Origin: Persephonella sp. KM09-Lau-8
GTDB lineage: Bacteria; Aquificota; Aquificia; Aquificales; Hydrogenothermaceae
Reading direction: 5' to 3'
NCBI RefSeq assembly: GCF_000703085.1
Contig: NZ_JNLL01000001.1
Coordinates: forward strand, 1,612,001-1,676,000
Length of the DNA stretch: 64,000 nt
The stretch's first letter is position 1; the number at the start of each line of letters is the position of its first letter. The notes beneath the pieces were generated by a model. It made no database searches, was not told the DNA's origin, and saw only the letters and a program-made list of their open reading frames with translations. Position numbers and translations under genes: made by a program. Of the stretch, positions 1 to 64,000 are shown piece by piece.

Positions 1-2
1 AA

Positions 3-239
3 ACTATTTCTATCCCTGAGGATGTTTACAAAGAAGCAAGAGAATTTTCAGAAAATTTTAGTCAGATAGTAAAAGAAGCACTTGAAGATTATTTAAAGAA
101 AAAGAAAAAAGAAAAAATTTTGTCAATGGCGGGAAGTCTAAAAGATTGGGAAATAAAAGAGGGCTTGGAATATGAAAATAAAGCAAGAGAAGAGGATATT
201 AGAACCCAAAAAGAAAGAGAAAAAGAATGGGATACATAA
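3..239 (+). CDS. VapB/CopG-like antitoxin, 5' end missing
   Basis: The reading frame is open from base 3 to the TAA at 237-239 and has no start inside the window, so 78 C-terminal residues are visible. The first visible residues (TISIPEDVYKEA) form a strand followed by helices, as in a ribbon-helix-helix DNA-binding fold, and then comes a charged Lys/Glu-rich tail of the kind that wraps a toxin. It overlaps the following PIN-domain gene by 13 bases, the usual antitoxin-toxin arrangement. Such antitoxins bind and silence the toxin and repress their own operon. The family is inferred from fold pattern and neighbour; the exact type cannot be fixed without the N terminus. Confidence 0.7.
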   Translation, partial: TISIPEDVYKEAREFSENFSQIVKEALEDYLKKKKKEKILSMAGSLKDWEIKEGLEYENKAREEDIRTQKEREKEWDT

Positions 240-616
240 TAGACACTGATGTTTGTATAGATTTTCTAAAAAATAAAGATTATGCAGTAAATCTTTTTTC
301 AGAAATTCTAAATGAAAATTGTTATATAAGTATATTAACTCAGTATGAACTATTAAAAGGAGCTTTTACACCACAACAACAAAAGATAATCCAAGATTTT
401 GTAAAGCTGATAGAAATAATAAATTTAGATGGAAACATTATAAAAACTGGAGCTGAGTTTTACAGAAAATACAGAAAAAAAGGTATTACACTTTCTAATA
501 TTGATTGTTTAATAATGGCAACTGCAAAAGAAAAAAATTTAAAAATGATTACAAGAAATGTTAAACACTATCCTGCGTTGGAACTTCTGTCGGAATTTTC
601 TAAAAATTTACTTTAA
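227..616 (+). CDS. vapC: VapC-family PIN-domain toxin
   Basis: This 129-residue protein is a single PIN domain, predicted to be a Mg2+-dependent ribonuclease. The acidic site is complete: D6 and D8 in the opening IIDTDVCIDFL, E41 in TQYELLKG, and D93 in NIDCLIMATA. It ends with the TRN..H motif typical of VapC toxins (ITRNVKHY, about 108-115). The length is normal for the family. The start overlaps the upstream antitoxin by 13 bases, so translation is probably coupled. Known VapC enzymes cut tRNA or rRNA when freed from the antitoxin; the target here cannot be read from sequence. The gene converges on folK and the two overlap by 4 bases. Confidence 0.9.
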   Translation: MGYIIDTDVCIDFLKNKDYAVNLFSEILNENCYISILTQYELLKGAFTPQQQKIIQDFVKLIEIINLDGNIIKTGAEFYRKYRKKGITLSNIDCLIMATAKEKNLKMITRNVKHYPALELLSEFSKNLL

Positions 617-1104
617 TAATTGCTTTTTGTAATTTTTCCGATTATAGATTTTTCCTGAAGATTATTAAGAAGCTCTTTGATTGTTTTTTTTAAAACAGGA
701 TGGATAAACTCAGGTTCTAAGTCGCAAAGAGGTTTCAGGACAAAATCCCTTTCATGAATACGGGGATGGGGAATAATCAGGTTTTCTTTTTCTAAAACGA
801 GGTTTCCATAAAACAGGATGTCAATATCTATCTCTCTGGGACCCCATCTAAATCTTTTTATCCTTCCTGTTTGTTCCTCAACCTGTTTTATAAATTTTAA
901 TAACTCTTCAGGAGATAAATCTGTATATCCAGATATAGCCGTGTTCAAAAAATCAGGCTGGTTTTCGTAGCCTATAGCTTTTGATTCATAAATAGTAGCC
1001 TGTTTGATGTCTAAGATTTTAGTAGATAAAAACTTTATTGCTTGATTTATGTTTTCCTGTCTATTGCCGATATTTGAACCTAAAGCAAGAAATATTTTTT
1101 CCAA
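613..1104 (-). CDS. folK: 2-amino-4-hydroxy-6-hydroxymethyldihydropteridine pyrophosphokinase
   Basis: FolK transfers pyrophosphate from ATP to 6-hydroxymethyl-7,8-dihydropterin, the step before dihydropteroate synthase in folate synthesis. The 163-residue protein opens with the family signature FLALGSNIGNR. It contains the HPPK block RWGPREIDIDIL with its metal-binding Asp pair, followed by PHPRIHERDFVL. The start is TTG, preceded by a good Shine-Dalgarno sequence (AAGGTGG) about 5 bases away. That Shine-Dalgarno sequence lies against the start codon of the divergent transpeptidase gene; only 13 bases separate the two genes. The gene stands alone, not in a folate operon. Confidence 0.95.
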   Translation of the reverse strand: MEKIFLALGSNIGNRQENINQAIKFLSTKILDIKQATIYESKAIGYENQPDFLNTAISGYTDLSPEELLKFIKQVEEQTGRIKRFRWGPREIDIDILFYGNLVLEKENLIIPHPRIHERDFVLKPLCDLEPEFIHPVLKKTIKELLNNLQEKSIIGKITKSNY

Positions 1105-1117
1105 ATAACCACCTTAA

Positions 1118-2413
1118 ATGATAAAATCTTTAGTTATGTATTTTATTTTAGCAGTTTTATTACTTATACAGGCAGCTTTTTCAGAGGATTTTAATGCTCT
1201 CCTGAATGATGCACTTACTCAGGCTGAACAGGAGAGCTTAGATAGAGATTATATTATTGCTTTAAGGTCTTTTAATGATGGATTGTATCAAATGGCTATA
1301 CACCATGGCCTTAAAGCCTTGAAAAAAATCAGCTCAGTTTCCCAAAAAGAAGACCTTGTTTATATGTTATCGATTGCCTATGCAAAAACAGACCAGAGAA
1401 AAAAATTACTTAATCTATTTAACAGGTATATAAACTCTAAATTTTCCACAGACACAAAAATGAGAATCTTTGTTGTGGTTAATAACTATTTTATAGACAA
1501 AGGCGCATACAAGATTAGTAGATATATAAAGAAAAAGGCAGCCCATCTGCTTAAAACAGAAAAACAGGTTTACGATATAACAACTCCAGAGTATCAAAGA
1601 TTTGACCCTGGGATTAATATCTTTAAGCTTCAGGAAGATAATCTTATAGGATGGAATGAACTTTATATATCAAAGGAAAATACAACAATTATAGAAATCG
1701 CTAAAAAGCTTGACCTTGGATATGATGAACTAAGGATTGCCAATCCGCATGTTAACCCGTTTGATGTTCAAAAAGGAATGGCTGTTTTCATCCCAAGAAG
1801 AAGACTTCTACCTGAACAAAATTTTGAATTTGGAACTATTTATATAAATCTTTCAGAAAAAAGGCTTTATTATCCTCTAATAATAGATGAAGATGCTTAT
1901 GTTATAACTTTTCCTGTTGGAATTGGGGTTGATGATAAAAAATCCCCTGTAGGAGAGTTTAAGATCACCCAGAAAAAAGAACATCCAGAATGGGTCGTTC
2001 CAAAATCCATCAGAGAAGAAAACCCTAATTTACCTCCTGTAGTTCCGCCTGGACCTGATAATCCCCTTGGTGTAAGGGCAATGAGGCTTGGACATACAGA
2101 TTATCTGCTGCATGGAACAAGTAAAAAATTTGGTATTGGGATGAAAGTAAGCCATGGATGTATAAGAATGTATAACAGCGATGTTATCAGATTATTTGAT
2201 ATAGTCCCAAAAGGAACAAAGGTTGTTATTACGGAAAAAGATTATAAAGTTTACAAAAATCATAATGTTTATGTAGAAATATTTAGCCTGAACGAAAATG
2301 ATAAGAACCAAATTTTGAAACTCTTAAGAGAAAAAGGAACAAATATATCATCCCATCTAATAGAATTCTATGGAAAAGAAAAAAGGGGATATGCAATCCC
2401 CCTTTTACCTTGA
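1118..2413 (+). CDS. L,D-transpeptidase (YkuD domain) with LysM domain
   Basis: This is a predicted periplasmic enzyme that makes 3-3 cross-links in peptidoglycan or attaches proteins to it. Residues 1-22 form a signal peptide. Residues about 25-150 are helical and TPR-like. A LysM-like peptidoglycan-binding segment covers about 183-227. The YkuD catalytic domain covers about 238-372, with H332 in LLHGTS and the motif SHGCIR, where C348 is the nucleophile. The 431-residue length is large because of the N-terminal part. The ATG has no clear Shine-Dalgarno sequence, and its leader would lie inside the divergent folK gene. The 3' end of the coding region contains a hairpin that serves as terminator for the opposite gene. 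Confidence 0.9.
   Translation: MIKSLVMYFILAVLLLIQAAFSEDFNALLNDALTQAEQESLDRDYIIALRSFNDGLYQMAIHHGLKALKKISSVSQKEDLVYMLSIAYAKTDQRKKLLNLFNRYINSKFSTDTKMRIFVVVNNYFIDKGAYKISRYIKKKAAHLLKTEKQVYDITTPEYQRFDPGINIFKLQEDNLIGWNELYISKENTTIIEIAKKLDLGYDELRIANPHVNPFDVQKGMAVFIPRRRLLPEQNFEFGTIYINLSEKRLYYPLIIDEDAYVITFPVGIGVDDKKSPVGEFKITQKKEHPEWVVPKSIREENPNLPPVVPPGPDNPLGVRAMRLGHTDYLLHGTSKKFGIGMKVSHGCIRMYNSDVIRLFDIVPKGTKVVITEKDYKVYKNHNVYVEIFSLNENDKNQILKLLREKGTNISSHLIEFYGKEKRGYAIPLLP
2381..2406 (-). terminator. Rho-independent terminator of the lipoprotein gene
   Basis: Read on the minus strand, a GGGGGAT/ATCCCC stem is followed by a run rich in T (TTTTTTCTTTT). It starts 9 bases past the lipoprotein stop codon and lies wholly inside the last codons of the convergent transpeptidase gene. 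On the plus strand the stem is followed by only four T, so it works mainly for the minus strand. Confidence 0.75.
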
Positions 2414-2414
2414 A

Positions 2415-2774
2415 TTATTTAGAAAGAGATTTTCTCATTACTCTTTCGATGTTTTCAGAAATTCTGTCTAATTTACCTTCAAGTGCATCAACTCTCTGGC
2501 TAAGATTTTGGATAGCAGAAGAGTTTTCTTGGATCTGATTTTTCATAGCTGAGTGCTCTTCAGCTACAGCATTGACCTTTCCTTCAAGGTCTCCAAGTTT
2601 AGCTTTGATATCTGCATCTCCTTGCTCAAGGCTGTTAACTTTTCCTTCCAGAGCTTGAAGTTTTTCCAGGATTTTTGCATCTTGCTCATCAACGTAAGAC
2701 TTAGATGCACAGCCTGTGAGAACTGCTGCTGAAATACCTAAAACAGCACCTACTTTTAAAACTTTTCCAAACAT
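2415..2774 (-). CDS. Small coiled-coil (Lpp-like) lipoprotein
   Basis: This 119-residue protein has a signal peptide ending in the lipobox LTGC, with C22 as the lipidated residue. The rest is almost entirely heptad-patterned coiled coil (repeats such as LEGKVN.LE and DLEGKVN), as in Lpp/alanine-zipper outer-membrane lipoproteins. The role is inferred to be structural at the outer membrane. A direct Lpp role in anchoring peptidoglycan is uncertain, although the C terminus ends in Ser-Lys, and Lpp in other bacteria is linked through its C-terminal Lys by L,D-transpeptidases; one such enzyme is encoded next door, convergently. It has its own promoter and terminator and a strong Shine-Dalgarno (GGGAGGT). 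Confidence 0.8.
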   Translation of the reverse strand: MFGKVLKVGAVLGISAAVLTGCASKSYVDEQDAKILEKLQALEGKVNSLEQGDADIKAKLGDLEGKVNAVAEEHSAMKNQIQENSSAIQNLSQRVDALEGKLDRISENIERVMRKSLSK

Positions 2775-2807
2775 AATCTAACCTCCCTAAATGTGTATTT
2801 TAGAATT

Positions 2808-2836
2808 ATCTTAATAGTTAATCATCTAAAGGTCAA
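2808..2836 (-). promoter_or_regulatory. Sigma-70-type promoter for the lipoprotein gene
   Basis: On the minus strand TTGACC is followed after 17 bases by TAAGAT, about 30 bases upstream of the lipoprotein ATG and its GGGAGGT ribosome site. The spacing is ideal and the -35 element is near consensus; the -10 matches 4 of 6. Confidence 0.65.
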
Positions 2837-2859
2837 ATTATATTTATATTTGATTTAAT

Positions 2860-2888
2860 TTGCGAATATTCGGATATCAATATATAAT
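2860..2888 (+). promoter_or_regulatory. Promoter for kdsC
   Basis: TTGCGA, a 17-base spacer, then a perfect TATAAT (2883-2888). It is divergent from the lipoprotein promoter in the same intergenic region. A start near 2895 would give a leader of about 78 bases containing the palindrome at 2931-2953. Confidence 0.65.
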
Positions 2889-2930
2889 TTAAATGCTACC
2901 CTCCTAATAATCTTTACCGGATCTGCCACC

Positions 2931-2953
2931 TGAGGTACCATAAAGGTACCTCA
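2931..2953 (+). promoter_or_regulatory. Perfect 9-bp hairpin in the kdsC leader
   Basis: TGAGGTACC and GGTACCTCA flank a 5-base loop and are followed by TTTCTATTTC. No coding region ends upstream on this strand, so it does not look like the terminator of a preceding gene. It lies between the kdsC promoter and its start, so it could be an attenuator, an mRNA-stabilising hairpin, or an operator. Confidence 0.5.
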
Positions 2954-2972
2954 TTTCTATTTCGGAGAAAAA

Positions 2973-3497
2973 ATGGAAAATCTTAAAAGTAGAGCATTAA
3001 AAATAAAGTGGTGCATTCTCGATGTTGATGGCGTTCTGACAGATGGTAAAATCATTTATGATTCTCAAGGAAATGAATTAAAACAATTTAATGTAAAAGA
3101 TGGTCTTGGAATAAATCTTCTTCATAAAGCTGGTATTAAAACAGCTATTATCACCAGCCGTAATTCTCCTATAGTGAAAAAAAGAGCTTCAGAACTGGGA
3201 ATAACAGAAGTTATCCAGAATGCAAAAAACAAGCTTGAAGCATACGGATATTTAAAGGAAAAATACAATATTGCAGATGAAGAAGTTTTATATGTCGGTG
3301 ATGATTTAGTTGATATACCTATTTTAAAAAGGGTTGGTTTTCCTGTTTGTGTGAAAGATGCTGTAAATGAGCTTAAAGATTTGGTTGCTTATGTTACCAG
3401 AAAAAAAGGCGGAGAAGGAGCTGTAAGAGAAATAGCAGAGCTAATTTTAAAATTACAGGGGAAATATGAAGAGGTAATAAAGGATTATTACAGGTAA
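2973..3497 (+). CDS. kdsC: 3-deoxy-D-manno-octulosonate 8-phosphate phosphatase
   Basis: KdsC removes phosphate from Kdo-8-phosphate to give Kdo, the inner-core sugar of LPS, in the cytosol. It is a HAD-family phosphatase without a cap domain. The nucleophile motif ILDVDGVLTDGK gives D17 and D19; later blocks include IITSRNSPIV (motif II) and VLYVGDDLVDIP (motif IV). The length of 174 residues is typical. The stop is 3 bases before the methyltransferase ATG, so the two genes form an operon. kdsD, from the same pathway, lies far away at 30.6 kb. Confidence 0.93.
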   Translation: MENLKSRALKIKWCILDVDGVLTDGKIIYDSQGNELKQFNVKDGLGINLLHKAGIKTAIITSRNSPIVKKRASELGITEVIQNAKNKLEAYGYLKEKYNIADEEVLYVGDDLVDIPILKRVGFPVCVKDAVNELKDLVAYVTRKKGGEGAVREIAELILKLQGKYEEVIKDYYR

Positions 3498-3500
3498 AAT

Positions 3501-4073
3501 ATGGAAAAAGATAGGGAAAAATGGAATAAAAAGTATAAGGAAGAAGAATATCCATGGGAAAAACCCTCTGAAATAGTGGGAAAGTTCTATACCCTTGCTA
3601 AAAATAAAGGAAAAGCCCTTGATTTAGCCTGTGGATTAGGGAGAAATTCTATTTTTCTTGCCAGAAAAGGTTTCAAAGTAGATGCAGTTGATATATCTGA
3701 TGTAGCTTTGAAAAAACTAAAAGAAAAAGCACCAGAAGTAAATACTATAAATGCTGACCTTGATACATATAATATTCCTGAAAATACCTATGACCTTATT
3801 ATAAACATTAATTATTTAAACAGAAGACTTGTTCCACAGATAAAAGAAGGCTTAAAAAAAGATGGCATTCTAATTTTTGAAACATTTACTCTATCTGAAG
3901 ATAAGGACATTATGCAGCCTAAAAACAAAGATTATCTCCTTAGACCTAATGAACTTTTAAGACTTTTTTCTGACCTTTATATAGTTTTTTATCAGGAAAA
4001 GAAAATTACCAAACCAAACGGCGAAAAAGCTTTTGTGTCTTCTCTGGTTGCAATTAAAAAATGCCTTTTATGA
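3501..4073 (+). CDS. Class I SAM-dependent methyltransferase (TehB-like)
   Basis: This 190-residue Rossmann-fold methyltransferase opens with the conserved W..KY....YPWEKPS segment common in TehB-like and thiopurine-type small methyltransferases. Motif I is ALDLACGLGRNS, followed by the acidic residue that binds the SAM ribose (VDAVDIS) and motif IV-like YDLIININ. The substrate is unknown; relatives act on small molecules such as tellurite, thiols or cyclopropyl precursors. Co-transcription with kdsC suggests nothing specific about LPS. Function beyond methyl transfer is not assigned. Confidence 0.8.
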   Translation: MEKDREKWNKKYKEEEYPWEKPSEIVGKFYTLAKNKGKALDLACGLGRNSIFLARKGFKVDAVDISDVALKKLKEKAPEVNTINADLDTYNIPENTYDLIININYLNRRLVPQIKEGLKKDGILIFETFTLSEDKDIMQPKNKDYLLRPNELLRLFSDLYIVFYQEKKITKPNGEKAFVSSLVAIKKCLL

Positions 4074-4096
4074 AAATTCGTTGATATACGATGATT

Positions 4097-4372
4097 TTAT
4101 TTAAGTTGAGGGAAAAGGTTGGATTTTGCCAGTTTAACAGTTTCCTTTAGCCATTCAACTGCTTCTGTTTTAAAGTTTTTATATTTTTCATAAAGTTCAA
4201 AGGCTTTAAGGTCATATTTATAAAGTTCATTTAATTGGGAAGGAGTTAATATTTGCTTATGTTTTTCTATTTCGGAACGGTAAACAAAAAGTAAATCAGC
4301 TTCAGGGTCATCTTCATTAAAATAACTTAACCCTATTCCATAAGCTTTTAATAGCTTTTCTAAATTCTTCAT
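4097..4372 (-). CDS. Hypothetical 91-residue helical protein
   Basis: This protein is unrecognised. It begins MKNLEKLLKAYGIGLSYF and is Lys/Glu-rich, probably all alpha-helical, with no signal peptide. I chose the ATG at 4372 because AAGGGGAT lies 7-9 bases upstream; the in-frame ATG at 4396 has no such site. It overlaps the end of the preceding gene (4317-4901) by 56 bases, so the two are almost certainly translated together. It is the last gene of a probable alaS - barrel protein - 194-residue protein - this gene transcript. Confidence 0.65.
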   Translation of the reverse strand: MKNLEKLLKAYGIGLSYFNEDDPEADLLFVYRSEIEKHKQILTPSQLNELYKYDLKAFELYEKYKNFKTEAVEWLKETVKLAKSNLFPQLK

Positions 4373-4901
4373 TAAAATATCCCCTTTGTATTTCATATTT
4401 AATTTTATGGCTTTCCAAAAGAGTTTGCAAATTTATTTCTAACTTATAGGCTGTTTCTATCTTTCCTTTTTTCCCGAGAATTACAATCCAATCTTTTGAT
4501 TTCACGTAATCAACTTTGTGTTCAGCTTCTCCAAATTCAACATAAATATCTTCTGCTGTTGCCAACACTTCTATAATTTTTTTGGCGTAAAACAACTCAG
4601 AGTTTTCAAGTGAAATATGCCCCATTTCAATTCTCTTCCTAACATGTTCTTCAAACTTTCTTTTTTTCTTCCAAAGGTTAGGGAAAGTTTCCAAAAAACT
4701 TTCTTTTGAGGATAAATCAAGCTTTTCCAGATTTTTTACAAACTTTTCTTCTATAGATTTTTGAATTTCTTCAAATCTTTTTTGTTTCAAAACCACCTCA
4801 AGCTTTTCTGGAATGGAATATCTTTTCGTCAAAAAGTTTTGATTTGTAATTTCCAATAAAGTTATTAGTAATGATTCAGATTTTTCCAAAATAAAATTCA
4901 A
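4317..4901 (-). CDS. Hypothetical protein with a possible BECR-nuclease-like C-terminal half
   Basis: This 194-residue protein is unrecognised as a whole. The N-terminal 110 residues are charged and helical. The C-terminal part contains DWIVILGKKGKIETAYKL (about 134-151). This resembles the strand pair with a conserved G-I-TAY pattern seen in RelE/colicin-D-like (BECR) RNase folds of polymorphic toxins; that reading is weak. It overlaps the upstream barrel gene by 26 bases and the downstream 91-residue gene by 56 bases, an arrangement that also fits a toxin followed by its immunity or antitoxin partner. No signal peptide is present. Confidence 0.6.
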   Translation of the reverse strand: MNFILEKSESLLITLLEITNQNFLTKRYSIPEKLEVVLKQKRFEEIQKSIEEKFVKNLEKLDLSSKESFLETFPNLWKKKRKFEEHVRKRIEMGHISLENSELFYAKKIIEVLATAEDIYVEFGEAEHKVDYVKSKDWIVILGKKGKIETAYKLEINLQTLLESHKIKYEIQRGYFNEEFRKAIKSLWNRVKLF

Positions 4902-5814
4902 AGAATACCTTTATAAAAGGTGTTCCTTTGAAACCCCTATCTTTTTCCCAGTTAGAGCCTGTGTAAATATTAAAAAATGCCCATTTTTTCCAGAAATTAA
5001 ACCTGAGTTTGTTTTGAATTGTATAGCTATTTACAAAACCATTTATTAATCTATGCTGGTTTATCCCAGCAGAAAATTCCACAGCAGTAGGTCTTTTATA
5101 TATTTTTTCAAAAGGATTATAAATTCTTAACGCAGTTGAGTAGTTTAGTGTTTGATGGGGCACATTTGAAGCTTTATATCTTTCCAGATATATTCTCCAG
5201 ATAGTATTTTTTCTAATTAATCTATCTATATAAATATCTGTGCTTTCTTCAAGTCTATAATCATTAAGCTTTTTTTCTACCCTGAATCTTTGATATGCAG
5301 TAATCTCCCACCTATTGTATACAATAGGCTTGTTATAAATCTGGTATTTTGCATAAATCTTTGGAGAGCCAGTTAACCCGACAGAAAATTTATGTTTTAT
5401 AAATTTTGTTTCTGGCTTGTATTCCACCCCAACAGATATATTTCCTTTTTGTTCTTCTTCTATTTTTACAGGCTCTTCTTCCCCTTTATGAGGTAATTTT
5501 TCCCTATAGTTTTCTATATACAAACCAAGACTTTTTTCCAATTTTGCCAGTCGTATTTTAAAATCTGCCCTAAAGATATCTTTAAAATCCGGTGAGGTGT
5601 TATATTCAAATCCTGTTCTAAACCTTAGATATGCTTTTGTTTCTTCTTTTATTTTGGGGTCGGCAAAAAAGCTGTCTAACTTTCCTGCTGTTGTGTGAAC
5701 AGCAGCTGATATTTTTTTATGGAGTATGTCTATGAAACTTTCCTGTGAGAAAGCAGCAGTATAAAGGACAAGGAAAAGTATAAAACCTCCCTGTCCTTTC
5801 GGTTTTAAAAACAT
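4876..5814 (-). CDS. Predicted outer-membrane beta-barrel protein
   Basis: The 312-residue protein starts with a signal peptide (FILFLVLYTAAFSQES). The rest alternates polar and aromatic residues in short strands (for example KAYLRFRTGFEYN, FSVGLTGSPKIYAKYQIYN) and ends in an aromatic-rich strand (FIKVFFEFYFG), as outer-membrane barrels do. A KGEEEPVKIEEEQKG segment near residues 110-130 is a likely surface loop. No family is recognised. It begins 2 bases after the alaS stop codon, so it is probably read from the alaS transcript, which is an unusual partner. Confidence 0.7.
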   Translation of the reverse strand: MFLKPKGQGGFILFLVLYTAAFSQESFIDILHKKISAAVHTTAGKLDSFFADPKIKEETKAYLRFRTGFEYNTSPDFKDIFRADFKIRLAKLEKSLGLYIENYREKLPHKGEEEPVKIEEEQKGNISVGVEYKPETKFIKHKFSVGLTGSPKIYAKYQIYNKPIVYNRWEITAYQRFRVEKKLNDYRLEESTDIYIDRLIRKNTIWRIYLERYKASNVPHQTLNYSTALRIYNPFEKIYKRPTAVEFSAGINQHRLINGFVNSYTIQNKLRFNFWKKWAFFNIYTGSNWEKDRGFKGTPFIKVFFEFYFGKI

Positions 5815-5816
5815 AA

Positions 5817-8468
<2,652 letters not shown>

Positions 8469-8502
8469 TTATTTTTTTAGATAATTATAAATCAAAATGA
8501 TA

Positions 8503-8531
8503 TTGATTGAATTTATTTCAAGGAGTATATT
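8503..8531 (+). promoter_or_regulatory. Promoter for the RlmN-like gene
   Basis: TTGATT, 17 bases, TATATT. A start about 7 bases downstream would fall within a few bases of the ATG at 8541, giving a nearly leaderless mRNA. The only Shine-Dalgarno-like sequence (AAGGAG, 8519-8524) lies inside the promoter spacer, 16 bases before the ATG. Confidence 0.5.
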
Positions 8532-8540
8532 ATACCTGCC

Positions 8541-9362
8541 ATGAAGGTAGAAACTGTAATAGAAGACCAGCTTAATAAATTATTGGAAGTAAAGACCGAC
8601 GACCAGTTCACAGTGGAAGCCGTTTACTATAGAGGAGATACTCTGTGTGTATCATCCCAGCTTGGTTGTCCAGTCAGATGCTCCTTCTGTGCTTCTGGGA
8701 TGAATGGGCTAATCAGAAATCTATCTGCAGATGAAATAATTTTACAGTATGAACTGGCAGTAGAAGATGGACTTGATATTAAAAATATTGCCTTTGCAGG
8801 TATCGGAGAACCTCTTCTTAACTGGGAAAATGTCAAAAAGGCATTCTGGTATTTTAAAGAAAAAGGGCTGAAATGCTCTTTTTATACAACAGGTTTTCCT
8901 GTTAAGCATCTTAAAGAACTACTTGAACTACCCCATAATGGGGTTAATATATCCTTTCATGGCGTTGATACCCAGAAAAGAAAACAGATAATTCCTTATG
9001 GAGAACCACTGGAAAAAATAATTCCTGTTTTAAAAGAACATTTATTAAAACTATCAAACAGAAAAAGAAAGATGTATAACATCGCATATCTGCTGATTAA
9101 TGGAGTTAATGATTCACCTGAGGAATTGGAGAAACTATCCCAGATAGCTAAGGAATTAGGTATAGGAATATCCCTGCTTAAATACAATGAGATAGAAGGT
9201 ATTCCATATAAAACCACCTCTGATGAAGAGTATGAAAAAGCTTTTCTATTCCTGAAAAATAAAGGTATCAGGGTTACTTTATCAAATAAATACAGAACAA
9301 GAAAAATAGGTGGCTGTGGCACACTTATGGTAAACAGGCTTAAAACTGCTAAAGAGTGTTGA
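8541..9362 (+). CDS. RlmN/Cfr-family radical SAM methyltransferase, short form
   Basis: The 273-residue protein carries the RlmN/Cfr signature. TLCVSSQLGCPVRCSFC gives the 4Fe-4S cysteines C43, C47 and C50 and the conserved C36. GIGEPLLNW is the SAM-binding motif, and GGCGTL near the C terminus supplies C259, which aligns with the methyl-carrying cysteine of RlmN. RlmN methylates C2 of A2503 in 23S rRNA and A37 of some tRNAs; Cfr acts on C8. Usual family members are about 340-380 residues, with roughly 90 residues before the cluster motif; here only 42 precede it, so most of the N-terminal accessory domain is absent. Both catalytic cysteines remain. Target unknown; two tRNA genes follow immediately. 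Confidence 0.8.
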   Translation: MKVETVIEDQLNKLLEVKTDDQFTVEAVYYRGDTLCVSSQLGCPVRCSFCASGMNGLIRNLSADEIILQYELAVEDGLDIKNIAFAGIGEPLLNWENVKKAFWYFKEKGLKCSFYTTGFPVKHLKELLELPHNGVNISFHGVDTQKRKQIIPYGEPLEKIIPVLKEHLLKLSNRKRKMYNIAYLLINGVNDSPEELEKLSQIAKELGIGISLLKYNEIEGIPYKTTSDEEYEKAFLFLKNKGIRVTLSNKYRTRKIGGCGTLMVNRLKTAKEC

Positions 9363-9387
9363 CATTTTGAAAAAAAGTTTATATTAT
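9359..9387 (+). promoter_or_regulatory. Strong promoter for the tRNA-Val/tRNA-Asp pair
   Basis: Perfect TTGACA (9359-9364), 17-base spacer, TATTAT (9382-9387). It overlaps the last bases of the RlmN-like gene. Transcription should start about 7 bases before the first tRNA. Confidence 0.8.
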
Positions 9388-9400
9388 ATTTGTCCTGATT

Positions 9401-9474
9401 GGGCGGTTAGCTCAGTTGGCCAGAGCACCTCCCTTACAAGGAGGGGGTCATAGGTTCGAATCCTATACCGCCCA
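9401..9474 (+). tRNA. tRNA-Val (TAC anticodon)
   Basis: Full cloverleaf: acceptor GGGCGGT/ACCGCCC, D stem GCTC/GAGC, anticodon stem CCTCC/GGAGG with loop CTTACAA (anticodon TAC at 9435-9437), T stem ATAGG/CCTAT with TTCGAAT loop, and discriminator A. CCA is not encoded. Confidence 0.97.
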
Positions 9475-9484
9475 CTTATTTTGC

Positions 9485-9563
9485 GGAGCCGTAGTTCAGC
9501 TTGGCCCAGAACGCCGGCCTGTCACGCCGGAGGTCGCGGGTTCGAATCCCGTCGGCTCCGCCA
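9485..9563 (+). tRNA. tRNA-Asp (GTC anticodon)
   Basis: Acceptor GGAGCCG/CGGCTCC, D stem GTTC/GAAC with a large D loop, anticodon stem CCGGC/GCCGG with loop CTGTCAC (GTC at 9521-9523), T stem GCGGG/CCCGT with TTCGAAT loop, discriminator G, and an encoded CCA (9561-9563). It is much richer in GC than its surroundings, as stable tRNAs of thermophiles are. Confidence 0.97.
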
Positions 9564-9587
9564 TTAAAATAACTCCCGAGAAATTCA

Positions 9588-10373
9588 ATGTATAGAAAAA
9601 GAACAAAAAAAGATTACATTGTCCACAACGTAGCTTTAGCATTTGATATCCTTTTTTTTATTGCCAAAAACTCCGAAGTATCCCTTGAAGAAATAGAAAA
9701 AAATATAGATGCCTCTCTGTATCAAATAGAAAAAATCCTTGAGGTTCTTATAAACAGAGGATATGTAAACTATAATCCAAAGAGAAAAACATACTCCCTT
9801 GGAATAAAAAATTTTGAGGTCGGTTATTCTTATCTGTCCCATGTAGACCTTAGAAACATAGCACGTCCGTATCTTCAGTATTTAGGTGAAAAATTTCAGG
9901 AAAATGTTTATCTGGCTGTTAGAAGCGGTTTTGAGATAGTTTATATTGATGCATATGAGGTTAACAGGCCTGTTGTTGTTAAATCAAGGGTTGGAAGACT
10001 GCTTCCCCTATATGCTTCAGCTTCAGGGAAAGTTCATCTGGCAGATATGGATGAGGATGAGCTGGAGGAGTTTTTCAGAGAGGAAAAACTTGTTCCATAT
10101 ACATCAAAAACAATAACAGACAAAGATGAACTCTTAAAACATATACAAATGGTTAAAGAAAATGGATATGCAATAGATGATGAGGAATGGGAAGAAGAGG
10201 TTAGATGTCTTTCTGTTCCGGTCAGAGACCATACAGGTAGAGTAGTGGCTGCTATGACTTTATCTGCTCCATCGTGGAGAATTCCTTATGAGGAATTAAC
10301 AGGCAAAGTCAAAGATGAATTTATCAAAAAATCTGAAGAATTATCAGAGAGATTAGGTTATACGCAAGAATGA
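9588..10373 (+). CDS. IclR-family transcriptional regulator
   Basis: This 261-residue protein has an N-terminal winged helix (about 10-75), followed by the IclR effector-binding domain (about 80-255) with the typical segments RPYLQYLGEKFQENVYLAV, LPLYASASGKVHLA and DDEEWEEEVRCLSVPVRD. It probably senses a small metabolite and controls nearby genes. It overlaps dapE by 4 bases (ATGA), so regulator and desuccinylase are translated together. The ligand is unknown. The 5' end lies just downstream of tRNA-Asp, and the transcript may be shared with the tRNAs. Confidence 0.9.
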   Translation: MYRKRTKKDYIVHNVALAFDILFFIAKNSEVSLEEIEKNIDASLYQIEKILEVLINRGYVNYNPKRKTYSLGIKNFEVGYSYLSHVDLRNIARPYLQYLGEKFQENVYLAVRSGFEIVYIDAYEVNRPVVVKSRVGRLLPLYASASGKVHLADMDEDELEEFFREEKLVPYTSKTITDKDELLKHIQMVKENGYAIDDEEWEEEVRCLSVPVRDHTGRVVAAMTLSAPSWRIPYEELTGKVKDEFIKKSEELSERLGYTQE

Positions 10374-11437
10374 AAGAAAAACTGATTAAATATCTGAAAG
10401 ACCTTGTTGAAATCCCATCTGTTATAGGAAATGAAAAAGAGATAGCCGATTACACACAAAATTTTGTAGAAAGATATTTTCCCTCCTCAAATATAATCAG
10501 ATATAACAACTCTTTAATGGTTTTTGATGAAATAGACCCATCTAAGAAAACCCTTGCACTTGTTGGTCATCTGGATACTGTTCCTGGGGAAAATGATTTT
10601 ACAGGTCAAGTTATAGATGGCCGTCTTTATGGACTTGGTGCTTCCGATATGAAAGGTGGCCTTGCTGTAATGATGGGATTGATGGATTATTTTTCAAATA
10701 AAGAAAAAAGATTTAATCTAATATATGTTTTTTATGAGAAAGAAGAAGGTCCTTATGTTGATAATGGTTTAGAGCCGCTTTTATCAGAGTTTGATATTAT
10801 TCAAAAAGCTGACCTTGCGATAGCTCTTGAGCCTACAGATAACAAAGTTCAGGTTGGCTGTCTTGGAACGCTTCACGCTTCTATTATTTTCAAAGGAAAG
10901 AGAGCCCATTCAGCCCGTCCATGGCAGGGAGAAAATGCAATTCATAAAGCAGCAGATTTCCTGAAAAGGCTTGCAGACTACGGGATACATGAGTATGAGT
11001 TTGATGGAATGAAATTTTTAGAAGTTATGAATGCCACAATGGTTGAGTTTTCAGGAGGAAGAAATATAATTCCGGATAAATTTGTTATTAATGTTAACTA
11101 TCGCTTTGCTCCGGGGAAAACCATCGAACAGGCTAAAGAGGATGTTTTAAAACTGGTAAATGGTGAAGCAGAGGTTGAATTCACAGACCTTTGTCCTTCT
11201 GGAAATGTTTGTCTGTATAATCCTGTTTTATCAGAACTTATAGAAAAATACTCTCTTCCTGTTGAGGCCAAGCAGGCATGGACAGATGTTGCAAGACTGT
11301 CTCTTTATGGTATAGATGCTGTCAATTTTGGTCCTGGAGAAGCAGCTCAGGCACATCAAAAAAATGAAAATATCCCACTTGAGAACCTCTACAAAAACTT
11401 TGAGATACTGTCTGATTTTATTAAGGTAGAAAAATAA
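10370..11437 (+). CDS. dapE: Succinyl-diaminopimelate desuccinylase (M20 family)
   Basis: DapE hydrolyses N-succinyl-LL-diaminopimelate in lysine and peptidoglycan precursor synthesis. The 355-residue protein shows the M20 di-metal site: H67 and D69 in VGHLDTVP, D93 in GASDMKGG, and the Glu pair E125/E126 in YEKEEGP. The dimerisation domain follows, then the C-terminal FGPGEAAQAHQKNE block with the last metal-binding His. The closest pattern is the DapE form also found in actinobacteria; a related amidohydrolase substrate cannot be fully excluded. Its stop codon overlaps the start of a 57-residue ORF. Confidence 0.82.
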   Translation: MKEKLIKYLKDLVEIPSVIGNEKEIADYTQNFVERYFPSSNIIRYNNSLMVFDEIDPSKKTLALVGHLDTVPGENDFTGQVIDGRLYGLGASDMKGGLAVMMGLMDYFSNKEKRFNLIYVFYEKEEGPYVDNGLEPLLSEFDIIQKADLAIALEPTDNKVQVGCLGTLHASIIFKGKRAHSARPWQGENAIHKAADFLKRLADYGIHEYEFDGMKFLEVMNATMVEFSGGRNIIPDKFVINVNYRFAPGKTIEQAKEDVLKLVNGEAEVEFTDLCPSGNVCLYNPVLSELIEKYSLPVEAKQAWTDVARLSLYGIDAVNFGPGEAAQAHQKNENIPLENLYKNFEILSDFIKVEK

Positions 11438-11610
11438 TGGGAAAAATACACAAAATACATGGCATCATTTTGAAATTTATTTATAAGCAGCAAAAAAAAG
11501 TTCCTAACCTGAAAACCCAAAAAGTAATTGAAGAAGCAAGAAAAGGACAAAATCTGATTGAAATAAATGATTTTCAAGAATTTAAAGAAATCATAAAACA
11601 AAACTCTTAA
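11437..11610 (+). CDS. 57-residue basic protein of unknown function
   Basis: This short reading frame starts at the ATG formed by the dapE stop (TAATG overlap) and ends at 11610, three bases before the convergent trpE. The product is rich in Lys, Ile and Gln (begins MGKIHKIHGIILKF) and looks soluble and helical. I recognise no family. The stop/start overlap and the use of the whole space between dapE and trpE argue that it is translated. Confidence 0.5.
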   Translation: MGKIHKIHGIILKFIYKQQKKVPNLKTQKVIEEARKGQNLIEINDFQEFKEIIKQNS

Positions 11611-11613
11611 TAA

Positions 11614-13101
11614 TCAGACATTCTCTGCTATTTCAATTGCTTTTATAAGGGCTTTTGCTTTATTTACGGTTTCCTGATATTCATTTTCAGGGATTGAGTC
11701 TGCTACAATCCCTGCTCCTGCCTGCACATATATATCATCTTTTCTAACAATAGCTGTTCTTATTGCAATAGCTGTATCCAGATTACCATCAAAAGATATA
11801 TATCCTACTGCACCGGCATAGGGGCCTCTCTTTTCTGGTTCAAGCTCTTCTATAATCTGCATAGCTCTTACCTTTGGGGCACCGCTTACAGTTCCAACAG
11901 GAAATACTGATTTAAGCACATCAAGGGGATGAAGTCCCTCTTTTAACTCGCCAGAAACATCAGAAACTATATGCATTACGTGGGAGTAATTTTCAATATA
12001 CATAAATCTATCAACCTTTACGCTACCTGCCTTTGCAACTTTTCCAACATCATTTCTTGCTAAATCAACAAGCATAAGGTGTTCTGCCCTTTCTTTTTCA
12101 TCAGAAATAAGCTCTTCTGCAAGTTTTTTATCTTCTTCTGGTGTTTTTCCTCTTGGTCTTGTTCCAGCTATAGGTTTTGTCTGTATTTTTCCATCTTTTA
12201 CAGAAACCAGAATTTCGGGGGAAGAACCTATCAGCTTAATATCCCTGAAATCCAGATAAAAAAGATATGGAGAAGGATTTATTGCCCTCACTGCCCTGTA
12301 AACATTAATAGGGTCTGTTTTGAGTTTTTTATGAAATCTCTGGGAAATAACAACCTGAATAATATCCCCTTCTCTGATGTAATATTTACATTTTTCAACA
12401 GCTTTTAGAAAATCCTCTTTTTTGAAATTTGATTTCCATTTGCTAATATCAACATCTTTTATATTTATTATAGGTAGTCTATTTAGCTTTACTTCACGGT
12501 TTAGCCTGTTTTCAATCTCATTAATTCTATTTAATGTTTCATTGTATTTTTCTTCTATGTCGTCCTCAGGCTCTAATATAGCACTGACTATGATTTTTAT
12601 TGTTTTTTTCACATTATCAAATGCAATTACCTCATCGCTAAGAAAAAAGAAAATATCAGGGAGTTTTAAAGTATCCGGTTTGGTATCCGGAACAGGCTCA
12701 TAAAAAGAAATCACATCATATCCAACATAACCAACAAAACCACCCCAAAATGGTGGAAGGTCTTCAAACTTTGCAGGTTTGTATTTTTGGAGATGATTTT
12801 TTAGTTCGTCTATTGGGTCTGTTGTATTTTTACATTCTATCTGGCCATTGTTATAAAATTCTGCGAATGTTTTTTTGGTTTTTATGTAAACAGGTAAAGA
12901 AGAGCCTATAAAAGAGTATCTTCCTATATTTTCTCCCTGTTCAACGCTTTCAAATAAGAAGCTAAATCTCCCAGGAGAAAAAATTTTTAAAAATACTGAC
13001 AGGGGAGTATCTAAATCAAGTAGTATTTCTTTATAAACAGGGATTACATTGTATTCTGTTGCAAGCTTTTTAAATTCTTCAAGGGAAAGATTTACAGACA
13101 T
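11614..13101 (-). CDS. trpE: Anthranilate synthase component I
   Basis: TrpE converts chorismate to anthranilate using ammonia delivered by TrpG, the first step of tryptophan synthesis. The 495-residue protein has the N-terminal Trp-feedback domain, with [20 protein letters not shown] near residues 47-66 (this segment includes the ESxxxG Trp-binding motif). The chorismate-binding domain follows, with [46 protein letters not shown] and [15 protein letters not shown]. No trpG or other trp gene is adjacent, so the pathway genes are dispersed. The feedback motif suggests Trp inhibition; no leader peptide or attenuator was found. Confidence 0.96.
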
Positions 13102-13131
13102 TTCAACCTCAATGGTTTTTAAACTATTTTA

Positions 13132-13401
13132 TCAGGATGGGATTATGGCAACAAGGTCGTATTCTTCAACTGAGATAATAACAATTTTTTCTTTTGAAGT
13201 GTCCCTCATCTCAAGGACATTTATTTTTTTGCCTTTTATACCTTCCTCAACAGTTTCATTAAGTTCTTCTAAGATAAAAGCCCAATCAACATATAAATCC
13301 TCCTTTAGCTTTGAAAGCACATTAGACGCCAGAGGGATTGCAGATAAAGATTTTAACTCAAAAGTAATAAGATTATCATCTAAGTAATGGATTATTATCA
13401 T
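13132..13401 (-). CDS. Hypothetical 89-residue protein upstream of trpE
   Basis: This protein is unrecognised. It has alternating beta and alpha segments (begins MIIIHYLDDNLITFELK, ends EEYDLVAIIPS), no signal peptide and no cysteines. It lies 30 bases upstream of trpE on the same strand and is probably co-transcribed. Nothing links it to tryptophan synthesis except position. Confidence 0.6.
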   Translation of the reverse strand: MIIIHYLDDNLITFELKSLSAIPLASNVLSKLKEDLYVDWAFILEELNETVEEGIKGKKINVLEMRDTSKEKIVIISVEEYDLVAIIPS

Positions 13402-13478
13402 AATATTAAATTTTATCTTTTTTTAGATTAGTTTGTTATGTATAATTTTGATAAATAAAAATCAAAAACAAAATAGTT

Positions 13479-14681
13479 ATGTATGAGAAAAAAACCCAAA
13501 TAATAAAAACAGAAAGTATTGATCCAAACAAAATTATCTATTACCAGGAAGACGAAATAGATCTCTATGAGCTTTTCTTAATTTTAAAGAAAAGATGAAA
13601 GATAATTATCATTTCTGTAGTAACTATACTCTTCATAGGCTTAGCATATACATTTTTATCAACCCCGTTATATAAGATAGAGGCAAATGTCAAAAACATA
13701 TATATCAATGGTGTGCCGGCAAACGATGTATCAAAAATTATAGCTCTCATAAAAGCAAAATATTACAAGGAAGGAACAGATAGAAAAAAATTCTTCGAAG
13801 AAAATGGTTTTTATTTAAATGATGTAAGTATTCAAACGGTAAAAAGAGATAAAACAGATGTTTTTAAAATTACAGTCTATAGTATTTCAAATCAGAAAGG
13901 AAAAGAAGCTGTAAATAGAATACTTGAATATTTACAATCAGAGTATAAATCTGTTTTACAAAAATTTATCCTGAATACAAACAACAAGATTGAGCAACTA
14001 CATGAAGAAAAAAAGATTATTAAGAATTACAAAATAAAAGAGTTAGAAAGACAAAAAGAATTTTTATTAAAAGAAGAAATACCGCTCCTGAAAAGAAAAA
14101 GGGCATTTTTACAGGAAAAAGTAAAAAATCTTAATCTGCTGATAAAAAGCTATTCATCTTCAATAAATAATTATGAAAAGGCTATTAAAAATCTATCTCA
14201 AGCTATGAAAAATCCTAATCTCTCTGACTCTTCTTTACTGATAGTCTCCAATCAAATAGCCCAATATGAAAACCTGATTACCTCTCTGCAAAATAAAATA
14301 AAAAATTATCAGCTTGAGATTAAAAACATAGAACAGGAACAAATTCCTGCAATAGAAAAGAAGATAAAGCAAATAAATGAAATACAAATAAAATCTATTG
14401 ATGAAAAATTAGAAAATCTTCGCTTAAGACTAAAGAATATAGATAGACAGATTAAGATGTTGGAACTTTCTTTAAAACCTCCATTGACAGAAAATTTTAA
14501 AGTATTGAGTGAAAATATTTCGGATAAGCCAGCTAAACCCAAGAAAATGCTAATTATAGCTGTTTCTATAGTTTCTGGTTTATTTCTCGGGATATTCCTT
14601 GCTTTCTTCTACGAATGGCTTCAAAATGCAAAGAATAGAAGAAAGCTCCCTTCAGGGAGCTTTGAGGAGGCCAATTATTGA
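13479..14681 (+). pseudogene. Wzz-like polysaccharide chain-length determinant, interrupted by in-frame TGA
   Basis: A reading frame of 400 codons from the ATG at 13479 is interrupted only once, by TGA at 13596-13598. Before it: a cytosolic N-terminal segment ending DEIDLYELFLILKKR. After it: KIIIISVVTILFIGLAY (transmembrane helix 1), a long coiled coil (about residues 170-340), then a Pro-rich KPAKPKK motif and the second transmembrane helix. This is the Wzz/PCP layout. In relatives the segment before helix 1 commonly reads (K/R)W, so TGA most simply replaces TGG (Trp). No credible restart (ATG/GTG/TTG with ribosome site) precedes helix 1. Intact Wzz proteins set O-antigen or exopolysaccharide length at the inner membrane. 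Confidence 0.8.
14642..14663 (-). terminator. Terminator of hsp20
   Basis: The stem AAAGCTCCC/GGGAGCTTT (9 bp, 4-base loop) is followed on the minus strand by CTTCTATTCTTT. It lies 12 bases beyond the hsp20 stop and inside the last codons of the Wzz-like gene. On the plus strand no T run follows. Confidence 0.7.
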
Positions 14682-15130
14682 ACTTCGATTTTAACTTCTT
14701 TTTCTTCAATAGCTTTAGGTATTTCTATTTTGAGAACACCGTTTTCAAATGAAGCTTTAGCCTCTTCTGCTTTTACTTCCACTGGTAATGGGATAACTCT
14801 TTCAAATACTCCGTAGAATCTTTCTGTTCTGTAGTAGGTTTTATCTTTTTCTTCCTCTTCTCTTTTTACTTCACCTTTGATTACCACGGCGTTGTCTTTG
14901 ATTTTAACCTCAACATCTTCTTTTTTAGCTCCTGGAATTTCAGCCTCAATAATTAGTTTATTGTCTTTTTCATACACATCTACTCTTGGGTTCCATGTTG
15001 TTACTTCAACAAGTTCACCACTTTTTGGAGTTGGAACAAGTTCATTAAACACTTTATTTAATTCCTGTTCTATTCTTGCCAGTTCTCTGAATGGGTTCCA
15101 TCCAAATGCTGGTAGGTTTCTTCTATCCAT
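14675..15130 (-). CDS. hsp20: Small heat-shock protein (Hsp20/alpha-crystallin)
   Basis: This ATP-independent holdase chaperone keeps unfolding proteins soluble. The alpha-crystallin domain runs from about residue 45 (WNPRVDVYEKDNKLIIEAEI) to about 140. It includes ENGVLKIEIPK, the conserved A-x-x-x-n-GVL motif of the family, and a C-terminal V-K-I-E-V extension. The start is set at the ATG at 15130, giving 151 residues, because GGAGGTGAGG lies just upstream; the in-frame ATG at 15145 is part of that ribosome site. It has a near-perfect promoter and its own terminator. No CIRCE or ROSE-type element was seen. Confidence 0.95.
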   Translation of the reverse strand: MDRRNLPAFGWNPFRELARIEQELNKVFNELVPTPKSGELVEVTTWNPRVDVYEKDNKLIIEAEIPGAKKEDVEVKIKDNAVVIKGEVKREEEEKDKTYYRTERFYGVFERVIPLPVEVKAEEAKASFENGVLKIEIPKAIEEKEVKIEVQ

Positions 15131-15173
15131 TGTCCTCACCTCCATAAATTTTATAATTTTATTTACATAAAAT

Positions 15174-15201
15174 ATTATATATCTACACTCAAATTTGTCA
15201 A
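15174..15201 (-). promoter_or_regulatory. Consensus promoter for hsp20
   Basis: Minus strand: perfect TTGACA, 16 bases, perfect TATAAT. This is the best promoter in the window and of housekeeping type, so no special heat-shock sigma factor is implied. Its -35 overlaps the -35 of the divergent promoter for the Sel1 gene. Confidence 0.8.
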
Positions 15202-15222
15202 GTCCTGTGAATTTTTTAAAAT
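15195..15222 (+). promoter_or_regulatory. Possible promoter for the Sel1-repeat gene
   Basis: TTGTCA, 16 bases, TAAAAT, about 40 bases before the ATG at 15262. The -35 hexamer shares six bases with the hsp20 -35 on the other strand, so the two promoters probably compete. Confidence 0.45.
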
Positions 15223-15261
15223 ATATACCAGCAGTATTAAACTTACAGTTAAAAAATAGGA

Positions 15262-15723
15262 ATGCAAAAAATCTGGAATATAAAGATAGGTTTGCTTATA
15301 GGATTACTTTTTATAATGTTTAATTTCTCCTTTGGAGAAAATATTAAAGATTTAGAGAAATCCTGTGAGAAAGGAAATGCCAGAGTTTGCTTTCATTTAG
15401 GCTCAATTTATGATAATAAGGATTTCAAAAAAGCCCTTTATTTTTATGAAAAATCCTGTGATTTAGACTATCCTCTTGCATGTTATGACTTGGGGATAAT
15501 CTATTTTTATGGACATAATGTGGGAAAAAATATAAAAAAGGCGCTATGGTTTTTCAAAAAAGCATGCGATTTGGATTATAGTTTTGCCTGTAACAATCTT
15601 GGGGTTATATATAATCAGGGAATAGGTATAAAGAGAGACTATAAAAAAGCAAAACAGCTTTTTGAAAAGGCATGTAGTTTAGGAGATGAGCTGGCCTGTA
15701 GAAACCTTATGTTTATGTATTAA
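15262..15723 (+). CDS. Secreted Sel1-like repeat protein (Hcp type)
   Basis: The 153-residue protein has a signal peptide (1-26, ending FSFGE). Three or so 36-residue Sel1 repeats follow, each carrying a Cys pair (SCEKGNARVCFHLG, SCDLDYPLACYDLG, ACDLDYSFACNNLG, ACSLGDELACRNL). In Helicobacter cysteine-rich proteins these cysteines form a disulfide within each repeat. The protein is predicted to be periplasmic and a protein-binding scaffold. The partner is unknown. Confidence 0.85.
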   Translation: MQKIWNIKIGLLIGLLFIMFNFSFGENIKDLEKSCEKGNARVCFHLGSIYDNKDFKKALYFYEKSCDLDYPLACYDLGIIYFYGHNVGKNIKKALWFFKKACDLDYSFACNNLGVIYNQGIGIKRDYKKAKQLFEKACSLGDELACRNLMFMY

Positions 15724-15727
15724 AGAA

Positions 15728-16306
15728 TTAATATAAACGGGAAATTATTCTTTTTTCTTTTGGAACAAAGCTGTATTTAGGAATATAGAGTTTATCCTCT
15801 TCCCTTTCCACAATATCGTAGGTGCCGTGGTAATAAGAGTAAGCTGCAAATGCTGATGCTATCGCTCCAAGCTCCCTTTGAATTTGTTTTCTTTCTTTTG
15901 AAAACATCTCAGGCTGAACTATTATTCCAGCTTTTGGAAGGTTATAAATCCTCTGTTCCAGACCTTCTGGAGTTGTTATTGGAAGCAGGTCTTTTTTGAC
16001 TAACTGACTGAAGAACAGGTCTGTGTCTGTTTTGATTACAACTTTTTCCTTTTCTGTTTCTTCACCTGCTTCATGGAACTCAAATGTATCAGTTAAGGTT
16101 CGGATTACTTCAAGGGCATTTTTTTGTTGATTTGTTTTATACCAGGAAGGAAGATTAACAGCAACGATGTTTATATTTTTATGGTCTAAAAACCATAAAA
16201 GTCCTTCACGCCAAAAAGAACTTAAATAAAGAATATTCCTGTTTTCATCCATCTGGGCTACGGTATAGGTTTTATCAGGATTTGTTTCTATTCCTATGAA
16301 AAGCAT
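15728..16306 (-). CDS. Hypothetical protein, possibly RNase H-fold (DUF429-like)
   Basis: The 192-residue protein begins MLFIGIETNPDKTYTVAQM, a strand-turn-strand that resembles the first hairpin of RNase H-fold proteins of the DUF429 type, and carries the block INIVAVNLPSWY (about 45-56). The C-terminal ELGAIASAFAAYSYYHGTYDIV is a conserved-looking helix also seen in that family. A catalytic role is not clear. It converges with the Sel1 gene and may be the tail of no operon; no promoter was identified. Confidence 0.6.
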   Translation of the reverse strand: MLFIGIETNPDKTYTVAQMDENRNILYLSSFWREGLLWFLDHKNINIVAVNLPSWYKTNQQKNALEVIRTLTDTFEFHEAGEETEKEKVVIKTDTDLFFSQLVKKDLLPITTPEGLEQRIYNLPKAGIIVQPEMFSKERKQIQRELGAIASAFAAYSYYHGTYDIVEREEDKLYIPKYSFVPKEKRIISRLY

Positions 16307-16358
16307 TTTTCCCTCAGATTTTTTTGTTTTAGATTATCTGATAAATTTTGAGTTTTGT

Positions 16359-16697
16359 TTATGACTTATCATATACATATTTAATAACATGGACTTTTTC
16401 AAGGGTTATAAGGCCTTTTTGGATATGTTTTTCTATCTCAGGGATTAATTTTTTAATCTTTTCTTCTCTGTCTACTGCTTCTATTACTACAGGTAAATCC
16501 CCTGAAAGAGTTAGTAACCCTGCTGCATGTATCCTGCTTGAAGCTCCATAACCAAGAATTCCCCTTAAAACAGTGGCACCGGCTATATCATTTTCTCTCA
16601 TAATTTCAACAAGTCTTTTATATGCCAGTTTTCCATCAATTCTGTCATTTTCTCCGATGAATATTCGCAGTAAATAAGCTTCTCCCTCAATTTTCAT
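16359..16697 (-). CDS. DUF190 protein, partner of the fluoride channel
   Basis: This 112-residue protein is of the DUF190 (UPF0166) family, with a ferredoxin-like, PII-like fold. Recognisable segments are LLRIFIGENDRIDGKLAY, GATVLRGILGYGASS and LPVVIEAVDREEKI. DUF190 genes are usually next to crcB, as here (10 bases downstream). It probably assists or regulates fluoride export; the mechanism is not established. Confidence 0.9.
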   Translation of the reverse strand: MKIEGEAYLLRIFIGENDRIDGKLAYKRLVEIMRENDIAGATVLRGILGYGASSRIHAAGLLTLSGDLPVVIEAVDREEKIKKLIPEIEKHIQKGLITLEKVHVIKYVYDKS

Positions 16698-16707
16698 AAT
16701 AAACTCC

Positions 16708-17082
16708 TCAGGACAAACTTTTTGCCAGAATTAGACCGCCTATGCCGGCAGCGAGAGATAATCCATTATTTAACAGTATATTCATTATACTTTTAAGATA
16801 TTCTCCATCCTGCATTAAGGCTATAGTTTCATAAGAAAAAGTTGAAAATGTTGTAAATGCTCCCAAAAATCCCACTGCAAAAAACATCCTCCATAATGGA
16901 TCTATACTCAGCTTTTCAAGGGTTATCACTGTAAAAAATACAAGAACAAAAGAACCTATTACATTTACAACCAGAGTTCCTGCAGGGAATTCAAGTCCTG
17001 AATATTTATTTACAAAGGATGAGACAAGAAATCTAAAAAGGGCTCCAAGAGCCCCTCCGATCATGATAGCCAGATATTGCAT
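16708..17082 (-). CDS. crcB: Fluoride ion channel CrcB/Fluc
   Basis: CrcB forms a dual-topology dimeric channel that lets fluoride leave the cell. The 124-residue protein has four transmembrane helices. It carries the family motifs GGALGALFRF, PAGTLVVNVIGSF (with the conserved Asn) and GFLGAFTTFSTFSYE (the Phe-box and Na+-site region). It abuts fbp (which ends at 17083) and is followed by DUF190. No fluoride riboswitch was recognised upstream of the operon. Confidence 0.95.
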   Translation of the reverse strand: MQYLAIMIGGALGALFRFLVSSFVNKYSGLEFPAGTLVVNVIGSFVLVFFTVITLEKLSIDPLWRMFFAVGFLGAFTTFSTFSYETIALMQDGEYLKSIMNILLNNGLSLAAGIGGLILAKSLS

Positions 17083-18048
17083 TTATTTGATAAACTCCAG
17101 TAATTGATTGATTTCTTTTTTACTTCCAAGGAAAACAGGTGTTCTCTGATGAATATCTGTAGGTTTTACCTGAAGGATATCAATCTCGCCGTTAGTGGCT
17201 TTTCCTCCGGCCTGCTCAATTATAAATGCCATTGGAGAAGCTTCATAAAGAAGTCTTAGTTTTCCGTTTGTATTTTTCTTGTCTGCAGGATATCCGAATA
17301 TTCCACCTTTTATCAGTGTTCTGTGGACATCGGCAACCATTGAGCCTATATATCTGGTTGTGTATCCTTCTTCCTTCAGAGTTTCTATGTAATCAATGAG
17401 TTTAGGCTGTGTCCATTTTTTAGCATTTGCCTCATTTATAGAATAGATTTTTCCCTTTTCTGGAATTTTCATATCTGGATGGGAGAGTAAAAACATACCA
17501 ACAGAAGGGTCTAATGTAAATCCGTTAACCCCATTTCCTGTAGTCAGGACAAACATTGTGGAAGAACCATAAATAATATATCCTGCCGCAACCTGTTTAT
17601 AACCTTCTTGTAGAAAATCATCAATTGTTCCTGTTATTTTCTTGTGGATGGAAAAGATTGTTCCGATACTAACGTTAACATCTATGTTTGAAGAACCATC
17701 TAATGGGTCAAAGGAAATAACATACTTTCCATCCACTCCTTTTGAAGGGAAAATAGGCTCATCTAATTCCTCTGAAGCAAGGGCATAAAATTGCCCACAA
17801 TCAGATAAGTGATTAATCAGTATTTCATTGGAAAGCTCATCAAGTTTCTGAACTTCTTCACCCTGCACATTAACTTTTCCAGCCTTGCCGAGAACATCAG
17901 CCAGTCCTGCCATTCTTACATGGGAAGCTATTATCTTGGCAGCTGCTTCAATTGCCATGAGAGCCATAGATAATGAACCAGATGCTTTAGGAAACTTTCT
18001 TTCTTCCTCTAAAATAAATCTGTTTAAATCAATTCCTATCTGTGCCAT
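17083..18048 (-). CDS. fbp: Fructose-1,6-bisphosphatase, class I
   Basis: This enzyme hydrolyses fructose 1,6-bisphosphate to fructose 6-phosphate, the committed step of gluconeogenesis. The 321-residue protein shows the class I metal and phosphate site FDPLDGSSNIDVN, the upstream EELDEP, and the substrate-binding segment RYIGSMVADVHRTL followed by KLRLLYEASPMAFIIEQAGGKA. It begins one base after the preceding gene's stop region and is co-transcribed with crcB. With fba (19985-21367) it provides sugar phosphates from fixed carbon. Confidence 0.97.
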   Translation of the reverse strand: MAQIGIDLNRFILEEERKFPKASGSLSMALMAIEAAAKIIASHVRMAGLADVLGKAGKVNVQGEEVQKLDELSNEILINHLSDCGQFYALASEELDEPIFPSKGVDGKYVISFDPLDGSSNIDVNVSIGTIFSIHKKITGTIDDFLQEGYKQVAAGYIIYGSSTMFVLTTGNGVNGFTLDPSVGMFLLSHPDMKIPEKGKIYSINEANAKKWTQPKLIDYIETLKEEGYTTRYIGSMVADVHRTLIKGGIFGYPADKKNTNGKLRLLYEASPMAFIIEQAGGKATNGEIDILQVKPTDIHQRTPVFLGSKKEINQLLEFIK

Positions 18049-18049
18049 T

Positions 18050-18562
18050 TTACCCCTCTGCCTCTTTTCTGTATTGTTTAAATTTTATTACAGCCTGCTT
18101 ATTTTTTAAATTGGAATATATATGATGAAAGTCCAACACCGGTAAATAGGATTTTATAAGCATTTTTATAAGCTCACATACAGTTTCATCTCCGGCAATA
18201 CATTCATTCATCATATCAACAAGTAAGTCTTCCAGTGATACTACATTAATAATTTGACCATCAACCTCAATCTGATTAAATGAGCCTGTTGGAATAAGCT
18301 CAAACTTTTTGCTAATTTCTACAACAATATCTCCCCTCGTCCAGAAGTCTCCCATTTGTTGATAACCCAGTTCCTTTAATACTTTTGTAATTAACTGCAG
18401 GTCTGGATATAAAAATGAGATTATATTGGCAGGATACATTCCTTGTGTATAGACTGTCAGAGCAAATTTTCCAACTATTACTGGCTGAATTTTTGCTCCG
18501 GATTTTTTTATCTCTGAATAAATCTCTTTTATTGCGTTTATCTGCTGGTCTAATGTAGACAT
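18050..18562 (-). CDS. Hypothetical nucleotidyltransferase-like protein (DUF6036 type)
   Basis: The 170-residue protein has the pattern of DUF6036-like nucleotidyltransferase folds: VIVGKFALTVYTQG (helix 1), then a strand, then VLKELGY, IVVEI and NVVSLEDLLVDMM. The metal-binding D-x-D that active nucleotidyltransferases carry after the first helix is not seen (PANIISFLYPDL stands there), so catalysis is doubtful. It leads the fbp-crcB-DUF190 operon and ends one base before fbp. Confidence 0.6.
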   Translation of the reverse strand: MSTLDQQINAIKEIYSEIKKSGAKIQPVIVGKFALTVYTQGMYPANIISFLYPDLQLITKVLKELGYQQMGDFWTRGDIVVEISKKFELIPTGSFNQIEVDGQIINVVSLEDLLVDMMNECIAGDETVCELIKMLIKSYLPVLDFHHIYSNLKNKQAVIKFKQYRKEAEG

Positions 18563-18628
18563 TAATCCTTCCTTTAGATTGTTTAGAATAAAACTATTTT
18601 ACAATTAAAATCTGGGAAATTTAATTTT

Positions 18629-19037
18629 TCACCATAGAGTTCTTATATTATATTTTTTAATCTGATTATCATTGGTAATAAGTATTAAATCCTCGCTTTT
18701 TGCTTGTGCTATTAATATGTGCTATTAATATTCTGTCAAAAGGGTCTTTATGGATATCAGGGAGAAGGTGTAAAGAGAAAATATGTTTGTTTAAAACAGA
18801 TATTTCTTTTAAATCTAATGCTTTGATAGATTTTTCAACAAAGGTTTTAAAATCTAAGTTTTTATCTAATATTTTTAGTTTTCCTATCTTCATTTTGATG
18901 GAAATTTCCCAAATTGAAGCACTGCTTAGAAAAAGCATATTTTGAGGATTTTTAATGATATCTTTAGAATTCGAGGATAATCTCTCAGGTTCGATACATG
19001 CCCATAAAAATACATGGGTATCTAAAAGATATCTCAA
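18629..19037 (-). pseudogene. vapC: VapC-type PIN toxin, frameshifted by a 13-bp tandem duplication
   Basis: The frame from 19037 runs through MRYLLDTHVFLWA (first Asp), ASIWEISIKMKIGKL (conserved Glu) and HKDPFDRILIAH, then leaves the family pattern and stops at 18669 after 122 residues. The sequence at the break is a perfect 13-bp direct repeat (18706-18731). Removing one copy restores FDRILIAQAKSEDLILITND and a stop at 18629-18631, giving a 131-residue protein with a normal VapC C terminus, including the last acidic residue. Strand order and cassette position fit a type II toxin paired with the Phd-like gene just upstream. As read, the toxin lacks strand 5 and the fourth acidic residue and is probably inactive. 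Confidence 0.88.
18706..18731. repeat. 13-bp perfect tandem duplication
   Basis: GTGCTATTAATAT occurs twice without a gap (18706-18718 and 18719-18731). Thirteen is not a multiple of three, so it shifts the frame of the vapC gene it lies in. Replication slippage is the usual origin of such repeats, and loss of one copy would restore the gene. Confidence 0.95.
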
Positions 19038-19252
19038 TTATAAAAATCCTCTATAATTTCTTTTGGAAGAGGTTTATCTATATCAGGTTCTATCTGAACT
19101 TTATTCTTGAAAATTCCCAATTTTCTTTTTGATTTAGGATAAATCACAAACTCTTTATTCTTACTTTTTAAGATAACTTTTTCTCCTTTTTCTACTTCTT
19201 CCAATATTTTTTCCAAGTTTTCTTTTGCTTCTTTTACATCTATGACCTTCAT
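19034..19252 (-). CDS. Phd/YefM-type antitoxin
   Basis: This 72-residue protein begins MKVIDVKEAKENLEKILEEV and continues GEKVILKSKNKEFVIYP, the Phd/YefM fold that binds operator DNA through its N-terminal part. The C-terminal tail (KPLPKEIIEDFYN) is the probable toxin-binding segment. It overlaps the toxin gene by 4 bases. With the toxin broken, the antitoxin is expected to be dispensable, yet its frame is intact, which suggests a recent event. Confidence 0.85.
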   Translation of the reverse strand: MKVIDVKEAKENLEKILEEVEKGEKVILKSKNKEFVIYPKSKRKLGIFKNKVQIEPDIDKPLPKEIIEDFYN

Positions 19253-19322
19253 TTTAAATCACTCTTTTTATACATAATTAATGATATTAAAATGAGTTAT
19301 AAAGAACTTTTTTGCAATATTT

Positions 19323-19922
19323 TTAGCTATTTAAAATTTCTGAAAGCTCAATTTTTTCGTTAAAAATTTTGATTTTCTCTTTTTTCTGGTAGATATGGAT
19401 TGATTTGAACAGTTTTTTCGAGGGCTGGGTGTATTTTTCAAGGATGTTGTCCTTCAGGTTTATTATCCAGACTTCTCTGGCTTTTCCTTTTGCGTAAACT
19501 GGAAGTTTTACTTCTCTGTCGTAATCAAGGGTTGTGTCAGAAATCTCTATTATCAAAACTGCATCTTTTATTTTTGGAATATCTTCTTTTTTGTAAATTT
19601 CTTCTGGATAGATAGCTATATCTGGGTATAGGAGGTTTTTTGAATCAATTTTAATAGGGTTTTGAATACTAACCACATAAGGAAGATTTTCCTGAGAAAT
19701 CAAGCTGTTTAAAATTTTGTTTAATTTGTCCACAGTTTTCATGTGTCTAAAACCTATTGGTGTCATCTTATAAGTCTCCCCGTTTATTAATTCTATTTTT
19801 TCTTCAGGTTTAAATATCCCCGCCTCATACATTTTTTTTAGATGGTTTATGGTGAATTTGTATGGTTTAGGTGATTTTTGTTTTGAGGATATAGATTTTC
19901 TGGATAGGGTTGCTATTGGCAT
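19323..19922 (-). CDS. Uma2-family (DUF820) restriction-endonuclease-fold protein
   Basis: The 199-residue protein shows the Uma2 pattern: MYEAGIFKPEEKIELINGETYKM, then LLYPDIAIYPEE and DAVLIIEISDTTLDYDREVKLPVYAKG, which carry the PD-(D/E)xK-like site (P-D, E-x-S and R-K). It is followed by REVWIINLKDNILEKYTQP. Uma2 proteins are abundant in cyanobacteria and thermophiles; their biological role is not settled. A second copy lies at 39828-40421; the two share most motifs. Confidence 0.85.
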   Translation of the reverse strand: MPIATLSRKSISSKQKSPKPYKFTINHLKKMYEAGIFKPEEKIELINGETYKMTPIGFRHMKTVDKLNKILNSLISQENLPYVVSIQNPIKIDSKNLLYPDIAIYPEEIYKKEDIPKIKDAVLIIEISDTTLDYDREVKLPVYAKGKAREVWIINLKDNILEKYTQPSKKLFKSIHIYQKKEKIKIFNEKIELSEILNS

Positions 19923-19955
19923 GACAAGTCCTCGCAGATTTTTTATTTAAATATA

Positions 19956-19978
19956 TGGCAGGGGAAGAAACCCTGCCA
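19956..19978 (-). terminator. Probable terminator of fba
   Basis: TGGCAGGG/CCCTGCCA (8 bp, 7-base loop) begins 6 bases after the fba stop on the minus strand and is followed by TATATTTAAAT, a weak T tract. Confidence 0.6.
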
Positions 19979-19984
19979 GTTGAA

Positions 19985-21367
19985 TTATTTTCTGATTGTG
20001 CCGTAAGGCAGTTTTACAGGTTTAACATATTTCTCAACAACTTCTTTTGTGTTGAATGCGTTTAGTTTTCCAAAGAGAAACTCAAATTTTTTGTAAAGGG
20101 CATCAAGGATTTTGTTTTTGTATTCCTCGTCTAATGTCCACCATTCATATTTAAAGGGTCCAAAACCTTTTTTTCTTGTTTTGTAGATAAACTGCTCTTC
20201 TGTCCAGCCTTCTTTCCATTCATTTTTGAGGTTTTCCTTTATCCAGCTGTAGATTTTTTCTCTGAAATCTTCTGGAATAAGGTCATACATTATATTCTGG
20301 AAGCCTGTTGCAAGGTGAATTTCGCAGCAGTTGTTTTCAGGGAATTTGTCAAATAGTTCATCTGGAAGTGTTGAAGCTCCGTGCTGAACTGTTCCACCTA
20401 AACCGTATTTTTCCCTTGCTACCTTTCCAATATCTCTAAGAACATTAAAATCCAGTTTAACTTCTGCTACTCTTCCATCTGGTAGGGGAATTCCTCCGTG
20501 TTCTGTTCCAGTCTGAACAGAAATTTTAGATATTCCTGGCATCCCTTCTGGAAGTTCCTCCAGATATCCTTCCATAAATGCCTCAAACTCTTCTACAGTT
20601 GAGTTTTTACCACCAATATGTCCAATCTCTCCACCTACAGAAACAGTAACCCCTTCAGGCTCAATTTCCCTGATAAACTGGGTCATTTTTGCAGTGTTTA
20701 TGTAGTTATGATACTGCTGTTCTTTCAGGGTTGGTTTTGAGTAGTCAACAAGGGTTGAAGGGTCAATATCTATGTTGTAAAAGCCTGCTTTTATGGCTTC
20801 TTCTGTAAGGTCTTTTATAGCTTGAAGTTCTTTTTCTGGGTCTTCTGCATACTTTTTAGCATTAAACTGGAAGTGGTCTCCCTGTATAAAAACAGGTCCT
20901 TTGTATCCCTCTTTTATTGCAGCTGCTAAAACGCAGGCAGCATACTCAGAAGGTCTCTGGAATGTGTATCCTATTTCTGATTTTGCTATTTCAAAGATAA
21001 AAGCTCCAACGTCATGGTTAAGAGCAACCTTAAACATCTGTCTTGCAACATCGTAGGTCATTCCCCTGATGTTAACAGCTGGAGTTGTTATTTTATCAAC
21101 CTCTCCTCTGCCCATTGCCATATAAAAATCATGTATAGAGGCTGCAATTGCTCCAAACTCATTGGCAATTTCCCTTATAAGCCTTTTTGCTTCTTCTTTT
21201 GTGTTTTCATCCTCAGAAAAAACAGCTGTATAGATAAGGTCATCAATTACGCTTTCCCTCAGTTTGTTTTCATCTGTTATAGAAACTTTTTCACCTTCTA
21301 CAGATACAGCACCACTTAATAAAGAATTCAGTTCATCGGTGTTTTTTGCTATCGTTGGCATAGACAT
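19985..21367 (-). CDS. fba: Class II fructose-bisphosphate aldolase
   Basis: This is a zinc-dependent aldolase that joins dihydroxyacetone phosphate and glyceraldehyde 3-phosphate in gluconeogenesis. The class II landmarks are FIQGDHFQFN (catalytic Asp and zinc His), SVGGEIGHIGGKN (zinc Glu), VQTGTEHGG (zinc His), GGTVQHGAST (zinc His region) and EIHLATGFQN. At 460 residues it is longer than E. coli FbaA (about 359); the extra length is an N-terminal helical part (about 1-70) and a C-terminal insertion. A small unit of its own: extended -10 promoter upstream, terminator downstream. Confidence 0.92.
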   Translation of the reverse strand: MSMPTIAKNTDELNSLLSGAVSVEGEKVSITDENKLRESVIDDLIYTAVFSEDENTKEEAKRLIREIANEFGAIAASIHDFYMAMGRGEVDKITTPAVNIRGMTYDVARQMFKVALNHDVGAFIFEIAKSEIGYTFQRPSEYAACVLAAAIKEGYKGPVFIQGDHFQFNAKKYAEDPEKELQAIKDLTEEAIKAGFYNIDIDPSTLVDYSKPTLKEQQYHNYINTAKMTQFIREIEPEGVTVSVGGEIGHIGGKNSTVEEFEAFMEGYLEELPEGMPGISKISVQTGTEHGGIPLPDGRVAEVKLDFNVLRDIGKVAREKYGLGGTVQHGASTLPDELFDKFPENNCCEIHLATGFQNIMYDLIPEDFREKIYSWIKENLKNEWKEGWTEEQFIYKTRKKGFGPFKYEWWTLDEEYKNKILDALYKKFEFLFGKLNAFNTKEVVEKYVKPVKLPYGTIRK

Positions 21368-21392
21368 ACCCCCTTATTGTTGATTATTTTTA

Positions 21393-21401
21393 ATTATATC
21401 A
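21393..21401 (-). promoter_or_regulatory. Extended -10 promoter of fba
   Basis: Minus strand TGATATAAT (TGnTATAAT) about 26 bases before the fba ATG, with AAGGGGG as ribosome site in between. No good -35 is present, as is normal for extended -10 promoters. The same nonamer stands upstream of tmk. Confidence 0.6.
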
Positions 21402-21417
21402 TCTATCAATAGATTAC

Positions 21418-22068
21418 TCAGGTTTGAAGATATTTTTTTGCAAATTCCAGTGGAAAAATTTCTGTTTTTTCAGGTGTAGGAATAATTTTTATAGTATTTG
21501 CCAGATTTAGATAAAATAAGCCCCTGTGGTAATCAAATTTTATGTTGGAAATAGGGACTTTTGTTTCAAATAAGGTTCTAAAAGGCTCTTCTATATTTTC
21601 CTCAAATGGAAGGACAATATCTTTTATTATTTTTTCAACAAAAGGTGGAAAAACAAATTCTTTCCGATTTTCACATAAAGAAACATCATAAGAAGAATAT
21701 GTTCTGCAGATAAAAGGTCTGCTTTCATAAACCAGACACAGACTATTTTCAAGCAAAGGACAGGCTACCCCATTATAATCATTTAGATTGGAAAATTCAT
21801 ATATTCTGTCAGCTATTTTTATCCTTTTTTCTGGAGAAAAGGAATTTAAGTCTCTTATAACCATCAGCATTTCTGGGATAGTCATCTGGACATTCCAGCC
21901 ATAACAGCAGTAAGAGCAGCCTTTTTGACAGGCTAAACCTTTTTGCTGATTTATCTGTTTATCAATCTGCTGGTTTAATTCTTCCTGCAAAGCAATAATT
22001 TCATCAACAAGCTCTGGTTGTCTGTAAATTCCTGCAGCAGCAAGTATGAGATTTTTTAATTTCTCCAA
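21418..22068 (-). CDS. YkgJ-family cysteine-cluster protein
   Basis: The 216-residue protein has the UPF0153/YkgJ cysteine pattern: C47, C51, C54 and C55 in [10 protein letters not shown], then C103 (CPLLENSLC, with C111) and C121 in RPFICR. It is predicted to hold zinc or an Fe-S cluster. The molecular role of the family is not known. It overlaps the 3' end of trmFO by 13 bases, so the two are co-translated. Confidence 0.85.
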
Positions 22069-23366
22069 TTTTTTGCAAACTCCTCCATATCTTTTAATGC
22101 TCTTTCTGCTTTCAGAAGTTTTCTTTTCCTTTTGTCTTTTACTTTTTTGTTCAAATCAGGTAAAAGGGCAAAATTCGGGTTCATAGGCTGGAGTTCATCT
22201 TTTGGCTCTGTTATGTATTTTACAAGTCCACCAAGCATTGTTGTTTCAGGTGGAACAACAGGCTCTTTGCCTTTTAGCATTCTAACGACATTAATTCCTG
22301 CCAGTATTCCTGTTGCTGCAGAAGCTGCATATCCTTCAACACCTGTTATCTGGCCTGCAAAGAGTATCTTAGGGTTTTTTTTAAGCTGAAGAGTTGGCTT
22401 TAATACCTTCTGAGACTGTATAAATGTGTTCCTATGGATAGATCCAAGTCGGACAAATGTAGCATCTTTTAAGGCTGGAATAAGCCTAAATATTCTTTTT
22501 TGTTCGGGATATTTCAGCTTTGTTTGAAATCCAACCAGAGAAAGAAGAGTTCCCTCTCTATTTTCTTTTCTAAGCTGAACTACTGCAAAAGGTTGTTTAC
22601 CTGTTCTTGGGTCAACAAGCCCGACAGGTTTCATAGGTCCAAATAAAAGGGTCTGTTTTCCTCTTCTGGCTATTTCCTCAATAGGTAGGCAGCCTTCAAA
22701 AAATACTGCCTTTTCAAAATCCTTTAACGGAACCTGTTCTCCTTTTAAAAGCTCACTGTAGAATTGCTCGTATTCTTCCTCTGTTAAAACGCAGTTAAAA
22801 TAATCCCCTTCTCCTTTGCCGTATCTATCTCCCCAGAAACCTTTTGAGTAATCAACGGTTTCTGCATCAACGGTTGGGGCAATGGCATCATAAAAATATA
22901 AATGCTCTGCTCCTGTTATTTTTTGTATCTCTTTTGAAAGTTCTTCGGAGGTTAAGGGTCCTGTGGCTATTATGACAAAGTCGTAATTTTCAGGGATTTT
23001 GGTTATCTCTTTTCTGATTACTTTTATATTTGGGTGATTTTCAAGGGTTTTTGTTATTTCTTCTGAGAATTTTTCCCTGTCAACTGCCAGAGCTCCACCT
23101 GCCGGAACATCAAATTTTTCCGCGGTTTCTACCACAAGGGAACCTAATTTTTTCATTTCTTCTTTTAAAAGTCCTGCCCCTGTTGTGATTTCTTTTCCAC
23201 CAAGGGAGTTTGAACATACCAGTTCGGCAAATTTTTCTGTTCTGTGGGCAGGGGTCTGTTTGACAGGTCTCATTTCGTATAAATCGACATTAAATCCTTC
23301 CTCTGCTATCTTATAGGCTGCCTCGCTACCTGCAAGCCCTGCTCCGATTACTGCTACTTTTTTCAT
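22056..23366 (-). CDS. trmFO: Methylenetetrahydrofolate-tRNA-(uracil-54-C5)-methyltransferase
   Basis: TrmFO makes ribothymidine at position 54 of the tRNA T loop, using methylene-THF and FADH2. The 436-residue flavoprotein begins with the FAD-binding [20 protein letters not shown], then [17 protein letters not shown]-like and LVCSNSLGG segments. Further blocks are [24 protein letters not shown] with the conserved Cys, FGPMKPVGL and [15 protein letters not shown]. It is the normal length for the family. The substrates' T-loop TTCGAAT is present in both tRNAs of this window. Confidence 0.96.
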
Positions 23367-23426
23367 TTCACTCCTTTTTATGATTTTTTTGATTTTGCTA
23401 AAAAGTTATGAATAAGTTTTAGTCTT

Positions 23427-24632
23427 TCAACTTTTTTCTTCTAATTTAAACAGATATTTCATTACAAATGGTGGAACAAGGGTAGTTAGTATTACTACAA
23501 ATACCAGTGCAGAATATATCTCATTTGTGAATACTTTTGAGGTTTTTCCAAGTTCTGCAAATATAAGTCCCACTTCTCCCCGTGGAACCATTGAAGTTCC
23601 TATTATAAGCTTTCTTATATTACTAACTCCTTTCAGCAGGTATGCTCCTCCTATTTTTCCTATAACTGCAATCACTAAAAGAGAAAATGTCAGTAACCAG
23701 AAGGTAGGAGAACTAAAATCTATTTCACGTAAATTCATAGAAAGTCCTACAGTAACAAAAAATATAGGTGTAAATAGATAAATCAGAGGTTTCATCTGGG
23801 TTTCAAGTTTTTCAACAAAGTGAGGATCTGCTTTCAGGGCAATTCCAAATGGAAGGAAAAATCTTCTGGATAAAGCAATTCCTGCTGCAAAAGCTCCTAT
23901 TATTTCTGGGGCTCCAAAAAGATGTGCAACATAGGCAAAAAACAGGATGAGAGATACAATGATTGTTGGAATAAATCCAGGAAGTTTTCTGTATTTTGAG
24001 TCATATACATGGATTACTTTAGACATAAGTGATGCTAAAACTGGAGCAGTCGCAAAGAAAAATGCCACAAGTATTATAATTCGCAGTGTATTTTCCAGAT
24101 TTATCTGTCCTGTTAGGGCAAAATCAGCAAGTATTACCAGAAGAACAACTCCAATAATATCATCTAATACCGCTGCACCTACCACTATCTGTGCAGCAGA
24201 GGTTCTTTCTTTTCCTAAATCTTTAAGAACTCTTATAGTAATTCCTATACTGGTTGCTGTTAGCGTCCCTCCTATAAATAAAGAAACTATCAACGGAAGA
24301 TTAAAAATGTAATAGCTTATAGCAAACCCACCTATAAATGGGATTAATGCTCCAAAAACGGCAACTATTATAGATTTCATTCCTTCTTTTTGTAATTTTT
24401 TAAGGTCTGTTTCTAATCCTACCTCAAAAAGTAGAAGTATTATTCCTATCTCTGCAAGTATTTTTATTATCTGATTAACTTCAACAATACCTAAAACACT
24501 TGGACCTATAAGTATTCCTGCAAATACTTCTCCTAAAACAGGTGGTATTCTCAAATATGAAAATAGTTCTGCAAATATCCGTGCTGAAACTAAGATTAGC
24601 AATAAGCCAAGGATGAAATCGTGGGTTTCCAT
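23427..24632 (-). CDS. CPA2-family cation:proton antiporter (Kef/NapA type)
   Basis: The 401-residue membrane protein has about 12-13 transmembrane helices. CPA2 features are LGEVFAGILIGPSVLG, LLFEVGLETDLKKL, AAVLDDIIGVVLL (the Asp-Asp ion-binding pair) and GVGL-like EVGLIFAELG near the end. It probably exchanges Na+ or K+ for protons in pH or salt homeostasis. It lacks the C-terminal RCK domain of Kef K+ channels, so the NapA-like Na+/H+ role is preferred but not certain. Confidence 0.88.
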   Translation of the reverse strand: METHDFILGLLLILVSARIFAELFSYLRIPPVLGEVFAGILIGPSVLGIVEVNQIIKILAEIGIILLLFEVGLETDLKKLQKEGMKSIIVAVFGALIPFIGGFAISYYIFNLPLIVSLFIGGTLTATSIGITIRVLKDLGKERTSAAQIVVGAAVLDDIIGVVLLVILADFALTGQINLENTLRIIILVAFFFATAPVLASLMSKVIHVYDSKYRKLPGFIPTIIVSLILFFAYVAHLFGAPEIIGAFAAGIALSRRFFLPFGIALKADPHFVEKLETQMKPLIYLFTPIFFVTVGLSMNLREIDFSSPTFWLLTFSLLVIAVIGKIGGAYLLKGVSNIRKLIIGTSMVPRGEVGLIFAELGKTSKVFTNEIYSALVFVVILTTLVPPFVMKYLFKLEEKS

Positions 24633-24722
24633 AACTAAGCCATTATCCTGTCAAATTTTATTCAACATCCTATGGTAAACTAAAGAAAAAAGCAAGTTTT
24701 ATATGTATTCGATGGGGAGTAA

Positions 24723-25553
24723 ATGGCTTCTGGAATTCTCGCTTTACTGGATGATATTGCTTATTTAATGGATGATGTGGCGTCTTCTACAAAAATTGCT
24801 GCCCAGAAAACATCTGCAGTCTTAGGAGATGACCTTGCTGTAGGGGCGAAGAAGGCTTCTGAGTATCCCCCAAGCAGAGAACTACCTGTTTTGTGGGCAA
24901 TCACAAAAGGTTCTTTTGTAAATAAGCTGATAGTCGTTCCGCTTATATTGACTCTTAATTATTTTTTGCCCTTTATTATCAAGCCTGTATTAATGATAGG
25001 TGGTCTATATTTAGCTTATGAAGGTGCTGAAAAAATACTGGAATTTTTCCATTTGGTTAAACACCATTCTGAAGAGAGGAAATTATCAGAAAAAGAGAAA
25101 ATCAGGTCTGCAATTATTACAGATTTTATACTTTCTCTGGAGATAGTGATTATTGCTATCTCCACACTGCAAGATAAACCTTTTTTAGTTCAGGCTCTTT
25201 CTGTTTCCATAATAGCTTTACTGGCCACAATAGGAGTTTATGGTTTTGTTGCTCTTATTGTTCGTCTGGATGATATGGGGATTTATTTAATAGAGAATTT
25301 TGATGGTTTTTTAGAGAAAATGGGCGTTTTAATGGTTAAATCTGTACCATACATCATAAAAGGTCTGTCTGTTATCGGAACTCTGGCTATGGTTTTGGTG
25401 GCAGGGGGGATTTATTTACATAGTTTAGAGTTTTTGCATCATTTAACAGAACCTATTCCTGCTATTGTTGGAGAATTTTTAATAGGCTTAATTCTTGGAA
25501 TTTTTGCCTTTTTTACAAAACAGATTATTTCCAGCTTTCTTCACCGGTCTTAA
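24723..25553 (+). CDS. DUF808 (YedI) family membrane protein
   Basis: The 276-residue inner-membrane protein begins MASGILALLDDIAYLMDDVA, the highly conserved DUF808 start, followed by KTSAVLGDDLAVGAKKA. Six or seven transmembrane helices follow. The function of the family is unknown. SD GGGGAG is 5 bases before the ATG. Its 3' end overlaps the convergent moaE by 29 bases. Confidence 0.9.
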   Translation: MASGILALLDDIAYLMDDVASSTKIAAQKTSAVLGDDLAVGAKKASEYPPSRELPVLWAITKGSFVNKLIVVPLILTLNYFLPFIIKPVLMIGGLYLAYEGAEKILEFFHLVKHHSEERKLSEKEKIRSAIITDFILSLEIVIIAISTLQDKPFLVQALSVSIIALLATIGVYGFVALIVRLDDMGIYLIENFDGFLEKMGVLMVKSVPYIIKGLSVIGTLAMVLVAGGIYLHSLEFLHHLTEPIPAIVGEFLIGLILGIFAFFTKQIISSFLHRS

Positions 25554-25938
25554 AGACCTCTTTTTTCCAGATAGGAGCTCTTGCCTTCGTTTCATCTACT
25601 ATATATCTGCAGGCTTCAAATGCTTCCTGTCTGTGTCCTGCCCATACAGCAACCAGAAATGAAGGAACCAGAACAGGCACAACGCCTGTTCTATGATGGA
25701 CTACTGCATATTTGATTCCAAATTTTTTCTTTGCTTCATTTATGATTTCTTTTATTACCTTTTCTGCCATTGATATATAAGCTTCGTAATGGAGTTCCTT
25801 TACTTCTCCGTCTTCTGGAGCTGAACGTGGAATACCCAAAAATATATCAACAGCCCCACAGGTTTCATCTTTGTAGCTATTCAGCACATCATTTATATCA
25901 AACCAGTTTTCTCCTATATAAACCTGTGGCACGTTCAT
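25525..25938 (-). CDS. moaE: Molybdopterin synthase catalytic subunit
   Basis: MoaE, with MoaD, converts precursor Z (cPMP) to molybdopterin by inserting two sulfurs. The 137-residue protein contains VDIFLGIPR, the family block LHYEAYISMAEK, VHHRTGVVPV and AVWAGHRQEAFEACRYIVDETKARAPIWKKE. The last carries the conserved active-site Lys residues. No moaD is adjacent. It lies 11 bases downstream of the thioredoxin-like lipoprotein gene. Confidence 0.95.
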   Translation of the reverse strand: MNVPQVYIGENWFDINDVLNSYKDETCGAVDIFLGIPRSAPEDGEVKELHYEAYISMAEKVIKEIINEAKKKFGIKYAVVHHRTGVVPVLVPSFLVAVWAGHRQEAFEACRYIVDETKARAPIWKKEVFKTGEESWK

Positions 25939-25949
25939 CGCTGAATCTC

Positions 25950-26459
25950 CTAACAGGATTTATTTTTTTGTAAGTATTCTTCAAATTTTAATTTTTTATA
26001 ACATCCTGAACCCAGATAATCTAAAAAGTCCTTAAAATCATTCTTGGGAACGTATCCAGACCATCTGAATAAAACTTTAAAATCATTTTCCGGGTCATAA
26101 ACTATAACCGTAGGTAATCCTCCAACTCTATTGGCAACAGACAGGGCACTTTCTTCCATTTTTTGTTTTGTTTCAGGGTCTGTTATTTTCCTGTTTCCAT
26201 AAATATTGATAATAGCTACGTTAACCTTATTTTTAATTAATCTTTCTTTGACATCTGGCTGGGATAAAACTTCTCTGTTTAGTTTCTCACAATATTTGCA
26301 GGAAGCAGACTCATATACCAGAATAAGAAACTTTTTGTTTTTTATAGCATCCTGAATAATAGGCTCTGGGTCAACTTTAAACTTTTCTGAGGCTTGCTGC
26401 TGGCAACCTAAAAAAACCGCTAAAACTCCTGCAAAAAATAGATAGAAAATTTTTCTCAT
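25950..26459 (-). CDS. Thioredoxin-fold lipoprotein
   Basis: The 169-residue protein has a lipobox FLGC with C19, and a thioredoxin-like domain of the thioredoxin_2/SoxW type. The redox pair is C54-x-x-C57 in SASCKYCEKL, and the cis-proline is in VGGLPTVIVYD. It is predicted to be anchored in the periplasm and to reduce or form disulfides. It has a cysteine-rich tail (SGCYKKL... KSC). Possible roles are cytochrome or Sox protein thiol maintenance; no Sox gene is in the window. Confidence 0.85.
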   Translation of the reverse strand: MRKIFYLFFAGVLAVFLGCQQQASEKFKVDPEPIIQDAIKNKKFLILVYESASCKYCEKLNREVLSQPDVKERLIKNKVNVAIINIYGNRKITDPETKQKMEESALSVANRVGGLPTVIVYDPENDFKVLFRWSGYVPKNDFKDFLDYLGSGCYKKLKFEEYLQKNKSC

Positions 26460-26475
26460 CTTTTAACTCCTATTT

Positions 26476-27648
26476 TTATAATTTTGCCAGAGCCTCCTTA
26501 ATTCTCCTCATTCCCTCTTTTATATTATCCATTGATGTTGCATAGGAAAGTCTTATGTATCCCTCTTTACCAAATGCTGAACCGGGAACAACAGCAACTT
26601 TTGCTTCTTCAAGCAGATATGCTGTAAAATCTATATCATTTTTAATATCGCCTTTTATGTATGCAGAGATATTTGGAAATACATAAAAAGCTCCTTTGGG
26701 CACAGGACAGGTAATTCCTTCTATAGATAAAAATTCCTGAACTATAAAATCTCTTCTTTTTCTAAATTCTTCCTTCATCATTGCAGGGAATTTGCCTTTG
26801 TCTTCAAGTGCTGCCAGTGCTCCATATTGAGCAAATGAGGTTGGGTTAGAAATTGTTTGGGACTGGATGATATTTATTTTCTTAATGTATTCTTCAGGGG
26901 CTGCAACCCATCCAAGCCTCCAGCCTGTCATAGAGTAAGCCTTAGAAAAGGCATTTACGGTAAATGTTATATCCCTGACTTCTGGAGAAATAGATGCTAT
27001 GCTAACATGCTCTTCGTCGTAGCAGAATTCCTCATAACATTCGTCAGAGATGATTAGTATGTTATGTCTCAGGCAAACCTCTGCTATTTTTTCCAGTTCG
27101 CTACGGGGTATGACTGCTCCTGTTGGATTTGAAGGTGTATTTAGAACAAGTGCTTTTGTTTTGTCTGTTATTGCACTTTCAACAAGGTCAGCAGTTAGGA
27201 CAAATCCATTTTCTTCTGACATTTCTACAATAACAGGTATTCCATCGCAAAGTTTAATCTGCTCTGTATATGAAACCCAGTATGGTGCTGGGACTATTAC
27301 TTCGTCTCCGGGATTTAGTATTGTGGCAAATATCTCATAAAGTCCCATTTTTGCACCGGGAGTAACAATAACTTCTGAAGGTTTATAATCAATGTTGTTT
27401 TTTTCTTTTAGTCTTTTTGCTATTCCTTCTCTAAGCTCAGGTATTCCTGCTGCTGGTGTGTATTTTGTCTTTCCTTCCTGTAGAGCTTTTATTGCTGCTT
27501 CTTTTACAAAATCAGGCGTATCAAAATCAGGTTCTCCTGCTCCAAATCCGATAACATCAATGCCTTTTCTTCTCATTTCTGCAGCTTTTGCAGTAATAAC
27601 AAGTGTTTGTGAAGGTTGAACCCTGAGAACCCTTTCTGAAAATTTCAT
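26476..27648 (-). CDS. aspC: Aspartate aminotransferase, class I/II
   Basis: The 390-residue PLP-dependent aminotransferase of subgroup Ibeta exchanges amino groups between aspartate and 2-oxoglutarate. Landmarks are VIGFGAGEPDFDTPDFVKEA, VLNTPSNPTGAV (Asn binding PLP), IISDECYEEF and NAFSKAYSMTGWRLGW with the PLP Lys in SKAY. It is the usual size. Prephenate or other oxo acids could also be substrates. It is in an operon with ygfZ upstream. Confidence 0.93.
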   Translation of the reverse strand: MKFSERVLRVQPSQTLVITAKAAEMRRKGIDVIGFGAGEPDFDTPDFVKEAAIKALQEGKTKYTPAAGIPELREGIAKRLKEKNNIDYKPSEVIVTPGAKMGLYEIFATILNPGDEVIVPAPYWVSYTEQIKLCDGIPVIVEMSEENGFVLTADLVESAITDKTKALVLNTPSNPTGAVIPRSELEKIAEVCLRHNILIISDECYEEFCYDEEHVSIASISPEVRDITFTVNAFSKAYSMTGWRLGWVAAPEEYIKKINIIQSQTISNPTSFAQYGALAALEDKGKFPAMMKEEFRKRRDFIVQEFLSIEGITCPVPKGAFYVFPNISAYIKGDIKNDIDFTAYLLEEAKVAVVPGSAFGKEGYIRLSYATSMDNIKEGMRRIKEALAKL

Positions 27649-27679
27649 TAAACAGCCTCCATTTAAATTTAAGCCTAAT

Positions 27680-28594
27680 TTATTTTATATTTAAATTTTC
27701 AAAATTACACTCCTTTATGATTTTTAGTTCTCCGTTATCAGTTTTGTAAGTTTTTCCTTCTTCAAACAGACTTCTGAGTATATATCCCAGTGCTGTGGTT
27801 TTATCAGGTGATACAGAGGTTATCACCCCTACAGGTTTGTCATTTAAATAAATTTTTTCGTTTTCTTCTACAGATTTTTCAATCTGAAATTTGGATAGAG
27901 TCCTTGGTGGTCTGCCTCTAAAATAAACCCTTGCAATTGCCTCCTGACCCACATAACAGCCCTTTTCAAAGCTAAAAGCATACAAAATATTTGCCTCTAA
28001 GGGATGAAATCCTTTTTTCAATTCTTTTCCAATCTTTGGAATACAATTTTCTATTCTGAGTTTTTCAAGGGTTTCCTGATCTGCTTTCTCAAACTTTTCC
28101 AGCTGTGGAATAATACTTTCCAGATTTCCAAACAGCTCATAAACACTTTGTCCTATTCTCAGCGGATTATTAGTTAGATATATTTCATCTTTTTTAAGAA
28201 AATTAAATTCCTGTGGAATTTCAAATCCTAAGTTTTTCAAAAACTCTTCTACACCATCTCCCCAAATAATAAGATGTTGATAGGATAAAGGCTCAAAAAA
28301 TACCTTAAGGGAAAGTTTCAGTTTATTAAGCTCTGATATTAGCTCCTCTGGATTTTCATCTGTATCCAGAATAAAAAAATCATCATCTTTGTAAACAAAA
28401 AAATCCTGTATAGGCTCTCCATTTCCAGTGAGTCTTAAATTGTAGTTAAATTTGCCGGATTGAAGCCCTTTAATGTCGTTTGAAAGTAGATTGTGCAAAA
28501 ATGCTATATCATCCCTGGTTTGACTTTTTAACGGTAGTTTACTTTCTTTTCCATAAATTTTGATTTTATATCTATCAAGCTCTGCCCAGAACAT
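27680..28594 (-). CDS. ygfZ: YgfZ/GcvT-like folate-binding protein
   Basis: YgfZ helps repair or assemble iron-sulfur clusters in a tetrahydrofolate-dependent way. The 304-residue protein has the signature KGCYVGQEAIARV (family motif K-G-C-Y-x-G-Q-E) near residue 220 and an N-terminal GcvT-like fold. It is shorter than E. coli YgfZ (326). It precedes aspC by about 30 bases on the same strand. Confidence 0.88.
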   Translation of the reverse strand: MFWAELDRYKIKIYGKESKLPLKSQTRDDIAFLHNLLSNDIKGLQSGKFNYNLRLTGNGEPIQDFFVYKDDDFFILDTDENPEELISELNKLKLSLKVFFEPLSYQHLIIWGDGVEEFLKNLGFEIPQEFNFLKKDEIYLTNNPLRIGQSVYELFGNLESIIPQLEKFEKADQETLEKLRIENCIPKIGKELKKGFHPLEANILYAFSFEKGCYVGQEAIARVYFRGRPPRTLSKFQIEKSVEENEKIYLNDKPVGVITSVSPDKTTALGYILRSLFEEGKTYKTDNGELKIIKECNFENLNIK

Positions 28595-28681
28595 AATTTA
28601 CCTCTCGTGGTTTGTTTAACGGAATTTTAGTATTGAGTAAGAAAGGATTTTATGAGATATCTCTGATTTGAAAGGTTTAGA

Positions 28682-28789
28682 TTATGTTCTGTTTTTCTTT
28701 TTCTCTAATTTAAGACCGATAAAGAACAGGATTAAACCCATTATAGAAAGGACAACAGTTACCAGAATCATATATTCTTCAACAGTCAT
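28682..28789 (-). CDS. 35-residue single-span membrane protein
   Basis: This minus-strand reading frame starts at an ATG with AAAGGA 7-9 bases upstream and encodes a short acidic N terminus (MTVEEYM), one hydrophobic helix (about 8-25) and a basic tail (KLEKKKNRT). The charge pattern is that of a single-pass protein with the C terminus in the cytosol. It sits just before ygfZ and is probably on the same transcript. It resembles small oxidase-associated proteins such as CcoS/CcoQ only in size and layout; no family is assigned. Confidence 0.55.
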   Translation of the reverse strand: MTVEEYMILVTVVLSIMGLILFFIGLKLEKKKNRT

Positions 28790-28875
28790 TATTTTTTCCT
28801 TTAAAGGAGATTTTATATGTATAACTTTATCACAAAATTGTTGCAAAGTATTAAAACTTCTTATATTTTGGGATT

Positions 28876-29694
28876 ATGGCTACAAAAGAGAGATTAGATA
28901 AGCTTCTTGTGGAAAAAGGACTGGTGGAGAGTAGGGAAAAAGCTCAGCGGCTTATAATGGCTGGGGTTGTTTTTGTTAACAATCAGAAGGTTGACAAACC
29001 TGGAACAAAGGTAAAAACAGACGCCAATATATACATAAAAGAAAAAGAAAAATACGTATCCAGAGGCGGATATAAACTGGAAAAGGGAATAAATGTTTTC
29101 AAACCGGATATAAAAGATAAAATCTGTCTTGATATTGGAGCCTCAACAGGTGGTTTCACAGATTGCCTTCTGCAACACGGAGCCAAAAAGGTATATGCCG
29201 TTGATGTTGGAACAAACCAGCTCCATGAAAAGCTAAAGAACAATCCTGCTGTAATATCTCTTGAAAAAACCAATGCCAGATATTTAACAGAAAAAGAAAT
29301 CCCTGAAAAAATTGATTTTGTTGTTTCTGATGTTTCTTTTATTTCCATATTAAAAATACTTCCCAATATATGTGAACTTTTAAAAGATGGAGCAGAAGGA
29401 ATAATCCTTATAAAACCACAATTTGAATTATCAAAAAATGAGGTTAAAGGTGGCGTTGTAAAGGATGAAAAACTACACCAAAAAGCTATTAAAAAAGTTA
29501 TAGATGGTTTAGAAAAAAGCTGTTATTGTGTTAAAGATTTAGACTTTTCTGAAACATGGGGTCCTGAAGGAAATATAGAATTTCTTGCTTTTATTGAAAA
29601 GGGTAATGATTGTAAAAAAGGTCAGATTTCAGAAGAAAAAATAAAACAGGTAGTTCAACAAGCCCACGAAAAATTTAAACAATCCAGAAGTTGA
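28876..29694 (+). CDS. tlyA: TlyA-family 2'-O-methyltransferase
   Basis: The 272-residue protein combines an S4 RNA-binding domain (1-62; RLDKLLVEKGLVESREKAQRLI) with an FtsJ/RrmJ-type methyltransferase (about 75-260; CLDIGASTGGFTDCLLQHGAKKVYAVDVG is motif I). In Mycobacterium TlyA methylates C1409 of 16S and C1920 of 23S rRNA; in some bacteria a homologue acts as a haemolysin-like protein. The catalytic Lys is in ILIKPQFE. SD weak (TTGGGAT). Confidence 0.92.
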   Translation: MATKERLDKLLVEKGLVESREKAQRLIMAGVVFVNNQKVDKPGTKVKTDANIYIKEKEKYVSRGGYKLEKGINVFKPDIKDKICLDIGASTGGFTDCLLQHGAKKVYAVDVGTNQLHEKLKNNPAVISLEKTNARYLTEKEIPEKIDFVVSDVSFISILKILPNICELLKDGAEGIILIKPQFELSKNEVKGGVVKDEKLHQKAIKKVIDGLEKSCYCVKDLDFSETWGPEGNIEFLAFIEKGNDCKKGQISEEKIKQVVQQAHEKFKQSRS

Positions 29695-29764
29695 TTTTAA
29701 TCATACAAGATTCGTTTATTTTGATATTTTGATAATTTAATATAACGTTTTTAATAGGTGGATT

Positions 29765-30646
29765 ATGGAAGTTCTTGATTATCACAAACTTAAAATTTTC
29801 AAAACTGTAGCAGACACAAAAAGTTTTTCAAAAGCAGCAGAACTGCTGTTTTTGTCCCAGCCTACTGTTACATTGCAAATAAAAAAGATAGAAAATTATC
29901 TGGGAATTACACTTTTTAGAAGAGATAAAAAAGGAGTTATTCTTACAAAAGAAGGAGAAATTTTTTATAAATATATCTCAAAAATACTGGAAGATTATGA
30001 CCTCCTTGAAGAAGGACTTTCTGACCTTAAGGAAAATTTACAGAGAAGCCTCAGAATTGGCGCCAGCACAACAATAGGTGATTTTTTGCTTCCTGACATA
30101 CTCCCTGAATTTCTCAAGGGAAAAACAGACATAAAAGTTAGTCTTTTTGTTGGAAATTCTAAAGAAATAGAGGAAGGAATTCTGTCAAAAACCTTTTATA
30201 TTGGGCTTTTAGAAGATGAGGTTCATTCAAATAAATATGAGATTATAGAGTTTTTTAATGACGAGATAATTTTGATTGCTTCTCAGAATACAGATATTCC
30301 AGATGAGATAGACATAAAAGACCTTAAAAAATATAAATTTATCTTTAGAGAAACAGGTTCAGGAACAAGAAATATTGTTGAGAAAACACTGGAAAAGAAA
30401 GGAATTAAAATTAAACCTGATATGGAAATCAGCAGCAGCAAAGCCATAGCAAGATTTGTTTCCAATTCTGAATACTTATCTTTTGTTTCAAAGTTAGTAG
30501 TTAAAAATCTCCTTGGAACTCATTTGAAAGAGGTCAAAATTAACGGGGTTGAATTTACAAGGAAGTTTTATTGCATAACCCAGAAAAATATAAGACTGCC
30601 CAAAATAGACAGGGAGTTTGTTTCATATTTATTAAATCTTAAATAA
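29765..30646 (+). CDS. LysR-family transcriptional regulator
   Basis: The 293-residue protein has the LysR N-terminal winged helix (LKIFKTVADTKSFSKAAEL, then SQPTVTLQIKKIENYLG) and a periplasmic-binding-like effector domain (about 90-290). The CysB/CbbR subgroup look comes from RRDKKGVILTKEGEIF and RETGSGTRNIVE. The target is not known; in autotrophs such regulators often control carbon fixation or sulfur genes, but no such gene is adjacent. It converges with kdsD and overlaps it by 8 bases. Confidence 0.9.
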   Translation: MEVLDYHKLKIFKTVADTKSFSKAAELLFLSQPTVTLQIKKIENYLGITLFRRDKKGVILTKEGEIFYKYISKILEDYDLLEEGLSDLKENLQRSLRIGASTTIGDFLLPDILPEFLKGKTDIKVSLFVGNSKEIEEGILSKTFYIGLLEDEVHSNKYEIIEFFNDEIILIASQNTDIPDEIDIKDLKKYKFIFRETGSGTRNIVEKTLEKKGIKIKPDMEISSSKAIARFVSNSEYLSFVSKLVVKNLLGTHLKEVKINGVEFTRKFYCITQKNIRLPKIDREFVSYLLNLK

Positions 30647-31592
30647 CACCGCTTTTGAGTATATCGTGCATATGGATTAAACCAGCAATAGAGCTATTTT
30701 TAACAACAGGTAAAACTGTTATATTGTATCTTTCCATAAGCTCTAAAGCTTCCACCACCAATCTATCCTCTGAGATTGTCTTCGGAGATGCTGTCATTGC
30801 GTCTTTTGCATAGCTTTTATCAATACTTCCACCTGCTTTTATAAATCTTCTTAAATCTCCGTCTGTGATTATACCAATTAGTTTATTATCTTCAGCCACA
30901 AGGGCAGCTCCAAAACCCTTTTCTGACATTATGATTACGGTTTCCTTCAGTGGTGTATCAGGAGAAATAACAGGTAGTTTATCTCCTGTGTGCATAATCT
31001 CTTTTACTTTCATAAGTTTTTTACCCAGTGAACCTCCTGGATGGAACTGGGCAAAATCCTCTGCTGTAAAGCCTCTCATCTCAAGCAAAGCAACTGCAAG
31101 GGCATCTCCAAGTGCCAGTGTGGCTGTAGAGGATGAAGTGGGTGCAAGGTTTAAGGGGCAGGCTTCCTTTTCTACATTTAAAAACAGATGAATATCACTT
31201 TCCTGTGCCAGAGAAGATTTTGGGTTGTTTGTTATAGATATGATTTTATTCCCCCATCTTTTTATGGTAGGAATAATTGCAAGAAGTTCAGGGGTTTCAC
31301 CGCTGTTTGATATAGCAAGAACTATATCCTCTCTGGAAATCATACCTAAATCACCGTGGATTGCCTCTGCAGGATGAAGGAAAAATGCAGGGGTTCCGGT
31401 GGATGCAAGGGTGGCTGCTATTTTATTTCCGATATGTCCCGACTTTCCCATTCCTGTAACAATTACTTTGCCCTTTGTGTCCAGAATAAGCTGGACTGCC
31501 TTTTCAAAATTTTCATCAAGGGCTTCTATAAGATTTTCCAGAGCTTTCTTTTCTTCTTGAAGAACCCTTTTGCCTATATCAAGAATTTTCAT
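30639..31592 (-). CDS. kdsD: Arabinose-5-phosphate isomerase (KpsF/GutQ)
   Basis: KdsD converts ribulose 5-phosphate to arabinose 5-phosphate, the first step of Kdo synthesis. The 317-residue protein has a SIS sugar-phosphate domain (KVIVTGMGKSGHIGNKIAATLASTGTPAFF, and GDLGMISREDIV) followed by two CBS domains (about 200-315). The start is uncertain: the ATG at 31592, or TTG at 31601 (with AAGGA 6 bases upstream). The gene overlaps ricT by 14 bases (31579-31592) from the ATG, more with TTG. It is the last gene of the tmk-holB-ricT-kdsD operon. Confidence 0.94.
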   Translation of the reverse strand: MKILDIGKRVLQEEKKALENLIEALDENFEKAVQLILDTKGKVIVTGMGKSGHIGNKIAATLASTGTPAFFLHPAEAIHGDLGMISREDIVLAISNSGETPELLAIIPTIKRWGNKIISITNNPKSSLAQESDIHLFLNVEKEACPLNLAPTSSSTATLALGDALAVALLEMRGFTAEDFAQFHPGGSLGKKLMKVKEIMHTGDKLPVISPDTPLKETVIIMSEKGFGAALVAEDNKLIGIITDGDLRRFIKAGGSIDKSYAKDAMTASPKTISEDRLVVEALELMERYNITVLPVVKNSSIAGLIHMHDILKSGVI

Positions 31593-32466
31593 TTCCTTCA
31601 AGCTCAATCCTTTCCACCTCGTTGTTTTTCATTCCGCAATTATCACAGGGTAGCTCTCTTTTTAATCCAAGTTCATCAATCTGGTCAAATGTATATACAA
31701 CAATCTCTCCATCTTCACCTGTTAAGGTGATTGTTTCCTTTATAAAATCATAATCCTTCACGATATATTTTTTACCGTTTATCTCCACTTCTGATTCAAG
31801 CTCAGGCAGATTTTTTCTAATTGAGTAGTTATCAACCTCAAAGGCAAGACAGCACATTAGCCTGCCACATATACCGGTGAATTTTGTCGGGGTAGGTGGA
31901 AGATTTTGCTCCTCAAGCATCTCAACATTTACAGTATCAAATTTGTCTATAAATACTGAGCAGCAGCATTGCTGTCCGCATACACCGATAGCACCTGCCA
32001 TCTGGACACCATCTCTGACTCCTACCTGCCTCATCTCAATTCTCATCTTAAGCCTCTTAGCCAGCTCCTTTACCAGTTGTCTGAAATCAACTCTTCCTTC
32101 AGACACATAATAAAACATGATTTTAGAGCGATTTAGAGGAATATAGGATTTAAGCAGGTTCATTTTTAGTCCCAGATTTTCGGCAAGCTTTTTACACAAT
32201 GCCAGTGCTTTTTCTGCTTCTTTTTCATGTTTATCAAATGTGGAAATATCCTTTTTTGTAGCTTTTCTGAGGAATTTATACTGGGACGGATTATCAGGGT
32301 CAGGCACAGACCTACCCACTACAAGAACAAGCTCTTCCCCTTTTTCCGTTTCTATTACAATAAAATCTCCTTTCTGGACATCTTCAGGGACATTTTCCAC
32401 ATCACTAAATTTATGGGTATCTAAAAATCTTATTCTTACTGTTTTTGTATCTATAGCAACAGACAT
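31579..32466 (-). CDS. ricT: PSP1/RicT-like protein
   Basis: The 295-residue protein has a PSP1 C-terminal domain with the cysteine cluster CGQQCCCSVFIDKF and ICGRLMCCLAFE, as in Bacillus RicT (YaaT), part of the Fe-S complex RicAFT that stimulates RNase Y processing of mRNA. RicA and RicF are not seen here. The C-terminal acidic tail includes CDNCGMKNNE. It stands between holB and kdsD. Confidence 0.88.
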   Translation of the reverse strand: MSVAIDTKTVRIRFLDTHKFSDVENVPEDVQKGDFIVIETEKGEELVLVVGRSVPDPDNPSQYKFLRKATKKDISTFDKHEKEAEKALALCKKLAENLGLKMNLLKSYIPLNRSKIMFYYVSEGRVDFRQLVKELAKRLKMRIEMRQVGVRDGVQMAGAIGVCGQQCCCSVFIDKFDTVNVEMLEEQNLPPTPTKFTGICGRLMCCLAFEVDNYSIRKNLPELESEVEINGKKYIVKDYDFIKETITLTGEDGEIVVYTFDQIDELGLKRELPCDNCGMKNNEVERIELEGNENS

Positions 32467-32477
32467 TATTGTCCTCC

Positions 32478-33401
32478 TTATGTTTTGAGATTAAAATACA
32501 TTCCTTCCAGAGCAAGTTTTTTCTTAACTCCTTTACCAATTGCATTCTTAAGTTCTTGATTTTCCTTAATAAATTTATCATAAAATTCTGAGGATATATC
32601 TCCTTTAAGCATTTTCTTATATGTTATTTTTTCTACAATGTCCAGCATTGTGTTTATATCCTCAATATCCAGCTTATCAAAAACATCCCCTAAGGTAATT
32701 ATTCCTTCTGGATGTAGCTGCTGGACAGCAAGCAGATTAAACAGGTCTTTTGCATATTTTAGCAGTTCAGGTTTTTTTAGTATTTTGTCAGGAAGGCATA
32801 AACTTCCATCTGCAAGTGCTATCAGGGTCTTTAAAAGCTTCTGGTCATCTGTTTTTAGCTGCAGAATCTGGAGTATTTCCTCTTTTTTTAGAGGTTTAAA
32901 TCTGATTTTTTTGGTTCTTGAAACTACTGTAGGGAGAATGGCATTCTGATTTGAGGTTGTAAGAATTATCATGGAGTTTTCAGGTGGTTCTTCAAGGGTT
33001 TTCAGGAGGGCATTTGCGGCTTCCTTGTTCATCTTTTCTGCTTTTTCTATAATTACCACCTTACCTGAGGCAGATTTTAGCTTCAGAAAATCTATAATTT
33101 GCCTTATCTGGTCTATTTTTATCTCTTTTTCAGGGGATATGAGTTTCAAATCAGGATGGGGATTTAGCTGAGTGCCTTCGTATATATTGGATATTGTGTT
33201 ATTAACCAGCCTGCAGCTCTCACACTCACCACATCCAAATCCGTATCCTTTTTCACACAGAAAAGCCCGTGCAGTCTGTAGGGCAACTAATTTTTTACCT
33301 ATACAATCCTTTCCCTCAAACAAAAATGTATAGGAATGGAAATCCTTATCTAAAAAAAGCCTTATTATATGCTTTGTGTCTTCATGACCTATTAGTTTCA
33401 T
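32478..33401 (-). CDS. holB: DNA polymerase III delta' subunit
   Basis: HolB is part of the clamp loader. The 307-residue protein has the AAA+ core with the P-loop region FLFEGKDCIGKKLVALQTARAFLCE, in which the usual GKS is GKK. It also has the zinc-binding CEKGYGFGCGECESC (four Cys) and the sensor NALLKTLEEPPENSMIILTTSNQ with SRC-like arginine finger region (VVSRTKKIRF). The Lys in GKK fits a delta' that does not hydrolyse ATP. It is co-transcribed with tmk, 5 bases apart. Confidence 0.93.
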   Translation of the reverse strand: MKLIGHEDTKHIIRLFLDKDFHSYTFLFEGKDCIGKKLVALQTARAFLCEKGYGFGCGECESCRLVNNTISNIYEGTQLNPHPDLKLISPEKEIKIDQIRQIIDFLKLKSASGKVVIIEKAEKMNKEAANALLKTLEEPPENSMIILTTSNQNAILPTVVSRTKKIRFKPLKKEEILQILQLKTDDQKLLKTLIALADGSLCLPDKILKKPELLKYAKDLFNLLAVQQLHPEGIITLGDVFDKLDIEDINTMLDIVEKITYKKMLKGDISSEFYDKFIKENQELKNAIGKGVKKKLALEGMYFNLKT

Positions 33402-33406
33402 AATCT

Positions 33407-34030
33407 TTAGATTATATTCCTGTTTTTTAAAATCTCTATAACTTTTTTAAAAATATTGTCAGGTGTTTCAAGGCCATCTAAAACGACTATTCTGTCTTTT
33501 TCATTTTCGGCTATTTTCAGGAAACCTTCCCTTAGTCTTTTGTGGAATTGTATATCTTCATCCTCTATTCTGTCTGCCTGACGGATCTGCTTAATTCTTT
33601 TTAGACCTTCTTCTACAGGAATATCTATCAAGAATGTTATATCAGGTTTTATTCCCTCTGTGGCTATCTCATTTAGCTGTTTTATCAGGTTTATATTTAG
33701 TCCCCGTGCATATCCCTGATATGCCAGAGTTGAGTCTGTAAATCTATCGCAGATTATATACTTTCCTTGCTGCAAAGAAGGTTTAATTAGATTATGTATA
33801 TGAAAATTTCTGTCTGCCTCGTAAAGCATAAGTTCTGCTACAGGGGGAAATATCTCATCAGTTTTTTCCAATAAAATCTGGCGGATTTTCTGGCCTGTTT
33901 TTGTTCCTCCAGGCTCTTTGGTCAGGATAGCATCTTTCCCCTTATCTATTAAATACTGGTATAAAAGTTTTGCCTGTGTTGATTTTCCTGCCCCTTCAAC
34001 ACCTTCAAATGTTATAAAATAACCTTTCAT
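33407..34030 (-). CDS. tmk: Thymidylate kinase
   Basis: Tmk phosphorylates dTMP to dTDP with ATP. The 207-residue protein has the P-loop GVEGAGKSTQAKLL, the DRF motif in IICDRFTDSTLAYQGYARGL and the LID-like VEEGLKRIK region. It is the normal length. It heads the operon tmk-holB-ricT-kdsD and has an extended -10 promoter. Confidence 0.97.
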   Translation of the reverse strand: MKGYFITFEGVEGAGKSTQAKLLYQYLIDKGKDAILTKEPGGTKTGQKIRQILLEKTDEIFPPVAELMLYEADRNFHIHNLIKPSLQQGKYIICDRFTDSTLAYQGYARGLNINLIKQLNEIATEGIKPDITFLIDIPVEEGLKRIKQIRQADRIEDEDIQFHKRLREGFLKIAENEKDRIVVLDGLETPDNIFKKVIEILKNRNII

Positions 34031-34051
34031 TGCAATCCTGTTTTTGAAAAA

Positions 34052-34060
34052 ATTATATCA
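34052..34060 (-). promoter_or_regulatory. Extended -10 promoter of the tmk operon
   Basis: Minus strand TGATATAAT about 22 bases before the tmk ATG. There is no good -35. It is identical to the extended -10 nonamer upstream of fba. Confidence 0.6.
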
Positions 34061-34139
34061 GGCTATTGATAAAAATCATACGAAGAAGATTATTTAAGCA
34101 TATAATAATGGCAAATAAAAATTAATGGAGGTTAATAAG

Positions 34140-34421
34140 ATGACACAAGAACAAAAAGAAAAAGTTCAAATAGATAGGGCAAAAGTGGAAGAGGTTTTAG
34201 AAAAAATCAGACCTGCTTTAAGATTTGATGGTGGAGATGTTGAGCTTGTAGATATTGGAGAAGATGGAACTGTTTATGTGAGATTAATGGGTGCCTGCCA
34301 CGGATGTGCAATGTCTCTGGTTACACTTAAAGGTGGAATTGAGATGAAACTAAAAGAAGAAATTCCTGAAGTAAAGCAGGTTGTAGCTGTAAATCTTGAC
34401 CAGGGATTTGGTGGATTTTAA
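34140..34421 (+). CDS. nfu: NifU-type Fe-S scaffold protein (Nfu)
   Basis: This small 93-residue protein is a single NifU C-terminal domain. It shows VLEKIRPALRFDGGDVELVDI and the cluster-binding C-x-x-C in GACHGCAMS. It hands 4Fe-4S or 2Fe-2S clusters to target proteins. The start is the ATG at 34140 because GGAGGT is right upstream; an upstream ATG at 34125 merely overlaps that ribosome site. A TATAAT at 34101-34106 may be its -10. Confidence 0.92.
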   Translation: MTQEQKEKVQIDRAKVEEVLEKIRPALRFDGGDVELVDIGEDGTVYVRLMGACHGCAMSLVTLKGGIEMKLKEEIPEVKQVVAVNLDQGFGGF

Positions 34422-34428
34422 ATAAAAC

Positions 34429-34447
34429 AAGGGGGATATTCCCCCTT
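34429..34447 (-). terminator. Bidirectional terminator between nfu and glnE
   Basis: AAGGGGG/CCCCCTT with a 5-base loop; on the minus strand it is followed by GTTTTATTT and starts at the glnE stop codon. On the plus strand it ends nfu but has only a weak T tract (AACTTTCCC). Confidence 0.8.
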
Positions 34448-37172
34448 AACTTTCCCTTAAAATTTTCATCTCCCTTAAAAATATTTCCCTTATCTCCTTT
34501 TTGGTATTAATGAGTTTTTCCCATAGTTGCTCAGGTTCCATTTTAAATGAATGTGCCACCCTGTATAGAAACGGAGAATTTTTGTATATCTTAGAAAGGC
34601 CTATTCCTTTTATCATTCTTAGTCTTGTTTCCACTTCCCTAAGGAAGAGGTAATCATCTATAAGCTCTTTTTTAAATATCTCTACCCCTTCCAGAATGTT
34701 TGTAAGTCTTTTTTTGTTTTTCAGAGAGTAAATCTGAATTAGAAACTCTATATCTGCTGTTCCTCCTTTGCCAAGTTTTATATCAATCTCCTCTGGAGTT
34801 TCCCTTGCAAGTCCCTCAAGCCTGAACCTCATATCAATAGCTTCGTTAATAAACTCTCTATTTATTTCTGTGGAAAACAGAAAATCCTCAATAAGCCTGT
34901 CCATCTCTTGTTTTACAGATAAATCACCTGTGATAAATCTTGCTTTAGTCCATGCCAGCCTTTCCCATACCCGTGCTTCCTTTCTAAAGTAATTTTCGTA
35001 GAAGGACAGCTGAGGAGATAGCTCTCCTGCTTTTCCAAAAGGTCTGAGCCTCAAATCCAGATTATACAGAATGCCTTCTCTGGAATAAGAAGTGAGGGTG
35101 TTGACTATTTGTTGAGGTATTTTTAGAAACTGGTATTTACTTTTTTCATCTTTAAAGACAAATATCAGGTCAAGGTCTGAGCCAATATTCATCTCTCTAC
35201 TGCCTAATTTACCCAGTCCATATATTGCAAATTCTTTTCCTTCAAAGTATTGGTATAGCTGCTCAAGGATAAAATCAGCCAGATTTGATAATGCTTCATT
35301 GGTTTCTCTTAAACGGCTGTATGCGTCATTCTGGTCTAATTTTGATAGATACCTCAGGGATACTAATACCTCAACAATTTTCTTTAGTTTTTTCAGTCTA
35401 TCAACAAAGTCTATCTCTTTGCTAATAATTTCAAGCTCTTTTTGGAAATCCTCTTTAGTCTGGGGAACTTCCTCAATTCCAAATGCCCAGTCAAGAAGCT
35501 CTCTGTCCTTTGACATAAGGTCTGATATATAGTCGGATAGCTTTGCAATATTTAGCATAAATTCAACAAGTTTCTGGTTTTGTTCCAGTGCAGAAACAAA
35601 AACCCATAGCATTCCACCGTTTATAAGCATTTTAGAGAAGTTTAATAGGAAATCTTCTCTATCAGGAAAGTTTTTCAGATGCTCTTCAAGGGTTGGAATA
35701 AACTCAAAGAATATCTCTTTGGAATTATCAGAAAGCTCAATATACAGCTTGCTGAAAAATATATTTTTGAAGATTTTTAAAGCCCATTCAGGTTTTTTAA
35801 ATCCAAGGGAAGATAGATATTCTGTTGCCTCTTCTTCATACTGCTTTGTGAGGATAAATTTTTGCAGCGGGGTTAATTCAACTTCTGCCTGTGGAGTAAG
35901 ATTTTCAAAAATCTGGTTAACCTTTTCCCTGTAGTCATTTAGCTTTTGTAAAAACTGCTCTGTATCTTCAAAACCCATTTTTCTGGCATACTCATCTACA
36001 TCTTTGAAGTAGAATTTTTGAGTCTGAACACAGTTTTTTATCTGTAATAAGTGCTCCAATTTTCTAAAAAAGTAGTATGCTTCTTCAAGTAGTTTTCCTG
36101 AGGATGCATCTATTATCTCAAACTCAATCAGTTTTTTTAGGGCTTTTATTGTTCTTTTTTCTTGAAGCTCAGGGATTTTTCCTCCGTATAACAACTGGAA
36201 TACCTGAATGGTAAACTCAATTTCCCTAATTCCTCCCTTGCTTTTTTTAATATCAATCCCATTTTGAACCTTTTTGTTTGCATCCTCTTCTATTAGCTTT
36301 TTGATTTCAACTATTTCCTCAAGTACTTCTGCACCTGTGCTTCTTCTGTAAACAAAAGGCCTTATGATACCCATAAATTCCTGTGATACTTTCTGGCTTC
36401 CTGCAGCATGTCTGGCCTTTATTAGCATATGTCTTTCCCATGTTCTGCCATGTGTCCAATAATAAAACTCAATGGCAGGGAGGGAATAAGCTATCATCCC
36501 TTTTGAACCTTCAGGTCTAAGGTCAAGGTCTACAATCCATGCCTGTCCTTCAATATTTCTTCTAATTAGTATCTGGGTAACATTTCTAAAAACTTCAAAG
36601 AAAAATTCCCGGTTTGATATACCTTTATCTGTTTTTCCCTCTTCAGAGTAAATATACATAATGTCTATATCTGAGTAGTAGTTAAGGTCTAAGCCACCAT
36701 GTTTACCCAGTGCAATTATGCTTCCTTCAGCTTCTTTACCGGTGTTCTGGTCTATAGGTGTTCCATATCTGCTTTTTACTTTTTCAATGGCTGCCTTGTA
36801 TGCAGCTTCCAGACAGGCATCTGCCAGATATGAGTATTCTTCTGTCAGTTCAAGCAAATCATGTTTTTTGTAAATGTCTTTGGCTACTATACGGGAAAAA
36901 TGCTTCAGTTTAAAAAATGTTATTTTTTCAGAAAGTTGATTAAAATTTGTATTTTTCGCTATTTCCAGTGCTTCTTTTACCAGCTCTTCTCTACCAAGTA
37001 ATGGTTTATCAAGCTGAGAATAGATGTAATTTAGCTGGTCTGTATGCCTGAAAATAAAGTCGGTAATGCAAGAGGAATAATCTGATAGTTTTTCAAGAAG
37101 CTTGAATTTCTCTTCAGGAAGAGACTTTAAAAAATCTTTTTTCAGTGTCTCAAATTTTGATAAATTACCCAT
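34446..37172 (-). CDS. glnE: Glutamine synthetase adenylyltransferase/removase
   Basis: GlnE adds and removes AMP on glutamine synthetase according to nitrogen status. The 908-residue protein has two nucleotidyltransferase domains. The N-terminal one has IALGKHGGLDLNYYSDIDIMYIY (deadenylylation), and the C-terminal one has IYGLGKLGSREMNIGSDLDLIFVF (adenylylation). Each has the D-x-D metal motif and is followed by a helical regulatory domain. It is the size of E. coli GlnE (946), slightly shorter. No other nitrogen gene (glnA, glnB) is in the window. Confidence 0.96.
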   Translation of the reverse strand: MGNLSKFETLKKDFLKSLPEEKFKLLEKLSDYSSCITDFIFRHTDQLNYIYSQLDKPLLGREELVKEALEIAKNTNFNQLSEKITFFKLKHFSRIVAKDIYKKHDLLELTEEYSYLADACLEAAYKAAIEKVKSRYGTPIDQNTGKEAEGSIIALGKHGGLDLNYYSDIDIMYIYSEEGKTDKGISNREFFFEVFRNVTQILIRRNIEGQAWIVDLDLRPEGSKGMIAYSLPAIEFYYWTHGRTWERHMLIKARHAAGSQKVSQEFMGIIRPFVYRRSTGAEVLEEIVEIKKLIEEDANKKVQNGIDIKKSKGGIREIEFTIQVFQLLYGGKIPELQEKRTIKALKKLIEFEIIDASSGKLLEEAYYFFRKLEHLLQIKNCVQTQKFYFKDVDEYARKMGFEDTEQFLQKLNDYREKVNQIFENLTPQAEVELTPLQKFILTKQYEEEATEYLSSLGFKKPEWALKIFKNIFFSKLYIELSDNSKEIFFEFIPTLEEHLKNFPDREDFLLNFSKMLINGGMLWVFVSALEQNQKLVEFMLNIAKLSDYISDLMSKDRELLDWAFGIEEVPQTKEDFQKELEIISKEIDFVDRLKKLKKIVEVLVSLRYLSKLDQNDAYSRLRETNEALSNLADFILEQLYQYFEGKEFAIYGLGKLGSREMNIGSDLDLIFVFKDEKSKYQFLKIPQQIVNTLTSYSREGILYNLDLRLRPFGKAGELSPQLSFYENYFRKEARVWERLAWTKARFITGDLSVKQEMDRLIEDFLFSTEINREFINEAIDMRFRLEGLARETPEEIDIKLGKGGTADIEFLIQIYSLKNKKRLTNILEGVEIFKKELIDDYLFLREVETRLRMIKGIGLSKIYKNSPFLYRVAHSFKMEPEQLWEKLINTKKEIREIFLREMKILRES

Positions 37173-37182
37173 TGTAATATCC

Positions 37183-37212
37183 TTGTAGTATTATATTTTT
37201 AAATAATATAAT
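37183..37212 (+). promoter_or_regulatory. Promoter for the DegP-like gene
   Basis: TTGTAG, 18 bases, TATAAT, ending 15 bases before the GTG start. It overlaps the intergenic space between divergent glnE and the protease. Confidence 0.55.
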
Positions 37213-37227
37213 AGCTGAGGGAGTTAA

Positions 37228-38295
37228 GTGTATTATTTTTTAATATTAATCTCTCTTGTTTTCCTGTTTTCCTGTGAAAGTCAGCCTGAAAAAGAAATAA
37301 TAAAGAAAGAGAAAGTCCAAAAAGAAGATGTTGTAAAAACTTTACAGGAAAGGATATCAAATGTTATACAGAAGGCAACTCCCTCAATAGTTACAATACT
37401 CTCAAAATCAACAGAAAAGGAAACCCCTATAATTTTTAAATTTAATGAAGACATTCCTTCAATAGAAAATGAATCCCTTGGTTCAGGTTTTGTAATAAAA
37501 AAGGACTCCCAGTTTCTATACATAGTTACAAATAATCATGTTATAGAAAAGGCAAAAACAATAACAGTCCGGTTTCACAATGGATATAAAACAAAATCAA
37601 TCATTGCCGGTAAAGATGCAGAAAGTGATATAGCTGTATTGAAGGTGCAAATTGACCCTAAAATAGCAAATATTAAACCTTTAGAAATAGGAGATCCTTC
37701 TAAACTTAGAGTAGGTTATTTTGTTTTATCCGCAGGAAGTCCTTATAACGTGGGGCTTACATTTACACTAGGTATTGTTTCTGCTCTCCATAGAAATCTG
37801 GGAATTTCCGCTTATGAGAACTATATACAAACAGATGCTGCGATAAACCCTGGAGACTCTGGAGGACCTTTATTAGACCTTGACTGTAAAGTAGTCGGTA
37901 TGAATACGGCCATAATACAGGCCGGTCAGGGACTTGGATTTGCACTGCCAATAGATATGGTTATGGATATTGCAAATCAGCTTATAGCCTATGGAAAAGT
38001 CCAGAGAGGATGGATAGGGGTTATTACCGAAAAACTCTCCAATTATCAAAAGAAAAAACTCCATCTTAATTATGGCGTAAAAGTAATCAAAGTTTTCAAA
38101 GACTCCCCTGCATATAAGGCTGGTATTAAAGCTGGTGATATTATCCTTTCAGTTAACGGTAAAAAAATCAGAACTTCTGCCGAACTTAAAAATATAGTGC
38201 TCAGAGGAAAGATAGGAGAAACCCTTAATATAGTAGTGTTCCGGCAAGGAAAGAAATTAAATTTCAATCTCAAAATAGAAAAACTTGTTGATTAA
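37228..38295 (+). CDS. DegP/HtrA-like serine protease lipoprotein
   Basis: The 355-residue protein starts with GTG (GAGGGAG site upstream) and has a lipobox LFSC with C16, so it is predicted to be membrane anchored. The trypsin-like domain has the full triad H104 (TNNHVIEK), D134 (AESDIAVLKV) and S211 (INPGDSGGPLLD). One PDZ domain follows (about 265-345; SPAYKAGIKAGDIILSVNGK). DegP has two PDZ; this is closer to DegS in domain number, but DegS is not a lipoprotein. It probably degrades misfolded envelope proteins. A charged Lys/Glu linker (about 20-40) follows the lipid anchor. Confidence 0.9.
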   Translation: MYYFLILISLVFLFSCESQPEKEIIKKEKVQKEDVVKTLQERISNVIQKATPSIVTILSKSTEKETPIIFKFNEDIPSIENESLGSGFVIKKDSQFLYIVTNNHVIEKAKTITVRFHNGYKTKSIIAGKDAESDIAVLKVQIDPKIANIKPLEIGDPSKLRVGYFVLSAGSPYNVGLTFTLGIVSALHRNLGISAYENYIQTDAAINPGDSGGPLLDLDCKVVGMNTAIIQAGQGLGFALPIDMVMDIANQLIAYGKVQRGWIGVITEKLSNYQKKKLHLNYGVKVIKVFKDSPAYKAGIKAGDIILSVNGKKIRTSAELKNIVLRGKIGETLNIVVFRQGKKLNFNLKIEKLVD

Positions 38296-38348
38296 CAATA
38301 AAGGAATATAGTAAAATCTGCACCAATTAAAAGGGGAGTATTTAGAAT

Positions 38349-39206
38349 ATGAGAAAGTTTACCTATGAAGAGGGTATCACTTATTATCTGAAATCTATAT
38401 CTAAAATCCCCCTTTTAACCCCTGAAGAAGAAAAGGAAGTAGCACGCAGGGCAAAAGAGGGCGATAAAGAGGCTCTTGAAAAACTCATAAAATCAAATCT
38501 CAGGTTTGTTGTTAATGTGGCCAAGAATTACTCAGGATACGGAATTCCCTTTCAGGAGTTAATATCTGCTGGGAATATAGGTTTGATAGAAGCTGCCAAA
38601 AGATTTGACCCAGATAGAGGAGTCAGGTTTATATCCTATGCAATCTGGTGGATAAAGCAGTCTATACTTCAAACAATTCAAAACCAGAAAGATGTTATAA
38701 AAATTCCCCAGAAAACACAAAATCTTTCTATGAAAATAGATACAGCCTATCTGGAGTTGAAAGAAAAATTAAATAGAGAGCCAAAATACTCTGAGATAAA
38801 AAATTATTTAAAAGAAAAAGAGGATTTAGATGTTGATGAGGAAACAATAGAAAGCTATCTACTTATCAAAAGACATTCTGTATCACTTGACACCCCTGTT
38901 GATATGGAAGAGGGGACATTTTTTATTGATCTTGTATCAAAACATAGCACAAAAGATATTGAAGAGGATGTTGTTCAGGAGGCTATAGAAAAAGAGATAG
39001 ATTATATACTGTCCCATCTTAATGAGAGGGAAAGGTATATTATTATTCACAGGTTCGGCCTTCACGGAGAAGAGCCTAAAACTCTCAGGGAAATAGGGAA
39101 AGCCCTTGGTGTTTCAAGGGAAAGGGTCAGACAGATAGAAATTAGAACACTAAAAAAAATAAGAGCGCTTGCCACAAAAAGACATCTTAAGGACTTACTT
39201 AGCTAA
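38349..39206 (+). CDS. Sigma-70 family sigma factor (group 2, RpoS/SigA-like)
   Basis: The 285-residue protein has region 1.2 (YLKSISKIPLLTPEEEKEVARRAKEGD), region 2 (NLRFVVNVAKNYSGYGIPFQELISAGNIGLIEAAKRFDP and FISYAIWWIKQSIL), region 3 and region 4 with HTH (LREIGKALGVSRERVRQIEIRTLKKIR). It lacks region 1.1 and most of the length of a primary RpoD, so it is an alternative (group 2) sigma factor. Which genes it serves cannot be told. AAGGGGAG is upstream of ATG. The end overlaps a convergent small gene by 12 bases. Confidence 0.9.
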   Translation: MRKFTYEEGITYYLKSISKIPLLTPEEEKEVARRAKEGDKEALEKLIKSNLRFVVNVAKNYSGYGIPFQELISAGNIGLIEAAKRFDPDRGVRFISYAIWWIKQSILQTIQNQKDVIKIPQKTQNLSMKIDTAYLELKEKLNREPKYSEIKNYLKEKEDLDVDEETIESYLLIKRHSVSLDTPVDMEEGTFFIDLVSKHSTKDIEEDVVQEAIEKEIDYILSHLNERERYIIIHRFGLHGEEPKTLREIGKALGVSRERVRQIEIRTLKKIRALATKRHLKDLLS

Positions 39207-39368
39207 TTTTTTAGGTTTAAATTGAAGACATTCTTTACCGGAAGCCTTTTTGACCTCAATAGACGGTATTAATCTGCTTTTGAAACCAAAAGCTTTACAT
39301 CCGTATGGAAAATTTTTATCCCATGTTATATAAAAATACTCACATTTATGACAGTTTACCTTTTTCAT
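39195..39368 (-). CDS. 57-residue cysteine-motif protein
   Basis: This small protein has a possible zinc site: C6 and C9 (NCHKCEYFYITW), C24 and C47 (GKECLQF). The start at 39368 forms ATGA with the YqaA stop, so the two are coupled. An upstream ATG at 39383 is possible but unneeded. A similar compact Cys-x2-Cys...Cys...Cys protein is common as an unnamed family in thermophiles and Proteobacteria; its function is unknown. Confidence 0.7.
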   Translation of the reverse strand: MKKVNCHKCEYFYITWDKNFPYGCKAFGFKSRLIPSIEVKKASGKECLQFKPKKLAK

Positions 39369-39835
39369 AGGCTTCCAAGCCACTGCCCAAAAAATGCCAT
39401 AAATAAAAATCGTGGAAATCTTCCAATAAATGCAGCAAGTAAAAATCCCAGAACAGGCATTTCAAAAATTCCAGCCATCCAGCATATAACTTTAAAGGGT
39501 ATCGGCGTTATTCCAGCAATAATAACAGCCCATATTCCGTATTTTCTAAATAGGATTTCTCCTTTTTCATAATGTTTTTCACTCACAAATTTTTTGACTA
39601 TAGGCTCCCCTAAAAACTTTCCAAGAAAGTATCCAACTAAACCCCCAAGAACACTCCCAAAAGCCGCAATTAAGGCAGCATACACAGGAACAAGACCGAA
39701 AGCCGTTCCACCTGTTATAAAAGGATCGGGAGGAACAGGCTGTATAATACTTTCAGTAAAAGAAATGATAAAAATCCCTAAATATCCGTAGTCAGCAACA
39801 ACTTCTTCTGCCCACTGTTTTAAAGCTTCAAACAT
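39365..39835 (-). CDS. YqaA/DedA-family (VTT domain) membrane protein
   Basis: The 156-residue inner-membrane protein has the SNARE-associated/VTT fold. It shows DYGYLGIFIISFTESIIQPVPPDPFITGG, GSVLGGLVGYFLGKFLGEP and the conserved GITPIPFKVICWMAG (re-entrant loop). Members influence membrane lipid flipping (DedA) and other transport. The substrate is unknown. It overlaps the Uma2 gene by 8 bases. Confidence 0.88.
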   Translation of the reverse strand: MFEALKQWAEEVVADYGYLGIFIISFTESIIQPVPPDPFITGGTAFGLVPVYAALIAAFGSVLGGLVGYFLGKFLGEPIVKKFVSEKHYEKGEILFRKYGIWAVIIAGITPIPFKVICWMAGIFEMPVLGFLLAAFIGRFPRFLFMAFFGQWLGSL

Positions 39836-40421
39836 CCAGTATATCCTTTACTTTTATGTTTTTATTAAAAATAGAAATTTCCTTATCCATAGGAAATATT
39901 TGGACGTTTAAATATTCATCTTTGTAAGGCTTTGTATAAACTTCTATTTGATTTTGAATTAAATCGACTATCCATACCTGTTTTATTTCGTATTTAGCAT
40001 AAAGGGGCAATTTTATTTTTCTATCCTTTTCTAAAGTTGTATCAGAAACCTCTATTAATACTTCTATATATTTTGGTTTTGGATGTTGTTTTTCTTTTGC
40101 AAATTCTCTACTTACTATTGCCACATCAGGCTGAACTAAGTTTTCTTGTGATAAAAAAACTGGATTTTGAACACTTAAAATATATTTTGATTTCAAATTT
40201 GTTTCTTTTAATAAATCGCTAAGTATATCTACCAAATTGTTAACTACTATTGCATGTTTTAAACCAATAGGGCTCAATCTGATTACCTCTCCATATATAA
40301 GCTCAATTTTTTCTTCAGGGTTGAAAATTCCTGCTTCATACATTTTTTCCAAATCTTTAACCTTAAACCTATACTTAAAACTTTCTGGTTTTTTAGGTTT
40401 TTCTCTTAATTTTGTAGCCAT
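39828..40421 (-). CDS. Uma2-family (DUF820) protein, second copy
   Basis: The 197-residue protein is a paralogue of the one at 19323-19922, with MYEAGIFNPEEKIELIYGEVIRL, NLVQPDVAIVS, IEVLIEVSDTTLEKDRKIKLPLYAKYEIKQVWIVDL and VYTKPYKDEY. The P-D, E-V-S and R-K residues of the restriction-like site are present. The start region (about 15 Lys-rich residues) differs between the two. It is translationally linked to the YqaA gene. Confidence 0.85.
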   Translation of the reverse strand: MATKLREKPKKPESFKYRFKVKDLEKMYEAGIFNPEEKIELIYGEVIRLSPIGLKHAIVVNNLVDILSDLLKETNLKSKYILSVQNPVFLSQENLVQPDVAIVSREFAKEKQHPKPKYIEVLIEVSDTTLEKDRKIKLPLYAKYEIKQVWIVDLIQNQIEVYTKPYKDEYLNVQIFPMDKEISIFNKNIKVKDILDV

Positions 40422-40545
40422 TTTAAAACACCCTTTTACTGTTGTTTATCTATAATAATTCCAGATTTTTGTTTTGTCTAATTTATTGCATTTTATTGAA
40501 TAAAGTCTTACATTTTTGATAGGTAATACTGCTGGAGGATACAAT

Positions 40546-40788
40546 GTGTTTATAGCAAAGATTACAAAAAAAGGTCAGATTACTATCCCTGCAGAAATTC
40601 GTAGAAAACTAAAAACAAATATAGTAGAAATAGAAGAAAAAAATGGGGAAATAGTTATAAAACCCGTTAAAAATCTTGCTGGAATTTTACAAAAATATGC
40701 AAAAAAAAGAAAAAGTATTGATGAAATTTTAAAAGAAGAAAAAGAGGCTTTTGCAAATGCAGTTAAAGCAAAACACAGTAATTATTGA
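40546..40788 (+). CDS. AbrB/MazE-like antitoxin
   Basis: The 80-residue protein starts with GTG (GGAGGA 6 bases upstream) and carries the AbrB swapped-hairpin DNA-binding segment AKITKKGQITIPAEIRRKL followed by VEIEEKNGEIVIKPV. The rest is a Lys/Glu tail (KYAKKRKSIDEILKEEK...). It overlaps the PIN toxin gene by 32 bases. It probably neutralises that toxin and represses the operon. Confidence 0.85.
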   Translation: MFIAKITKKGQITIPAEIRRKLKTNIVEIEEKNGEIVIKPVKNLAGILQKYAKKRKSIDEILKEEKEAFANAVKAKHSNY

Positions 40789-41158
40789 TGCTAATATTGT
40801 CTTGAGATATTTACTGAAAGATGATGAAGATTTATTCAAACAAGCGAATAAAATTTTTGAAGAAATTTTTGCTGGTAAAAAGACGGTATATATATTGCAA
40901 TCTGTTATAGCTGAAATTGTATATGTTCTCAAAGGAGTTTACGATGTTGATAAAGAAGAAATAGCTGAAGTCCTAACAGAATTATTAAAAAGTAAAAATA
41001 TAAAAACTCAGGATAAACAAACCGTTATAGATGCCCTCAATTTATATGCAAACAAAAATTTAGATTTTGTGGATTGTTTAATCTGTGCTTATAGGGATAA
41101 CTATTCGGTTTTAACCTTTGATAAAAAATTAAATAAATGCATAAAAGAGAAGGGATAA
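40757..41158 (+). CDS. vapC: VapC-type PIN-domain toxin
   Basis: The PIN protein shows the family acid residues: VIIDANIVLRYLL (Asp), QSVIAEIVYVLKGVYDVD (Glu), LDFVDCLICAY (Asp) and VLTFDKKLNK (Asp). The ATG at 40757 (133 residues) has AGAGG 10 bases upstream and is preferred; a TTG at 40751 is an alternative. Predicted RNase, intact in contrast to the toxin at 18.6 kb. The 3' end is used as a hairpin terminator for tyrS on the other strand. Confidence 0.88.
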   Translation: MQLKQNTVIIDANIVLRYLLKDDEDLFKQANKIFEEIFAGKKTVYILQSVIAEIVYVLKGVYDVDKEEIAEVLTELLKSKNIKTQDKQTVIDALNLYANKNLDFVDCLICAYRDNYSVLTFDKKLNKCIKEKG

Positions 41159-41166
41159 TCCCCTTC
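41149..41166 (-). terminator. Terminator of tyrS inside the vapC tail
   Basis: GAAGGG/CCCTTC (6 bp, 6-base loop) begins 4 bases after the tyrS stop on the minus strand and is followed by TCTTTTATG. The arm bases include the stop codon of the convergent vapC. Confidence 0.6.
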
Positions 41167-41169
41167 CCT

Positions 41170-42414
41170 TTAAGCTTCTATTTTTATATTTTCTGGTTTT
41201 ATTCTGGCAAATTTTCTTTTTCCAACCTGCAATACAAATTCAGAGTTCAGGTCTATCTCTGCATAAGGGTCTGTTATTTTATTTCCATCTATTTTTACAG
41301 CTCCACCCTTAATTAGTCTTCTTGCTTCGGACTTTGAAGGTGCAAAGCCCACTTTATAAACAAGCTCGTATATTGGTATTTTCTTTTCTTCTGTTGCTAT
41401 TATTACTTCAGGTTCAGGCATTTCTTCAGGAAGTTCCCTTTTTGAGTGAACCCTTTCAAAATGTTCTTTTGCCCTGATAGCAGCATCTTCATCATGAAAT
41501 CTGGTTACTATATACATAGCAAGCTGTTTTTTAACTTCCATTGGGTGAAGAATGCCTGCTTCAACATCCTTTTTCATCTTTTCTATCTCTTCAACTGTAA
41601 GGTCTGTTAGCAGTTCCCAGTAATCCCACATAAGCTCATCTGGAATAGACATTATTTTCCCAAACATCTCCTCAGGTGGCTCTGTTATACCGATGTAGTT
41701 TCCGTAAGATTTGCTCATTTTTCTGACGCCGTCAGTTCCAACAAGGAGAGGAAGTAGAATTGCCACCTGTGGTTTTTCTATGCCGTATTCCTTTTGAATA
41801 TCTCTTCCAATTAGAAGGTTAAATCTCTGGTCTGAACCTCCAAGCTCAACATCTGCTTTTATTGCAACAGAGTCATAAGCCTGTAGGAGAGGATAAATAA
41901 ACTCATGTATTGCAATTGGTCTGTTTTCTTTAAATCTTTTTTTGAAATCGTCCCTTTCAAGCATTCTTGCAACAGTGTATTTTGCTGTGAGCCTGATAAG
42001 GTCTTCTGCTGTCATATCCCCCAGCCATTCACTGTTGAAAACAACCACAGTTTTTTCTGGGTCTAAAACCTTAAAAACCTGCTCTTTATACGTTTTTGCA
42101 TTTTCTAAAACCTGCTCTCTCGTTAAAGGTGGTCTTGTTTTGTCTCTTCCTGAAGGGTCACCTATCATTGCAGTAAAATCACCGATTATGAAATAAACAG
42201 TATGTCCAAGCTGCTGAAAAGTTCTAAGTTTTTGCAGTAGAACTGTATGCCCAAGATGCAGATCTGGTGCTGTAGGGTCAAAACCTGCCTTTACGATAAG
42301 AGGTCTTCCTTCTTTTAGTTTTTCAAGAAGTTCATCTTCGTTTATTATCTCAATAACACCTTTTTTTATTATTTTTAGCTGCTCTTCTGGGGATAAACCA
42401 TGAAATTCTATCAA
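41170..42414 (-). CDS. tyrS: Tyrosyl-tRNA synthetase
   Basis: The 414-residue class I synthetase charges tRNA-Tyr. It has the HIGH-type motif [14 protein letters not shown] and the KMSKS motif ([14 protein letters not shown]). The tyrosine pocket is [11 protein letters not shown], and a C-terminal S4-like RNA-binding domain follows ([19 protein letters not shown]). The form is the shorter TyrRS-Z/TyrRS-2 type. The terminator downstream ends transcription. Confidence 0.96.
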
Positions 42415-42460
42415 TCTAAAACTTCCTCCTGAATGTTATTTGTAAAACTATTATATCTGA

Positions 42461-45004
42461 TTGAGATTTCTTGTGGATTTTCTTGATTTAAAAATTCTCG
42501 TGAAATTTTATGTTAATATAAATGTTGTTAAATTATTAATTTTTAGCTCTGAATTTATGGATTTATTGAAGAGACAAAATTTCCGCTTATTAAAGTCTTT
42601 GCTCTCTGTTGGAAAGGTTGCTGTTTTTTTGTGGAAAAACGAGGAAGACTGGCCTGTCGAGTATGTATCTGAAAGTATAAAAAATTTAATTGGATATTCT
42701 GCAGAGGATTTTTTATCAGGTAAAGTTAGGTATGCAGATTTAATTCATCCTGATGATTTGGAAAGGGTAATTGATGAGGTAAAGAAATATTCCCGAGAGA
42801 AACCGCCTTACTGGATACATCAGCCCTATAGATTATTAAGAAAAGACAATTCTTATATATGGGTCTGGGATCAGACTATTCCTGTATTTGATAACAATGG
42901 AGAAGTCTCACATTACTTTGGGTATATCGTTGATATAACCCATGAGATTGAATATAGCAGATTTTACAAGTTTTTCAGTGAAATCAGTAAAACTTTTATT
43001 TTAGAAGAAGAATCCCAAAATATATTCAAAATCTTATGTCTTTCTCTAATAAGAAACTTTGATATAAAAACAGCTATTATCTCTAATAAAGATGGGGAAA
43101 TAATATTTTTATGCGAACAAAATGTAGAATGTGAACATTTAATAAGAGCTATCGTAAAAAGACCTGATTATCTAAAAAGTATATTAGAAAACAAAATATA
43201 TATAACATCTATAGGATCACAAAATAAGCTTAAATTGGTGGCATTACCGGTAGAAATACAGCCAGGAGAGACAGTAGTTATAAATTTAATAGGAGATACC
43301 TATGAATGGAATCTATACCAGAATAAAGGATTATTAACGAGACTACATGAAGACCTTAAAACAATACTTAGAGAAACTCAGGTTTTAAAACACAGTATTC
43401 TTTTAAGAAAAGCAATAGAAAATGCAGAAGAGTGGTTTATTATTACAGACTCAGAAGGAAATATCCTCTATGCCAATGAATTTATCTCAAAAATATCAGG
43501 GTATAGTTTAGAAGAAATAATAGGTAAAAACCCACGAATATTCAAATCTGGTCTTATGAACCCTAAAATATATGAGGAGTTGTGGAATACCATAAAAAAA
43601 GGTAAAACTTTTGAAACAATATTTATCAACCGTAAGAAAAATGGAGAGCTTTTTTACTTAGAAGCAAAAATAGTGCCTGTGAAACTGCCTGATGGGGAAG
43701 TTCGTTATATCTCACTTGCCAGAGATATAACAACTGAACATAAGTTACATGCAGAACTGGAAAAAATTAAACATTTTGATCCTTTGACAAACCTTTATAA
43801 TAAAGATTACTTTTTATCGGAAGTAAATCGAGCTCTTGAAAATATATCATCAGGAATCCTATTAACAATCGATATAAATGATTTTTCCTTTATAAACAAA
43901 AAATATGGTATCCAGTTTGGGGATTTATTACTTAAAGAAATTGCCGGTAGGCTAAAAGCCATACTTGATGAAACATTTATTATTAGCAGAACTGGAGGGG
44001 ATGAATTCAGTATTTTTATGCCTTTAAGTATTCAGGATAGTTTTCTTTTCATAATAGAGATAGAAGAGGTTCTAAAAAAACCATTCAGGATAGAATCAGA
44101 AAATATAAAACTTTTGTTTAATATGGGAATTACTGTTTATCCTACAGATGGAAAAACTGCAGAAGAACTTTATCAAAATGCGTTTTTAGCATTAAACAAG
44201 TCTTTACAAAATGGATTTGGATTAATCAGATTCTATGACAAGGAAATAGAAAAAGAAATAGCAAGCCAGTTAACCACCAAAGAACTAATAGAAGAAGCCA
44301 TAGAAAATAAGAATTTTATATTCTTCTATCAACCTTATTACAATGCGTGGGATATAAATGAAATAAAAGGTTATGAAGCTTTACTTAGAATAAAAGATTC
44401 CAAGGGAAATATGCACTATCCTTCAGAATTTATAGAGTTTTTAGAGAAAAGTCCTTACGCTGTAGATTTTAGAGACTGGGCTTTAAAAGAAGCAGTTAAA
44501 ACAATTAACAAAATTAAAAGGTCTGTAAGTATAAATTTAACAGCCCTGGATTTGAGAGACCAGAAGTTTTTATCAGATTTAATACGTTTTTCTTCTAAAT
44601 TGGAACCTGAGAGCCCTCTGGTTATAGAGATTACAGAAAGAATATTATTTGAAGATATAGAGTTTTCAAAAGCTATCCTGAAGGAAATCAAGTCTTTACC
44701 TAATATAAAAATAGCTATAGACGATTTTGGGACAGGGTATTCCTCTTTATCATATCTGATAGAGTTTATGCCAGATATTGTAAAATTGGATATCTCTTTT
44801 ATAAGACAGATAACTTACAATGAAAAAGTTCGCCTTCTGGTGAAGCATATTATTGAGATTGCAAAATCACTAAATATAAAAACAATAGCAGAAGGAATAG
44901 AGACACAGGAGCAGCTTAAAATACTAAGAGATTTCGGATGTGATTTTGTTCAGGGCTTTCTTTTATCAAGACCTTTACCTGCAGAAAAATTAAAACTCCC
45001 ATAA
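42461..45004 (+). CDS. PAS-PAS-GGDEF-EAL c-di-GMP enzyme
   Basis: The 847-residue protein (from TTG at 42461; the ATG at 42557 is an alternative start 32 residues later) has PAS 1 (about 52-165), a GAF-like or linker region (170-305), PAS 2 (about 315-430; AEEWFIITDSEGNILYANE), GGDEF (about 438-595; RTGGDEFSIF at 510-519) and EAL (about 605-845; YEALLRI with E639). GGDEF is intact; no RxxD inhibitory site precedes it. The EAL domain keeps INLTAL, EITERI, DDFGTGYSS, VKLDIS and AEGIETQEQ, so both synthesis and hydrolysis are possible. It is cytosolic, with no transmembrane segment, so the signal is soluble or internal. Confidence 0.9.
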   Translation: MRFLVDFLDLKILVKFYVNINVVKLLIFSSEFMDLLKRQNFRLLKSLLSVGKVAVFLWKNEEDWPVEYVSESIKNLIGYSAEDFLSGKVRYADLIHPDDLERVIDEVKKYSREKPPYWIHQPYRLLRKDNSYIWVWDQTIPVFDNNGEVSHYFGYIVDITHEIEYSRFYKFFSEISKTFILEEESQNIFKILCLSLIRNFDIKTAIISNKDGEIIFLCEQNVECEHLIRAIVKRPDYLKSILENKIYITSIGSQNKLKLVALPVEIQPGETVVINLIGDTYEWNLYQNKGLLTRLHEDLKTILRETQVLKHSILLRKAIENAEEWFIITDSEGNILYANEFISKISGYSLEEIIGKNPRIFKSGLMNPKIYEELWNTIKKGKTFETIFINRKKNGELFYLEAKIVPVKLPDGEVRYISLARDITTEHKLHAELEKIKHFDPLTNLYNKDYFLSEVNRALENISSGILLTIDINDFSFINKKYGIQFGDLLLKEIAGRLKAILDETFIISRTGGDEFSIFMPLSIQDSFLFIIEIEEVLKKPFRIESENIKLLFNMGITVYPTDGKTAEELYQNAFLALNKSLQNGFGLIRFYDKEIEKEIASQLTTKELIEEAIENKNFIFFYQPYYNAWDINEIKGYEALLRIKDSKGNMHYPSEFIEFLEKSPYAVDFRDWALKEAVKTINKIKRSVSINLTALDLRDQKFLSDLIRFSSKLEPESPLVIEITERILFEDIEFSKAILKEIKSLPNIKIAIDDFGTGYSSLSYLIEFMPDIVKLDISFIRQITYNEKVRLLVKHIIEIAKSLNIKTIAEGIETQEQLKILRDFGCDFVQGFLLSRPLPAEKLKLP

Positions 45005-45074
45005 TAGATATACCTTGATTTATAATTTAAAGAAAAATATTTAAAGAAAAATCTCAAGTATACCAGGAGAACAA

Positions 45075-46241
45075 ATGGCTGAAAATTTTATTGAAGAAGG
45101 AAATAAATATCTAATTGGGAATTACGCCAGATATCCGATTTCTTTTGTAAAAGGAGAAGGTGTTTATCTGTATGATACTCAGGGAAAAAAATACCTTGAT
45201 ATGCTTGCCGGTATAGCAGTTAATACCCTTGGTCATACAGACCCAGATTTGGCAGAAGCTATCTGTAATCAGGCTCAGCAGGTTATTCATGTATCAAATC
45301 TTTTTTATATACAGCCTCAAATAGATGTGGCAAAAACTCTTGTGGAAAATTCCTGTTTAGACAAAGCCTTTTTCTGCAATTCAGGTGCAGAAGCAAATGA
45401 AACAGCCATAAAACTTGTTAGAAAGTATTTTTATGATAAAGGAAGACCAGACAAATATGAAATAATAACATTTACAGGTGGATTTCATGGAAGGACAATA
45501 GGCTCATTGACAGCAACAGCCCAACCTAAGTATCACGAAGGATTTAAACCTCTGCTTCAGGGAATTAAATATGCCACTTTTAATGATATAGATAGTCTTA
45601 AATCTGCAATAACAGAGAACACAGCAGCAATAATGTTTGAACTGATACAGGGGGAAGGTGGTGTTAATCCAATAGATGAGCAGTTTTTACAGGCTATAAA
45701 AGAACTTGCAGAAAAACATCAGCTTTTAATTGTAATAGATGAAGTTCAGACAGGAATAGGTAGAACAGGAAAACTGTTTGCATACCAGCATTACGATATA
45801 TGCCCTGACATAATAACACTGGCAAAAGGCCTCGGTGGAGGAGTCCCAATAGGTGCAGTTCTTGCAAAAGAAGAAATAGCTGCTTCATTTACCCCAGGAA
45901 CACATGGTTCAACATTTGGAGGGAATTATCTGGCCACAGCGGCGGCAAAGGTTGTTTTAGATAAAGTATTACAAAAAGGATTTTTAGAAGAAGTTGAAGA
46001 AAAAGGAAAATATCTGAAAGAACTTATAAAAGGTATAGGTCTTGACCCACGGGGAAAAGGCCTTATGATAGGCTGTCCTCTTCCTTCTGAAAAAGATGCA
46101 TCCCAAATAGCAAAAAAATGCCTCGAAAATGGTCTTATTATAGGAACTGCTGGTGGAAATACTCTGCGATTTGTTCCACCGTTAATCATTACAAAACAAC
46201 AGATTGAAGAAGGAGTAAAAATACTAAAGGATTGTCTATAA
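45075..46241 (+). CDS. argD: Acetylornithine aminotransferase
   Basis: ArgD converts N-acetylglutamate semialdehyde to N-acetylornithine in arginine synthesis, with PLP and glutamate. The 388-residue class III aminotransferase shows CNSGAEANETAIKLVRKYF, GGFHGRTIGSLTAT, VIDEVQTGIGRTGKLFAY, the PLP Lys in ITLAKGLGGGVPIGAV and the C-terminal LRFVPPLIIT. AGGAGA is 5 bases before ATG. Related enzymes can also serve in lysine synthesis (DapC). Confidence 0.93.
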   Translation: MAENFIEEGNKYLIGNYARYPISFVKGEGVYLYDTQGKKYLDMLAGIAVNTLGHTDPDLAEAICNQAQQVIHVSNLFYIQPQIDVAKTLVENSCLDKAFFCNSGAEANETAIKLVRKYFYDKGRPDKYEIITFTGGFHGRTIGSLTATAQPKYHEGFKPLLQGIKYATFNDIDSLKSAITENTAAIMFELIQGEGGVNPIDEQFLQAIKELAEKHQLLIVIDEVQTGIGRTGKLFAYQHYDICPDIITLAKGLGGGVPIGAVLAKEEIAASFTPGTHGSTFGGNYLATAAAKVVLDKVLQKGFLEEVEEKGKYLKELIKGIGLDPRGKGLMIGCPLPSEKDASQIAKKCLENGLIIGTAGGNTLRFVPPLIITKQQIEEGVKILKDCL

Positions 46242-46291
46242 ACAATTTATAACTTAATATGTTAATTAGGACTAAATATTAAGGGGAGTAT

Positions 46292-48394
46292 ATGGAAATA
46301 ACAGAAAAAGATATTATTAATTTTTTAAAGCATAGAGGTAAGCCTGTTTACTTTAAAATGCTCCAGAGAAAGTTAGGAGTTCCAAAATCCGAGAAAAAAA
46401 TCCTCCGTAAACTCCTAAAAAAACTCCAGAAGAAAAAAATAATCAGATATGAAAAAGGAAAATATCTGCTTACAGAATGGAAACAAAAGGAAGAAAATCT
46501 TATAGAAGGCAGAGTGGAAGCCCATCCAAGTGGCTATGGGTTTCTGATTATAGGGGACGAGGTTGAGGATTTATTTATCCCTCCTCCAGAAATGAAATAC
46601 CTTTTTGACGGAGATATTGTCCTTGCCCGTGCGGTTAAAAGAAGAAAAAAAGATGAAGCAAAAATAGTAAAAGTAATAGAAAGAGCAATAAAAACAGCAG
46701 TTGGAAGATATTATAAAGACAGAACCGGTCATTATATTTTGCTATCGGATACGGTTTTACCCCATAAAATATACATCTCTAAAAAAGAAGCAAAAAAATA
46801 TAAATTAGAACCGGGAACATATGTTGTTGTAGAAATAACCCAGTATCCTGCTCCCCGAGTCAGAGGTAGAGGAAAAATACTAAAGATCTTAGGAAAAACA
46901 AAAAATACACTTACTGTAGCAGAGATAATCGCCAGAAAATATAATCTGCCAACAGAACATTCAAAGGAAGCCATAGCCGAAGCGGAAAAACTTCCTTCAA
47001 CTGTAAGAATAACAAAAAACAGAAGAGACCTTACAAAGCAAATATGTTTTACCATTGACCCACCATCTGCCAGAGACCATGATGATGCAGTTGCTATAGA
47101 AAAAGAGGGCAATTTATACAGACTTTATGTTCATATAGCAGATGTATCCCATTACGTAAAAGAAGGTTCTGCAATAGATAAAGAGGCTTTTGAAAGGGGA
47201 AATACATACTATCTTCCTGAAAGAGCACTTCACATGCTACCAGAAAGGCTTGCTGCTGACCTGTGCAGTTTAAGACCAAACGAGAAAAAATATGCTTTTA
47301 CATGTGAGATGCTTATAAACAGAAAGGGTCAGGTTGTTGAATATGATATATATGAAAGTGTGATAATAAGTAAAGCAAAACTCACCTATGATGAAGCACT
47401 GAGGCTTATCGTGGGCGACCCTGCACTTGAAGAAAAATACCCAGATGTTGTCCAGCCCCTCAGATATATGGAAGAACTGGCAAAAATCCTTATGAAAGCA
47501 AAGGAAAAAAGAGGAAGCATTGATTTTGATATGCCAGAAAGCCAGATATTATTTACAGAAACAGGAGACCCTTATGATGTTGTCCCATACGAGAGACATC
47601 TGGCACACCGAATAATAGAGGAATTTATGATTATTGCCAATGAAACAGTTGCAAGACACATGTTCAAAAAAGAACTGCCTTTTATATACAGGGTTCACGA
47701 AGAACCAGATTTAGACAAAGTTATAAAATTTGTTGACCTTGTTGCAGGTCTTGGGTATGACGTTTCATATCCTGAAAAAATAACACCAAAATTTATTCAA
47801 AAAATCCTTGAAAAAGTTGCAGGCACACCTGAGGAAAACCTTGTCAGATTTATGGCCTTAAGAACCATGAGACAGGCAAAATATTCCACAGAAAATATAG
47901 GACATTTTGGGCTTGCTTCAGACTGCTATACCCATTTCACATCACCAATTAGAAGATATGCAGACATAAATGTTCACAGAATGCTTAAAAAAGCAATAAA
48001 AGGAAAATTTACCAAAAAAGACCTGCAGATACTTCCTGATAAACTTGAAGAGATTGCAAAACAATGCTCCAAAATGGAAAGGGTTGCCGATGATGCAGAA
48101 AGAGATGCACTGGAAATACTAAAACTTAGAATTCTTACCAATCATATTGGAGAAGTATTTGAGGGAATTATCACAGGAGTTGTTTCCTTTGGGCTTTTTG
48201 TTGAGATAGAAAAATATCTTATAGAAGGGCTTATTCCAATTGCCACACTGCCAGGATATTTCAAATATGACGAACTCAACCAGAGACTTATCAGCGAAGA
48301 CAAAATTTTCAGACTTGGAGATAAAATTAAGGTAAAAATTGAGAATGTTGATGAAGACCTGAAAAAATTAGACCTTTCTTATGTGGAAACTTAA
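46292..48394 (+). CDS. rnr: Ribonuclease R
   Basis: RNase R is a 3'-5' exonuclease that degrades structured RNA. The 700-residue protein has an N-terminal winged helix (about 1-65), CSD1/CSD2 cold-shock domains (about 70-215), the RNB domain (CFTIDPPSARDHDDAVAI with four catalytic Asp; HIADVSHYVKEGSAIDKEA) and a C-terminal S1 domain (about 620-697; VFEGIITGVVSFGLFVEIE). It is the normal order. Upstream AAGGGGAG is the ribosome site. Confidence 0.96.
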   Translation: MEITEKDIINFLKHRGKPVYFKMLQRKLGVPKSEKKILRKLLKKLQKKKIIRYEKGKYLLTEWKQKEENLIEGRVEAHPSGYGFLIIGDEVEDLFIPPPEMKYLFDGDIVLARAVKRRKKDEAKIVKVIERAIKTAVGRYYKDRTGHYILLSDTVLPHKIYISKKEAKKYKLEPGTYVVVEITQYPAPRVRGRGKILKILGKTKNTLTVAEIIARKYNLPTEHSKEAIAEAEKLPSTVRITKNRRDLTKQICFTIDPPSARDHDDAVAIEKEGNLYRLYVHIADVSHYVKEGSAIDKEAFERGNTYYLPERALHMLPERLAADLCSLRPNEKKYAFTCEMLINRKGQVVEYDIYESVIISKAKLTYDEALRLIVGDPALEEKYPDVVQPLRYMEELAKILMKAKEKRGSIDFDMPESQILFTETGDPYDVVPYERHLAHRIIEEFMIIANETVARHMFKKELPFIYRVHEEPDLDKVIKFVDLVAGLGYDVSYPEKITPKFIQKILEKVAGTPEENLVRFMALRTMRQAKYSTENIGHFGLASDCYTHFTSPIRRYADINVHRMLKKAIKGKFTKKDLQILPDKLEEIAKQCSKMERVADDAERDALEILKLRILTNHIGEVFEGIITGVVSFGLFVEIEKYLIEGLIPIATLPGYFKYDELNQRLISEDKIFRLGDKIKVKIENVDEDLKKLDLSYVET

Positions 48395-48454
48395 AAACTT
48401 CTTGAATCTTAATAGCCCTCTGGAGATTTCATAAACAGATATAACACTTTATCT

Positions 48455-48484
48455 TTGAACTTTATACAACTATTATGATATGAT
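48455..48484 (+). promoter_or_regulatory. Promoter of the atpF'FHAGD operon
   Basis: TTGAAC, 18 bases, TATGAT. It lies about 39 bases before the atpF' ATG. No other promoter was found between here and the terminator after atpD. Confidence 0.6.
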
Positions 48485-48522
48485 AATTAAGATTGAAATC
48501 AATCTGTGGAGGACTTAGGAGA

Positions 48523-48966
48523 ATGCCTGAGGTTCATGTAATACCAGATATTACTCTGTTTGTGCAGCTTGCCATATTCCTTGTGTTTATGTTCATTATG
48601 AAAAAAATCTACTTCGACCCTTACCTTGAAGCATTTGATGAAAGGGAAAAAACAGTAGAACAGCTTTTAGCAGAAGCTGAAGAAAATAAAAAGAAAACAG
48701 AACAACTACTTGAAGAAGTAGAAAAAATCCTTGCCCAGACCAGAGAAGAATCCAAGAAAATAATGGAGCAGTATCACAAAGAAACAACAGAAATGGTAAA
48801 TAACATTCTGAGAAAAGCTCAGCAAGAAGCAGAAAAAGAAATAGAAGATGCCAAGAAAGAAGTTGCAATGACTGTAGAAATCGAAAAGAAAACAATGGAT
48901 AAAATAATAGAAAAAATGGCAGAAGAAATTGCAGAAAAACTACTTCTCAAGGAGAAAGCGGCATGA
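48523..48966 (+). CDS. atpF': ATP synthase Fo subunit b'
   Basis: This is one of two b-type stator subunits. The 147-residue protein has one N-terminal transmembrane helix (FVQLAIFLVFMFIMKKIYF) and a long charged coiled coil that reaches the F1 head. The ATG at 48523 is set by AGGAG and the usual start MPEV; a TTG at 48493 would add 10 residues. It overlaps atpF by 4 bases (ATGA). Paired b and b' subunits form a heterodimeric stalk, as in photosynthetic bacteria and Aquificota. Confidence 0.9.
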   Translation: MPEVHVIPDITLFVQLAIFLVFMFIMKKIYFDPYLEAFDEREKTVEQLLAEAEENKKKTEQLLEEVEKILAQTREESKKIMEQYHKETTEMVNNILRKAQQEAEKEIEDAKKEVAMTVEIEKKTMDKIIEKMAEEIAEKLLLKEKAA

Positions 48967-49490
48967 AAAAATTCTTCCTGCTTAACTTATCAATAGTGTC
49001 TCTGGCTGTTGCTTCAGGAGGAGAAGGCGGTTTAATGATATGGAAAGTTTTAAATACTTTAATTCTTGTGGCACTGCTTGCGTGGATTATTAAAAAGTGG
49101 GGTGTTCAGTTTTTTGAAAACAGAAGACAGTCTATTGCTTCTATGGTTCAGGAGGCACAAAAAGCCCAAGAAGAAAGCAAAAAAGCTCTTGAAGATGCAA
49201 AAGCCAAACTTGAGGATGCAAAGCTGAAATTTGAAGAATCCCTGAAAATAGCCGAGGAAACAGCAAAGAAAGAGAGAGAAGTAGCACTTAAAGAAGCAGA
49301 AGAAATAGCTCAAAGAATAAAAGAGCAGGCTAAAGAAACCATAATGGTAGAAATCAAAAAAGGAGAAAATGAACTCAGAAAATACGCAGTTCAAAAGGCT
49401 ATTGAAATATCAGAAAAAATTGTAAAAGAAAAAGCAAATCCAGAAGTTGAGAAGGAATTAATCCTCAAAACACTTAAAAGCATATCCTGA
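48963..49490 (+). CDS. atpF: ATP synthase Fo subunit b
   Basis: The 175-residue protein starts MKKFFLLNLSIVSLAVASGGEGG, a hydrophobic segment that may be a cleavable signal peptide, followed by one transmembrane helix (VLNTLILVALLAWIIKKW). A 110-residue charged coiled coil then forms the peripheral stalk. The signal-like N terminus also appears in subunit c of this window. It overlaps atpF' by 4 bases and lies 14 bases before atpH. Confidence 0.92.
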   Translation: MKKFFLLNLSIVSLAVASGGEGGLMIWKVLNTLILVALLAWIIKKWGVQFFENRRQSIASMVQEAQKAQEESKKALEDAKAKLEDAKLKFEESLKIAEETAKKEREVALKEAEEIAQRIKEQAKETIMVEIKKGENELRKYAVQKAIEISEKIVKEKANPEVEKELILKTLKSIS

Positions 49491-49504
49491 GATGGAGGTT
49501 AAAA

Positions 49505-50053
49505 TTGAAAGTAGATAAAAAAGTATTAAAAAGAGTTGTTAAAGTCCTGTTAAATAAACTTCCAAAAGAAGAATCTGTATTAATCAAAGTTTCTGACGAC
49601 CTTTCTCTTATTCAGGATTTATACAGAAAAGATAAAACATTCAGAAATTTAATTTTAAATCCACAACTACCTTACGAAGAAAAAGAAAAAATAATAAATC
49701 TACTTGCAGAAAAGGCATCCCTTAATGAACATGTAGTAGAAGCTCTTAAATATATTGTTAAAGTCAACAAAGGAAATATTCTCAGGGAAATATCAGACCA
49801 GTTTTCCTTTGAGGTTGAAAAATTCTTTGCTACTGTAAAAGGAGAGGTTATCACAGCTTATCCTATAAATGAGTCCTTACTGGAAGAGATTAAAAAAGCA
49901 GTTGAAAGTAAACTGGGTAAGAAAGTAGAGTTTGAAGTTAAACAGGATCCATCAATAATAGCAGGAGTAGTTGTAAAAGCAGGAAGTTATGTTCTTGACT
50001 CCTCTGTTAAAACATATTTAAGAAAATTAGAGCAACAATTAACATCTTACTAA
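49505..50053 (+). CDS. atpH: ATP synthase F1 subunit delta
   Basis: The 182-residue delta (OSCP-like) subunit ties the stalk to F1. The sequence has the helical N-terminal domain and the C-terminal motif VEFEVKQDPSIIAGVVVKAGSYVLDSSVKTYL, which is the family signature. It starts with TTG, after GGAGG and 6 bases. It ends 34 bases before atpA, with AAAGGAGG upstream of that gene. Confidence 0.94.
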   Translation: MKVDKKVLKRVVKVLLNKLPKEESVLIKVSDDLSLIQDLYRKDKTFRNLILNPQLPYEEKEKIINLLAEKASLNEHVVEALKYIVKVNKGNILREISDQFSFEVEKFFATVKGEVITAYPINESLLEEIKKAVESKLGKKVEFEVKQDPSIIAGVVVKAGSYVLDSSVKTYLRKLEQQLTSY

Positions 50054-50087
50054 GAAATAAAATTAAGAAGATAAAAGGAGGTTTTAG

Positions 50088-51602
50088 ATGTCTGCAATAA
50101 GAGCTGAAGAAGTAGCTGAAAGCCTTAAAAAACAATTAGAAGAATTTGAAGCTAAAGCAAATCTTGAAGAAGTTGGAACAGTCCTCCAGGTTGGTGATGG
50201 TGTTGCAAGGGTGTTCGGCCTTGAAAAAGCTATGTACGGTGAGATGGTTGAGTTTGAAAATGGAAAATTAGGAGTTGCATTTAACCTTGAGGAAGATAAC
50301 GTTGGTATTATTCTTCTTGGTGATGAAACTGGAATAGAAGAAGGAACAATAGTAAAAAGAACAGGAAAAATTCTTGAAATTCCTGTTGGAATGGGACTTG
50401 TTGGAAGGGTTGTTGATGGAACAGGAAAACCAATAGACGGAAAAGGACCAATAGAAGATATAGCATACTACTCACCTGTTGAAAAAATTGCTCCTGGTGT
50501 TGTTACAAGAAAATCTGTTCATGAGCCTCTCCAGACAGGTATCAAAGCTATTGACGCAATGATACCTATCGGAAGAGGACAGAGGGAGCTTATTATTGGT
50601 GACAGGGCTACAGGTAAAACAACAATTGCCATAGACACAATTCTCAACCAGAAAGGTGAAAATGTTTACTGTGTATATGTTGCGATAGGACAGAAAAGGG
50701 CTGTTGTTAGACAGATAGTTGAAACACTCCAGAAACACGGAGCTATGGAATACACAACTGTTGTTGCTGCTACAGCTTCAGACCCAGCAACAATGCAGTA
50801 TATCGCTCCATTCGTTGGTTGCACAATTGCTGAGTACTTCAGAGATAACGGAATGCATGCTCTTATCATATATGACGACCTTACAAAACACGCTTATGCA
50901 TACAGACAGCTTTCACTTCTTCTCAGAAGGCCTCCAGGAAGGGAAGCTTATCCTGGTGATGTTTTCTACCTCCACTCAAGACTTCTTGAAAGGGCTGCTA
51001 AGCTGAATGATGACCTTGGAGCAGGTTCATTAACAGCTCTCCCAATCATTGAAACACAGGCAGGTGACGTTGCAGCATACATCCCAACAAACGTTATTTC
51101 TATTACAGACGGTCAGATTTTCCTGGAAACAGACCTTTTCCACAAAGGTGTAAGACCTGCTATTAACGTTGGTCTTTCAGTTTCAAGGGTTGGTGGTGCC
51201 GCTCAGATTAAAGCTATGAAGCAGGTTGCAGGAACACTCAGACTTGAGCTTGCACAGTTCAGGGAGCTTGAAGCTTTCGTTCAGTTTGCTTCTGAGCTTG
51301 ATAAAGCCACTCAGCAACAGATTGCCAGAGGTCAAAGACTTGTTGAGCTCCTTAAGCAGCCACCAAACAAACCAGTTCCAGTAGAAAAACAGGTGGCAAT
51401 CATATACGCAGGAACAAAAGGATATCTTGATGATGTTCCAGTTAATGCAATACAGAAATTTGAACAGGAATTCTACACATTCCTTGACACAGAAAAACCT
51501 GAAGTTCTTGAAATGATTAGAGCAGAGAAAAAACTTACAGATGAAATAGAAACAAAACTGAAAGAAGCAATAGAAGAATTCAAAAAGAAAGTTGCCTTTT
51601 AG
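50088..51602 (+). CDS. atpA: ATP synthase F1 subunit alpha
   Basis: The 504-residue non-catalytic nucleotide-binding subunit has the P-loop [15 protein letters not shown] (near 170), the signature [23 protein letters not shown] and a C-terminal helical domain. It assembles as alpha3beta3 with atpD. The codon usage and GC of atpA, atpG and atpD are slightly higher than in neighbours, as expected for highly expressed genes. Confidence 0.98.
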
Positions 51603-51616
51603 TGAGGTAAGAAAGA

Positions 51617-52492
51617 ATGGCAAAACTCTCACCAAGGGATATTAAAAGAAAGATACAGGGTATAAAAAATACACAGCGTATCACAAAGGCAATGAAGGCG
51701 GTTTCTGCCGCCAAACTTAATAAAGCAAGAGCGATGCTCAATGCAACCCGCCCTTATTCTGAAAGGCTTTATGATCTTATAAATGATCTTGCGATGTTTG
51801 TTGATAGGGATATACATCCTCTTTTAAAAATCAGAGAAGAGAAAACAATAGATTACATCGTAATCACAGCAGACAGAGGCCTTGCAGGTGCATTTAACTC
51901 CTATGTTATAAAACAAACCCTTAATGATGTTAAAAAATTTGAAGAAGAAGGTAAGAATGTTAATCTTATTCTCATTGGAAGAAAGGCTGTTCAGTTCTTT
52001 AAAAATAAGAATTTTAATATAATCGCAGAATACGAAGATATTTACAGAGATCACCTTAACCTTGCCTTCACATCTCAGGTTGGTGGAATAATTGCAGAAA
52101 GATATGAAAATGAAAAAACAGATGCTGTTTATATGGTAAATAATGAGCTTTTAACTACAGCAACCTACGAAACAAAGGTAAGAAAGCTTTTCCCTATTGA
52201 ACCTCAACTGGATTTCTCAAAACTTTCTGAGCTTTCCAGATATAACATAGAACCATCTGCTGAGGATGTTCTTGAGGAGCTTCTTAAAAGATACATTAAC
52301 TTCCAGCTTTACAGGGCATTGGTTGAGTCTTCAACTGCTGAACATGCAGCAAGAATGCTTGCAATGGATAATGCAACCAGAAATGCTGGAGAAGCTATAA
52401 GAAAATGGACAATCATATTTAACAAAGCAAGACAGGAAGCAATTACTACAGAACTTATTGATATTATTAATGCTTCTAATGCAATTCAGTAA
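51617..52492 (+). CDS. atpG: ATP synthase F1 subunit gamma
   Basis: The 291-residue central rotor subunit has long N- and C-terminal helices (RDIKRKIQGIKNTQRITKAMKAVSAAKL and ARMLAMDNATRNAGEAIRKWTIIFNKARQEAITTELIDIINA) around a Rossmann-like middle. It lies between atpA and atpD in the standard order. Confidence 0.98.
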   Translation: MAKLSPRDIKRKIQGIKNTQRITKAMKAVSAAKLNKARAMLNATRPYSERLYDLINDLAMFVDRDIHPLLKIREEKTIDYIVITADRGLAGAFNSYVIKQTLNDVKKFEEEGKNVNLILIGRKAVQFFKNKNFNIIAEYEDIYRDHLNLAFTSQVGGIIAERYENEKTDAVYMVNNELLTTATYETKVRKLFPIEPQLDFSKLSELSRYNIEPSAEDVLEELLKRYINFQLYRALVESSTAEHAARMLAMDNATRNAGEAIRKWTIIFNKARQEAITTELIDIINASNAIQ

Positions 52493-52515
52493 AAAGAAAA
52501 GTTAGGAGGATATAA

Positions 52516-53952
<1,437 letters not shown>

Positions 53953-53960
53953 TTTATATA

Positions 53961-53982
53961 AAAGCGGGCTTTTGCCCGCTTT
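53961..53982 (+). terminator. Terminator after atpD
   Basis: AAAGCGGGC/GCCCGCTTT (9 bp, 4-base T loop) begins 8 bases after the atpD stop; a short T run (TTT CCATTCT) follows. It is one of the most GC-rich hairpins of the window and ends the F1 operon. Confidence 0.85.
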
Positions 53983-54098
53983 CCATTCTAAAAGTTCATC
54001 TTAAAATCCCGATAATTAAAAATAAAAGTTTAATGGGATTTTGTGTTTTTTTTAAGAATAATAAAAATATAAATAAATCTTATGAGGTAATAAAATTA

Positions 54099-54653
54099 AT
54101 GTCCGAGAAGACATTCAAAATCCTTGTGGCTGGTCATTTTGGTGCCGGTAAAACCACCTTTGTAAGAACAATTTCCCAGATAGAGACAGTAAATACGGAG
54201 AAAAAGACAACTTTAGCTGAAGAAAAAGCCAAAAAAGAAACCACCACAGTTGCTATGGATTTTGGAGAGTATACAAACAAATACGGTCATAAATTGAGAA
54301 TTTTTGGAATTCCTGGACAGGAAAGATTCTCTTTTATGTGGCCTATCCTTGCAAAAGATACAAAGGGATTTGTTTTTCTGATTGATTCTACAGATACATC
54401 CCGTTGGTTCGAGATACCTAAACAACTGAAGATTCTGATGAAAGTAAGTCCTTCTGCTCCTATACTTTTTGTGGCTAACAAAGTAGATCTCCCTGATGCA
54501 ATGTCTGCAGAAGAAGTGAGGCAAAAATTAAAGATACCTCCTCATATAAAGGTAATTGAAGGAGTTGCAACAGATAAAAATATGGTTGAAAAAATACTTG
54601 ATGAGCTTACAGAAGAAATACTAAAAAGAAATCCAGAATTAAAAGAGATCTGA
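54099..54653 (+). CDS. Ras-like small GTPase (MglA/CvnD-type, COG2229)
   Basis: The 184-residue protein has a P-loop GHFGAGKT (12-19), a switch II region FGIPGQERF (69-77) in which the usual Asp of DxxG is Gly, and NKVD (127-130). The FGxPGQ form is found in the CvnD-type GTPases of Streptomyces conservons and related bacterial G proteins; Myxococcus MglA has a related fold and also works with a Roadblock partner. The ATG at 54099 is favoured by GAGGT 10 bases upstream. A Lys/Glu-rich insertion (about 34-48) separates G1 from switch I. It heads a run of four genes with a 77-residue protein, a Roadblock protein and a c-di-GMP protein. Its target is unknown; a polarity or pilus role is one possibility. 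Confidence 0.85.
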   Translation: MSEKTFKILVAGHFGAGKTTFVRTISQIETVNTEKKTTLAEEKAKKETTTVAMDFGEYTNKYGHKLRIFGIPGQERFSFMWPILAKDTKGFVFLIDSTDTSRWFEIPKQLKILMKVSPSAPILFVANKVDLPDAMSAEEVRQKLKIPPHIKVIEGVATDKNMVEKILDELTEEILKRNPELKEI

Positions 54654-54677
54654 AACCTTTTTAATGGAGGTTTTAAT

Positions 54678-54911
54678 ATGAATGGAGGAAGTGCAATGCT
54701 TAAAGAAGAATTATCAAAATTAGAGCAGAAAAGGAAAACTGGAGAAATTGGAACTGCAGAGTTCTATCAGGGGCTTTTAAAGATAGTGAGCCTACTGGCA
54801 CAGGAACTGGGTAAGGAAAATATAGAGGAAAAAGAGATCAAAAGACAGATTCCACTTCTCCTCACATTTCTCAAATCACAGATCAAAAATATGGAAGACA
54901 GAAATTTTTAA
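54678..54911 (+). CDS. 77-residue helical protein between GTPase and Roadblock genes
   Basis: This unrecognised protein is helical and amphipathic (EELSKLEQKRKTGEIGTAEF, then GLLKIVSLLAQELG). The GGAGG upstream of ATG 54678 is strong; a second ATG at 54696 has GGAGG too and would give 71 residues. It starts 24 bases after the GTPase stop and ends 9 bases before the Roadblock gene. By position it could be an adaptor or exchange-factor-like piece of the G-protein module; that is inference. Confidence 0.7.
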   Translation: MNGGSAMLKEELSKLEQKRKTGEIGTAEFYQGLLKIVSLLAQELGKENIEEKEIKRQIPLLLTFLKSQIKNMEDRNF

Positions 54912-54920
54912 GGAGGTGTT

Positions 54921-55289
54921 ATGATGCTTACTCCAGAAAAGATAAATGAGAAAAGAGAGGCTTTCAAAGATATAGTTAGAACGAATAACCTTGATGGATT
55001 AATACTGGCAGATATTGAGGGGCTGCCTATAGTTTCATATTTGCAGGAAGGAATGGATGAAGACACTCTCGCATCAACAGGGGCGGCAATATTTACAGCT
55101 GGGTTAATGGCTATAAGTGATGTTAAAAAGAGAGGCTTAGAACAGGTGGTTCTTCATTCTCCAGATGGATATCTGATTTATACACAAATATCAGATGATT
55201 ATATTCTTGGTTTAATTTCTCCACCAGATGCTAAACTTGGAATTCTAAAAATGATAATCAAAAAGGTGACAGAGATGGTAAACGAATAG
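54921..55289 (+). CDS. Roadblock/LC7-domain protein (MglB/CvnB-like)
   Basis: The 122-residue protein is one Roadblock domain: FKDIVRTNNLDGLILADIEGLPIVSY, TLASTGAAIFTAGLMAISDVKKRG, VVLHSPDGYLIYTQISDDYILGLIS. In Myxococcus MglB is the GAP for MglA, and in Streptomyces CvnB belongs with CvnD. Here the gene follows the GTPase gene closely, so the pair is likely a working G-protein switch. AAGGAGGTGTT is the ribosome site, followed by ATGATG; the first ATG was chosen. Confidence 0.88.
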   Translation: MMLTPEKINEKREAFKDIVRTNNLDGLILADIEGLPIVSYLQEGMDEDTLASTGAAIFTAGLMAISDVKKRGLEQVVLHSPDGYLIYTQISDDYILGLISPPDAKLGILKMIIKKVTEMVNE

Positions 55290-55305
55290 AATGTATAAGG
55301 GAGAG

Positions 55306-55392
55306 GATGCCCTGCTTTAGCAATTGAGCTTTATTATTAATAGCAATTAGGGTATTATTAATAAATATAAAAAAATATTAGAGCAGGGCATC
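55306..55392 (+). promoter_or_regulatory. Inverted repeat bracketing the leader of the c-di-GMP gene
   Basis: GATGCCCTGCT (55306-55316) and AGCAGGGCATC (55382-55392) are perfect 11-base complements 65 bases apart, and the second arm ends at the base before the GTG start (55393). The weak ribosome site (GAGCAGGG) lies within the second arm. The loop holds two near copies of TATTATTAAT and two of TAGCAATT. A stem formed in mRNA would hide the ribosome site. Confidence 0.6.
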
Positions 55393-57366
55393 GTGAGGGA
55401 TTTTGGTATATTAGAGCCGTATTTAGAAGACATTTTTCACAAATTCTATAAAGAGATACTTTCTGATCAGTATTTAAGAACATTTTTCAAATCAGAGGAG
55501 CAGATTCAAAGACTTATAGAAAAACAGATAAGTAATCTTCAGGAAACTTTTAAAGAGACAGATAAGGAAATAGAAAACAGATATTATAATCTCGGAAATT
55601 TACATTACGACCTGAAAATTCCTTTTGTGAATCTACTGTCAGGAGTTGATTTTATTAAGAATGAGATTTATAAAATTTTAGCTGAAAAAGATGCCCTGGA
55701 TTCATACTTTTTTGAAGTCAACTCGCTTTTTGAAAAGATTAAAAATAGTCTTGCAAAGGCCTATCTTGACCGTTCACTTGAGGAAATTTCGATAGGATTT
55801 AATCCAGAATATAAGAGCTTTAAATTTTTTATTTATCATATTCAGTGGCTTGAAAGACTAAAAGATGTTGCTGCTTCTTTAGATAGAAGCCGTATCCCTG
55901 AACTGGACAGCAGGTACTGTAATTTAGGTAGGTGGTTTCAAACAAATGAATTTGAGCTTATATGTGGATATAGAAAAAAATGTTTCATAATTTCTGAACT
56001 CCATGAACTTATCCATAACACAGGAAAAAGTCTTGTTTTTTATATTTTTCATCAAAAATATGTTGAGGCGTATCTGCTTTTCAAAACCTTGAATGGTCTT
56101 TCTTTAAAGATTATGAATGAACTTTATGAGATATATCTTAACTTCTTAAATAATAGAGAAGAAAGATTTCTGTATTTTCTATCAAAGAAACTTCAAAAAA
56201 TAAAAGCAGGATATCTTTCTGTTATCAATATCAGGAAATTAAAGGCAATAAATGAAATATATGGAAAAGCTACAGGAGATTACATACTTGATATTGTAGA
56301 GAGACTTATAAAGGATAAATTGATTAAAAATGAAGATCTGTTGATAAGGGGAATCTCCGGGGAATTTTTTATATTTTGCGAAGATAGTAAAGAAAAAATC
56401 ATAGAAAAACTTAAAGATATCAAAAAGCATATTGAGGAATATAAAAACTTCCCTGTGAATGTAAAAATAAGTATTGGTATTCTTGAATTTCCTGAGAATA
56501 TATCAATCTCTCCGGAAGATCTAAGAAAAGTAATTAATATAATAAAAGAAAAAGCAAAGCAGGAAGAGGATTTTTATTTTTCAGATAAAAAGGAAATAAA
56601 AGAAAAAATTCTTCCTGAAATTAAAAGTCAGTTTGAGGATTTCACTTTTGTTAGTAGAGCAATATCAAAAGGGGAAGTTGATATCTTTTTCCAGCCTGTA
56701 GTTGATTTAAAAACTGGAAACAGATACGGACTGGAAGCACTGGCAAGAATCCACAAAGACGGGGAATACGTCCCAGCTGGAGTTTTTATTGATCCTGTGT
56801 ATAAACTGGGTATAATTGTGGATCTTGATAAAGTAATCATTAAAAAAATACTTAAAATTGCAGATATAATTTCAAAAAAAACAGATGTTTTGTTTGTTAA
56901 CGTCAGTCCAGAATCTTTAAAATCAGAGAGTTTTATTACTCTTTTAACAGATAGTATGGAATTACTCAGAAAAAAAGGAATAAAAGTTATCCTTGAGCTC
57001 ACAGAACAGTCATTCTTGAAAAATATAGAAATTATCAAGTTTCTTCATGAAGAGTTTGGTATATCCTTTGCTGTTGATGATTTTGGAACAGGATATTCAT
57101 CTTTAAAAACAGTGATAGATTTATCTGAGTCAAAGCTTATAGAAATCCTGAAAATAGATGGAAGCCTGATAAAAGAGATAGATTCTTCAGAAAAAAACAG
57201 AAAAATTGTTAAATTGATTGTAGCAATGTCAAAGAATTTAGGTATTGAAACAGTTGCAGAATATATAGAAGATGAAAGACTATTGAGAATTGTAAAATCT
57301 ATTGGAGTTGAATATGGACAGGGTTTTGGGATAGGAAAACCACAACCTATTTCTGAAATTGATTAA
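55393..57366 (+). CDS. Globin-sensor, CZB, degenerate GGDEF, EAL protein
   Basis: The 657-residue protein starts with GTG. Residues about 1-125 look like a globin-coupled sensor: LGNLHYDLKIPFVNLLSG (67-84) matches the segment with the proximal haem His of DosC-type sensors, so H71 is the likely ligand. Residues about 135-255 match a CZB zinc domain, with H149 (YHIQW), C176 (YCNLGRW), H204 and H208 (LHELIH). The GGDEF-like part (about 258-400) has SGEFF instead of GGDEF and is probably inactive. The EAL part (about 410-655) keeps LEALARI (E448), VNVSPE, ELTEQ, DDFGTGYSS, LKIDGS and AEYIE, so it is a predicted c-di-GMP phosphodiesterase. It follows the Roadblock gene by 103 bases. Confidence 0.82.
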   Translation: MRDFGILEPYLEDIFHKFYKEILSDQYLRTFFKSEEQIQRLIEKQISNLQETFKETDKEIENRYYNLGNLHYDLKIPFVNLLSGVDFIKNEIYKILAEKDALDSYFFEVNSLFEKIKNSLAKAYLDRSLEEISIGFNPEYKSFKFFIYHIQWLERLKDVAASLDRSRIPELDSRYCNLGRWFQTNEFELICGYRKKCFIISELHELIHNTGKSLVFYIFHQKYVEAYLLFKTLNGLSLKIMNELYEIYLNFLNNREERFLYFLSKKLQKIKAGYLSVINIRKLKAINEIYGKATGDYILDIVERLIKDKLIKNEDLLIRGISGEFFIFCEDSKEKIIEKLKDIKKHIEEYKNFPVNVKISIGILEFPENISISPEDLRKVINIIKEKAKQEEDFYFSDKKEIKEKILPEIKSQFEDFTFVSRAISKGEVDIFFQPVVDLKTGNRYGLEALARIHKDGEYVPAGVFIDPVYKLGIIVDLDKVIIKKILKIADIISKKTDVLFVNVSPESLKSESFITLLTDSMELLRKKGIKVILELTEQSFLKNIEIIKFLHEEFGISFAVDDFGTGYSSLKTVIDLSESKLIEILKIDGSLIKEIDSSEKNRKIVKLIVAMSKNLGIETVAEYIEDERLLRIVKSIGVEYGQGFGIGKPQPISEID

Positions 57367-58375
57367 TATAATCCACAAATTTATCAAGTCGTAGCCTTGC
57401 TTTTCCTTCAAATGAAAAGTTTATAGTTTTTCCAGTTTCTATAAATCTTTTGTATCCTGTAAAAGCAACCATCGCAGCATTATCTGTGCACAAATAGAGA
57501 GGGGGAAAATAAATATTTAAATTTCTTTTTTCTGCTTCCTGAAAAAATCTTTCCCTGAGTCTTGAGTTTGCAGATACACCACCGGCAACAACAATATTTT
57601 TAATATTAAATTCCTGTGAAGCATCTATTGTTTTTCCAACTAATACATCTACTACTGCCTCTTGAAATGAACGGGCGATATCCTCTTTCCTGTAAATACC
57701 TTTTTCAACTTCCCTTAAAACAGCACTTTTTAACCCTGAGAATGAAAAATTAAATCTATTTTTTCCCTTATCTGATAAAAGTGGCCTTGGAAACTTTATT
57801 ACTTCCTGACCTTCTTTTGCCAGTTTATCTATGATTGGACCCCCAGGATAGCCAAGTCCGAGCATCCTTGCAACTTTATCGTATGCTTCTCCGGCTGCAT
57901 CATCTAACGTTCCACCTAAATAAACGTAATCCTCAAATCCTCTAATTATATAAAGCTCAGTATGTCCTCCAGAAACAACAAGAGCTATAAATGGGAACTC
58001 AATCTCTTTTTCTATAAAAATTGCAAAGATATGTGCTTCTATATGGTGGACAGGAATAAGAGGTTTTTTATGAACCCAACTTAAAGCTTTGGCTGCAGAG
58101 ATACCAATAACAAGGGAAACTATAAGACCAGGGGCTACGGTGACAGCTATACCATCTATCTCTTCCATTGATATATTTGCGTCTTTTAACGCTTTATCTA
58201 AAACAGGAATGATATTTTTTGTATGCTCTCTGGCAGCAAGGTCAGGGTAAACTCCTCCCCATTCTGCATGAAGTTTTACCTGTGAAGAAACGACATTGGA
58301 CAGTAAACCCTTTTCTGAGTCATAAACAGAGACCCCTGTATCATCACAGGAGGTCTCTATTCCGAGTATTTTCAT
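57347..58375 (-). CDS. tsaD: tRNA N6-adenosine threonylcarbamoyltransferase
   Basis: TsaD, with TsaB and TsaE, makes t6A37 on ANN-reading tRNAs; the universal enzyme is essential in most bacteria. The 342-residue protein begins ILGIETSCDDTGVSV and has the metal motif IPVHHIEAHIFAI, then VVSGGHTELYIIRG, AYDKVARMLGLGYPGGPIID and VAGGVSANSRLR. It overlaps the ctp gene by 4 bases (ATGA) and converges with the c-di-GMP gene, overlapping by 20 bases. Confidence 0.97.
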   Translation of the reverse strand: MKILGIETSCDDTGVSVYDSEKGLLSNVVSSQVKLHAEWGGVYPDLAAREHTKNIIPVLDKALKDANISMEEIDGIAVTVAPGLIVSLVIGISAAKALSWVHKKPLIPVHHIEAHIFAIFIEKEIEFPFIALVVSGGHTELYIIRGFEDYVYLGGTLDDAAGEAYDKVARMLGLGYPGGPIIDKLAKEGQEVIKFPRPLLSDKGKNRFNFSFSGLKSAVLREVEKGIYRKEDIARSFQEAVVDVLVGKTIDASQEFNIKNIVVAGGVSANSRLRERFFQEAEKRNLNIYFPPLYLCTDNAAMVAFTGYKRFIETGKTINFSFEGKARLRLDKFVDYINQFQK

Positions 58376-59604
58376 TTTTCAGCTTTTTTGGCGAAGTTTA
58401 TTATTTTAATTGCATTAATTGCTGTATCCAATTGAGGATCTTTTATTTTAACTTTTGTCCCGTGTATTTTTGCCTCTCTTTCTGCTTTTATTCTCTCCAT
58501 TTCTTCTTCTTCGGAAACATGAACCACAATATCTGGAGTAATACCTTTATGCATTATCATCTTTCCATTAGGCGTATAGTAATGTGCTGTTGTTAGTTTT
58601 ATTCCAGAACCATCAGGGAGAGGAATAAGTGTTTGAACAGATGCTTTTCCGAATGTTTTATCTCCTACCACAAGAGCTCTATTGTTATCTTTTAGAGCTC
58701 CTGTTAAAATTTCTGAAGCACTTGCAGAGCCTTTATTTACAATAACAACTATAGGTATTTCTGTTGATATAACGGGTTTACGTTCCGAATAATATTTTTC
58801 ATTAGTTCGGGGATCTCTTCCTTTTGTATATACAATTAATTTACCTTTATCTAAAATCATATCAGCGATGGCAACAGCAGTAGAGAGTAATCCACCAGGA
58901 TTATTTCTTAGATCTATTATTATGCCTTCTTTATTTTTAAATTTTTCAAGAGCCTTTTTAAAGTCCCCTGTAGAGTTTTCCTGAAACTGGGTTAACCTTA
59001 TATAACCTATTTTTCCATTATCCAGTTCTTTTGTTTTTACACTTCTTATTTTTATAATTGCTCTTGTTATAGTGACTTTAAATGGTTTTTCAACACCTTT
59101 CCTCCAGATAGTAAGTGTGACTTTGGTTCCAGGCTTCCCTCTCATTTTCTTAACAGCCTGTAGTAAGGTCATTTTATCTGTAGGTTCTCCATCTATCTCA
59201 ATGATTATATCCCCAGGTTTAAGTCCTGCTCTCCATGCTGGAGTATCCTCAATAGGGGCTACAATTATTAGTTTGTGATTTTCCATTGTGATCTCTATTC
59301 CAAGTCCACCAAATTCCCCATGGGTTTCTGTTGTAAAATCTTTGAATTCATCTGGAGTAAAGAAAGTAGAATATGGGTCTAAAGCATTCATCATGCCTCT
59401 TAATGACCCATAAATAAGCTTTTTAGAACTTACAGGTTCAACATAATGTTCTTTAACTATTTTGAAAACTTCAGTATAAATACCAAGAAGTTTAAGGTCT
59501 TCTTTTAATTTATCCTGTTGTGATGTTTTTGCTGCAATTCCAAAACTAAGTCCTGCAACAAATATTAGTATTATTCCAGCTATAAGGGAAACTCTACTTT
59601 TCAT
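58372..59604 (-). CDS. ctp: C-terminal processing peptidase (S41 family)
   Basis: This periplasmic tail-processing protease has 410 residues: an N-terminal signal/anchor (SLIAGIILIFVAGLSFGI), a PDZ domain (about 95-175; LGIEITMENHKLIIVAPIEDTPA) and the S41 catalytic core with IIDLRNNPGGLL, KGSASASEILTGAL (the Ser) and KTFGKASVQ (the Lys). The start is ATG 59604 with GGAGAGG just upstream; the in-frame ATG at 59634 lacks a ribosome site. It is co-transcribed with tsaD. Confidence 0.95.
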   Translation of the reverse strand: MKSRVSLIAGIILIFVAGLSFGIAAKTSQQDKLKEDLKLLGIYTEVFKIVKEHYVEPVSSKKLIYGSLRGMMNALDPYSTFFTPDEFKDFTTETHGEFGGLGIEITMENHKLIIVAPIEDTPAWRAGLKPGDIIIEIDGEPTDKMTLLQAVKKMRGKPGTKVTLTIWRKGVEKPFKVTITRAIIKIRSVKTKELDNGKIGYIRLTQFQENSTGDFKKALEKFKNKEGIIIDLRNNPGGLLSTAVAIADMILDKGKLIVYTKGRDPRTNEKYYSERKPVISTEIPIVVIVNKGSASASEILTGALKDNNRALVVGDKTFGKASVQTLIPLPDGSGIKLTTAHYYTPNGKMIMHKGITPDIVVHVSEEEEMERIKAEREAKIHGTKVKIKDPQLDTAINAIKIINFAKKAEK

Positions 59605-59711
59605 TTTCCTCTCCACAAACAAAATTTTTATCAAAATTATCTCATATTTTGCTATTTCAAAAAAACATTGTTGTATAATCTATAAGGCAAAAATGAAAAA
59701 GTGGAGAAAAG

Positions 59712-60887
59712 ATGGGCGTTTTACGTTTTCTTAATGCAGGAGAATCCCATGGACCGGCTTTAACTGCTATCATCGAAGGAATGCCTTCAAATCTTGAAAT
59801 ATCCCATGAATATATAAATAAAGAGCTTGCCAGAAGACAGCAAGGATACGGTCGCGGTGGCCGTATGAAAATAGAAAAGGACAAAGTAGAAATTCTTTCT
59901 GGGGTTAGATTTGGTAAAACCCTTGGCTCTCCTATCACATTAATGATTAGAAATAAAGACTGGGAGAACTGGACAGACATAATGGCTATAGAAGGAGAGC
60001 CTGTTGATAAACGTAAAATAACAAATCCCCGTCCTGGGCATGCAGACCTTGTAGGTGGTATAAAATACGGTTTTGATGATTTAAGAAATGTTCTTGAAAG
60101 GGCAAGTGCAAGAGAAACAACAACAAGAGTAGCTGTTGGTGCTGTCTGTAAAAAGCTACTTGAGGATATTGGTATAAAAATAGGCAGTTATGTGGTGAGT
60201 ATCGGAGAACTTTCTGTAAAGGAATTAATACAGGAAATTCCTCTTGAAGAAAGATTTAGACTTGCAGAGCAGTCAGTAGTTAGAACTCCGGTTCCTTCGG
60301 AAGATGAAAAATTCAAAAAACTAATTGATATGGCTAAAGAGGAAGGAGAAAGTTTGGGAGGTGTTTTTGAAGTTTTTGCCACCGGTGTTCCAGTAGGACT
60401 TGGCTCCCATGTCCAGTGGGATAGAAGGCTGGATGGAAGAATAGCCCAGGCTTTTATGAGCATTCAGGCTATAAAGGGAGTTGAGATAGGGGAAGGTTTT
60501 GAACTGGCAAAAAAATTTGGTTCACAGGCACATGATGAGATATTCTGGGATAAGGAGAGAGGTTTTTACCACAAAACGAACAGGGCTGGTGGAATAGAAG
60601 GTGGTATATCCAATGGAGAGCCTATAATTGTAAGGGCTGCCATGAAACCAATTCCTACATTAATGAGGAAAAAATCCCTGCATTCTGTTGATATAAAAAC
60701 CAAGCAACCTTTTGATGCAGCAAAAGAACGTTCAGATATTACAGCTGTTCCTGCAGCGGCAGTTGTTGGGGAAGCAATGCTTGCAATCGTTCTGGCACAG
60801 GCTGTTCTGGAAAAATTTGGAAATGATAACTGGATAGAAATAAAAGAGAGGATAAATCAGTATATTCAATACACAAAGCAATTTTAG
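59712..60887 (+). CDS. aroC: Chorismate synthase
   Basis: AroC makes chorismate from EPSP, the end of the shikimate pathway, with reduced FMN. The 391-residue protein has [67 protein letters not shown] and [16 protein letters not shown]. Its product feeds trpE in this window. A TATAAT at 59674-59679 is a likely -10. Confidence 0.97.
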
Positions 60888-60917
60888 TTTACACTAACTT
60901 TTAAATTTTGCTATAAT
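60888..60917 (+). promoter_or_regulatory. Promoter of the atpB-usp-atpE cluster
   Basis: TTTACA, 18 bases, TATAAT (60912-60917), about 44 bases before the atpB start. It shows that the Fo genes are transcribed apart from the F1 operon at 48.5 kb. Confidence 0.7.
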
Positions 60918-60960
60918 ATTCTGAGTTTGTGGAATCAGATTAAATATTACGGAGGCTGCG

Positions 60961-61595
60961 TTGGAAGGGCTTTATGTTCATCATATTGTAATGGCAATAC
61001 TGGCGTTAGTTGTTGTTCCTGTTTTATTTATGATTTTTGCTAAAAAGCCATCTTTGATACCTTCTCCAGTTCAAAATCTATTTGAGATGTATATTGAGTT
61101 TGTTGATAATATGCTTAAAGAGCAGATGGGCAAAGAAGGAAGAAGATTCTTCCCTCTGGTCGCTGGTCTTGGGTTGTTTATCTTCTTTGGTAACCTTATG
61201 GGAATGATACCAGGTCTTGAATCTTATACAGCCAATATTAATACAACACTTGGCCTTGCATTAATGGTATTTGTTTTTTACAACTATCTTGGATTCAAAA
61301 AACATGGAATTGGTTATATAAAGCATTTCATGGGCCTATACCTGCTGCAGCTCCCATATTCTTTATAATTGAAGTGATATCCCATATAAGCAGACCTATA
61401 ACCCTTGCATTACGTTTATTTGCAAATATGACAGGTGGTGAACTTATTACAGTTGTGTTAATTATGTTAATTCCTTTACTTGTTCCATTGCCAATTATGG
61501 TTGTTCACCTTATTGCAGTATTTTTACAAACTTATGTATTTATGATTCTTACAACAGTTTATATAGCTGGAGCACTTGTTGAGGAAGCACATTAA
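60961..61595 (+). CDS. atpB: ATP synthase Fo subunit a, split by a -1 frameshift
   Basis: The gene starts with TTG (GGAGG 5 bases upstream). The first frame runs through FFGNLMGMIPGLESYTANIN and KKHGIGYIKHFMG, then stops at 61368. From 61335 a second frame reads PIPAAAPIFFIIEVISHISRP and TLALRLFANMTGGELI to 61595. The Arg of LALRLFANM is the essential proton-channel Arg. Together they give about 211 residues, normal for subunit a. The join is at ATGGGCCTATACC (61330-61342): one base is missing after GG, as if GGGCCC had become GGGCC. Since Fo is expected to be essential, sequencing error is likely; the gene as read is broken. Confidence 0.85.
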
Positions 61596-61605
61596 GGAGA
61601 GATAG

Positions 61606-62001
61606 ATGGAAATAAAAAAGATTGTAGCCTGCGTAGATCTGACACCAACATCAATTAAAGGACTTGAATGGGCTGTAGAACTGGCCAGAAAGTTTGAGGC
61701 AGAGCTGGTTATTTATCATGAGCTTGAAGATGTTTACACAATGATAAGGACAAGTGCATCTTTTGGTGTTCCTGCTGCTCCAGATTTAGAAGAAAAATCA
61801 GCCCAGAATGTAAAAGACAAAATTGAACCTTTAGTAAAAGAAGCAGGTATTAATTACAGATTTTTGATAGAGGCAAAGGGTAAAACTATTGATAGATTAC
61901 CGGTAGTAATTGATGAGGAAAAACCAGAACTAACGGTAATTCCAGTCGATTACGAAAGAGATATTCCAAAAATAAATTCGCAAGTTCTTGTAATAAAATA
62001 A
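61606..62001 (+). CDS. Universal stress protein (UspA-like) within the Fo cluster
   Basis: The 131-residue protein has the Usp alpha/beta core (KKIVACVDLTPTSIKGLEWAVELARKF) and ends INSQVLVIK. The G-x2-G-x9-G-(S/T) ATP-binding motif near the C terminus is not evident, so it is probably a non-ATP-binding type. Its place between atpB and atpE, with 10- and 28-base gaps, is unusual and suggests co-expression with Fo. Confidence 0.82.
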   Translation: MEIKKIVACVDLTPTSIKGLEWAVELARKFEAELVIYHELEDVYTMIRTSASFGVPAAPDLEEKSAQNVKDKIEPLVKEAGINYRFLIEAKGKTIDRLPVVIDEEKPELTVIPVDYERDIPKINSQVLVIK

Positions 62002-62029
62002 AAAATTACATAAGGAGGTTTTTACAGTA

Positions 62030-62383
62030 ATGAAGAAATACTCAACGGCACTCTTAATGCTCTTTATGGTTGCAGGTGCACTGACTGCTGCTTTTGCAGG
62101 AGAAGGTTCTGATGCATTGGCAAAAGCAGTATTCTACGGTGGTGTAGCTATCGGTGCTGGTGTAGCTATCGGTGCTGCAGCTGGTGGTGGTGCAGCTGGT
62201 CTTGGTAATGCAGTAAGAGGAGTTCTTGAAGGAATGGCAAGAAACCCAAATATGGGTGGAAAACTTTTAACAACAATGTTCATTGGTATGGCTCTTATCG
62301 AAACATTTGTTCTTTACGGACTGCTTATTGCGATTATCTTCATCTTCACAGGAATATTTGATGCTAAATTCTTAGGACACTAA
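62030..62383 (+). CDS. atpE: ATP synthase Fo subunit c
   Basis: The 117-residue protein has an N-terminal signal-peptide-like segment (STALLMLFMVAGALTAAFAGEG), then two helices of the c-ring monomer. The first has Gly/Ala-rich GAGVAIGAAAGGGAAGLG. The loop ARNPNMGGKL is the polar R-x-P contact with F1. The second has the ion-binding Glu in ALIETFVLYGLL. The Gln of the first helix seen in Na+-type rings is missing, so protons are the probable ion. A signal peptide on subunit c is known from Aquifex. AAGGAGG is 11 bases upstream. Confidence 0.95.
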   Translation: MKKYSTALLMLFMVAGALTAAFAGEGSDALAKAVFYGGVAIGAGVAIGAAAGGGAAGLGNAVRGVLEGMARNPNMGGKLLTTMFIGMALIETFVLYGLLIAIIFIFTGIFDAKFLGH

Positions 62384-62413
62384 CAGACTTTAAAATAAAG
62401 AATTTGATTTTTT

Positions 62414-62453
62414 AAGAGCGTGCATATATTTATGTGCGCTCTTTTATTTTTTA
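62414..62453 (+). terminator. Terminator between atpE and rpmH
   Basis: AAGAGCG.GCATA pairs with TATG.GCGCTCTT (13 bp with two G-T pairs, 4-base loop), followed by TTATTTTTT. It lies 30 bases after the atpE stop and about 15 bases before the rpmH ATG. rpmH must then depend on read-through or a promoter in the same stretch. Confidence 0.85.
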
Positions 62454-62468
62454 TAAGGAGGTAAAAAG

Positions 62469-62609
62469 ATGTCAGGAAAGATACAGAACAGAATCTCAAA
62501 TAAGAAAAGAAAAAGAACTTCTGGATTTTTAGCAAGGAAAAGGACAAAATCCGGGAGAAAAATATTAGCAAGGAGAAGAGCTAAAGGAAGAAAAAGACTG
62601 GCTGCTTAA
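62469..62609 (+). CDS. rpmH: 50S ribosomal protein L34
   Basis: The 46-residue protein is very basic ([20 protein letters not shown], ending KGRKRLAA). It has the L34 pattern R-x-S...GF..R and [10 protein letters not shown], but lacks the usual KRTYQPS start. AAGGAGG lies 8 bases before ATG. Its stop overlaps the rnpA start (TAATG). The order rpmH-rnpA-yidD-yidC is the standard one near the chromosome origin; dnaA is not in view. Confidence 0.9.
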
Positions 62610-62941
62610 TGCTTAAGACTCTAAAAAGTTCTGAAATTAAATCTATTCTAAAGCAAGGCCAGTCTTTTAAAACTCCTCATTTAATCGTAGTTTATCGGAA
62701 AAACAATCTGGGGTTTCCCAGATTTGCTTTTATCATTTCACGGAGATTTTCCAAAAAAGCTGTAATTCGCAACAGGGTGAAAAGAATTATAAAAGAAGCC
62801 ATAAGACTGAATAATGAACTTTTGAAAAATTTAAGCTATGATATTGTTTTGATTCCTAAAAAAGACATTTATACGAAAAAAATGACAGATTTAATCCAGG
62901 ATATACAGGAAATAAAGAGAGCTTTGGAAAGCAATGCTTAA
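62609..62941 (+). CDS. rnpA: Ribonuclease P protein component
   Basis: RnpA, with the RNA component, processes the 5' end of tRNA precursors. The 110-residue protein has [29 protein letters not shown], the family RNR motif that contacts the RNA. It overlaps yidD by 8 bases. Length is normal. Confidence 0.94.
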
Positions 62942-63143
62942 AAAATTTGTTATAAAATTTTTAAAGGGATATCAGAAATTTATTTCTCCTATTTATCCGC
63001 CTTCCTGTAGGTATTATCCTACCTGTTCTCAGTATAGTATTGAGGCTGTTGAAAAATACGGAGTTGCAAAAGGCCTTCTAAAAGCTATATGGCGAGTGCT
63101 TAGATGTAATCCTTTTGCAAAAGGTGGAATAGACAAACCATAA
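62934..63143 (+). CDS. yidD: Membrane protein insertion efficiency factor YidD
   Basis: The 69-residue protein has the YidD signature [35 protein letters not shown] with three conserved Cys, followed by [19 protein letters not shown]. It sits between rnpA and yidC and helps YidC-dependent insertion of inner-membrane proteins. Confidence 0.96.
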
Positions 63144-63157
63144 AGAGAGGTTGTAAA

Positions 63158-64000
63158 TGGATAACAATCAACAGGATATGCAAAAAAGAATGTTTATTTT
63201 CTTTGCTATAGTTGCTGTGTTAATGATAGCTTATTCAATCTTTGCGTCATTTTTTATGTCTGACGATAAAAAGCAGGGAATCCAGCAAGCATCACAAAAA
63301 ACAGAAGTTGTTCAGAAAACGGAAACATCTCAAAATACGCAGACAACCCAGAAACCTCAGCAAAAACAGGAATCTTCGGTTATATACTCCACTGGAGGAA
63401 CATTTAATCTTTTATTGGATAGTAGAAGATTTAGAGCAGACGATTTGAAAAATTTAGTTACACTAAAAACTGAATTTGGGACAGTTAAATTTTCAAAAAT
63501 AGGTGGGAGAGTTGTATCAATTTATATAAACAGGTATAAAACAGATGTTATAGGTAATTTTTCAAAACAGAACAAAATTTTTCCTACAGAAATAATAACA
63601 ACCGATCCGCAAATAACTGCTCTGATTAACTTTTCTGAATATCAGGTCTCCCAGAACGGAAACAAACTGGTATTTATACTTGAAAAAAATGGAATAAAAG
63701 TAGTTAAAGAATTTATCCTTGAAAAAGCAGTATTTAAAATAAACATTAAGACAGAAGGACTTGATAAATATGGACTTGCAGTTATAAACGGTGTGGTTCC
63801 GGATAAAACAGAAAGAGATTTTGGTCATTATGGACCTGTCGTTAAAACAGAAGATAGGCTGCTACAACTTGATGAGAATATAGAAAAAGAACAGATAATA
63901 AGGGGTAAGATTCTATGGGCTGGAGAGGAAAATGAGTATTTTATACAGATGATAGCCAGTAAGGAAGGATTTCCAGCGACTCATATAATCCCCGTTGCAC
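63158..64000 (+). CDS. yidC: Membrane insertase YidC, 3' end beyond the window
   Basis: The frame is open from the ATG at 63158 (AGAGAGGTT upstream) to the window end, so 281 residues are visible. Residues 1-30 form the N-terminal transmembrane helix (MFIFFAIVAVLMIAYSIFASFF). A Gln/Lys/Thr-rich linker follows (about 40-85), then the periplasmic beta-supersandwich domain of Gram-negative YidC, with FGTVKFSKIGGRVVSIYI and KILWAGEENEYF. The C-terminal insertase part is off the window. YidC inserts subunit c of ATP synthase in E. coli; atpE lies 0.8 kb upstream. Confidence 0.93.

Follow-up and report, generated by a model that had tools for sequence, protein, structure and literature searches.

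Close study of Ras-like switches of the MglA/MglB type has been confined to a handful of bacteria, Myxococcus and Thermus among them, and it is established for these switches that a Roadblock dimer controls GTP hydrolysis by the GTPase. Published MglA-family GTPases fall into groups distinguished by their motifs: Group 1 combines a TVPGQ G3 motif with an intrinsic arginine finger next to the G2 threonine, and Groups 2-5, the CvnD-type proteins included, have GTPGQ in G3 and a threonine where Group 1 has the G2 arginine (PMC4316618). Group 1 Rup GTPases, which lack both the G3 glutamine and MglB, have neighbourhoods with c-di-GMP cyclase/phosphodiesterase genes (PMC4316618). In Myxococcus the GAP activity of MglB is stimulated by RomY, a protein of 188 residues with a conserved N-terminal part (residues 8-89, approximately 82 residues; PMC9481161).

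The window analysed here is a stretch of 64,000 nucleotides from Persephonella sp. KM09-Lau-8, in which four forward-strand genes follow the ATP synthase genes, separated from one another by gaps of 24, 9 and 103 nt. The first three encode an MglA-family small GTPase of 184 amino acids (54099..54653, assigned by ORF, domain search and motifs), a 77-residue protein of an undescribed family (54678..54911, assigned by ORF, fold prediction and its recurring Roadblock neighbour) and a Roadblock/LC7 protein of MglB type with 122 amino acids (54921..55289, assigned by ORF, domain search and tree); they lie in one common reading frame and are referred to below as the trio. The fourth, with a GTG start, encodes a 657-amino-acid protoglobin-CZB-degenerate GGDEF-EAL protein (55393..57366, +) and is followed by tsaD on the opposite strand. 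A GC-rich hairpin with a T-run after atpD (53960..53982, +) sets the trio apart from the ATP synthase operon, and the same kind of hairpin was found 3' of atpD in related genomes. The GTPase ATG at 54099 has GAGGT ahead of it; an in-frame ATG upstream, at 54033, is without such a site. This layout of four same-strand ORFs behind a terminator was as given in the original prediction, and the Roadblock identity of the third protein was confirmed by domain search (Robl_LC7, 39.6 bits against a cut-off of 23).

The GTPase consists of a single Ras/Arf-type domain (67 bits for Arf/Ras) with the motifs GHFGAGKT (G1), FGIPGQ (G3) and NKVD (G4), and an insertion between G1 and G2 places 31 residues between the P-loop lysine and the G2 threonine (19 in Ras). 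It agrees with the published description of the MglA family (PMC4316618) in having one G domain shorter than 240 amino acids, the G1-G2 insertion, no conserved Asp in G3, a retained PGQ and coupling to an MglB homologue, the Robl_LC7 gene lying in the same run. The sequences GIPGQ and TTTVAMD depart from Group 1; against Groups 2-5, the threonine agrees and the G3 motif is one residue off GTPGQ. The FGIPGQE of the window GTPase had been read as CvnD-type, which was right in direction, but the published CvnD-type G3 is GTPGQ (PMC4316618) and GIPGQ is a variant of it. All 13 trio-locus GTPases that were read have GIPGQ or GVPGQ rather than the usual GTPGQ, compared with none of eight operon-type and SMC-linked Aquificota GTPases, all of which read GTPGQ; two related GTPases that belong to no trio, L114 and L175, share GIPGQ. 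Judged by these motifs, the window GTPase belongs to the MglA family and comes closest to Groups 2-5, its G3 variant being the mark of its subgroup. Persephonella genomes also carry a separate MglA-type GTPase gene, with GTPGQ, flanked by the gene for an SMC-like protein of 1162 residues and by dnaN, the clamp gene (L122:7118-7639, at G000:C1:745 kb in the window genome; also L134, L135, L136 and L141), with no Roadblock gene directly beside it.

Searches with the window Roadblock returned 15 close matches from Aquificota, itself included (E <= 1.2e-27), followed by a clear step to a second Roadblock type (E 2.4e-23 and weaker), which at the loci inspected belongs to a Roadblock-DUF4388-GTPase operon. 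In the window genome this operon (L121:6095-8932) encodes a 383-aa protein of no assigned family, Roadblock, DUF4388 (PATAN) and GTPase, and it is widespread in Aquificota. The 15 trio-type Roadblocks formed a clade with support 98/97 (in a tree that omits G013, a near-copy of G006), together with one long-branched row, L175, which falls inside the clade with a branch of 2.1 and an unsure position. A gene of the 77-residue family was adjacent at 14 of the 15 trio-type loci, 2-31 nt from the Roadblock gene, and beside none of 29 control Roadblock genes (stretch read mostly ~1.5 kb either side); an intact MglA-type GTPase was likewise adjacent at 14 of 15. The idea that the 77-residue protein is a new subunit thus gained credibility. 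A rough binomial estimate gave 3e-26 for the chance of the 77-Roadblock adjacency (17 of 37 genes), a figure whose strength is overstated since related genomes were counted as independent. Three gene orders were found, GTPase-77-Roadblock in Persephonella, GTPase-Roadblock-77 in family f2 and 77-Roadblock-GTPase in one further genome (G044), and linkage that survives rearrangement is better explained by function than by shared inheritance of a block. The GTPase, 77-residue and Roadblock genes are therefore a conserved module.

One genome (G046) is an exception in having a trio-type GTPase-Roadblock pair with its 77-family genes elsewhere, another (G064) has a GTPase-Roadblock pair without a 77 gene, and L175 is the other exception to 77-Roadblock adjacency. 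At one locus of G040 (L115) the 77-Roadblock pair is kept beside a degenerate GTPase gene (L115:9645-10106, minus strand) in which no G3 motif was found; an intact trio-type GTPase is encoded elsewhere in that genome (L114:10875-11444). All four 77-like copies found in f5, a distant family, adjoin a Roadblock gene, with a nearby GTPase recognised at one of them only (L167). Proteins of ~200 aa with a common motif, FDIQTE, are encoded beside or near the f5 Roadblock-77 pairs (L167:5846-6442(-), L168:6698-7327(+) and L169:5515-6108(-)); two that were tested gave no Pfam match over the cut-off. No output gene was common to the trio neighbourhoods read.

The 77-residue protein was predicted by AlphaFold2 (from six sequences) to be a three-helix bundle (helices 3-20, 26-45 and 57-75; mean pLDDT 92), and conserved features of its family include RK (19-20), Y30 and the stretch QIPLLLTF. 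Compared by sequence with PDB, Pfam, NCBIfam, PHROGs and PADLOC, the family gave sub-threshold matches only, and no solved structure was related to the protein in sequence; with the model as query, Foldseek returned nothing at E <= 0.001 and VIA-align gave Z <= 6.0, within helical-bundle noise. Weak matches to the gas vesicle protein GvpG were seen in 7 of 16 family members (best E 3e-4), and the 77-residue protein itself was rejected as a GvpG at 14.1 bits against the Pfam cut-off of 30.6. A profile built from 16 members detected family genes in 24 of 136 Aquificota genomes; a search of genome contigs gave only five loci, all from Aquificota, and no relative was found among plasmids, phages and viral contigs.

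The family is not solely a Roadblock partner, because members without a Roadblock neighbour exist, as scattered orphans and as a clade of eight loci upstream of dnaX. These dnaX-linked paralogues, one in each of eight family f2 genomes, group with support 97/79, lie immediately 5' of dnaX (clamp loader gamma/tau) and in most cases overlap it by 1-4 nt (L150:5716-5943(-), L151:6093-6362(+), L153:5872-6156(+), L154:6332-6559(+), L156:2816-3049(+), L159:6381-6608(-), L161:5780-6007(+) and L163:6030-6311(-)). Tandem copies occur as well, and longer proteins contain two repeats of the 77-residue domain (L113:10533-11054(-), L128:6674-7129(+) and L129:6959-7615(-)), the one in L113 being encoded just upstream of a trio. 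The orphan, tandem, two-repeat and dnaX-linked copies together would suit a family of dispersed small proteins whose role is a different and older one, such as at dnaX, some copies of which landed by Roadblock genes. We regard this explanation as unlikely, given an adjacency that holds at nearly every trio-type Roadblock gene in spite of the shuffled order and at every copy found in f5. A wider proposal is that a phylum-wide three-helix family of ~76 residues serves as a general Roadblock/GTPase partner in Aquificota, with a specialised branch encoded at dnaX, and that this, taken with the SMC/dnaN GTPase, could link Ras-like switches to the replication of DNA or other work on the chromosome in deep-branching bacteria; it is speculative, and we consider it improbable.

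The original prediction had suggested that the EAL gene may belong to one signalling unit with the G-protein, so that the switch and c-di-GMP turnover would act together. The shared strand, the 103-nt gap and the presence of all four genes together in the window genome and two others (G000, G006 and G013) are compatible with such a unit, and a precedent exists in the Group 1 Rup loci, where cyclase/phosphodiesterase genes adjoin GTPase genes (PMC4316618). Against it, the EAL gene stands at the same site, directly after atpD, with no trio in six genomes (G001, G004, G005, G009, G010 and G011) and likewise, in decayed form with broken frames, in a seventh (G008), and in G002 tsaD comes immediately after the trio and the EAL orthologue is missing (the genome is 83% complete and the stretch contiguous). 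The expected co-occurrence of the four genes in relatives thus failed, and the trio surroundings read in other families contained no EAL/GGDEF gene, so that outside the genus the EAL gene is near no trio. In a tree of five flanking proteins, G001 fell beside G000, G006 and G013, and G002 with G010 and G011; trio presence must consequently have changed twice or more, and the absence of the EAL gene from G002 is a further, separate change. The EAL gene is a neighbour that was gained and lost separately from the trio, and with a hairpin over its ribosome-binding site in the window genome also telling against joint action, the four-gene unit is very improbable.

That hairpin, which likewise lies outside the trio, is formed by an inverted repeat (55306..55392, +) with arms of 37 nt (55306-55342 and 55356-55392); it folds at z = -4.2 to -4.5, and the GCAGGG ribosome-binding site of the EAL gene (55383-55388) is buried in the predicted structure. 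Hairpins of different sequence occupy the same place in G010 and G011 (z of -4.3 and -3.4, respectively), and there is none at that place in G001, G004, G005, G006 and G009. Since a hairpin occurs at this place in some species only, separate control of EAL translation is likely in some and not all of them; in the window genome the EAL gene probably has its own translation control, as far as the predicted fold goes, and the hairpin is a candidate RNA switch or thermosensor. A search of Rfam gave no match, and a mobile-element origin of the repeat was rejected, since the genome shows no clear second copy of it.

The domain content of the EAL protein was largely as anticipated: Protoglobin (35.5 bits, cut-off 25) and EAL (167.7 bits) were detected, CZB matched at 25.9 bits, under its cut-off of 29.4, with its H/C/H/H ligand pattern conserved in the genus, and a GGDEF domain (45.2 bits) is to be added to those listed earlier. 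The protoglobin H71 and the CZB ligands H149, C176, H204 and H208 are genus-conserved. The EAL signature is present together with E448, N503, E535, D562, D563, K587 and E623, the metal and catalytic residues of EAL domains, and nearly all of these are conserved in the genus; the G011 orthologue has EVL in place of EAL. The GGDEF signature is degenerate, reading ISGEF in all Persephonella orthologues aligned, and a role as diguanylate cyclase was rejected on the missing GG(D/E)EF. Because the EAL residues are kept and GGDEF is degenerate, the protein is predicted to act as a c-di-GMP phosphodiesterase and not as a cyclase, with sensor domains for gas and zinc. Several Persephonella genomes also encode a 245-aa protein and a 673-678-aa EAL-domain protein between aroC-side and protease genes (L107:99-2854, L109:11738-14493, L110:11649-14419 and L105:5912-8667), neither of which is found there in the window.

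Our preferred reading, to which we assign a probability of about 0.62, is that the genes at 54099-55289 form one module in which a dedicated three-helix protein of 77 residues modulates the GAP function of an MglB-type Roadblock regulator acting on an MglA-type GTPase switch. By homology, the GTPase would alternate between a GTP-bound and a GDP-bound state, with the Roadblock dimer regulating GTP hydrolysis as a GAP; the 77-residue protein probably docks on that dimer, either by itself or together with the GTPase, and once docked could adjust GTP hydrolysis or pass a signal on, a role comparable to that of RomY. The Roadblock appears the likeliest direct partner of the 77-residue protein, because the two genes stay paired where the GTPase is degenerate or unrecognised, and a small, RomY-like modulator of Roadblock GAP activity is our best guess for its function by analogy. 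The same pairing, at L115 and in f5, where the GTPase is not adjacent or not recognised, speaks against a GEF-like or effector-adaptor subunit with the GTPase, and not the Roadblock, as its target, in a role like that of RomX; such a subunit is possible, if doubtful, and would fit both the position of the 77 gene directly after the GTPase gene in Persephonella (24-nt gap) and the switch II variant common to trio GTPases. Fold prediction of the trio fused as one chain, with the stop codons read through, gave a poor and uninformative model (pTM of 0.41 and a mean pLDDT of 56, from an alignment of 9 rows only).

Compared with described systems, the trio resembles MglA/MglB of Myxococcus and Thermus in joining an MglA-family GTPase, with the G1-G2 insertion and no Asp in G3, to an MglB-type Roadblock (PMC4316618), and differs in the threonine, not arginine, beside the G2 threonine, in GIPGQ as opposed to the Group 1 TVPGQ, in the third small gene of the operon and in having no polarity partners seen nearby. 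The MglA Group 5/Roadblock-PATAN (DUF4388)-GTPase operon of the same genome (G000:C1:316-319 kb, L121) encodes a GTPase ~44% and a Roadblock ~40% identical to those of the trio, but with GTPGQ, with DUF4388 and 383-aa proteins instead of the 77-residue protein, and with a Roadblock of a separate clade. Actinobacterial conservons (CvnA-D) likewise combine GTPase, Roadblock and further proteins in an operon; neither the histidine kinase CvnA nor a CvnC-like protein was recognised among the trio neighbours, and the 77-residue protein matches no known domain. Group 1 Rup loci resemble the window in having a GTPase gene beside a c-di-GMP cyclase/phosphodiesterase gene, from which the trio departs in its retained G3 PGQ glutamine and adjacent Roadblock, and the trio is a caution against reading the adjoining c-di-GMP gene as part of it. 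MglB with RomY offers a parallel, drawn by size and role only, in that a small third protein works with GTPase and Roadblock (PMC9481161); RomY differs in its length of 188 residues, and none of the genes that flank it is a known motility gene. The earlier statement that no described system has this set stands for the third small subunit, on which a literature search found no paper, but not for the MglA-MglB coupling, which is well described, nor for proximity to cyclase/phosphodiesterase genes, known from Group 1 Rup (PMC4316618). A small and easily produced third subunit, conserved alongside the switch in Aquificota, offers a minimal, probably heat-stable three-protein system for reconstituting the regulation of a Ras-like GTPase. 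The trio is a variant of the known MglA/MglB kind, and its new part is the dedicated small third protein.
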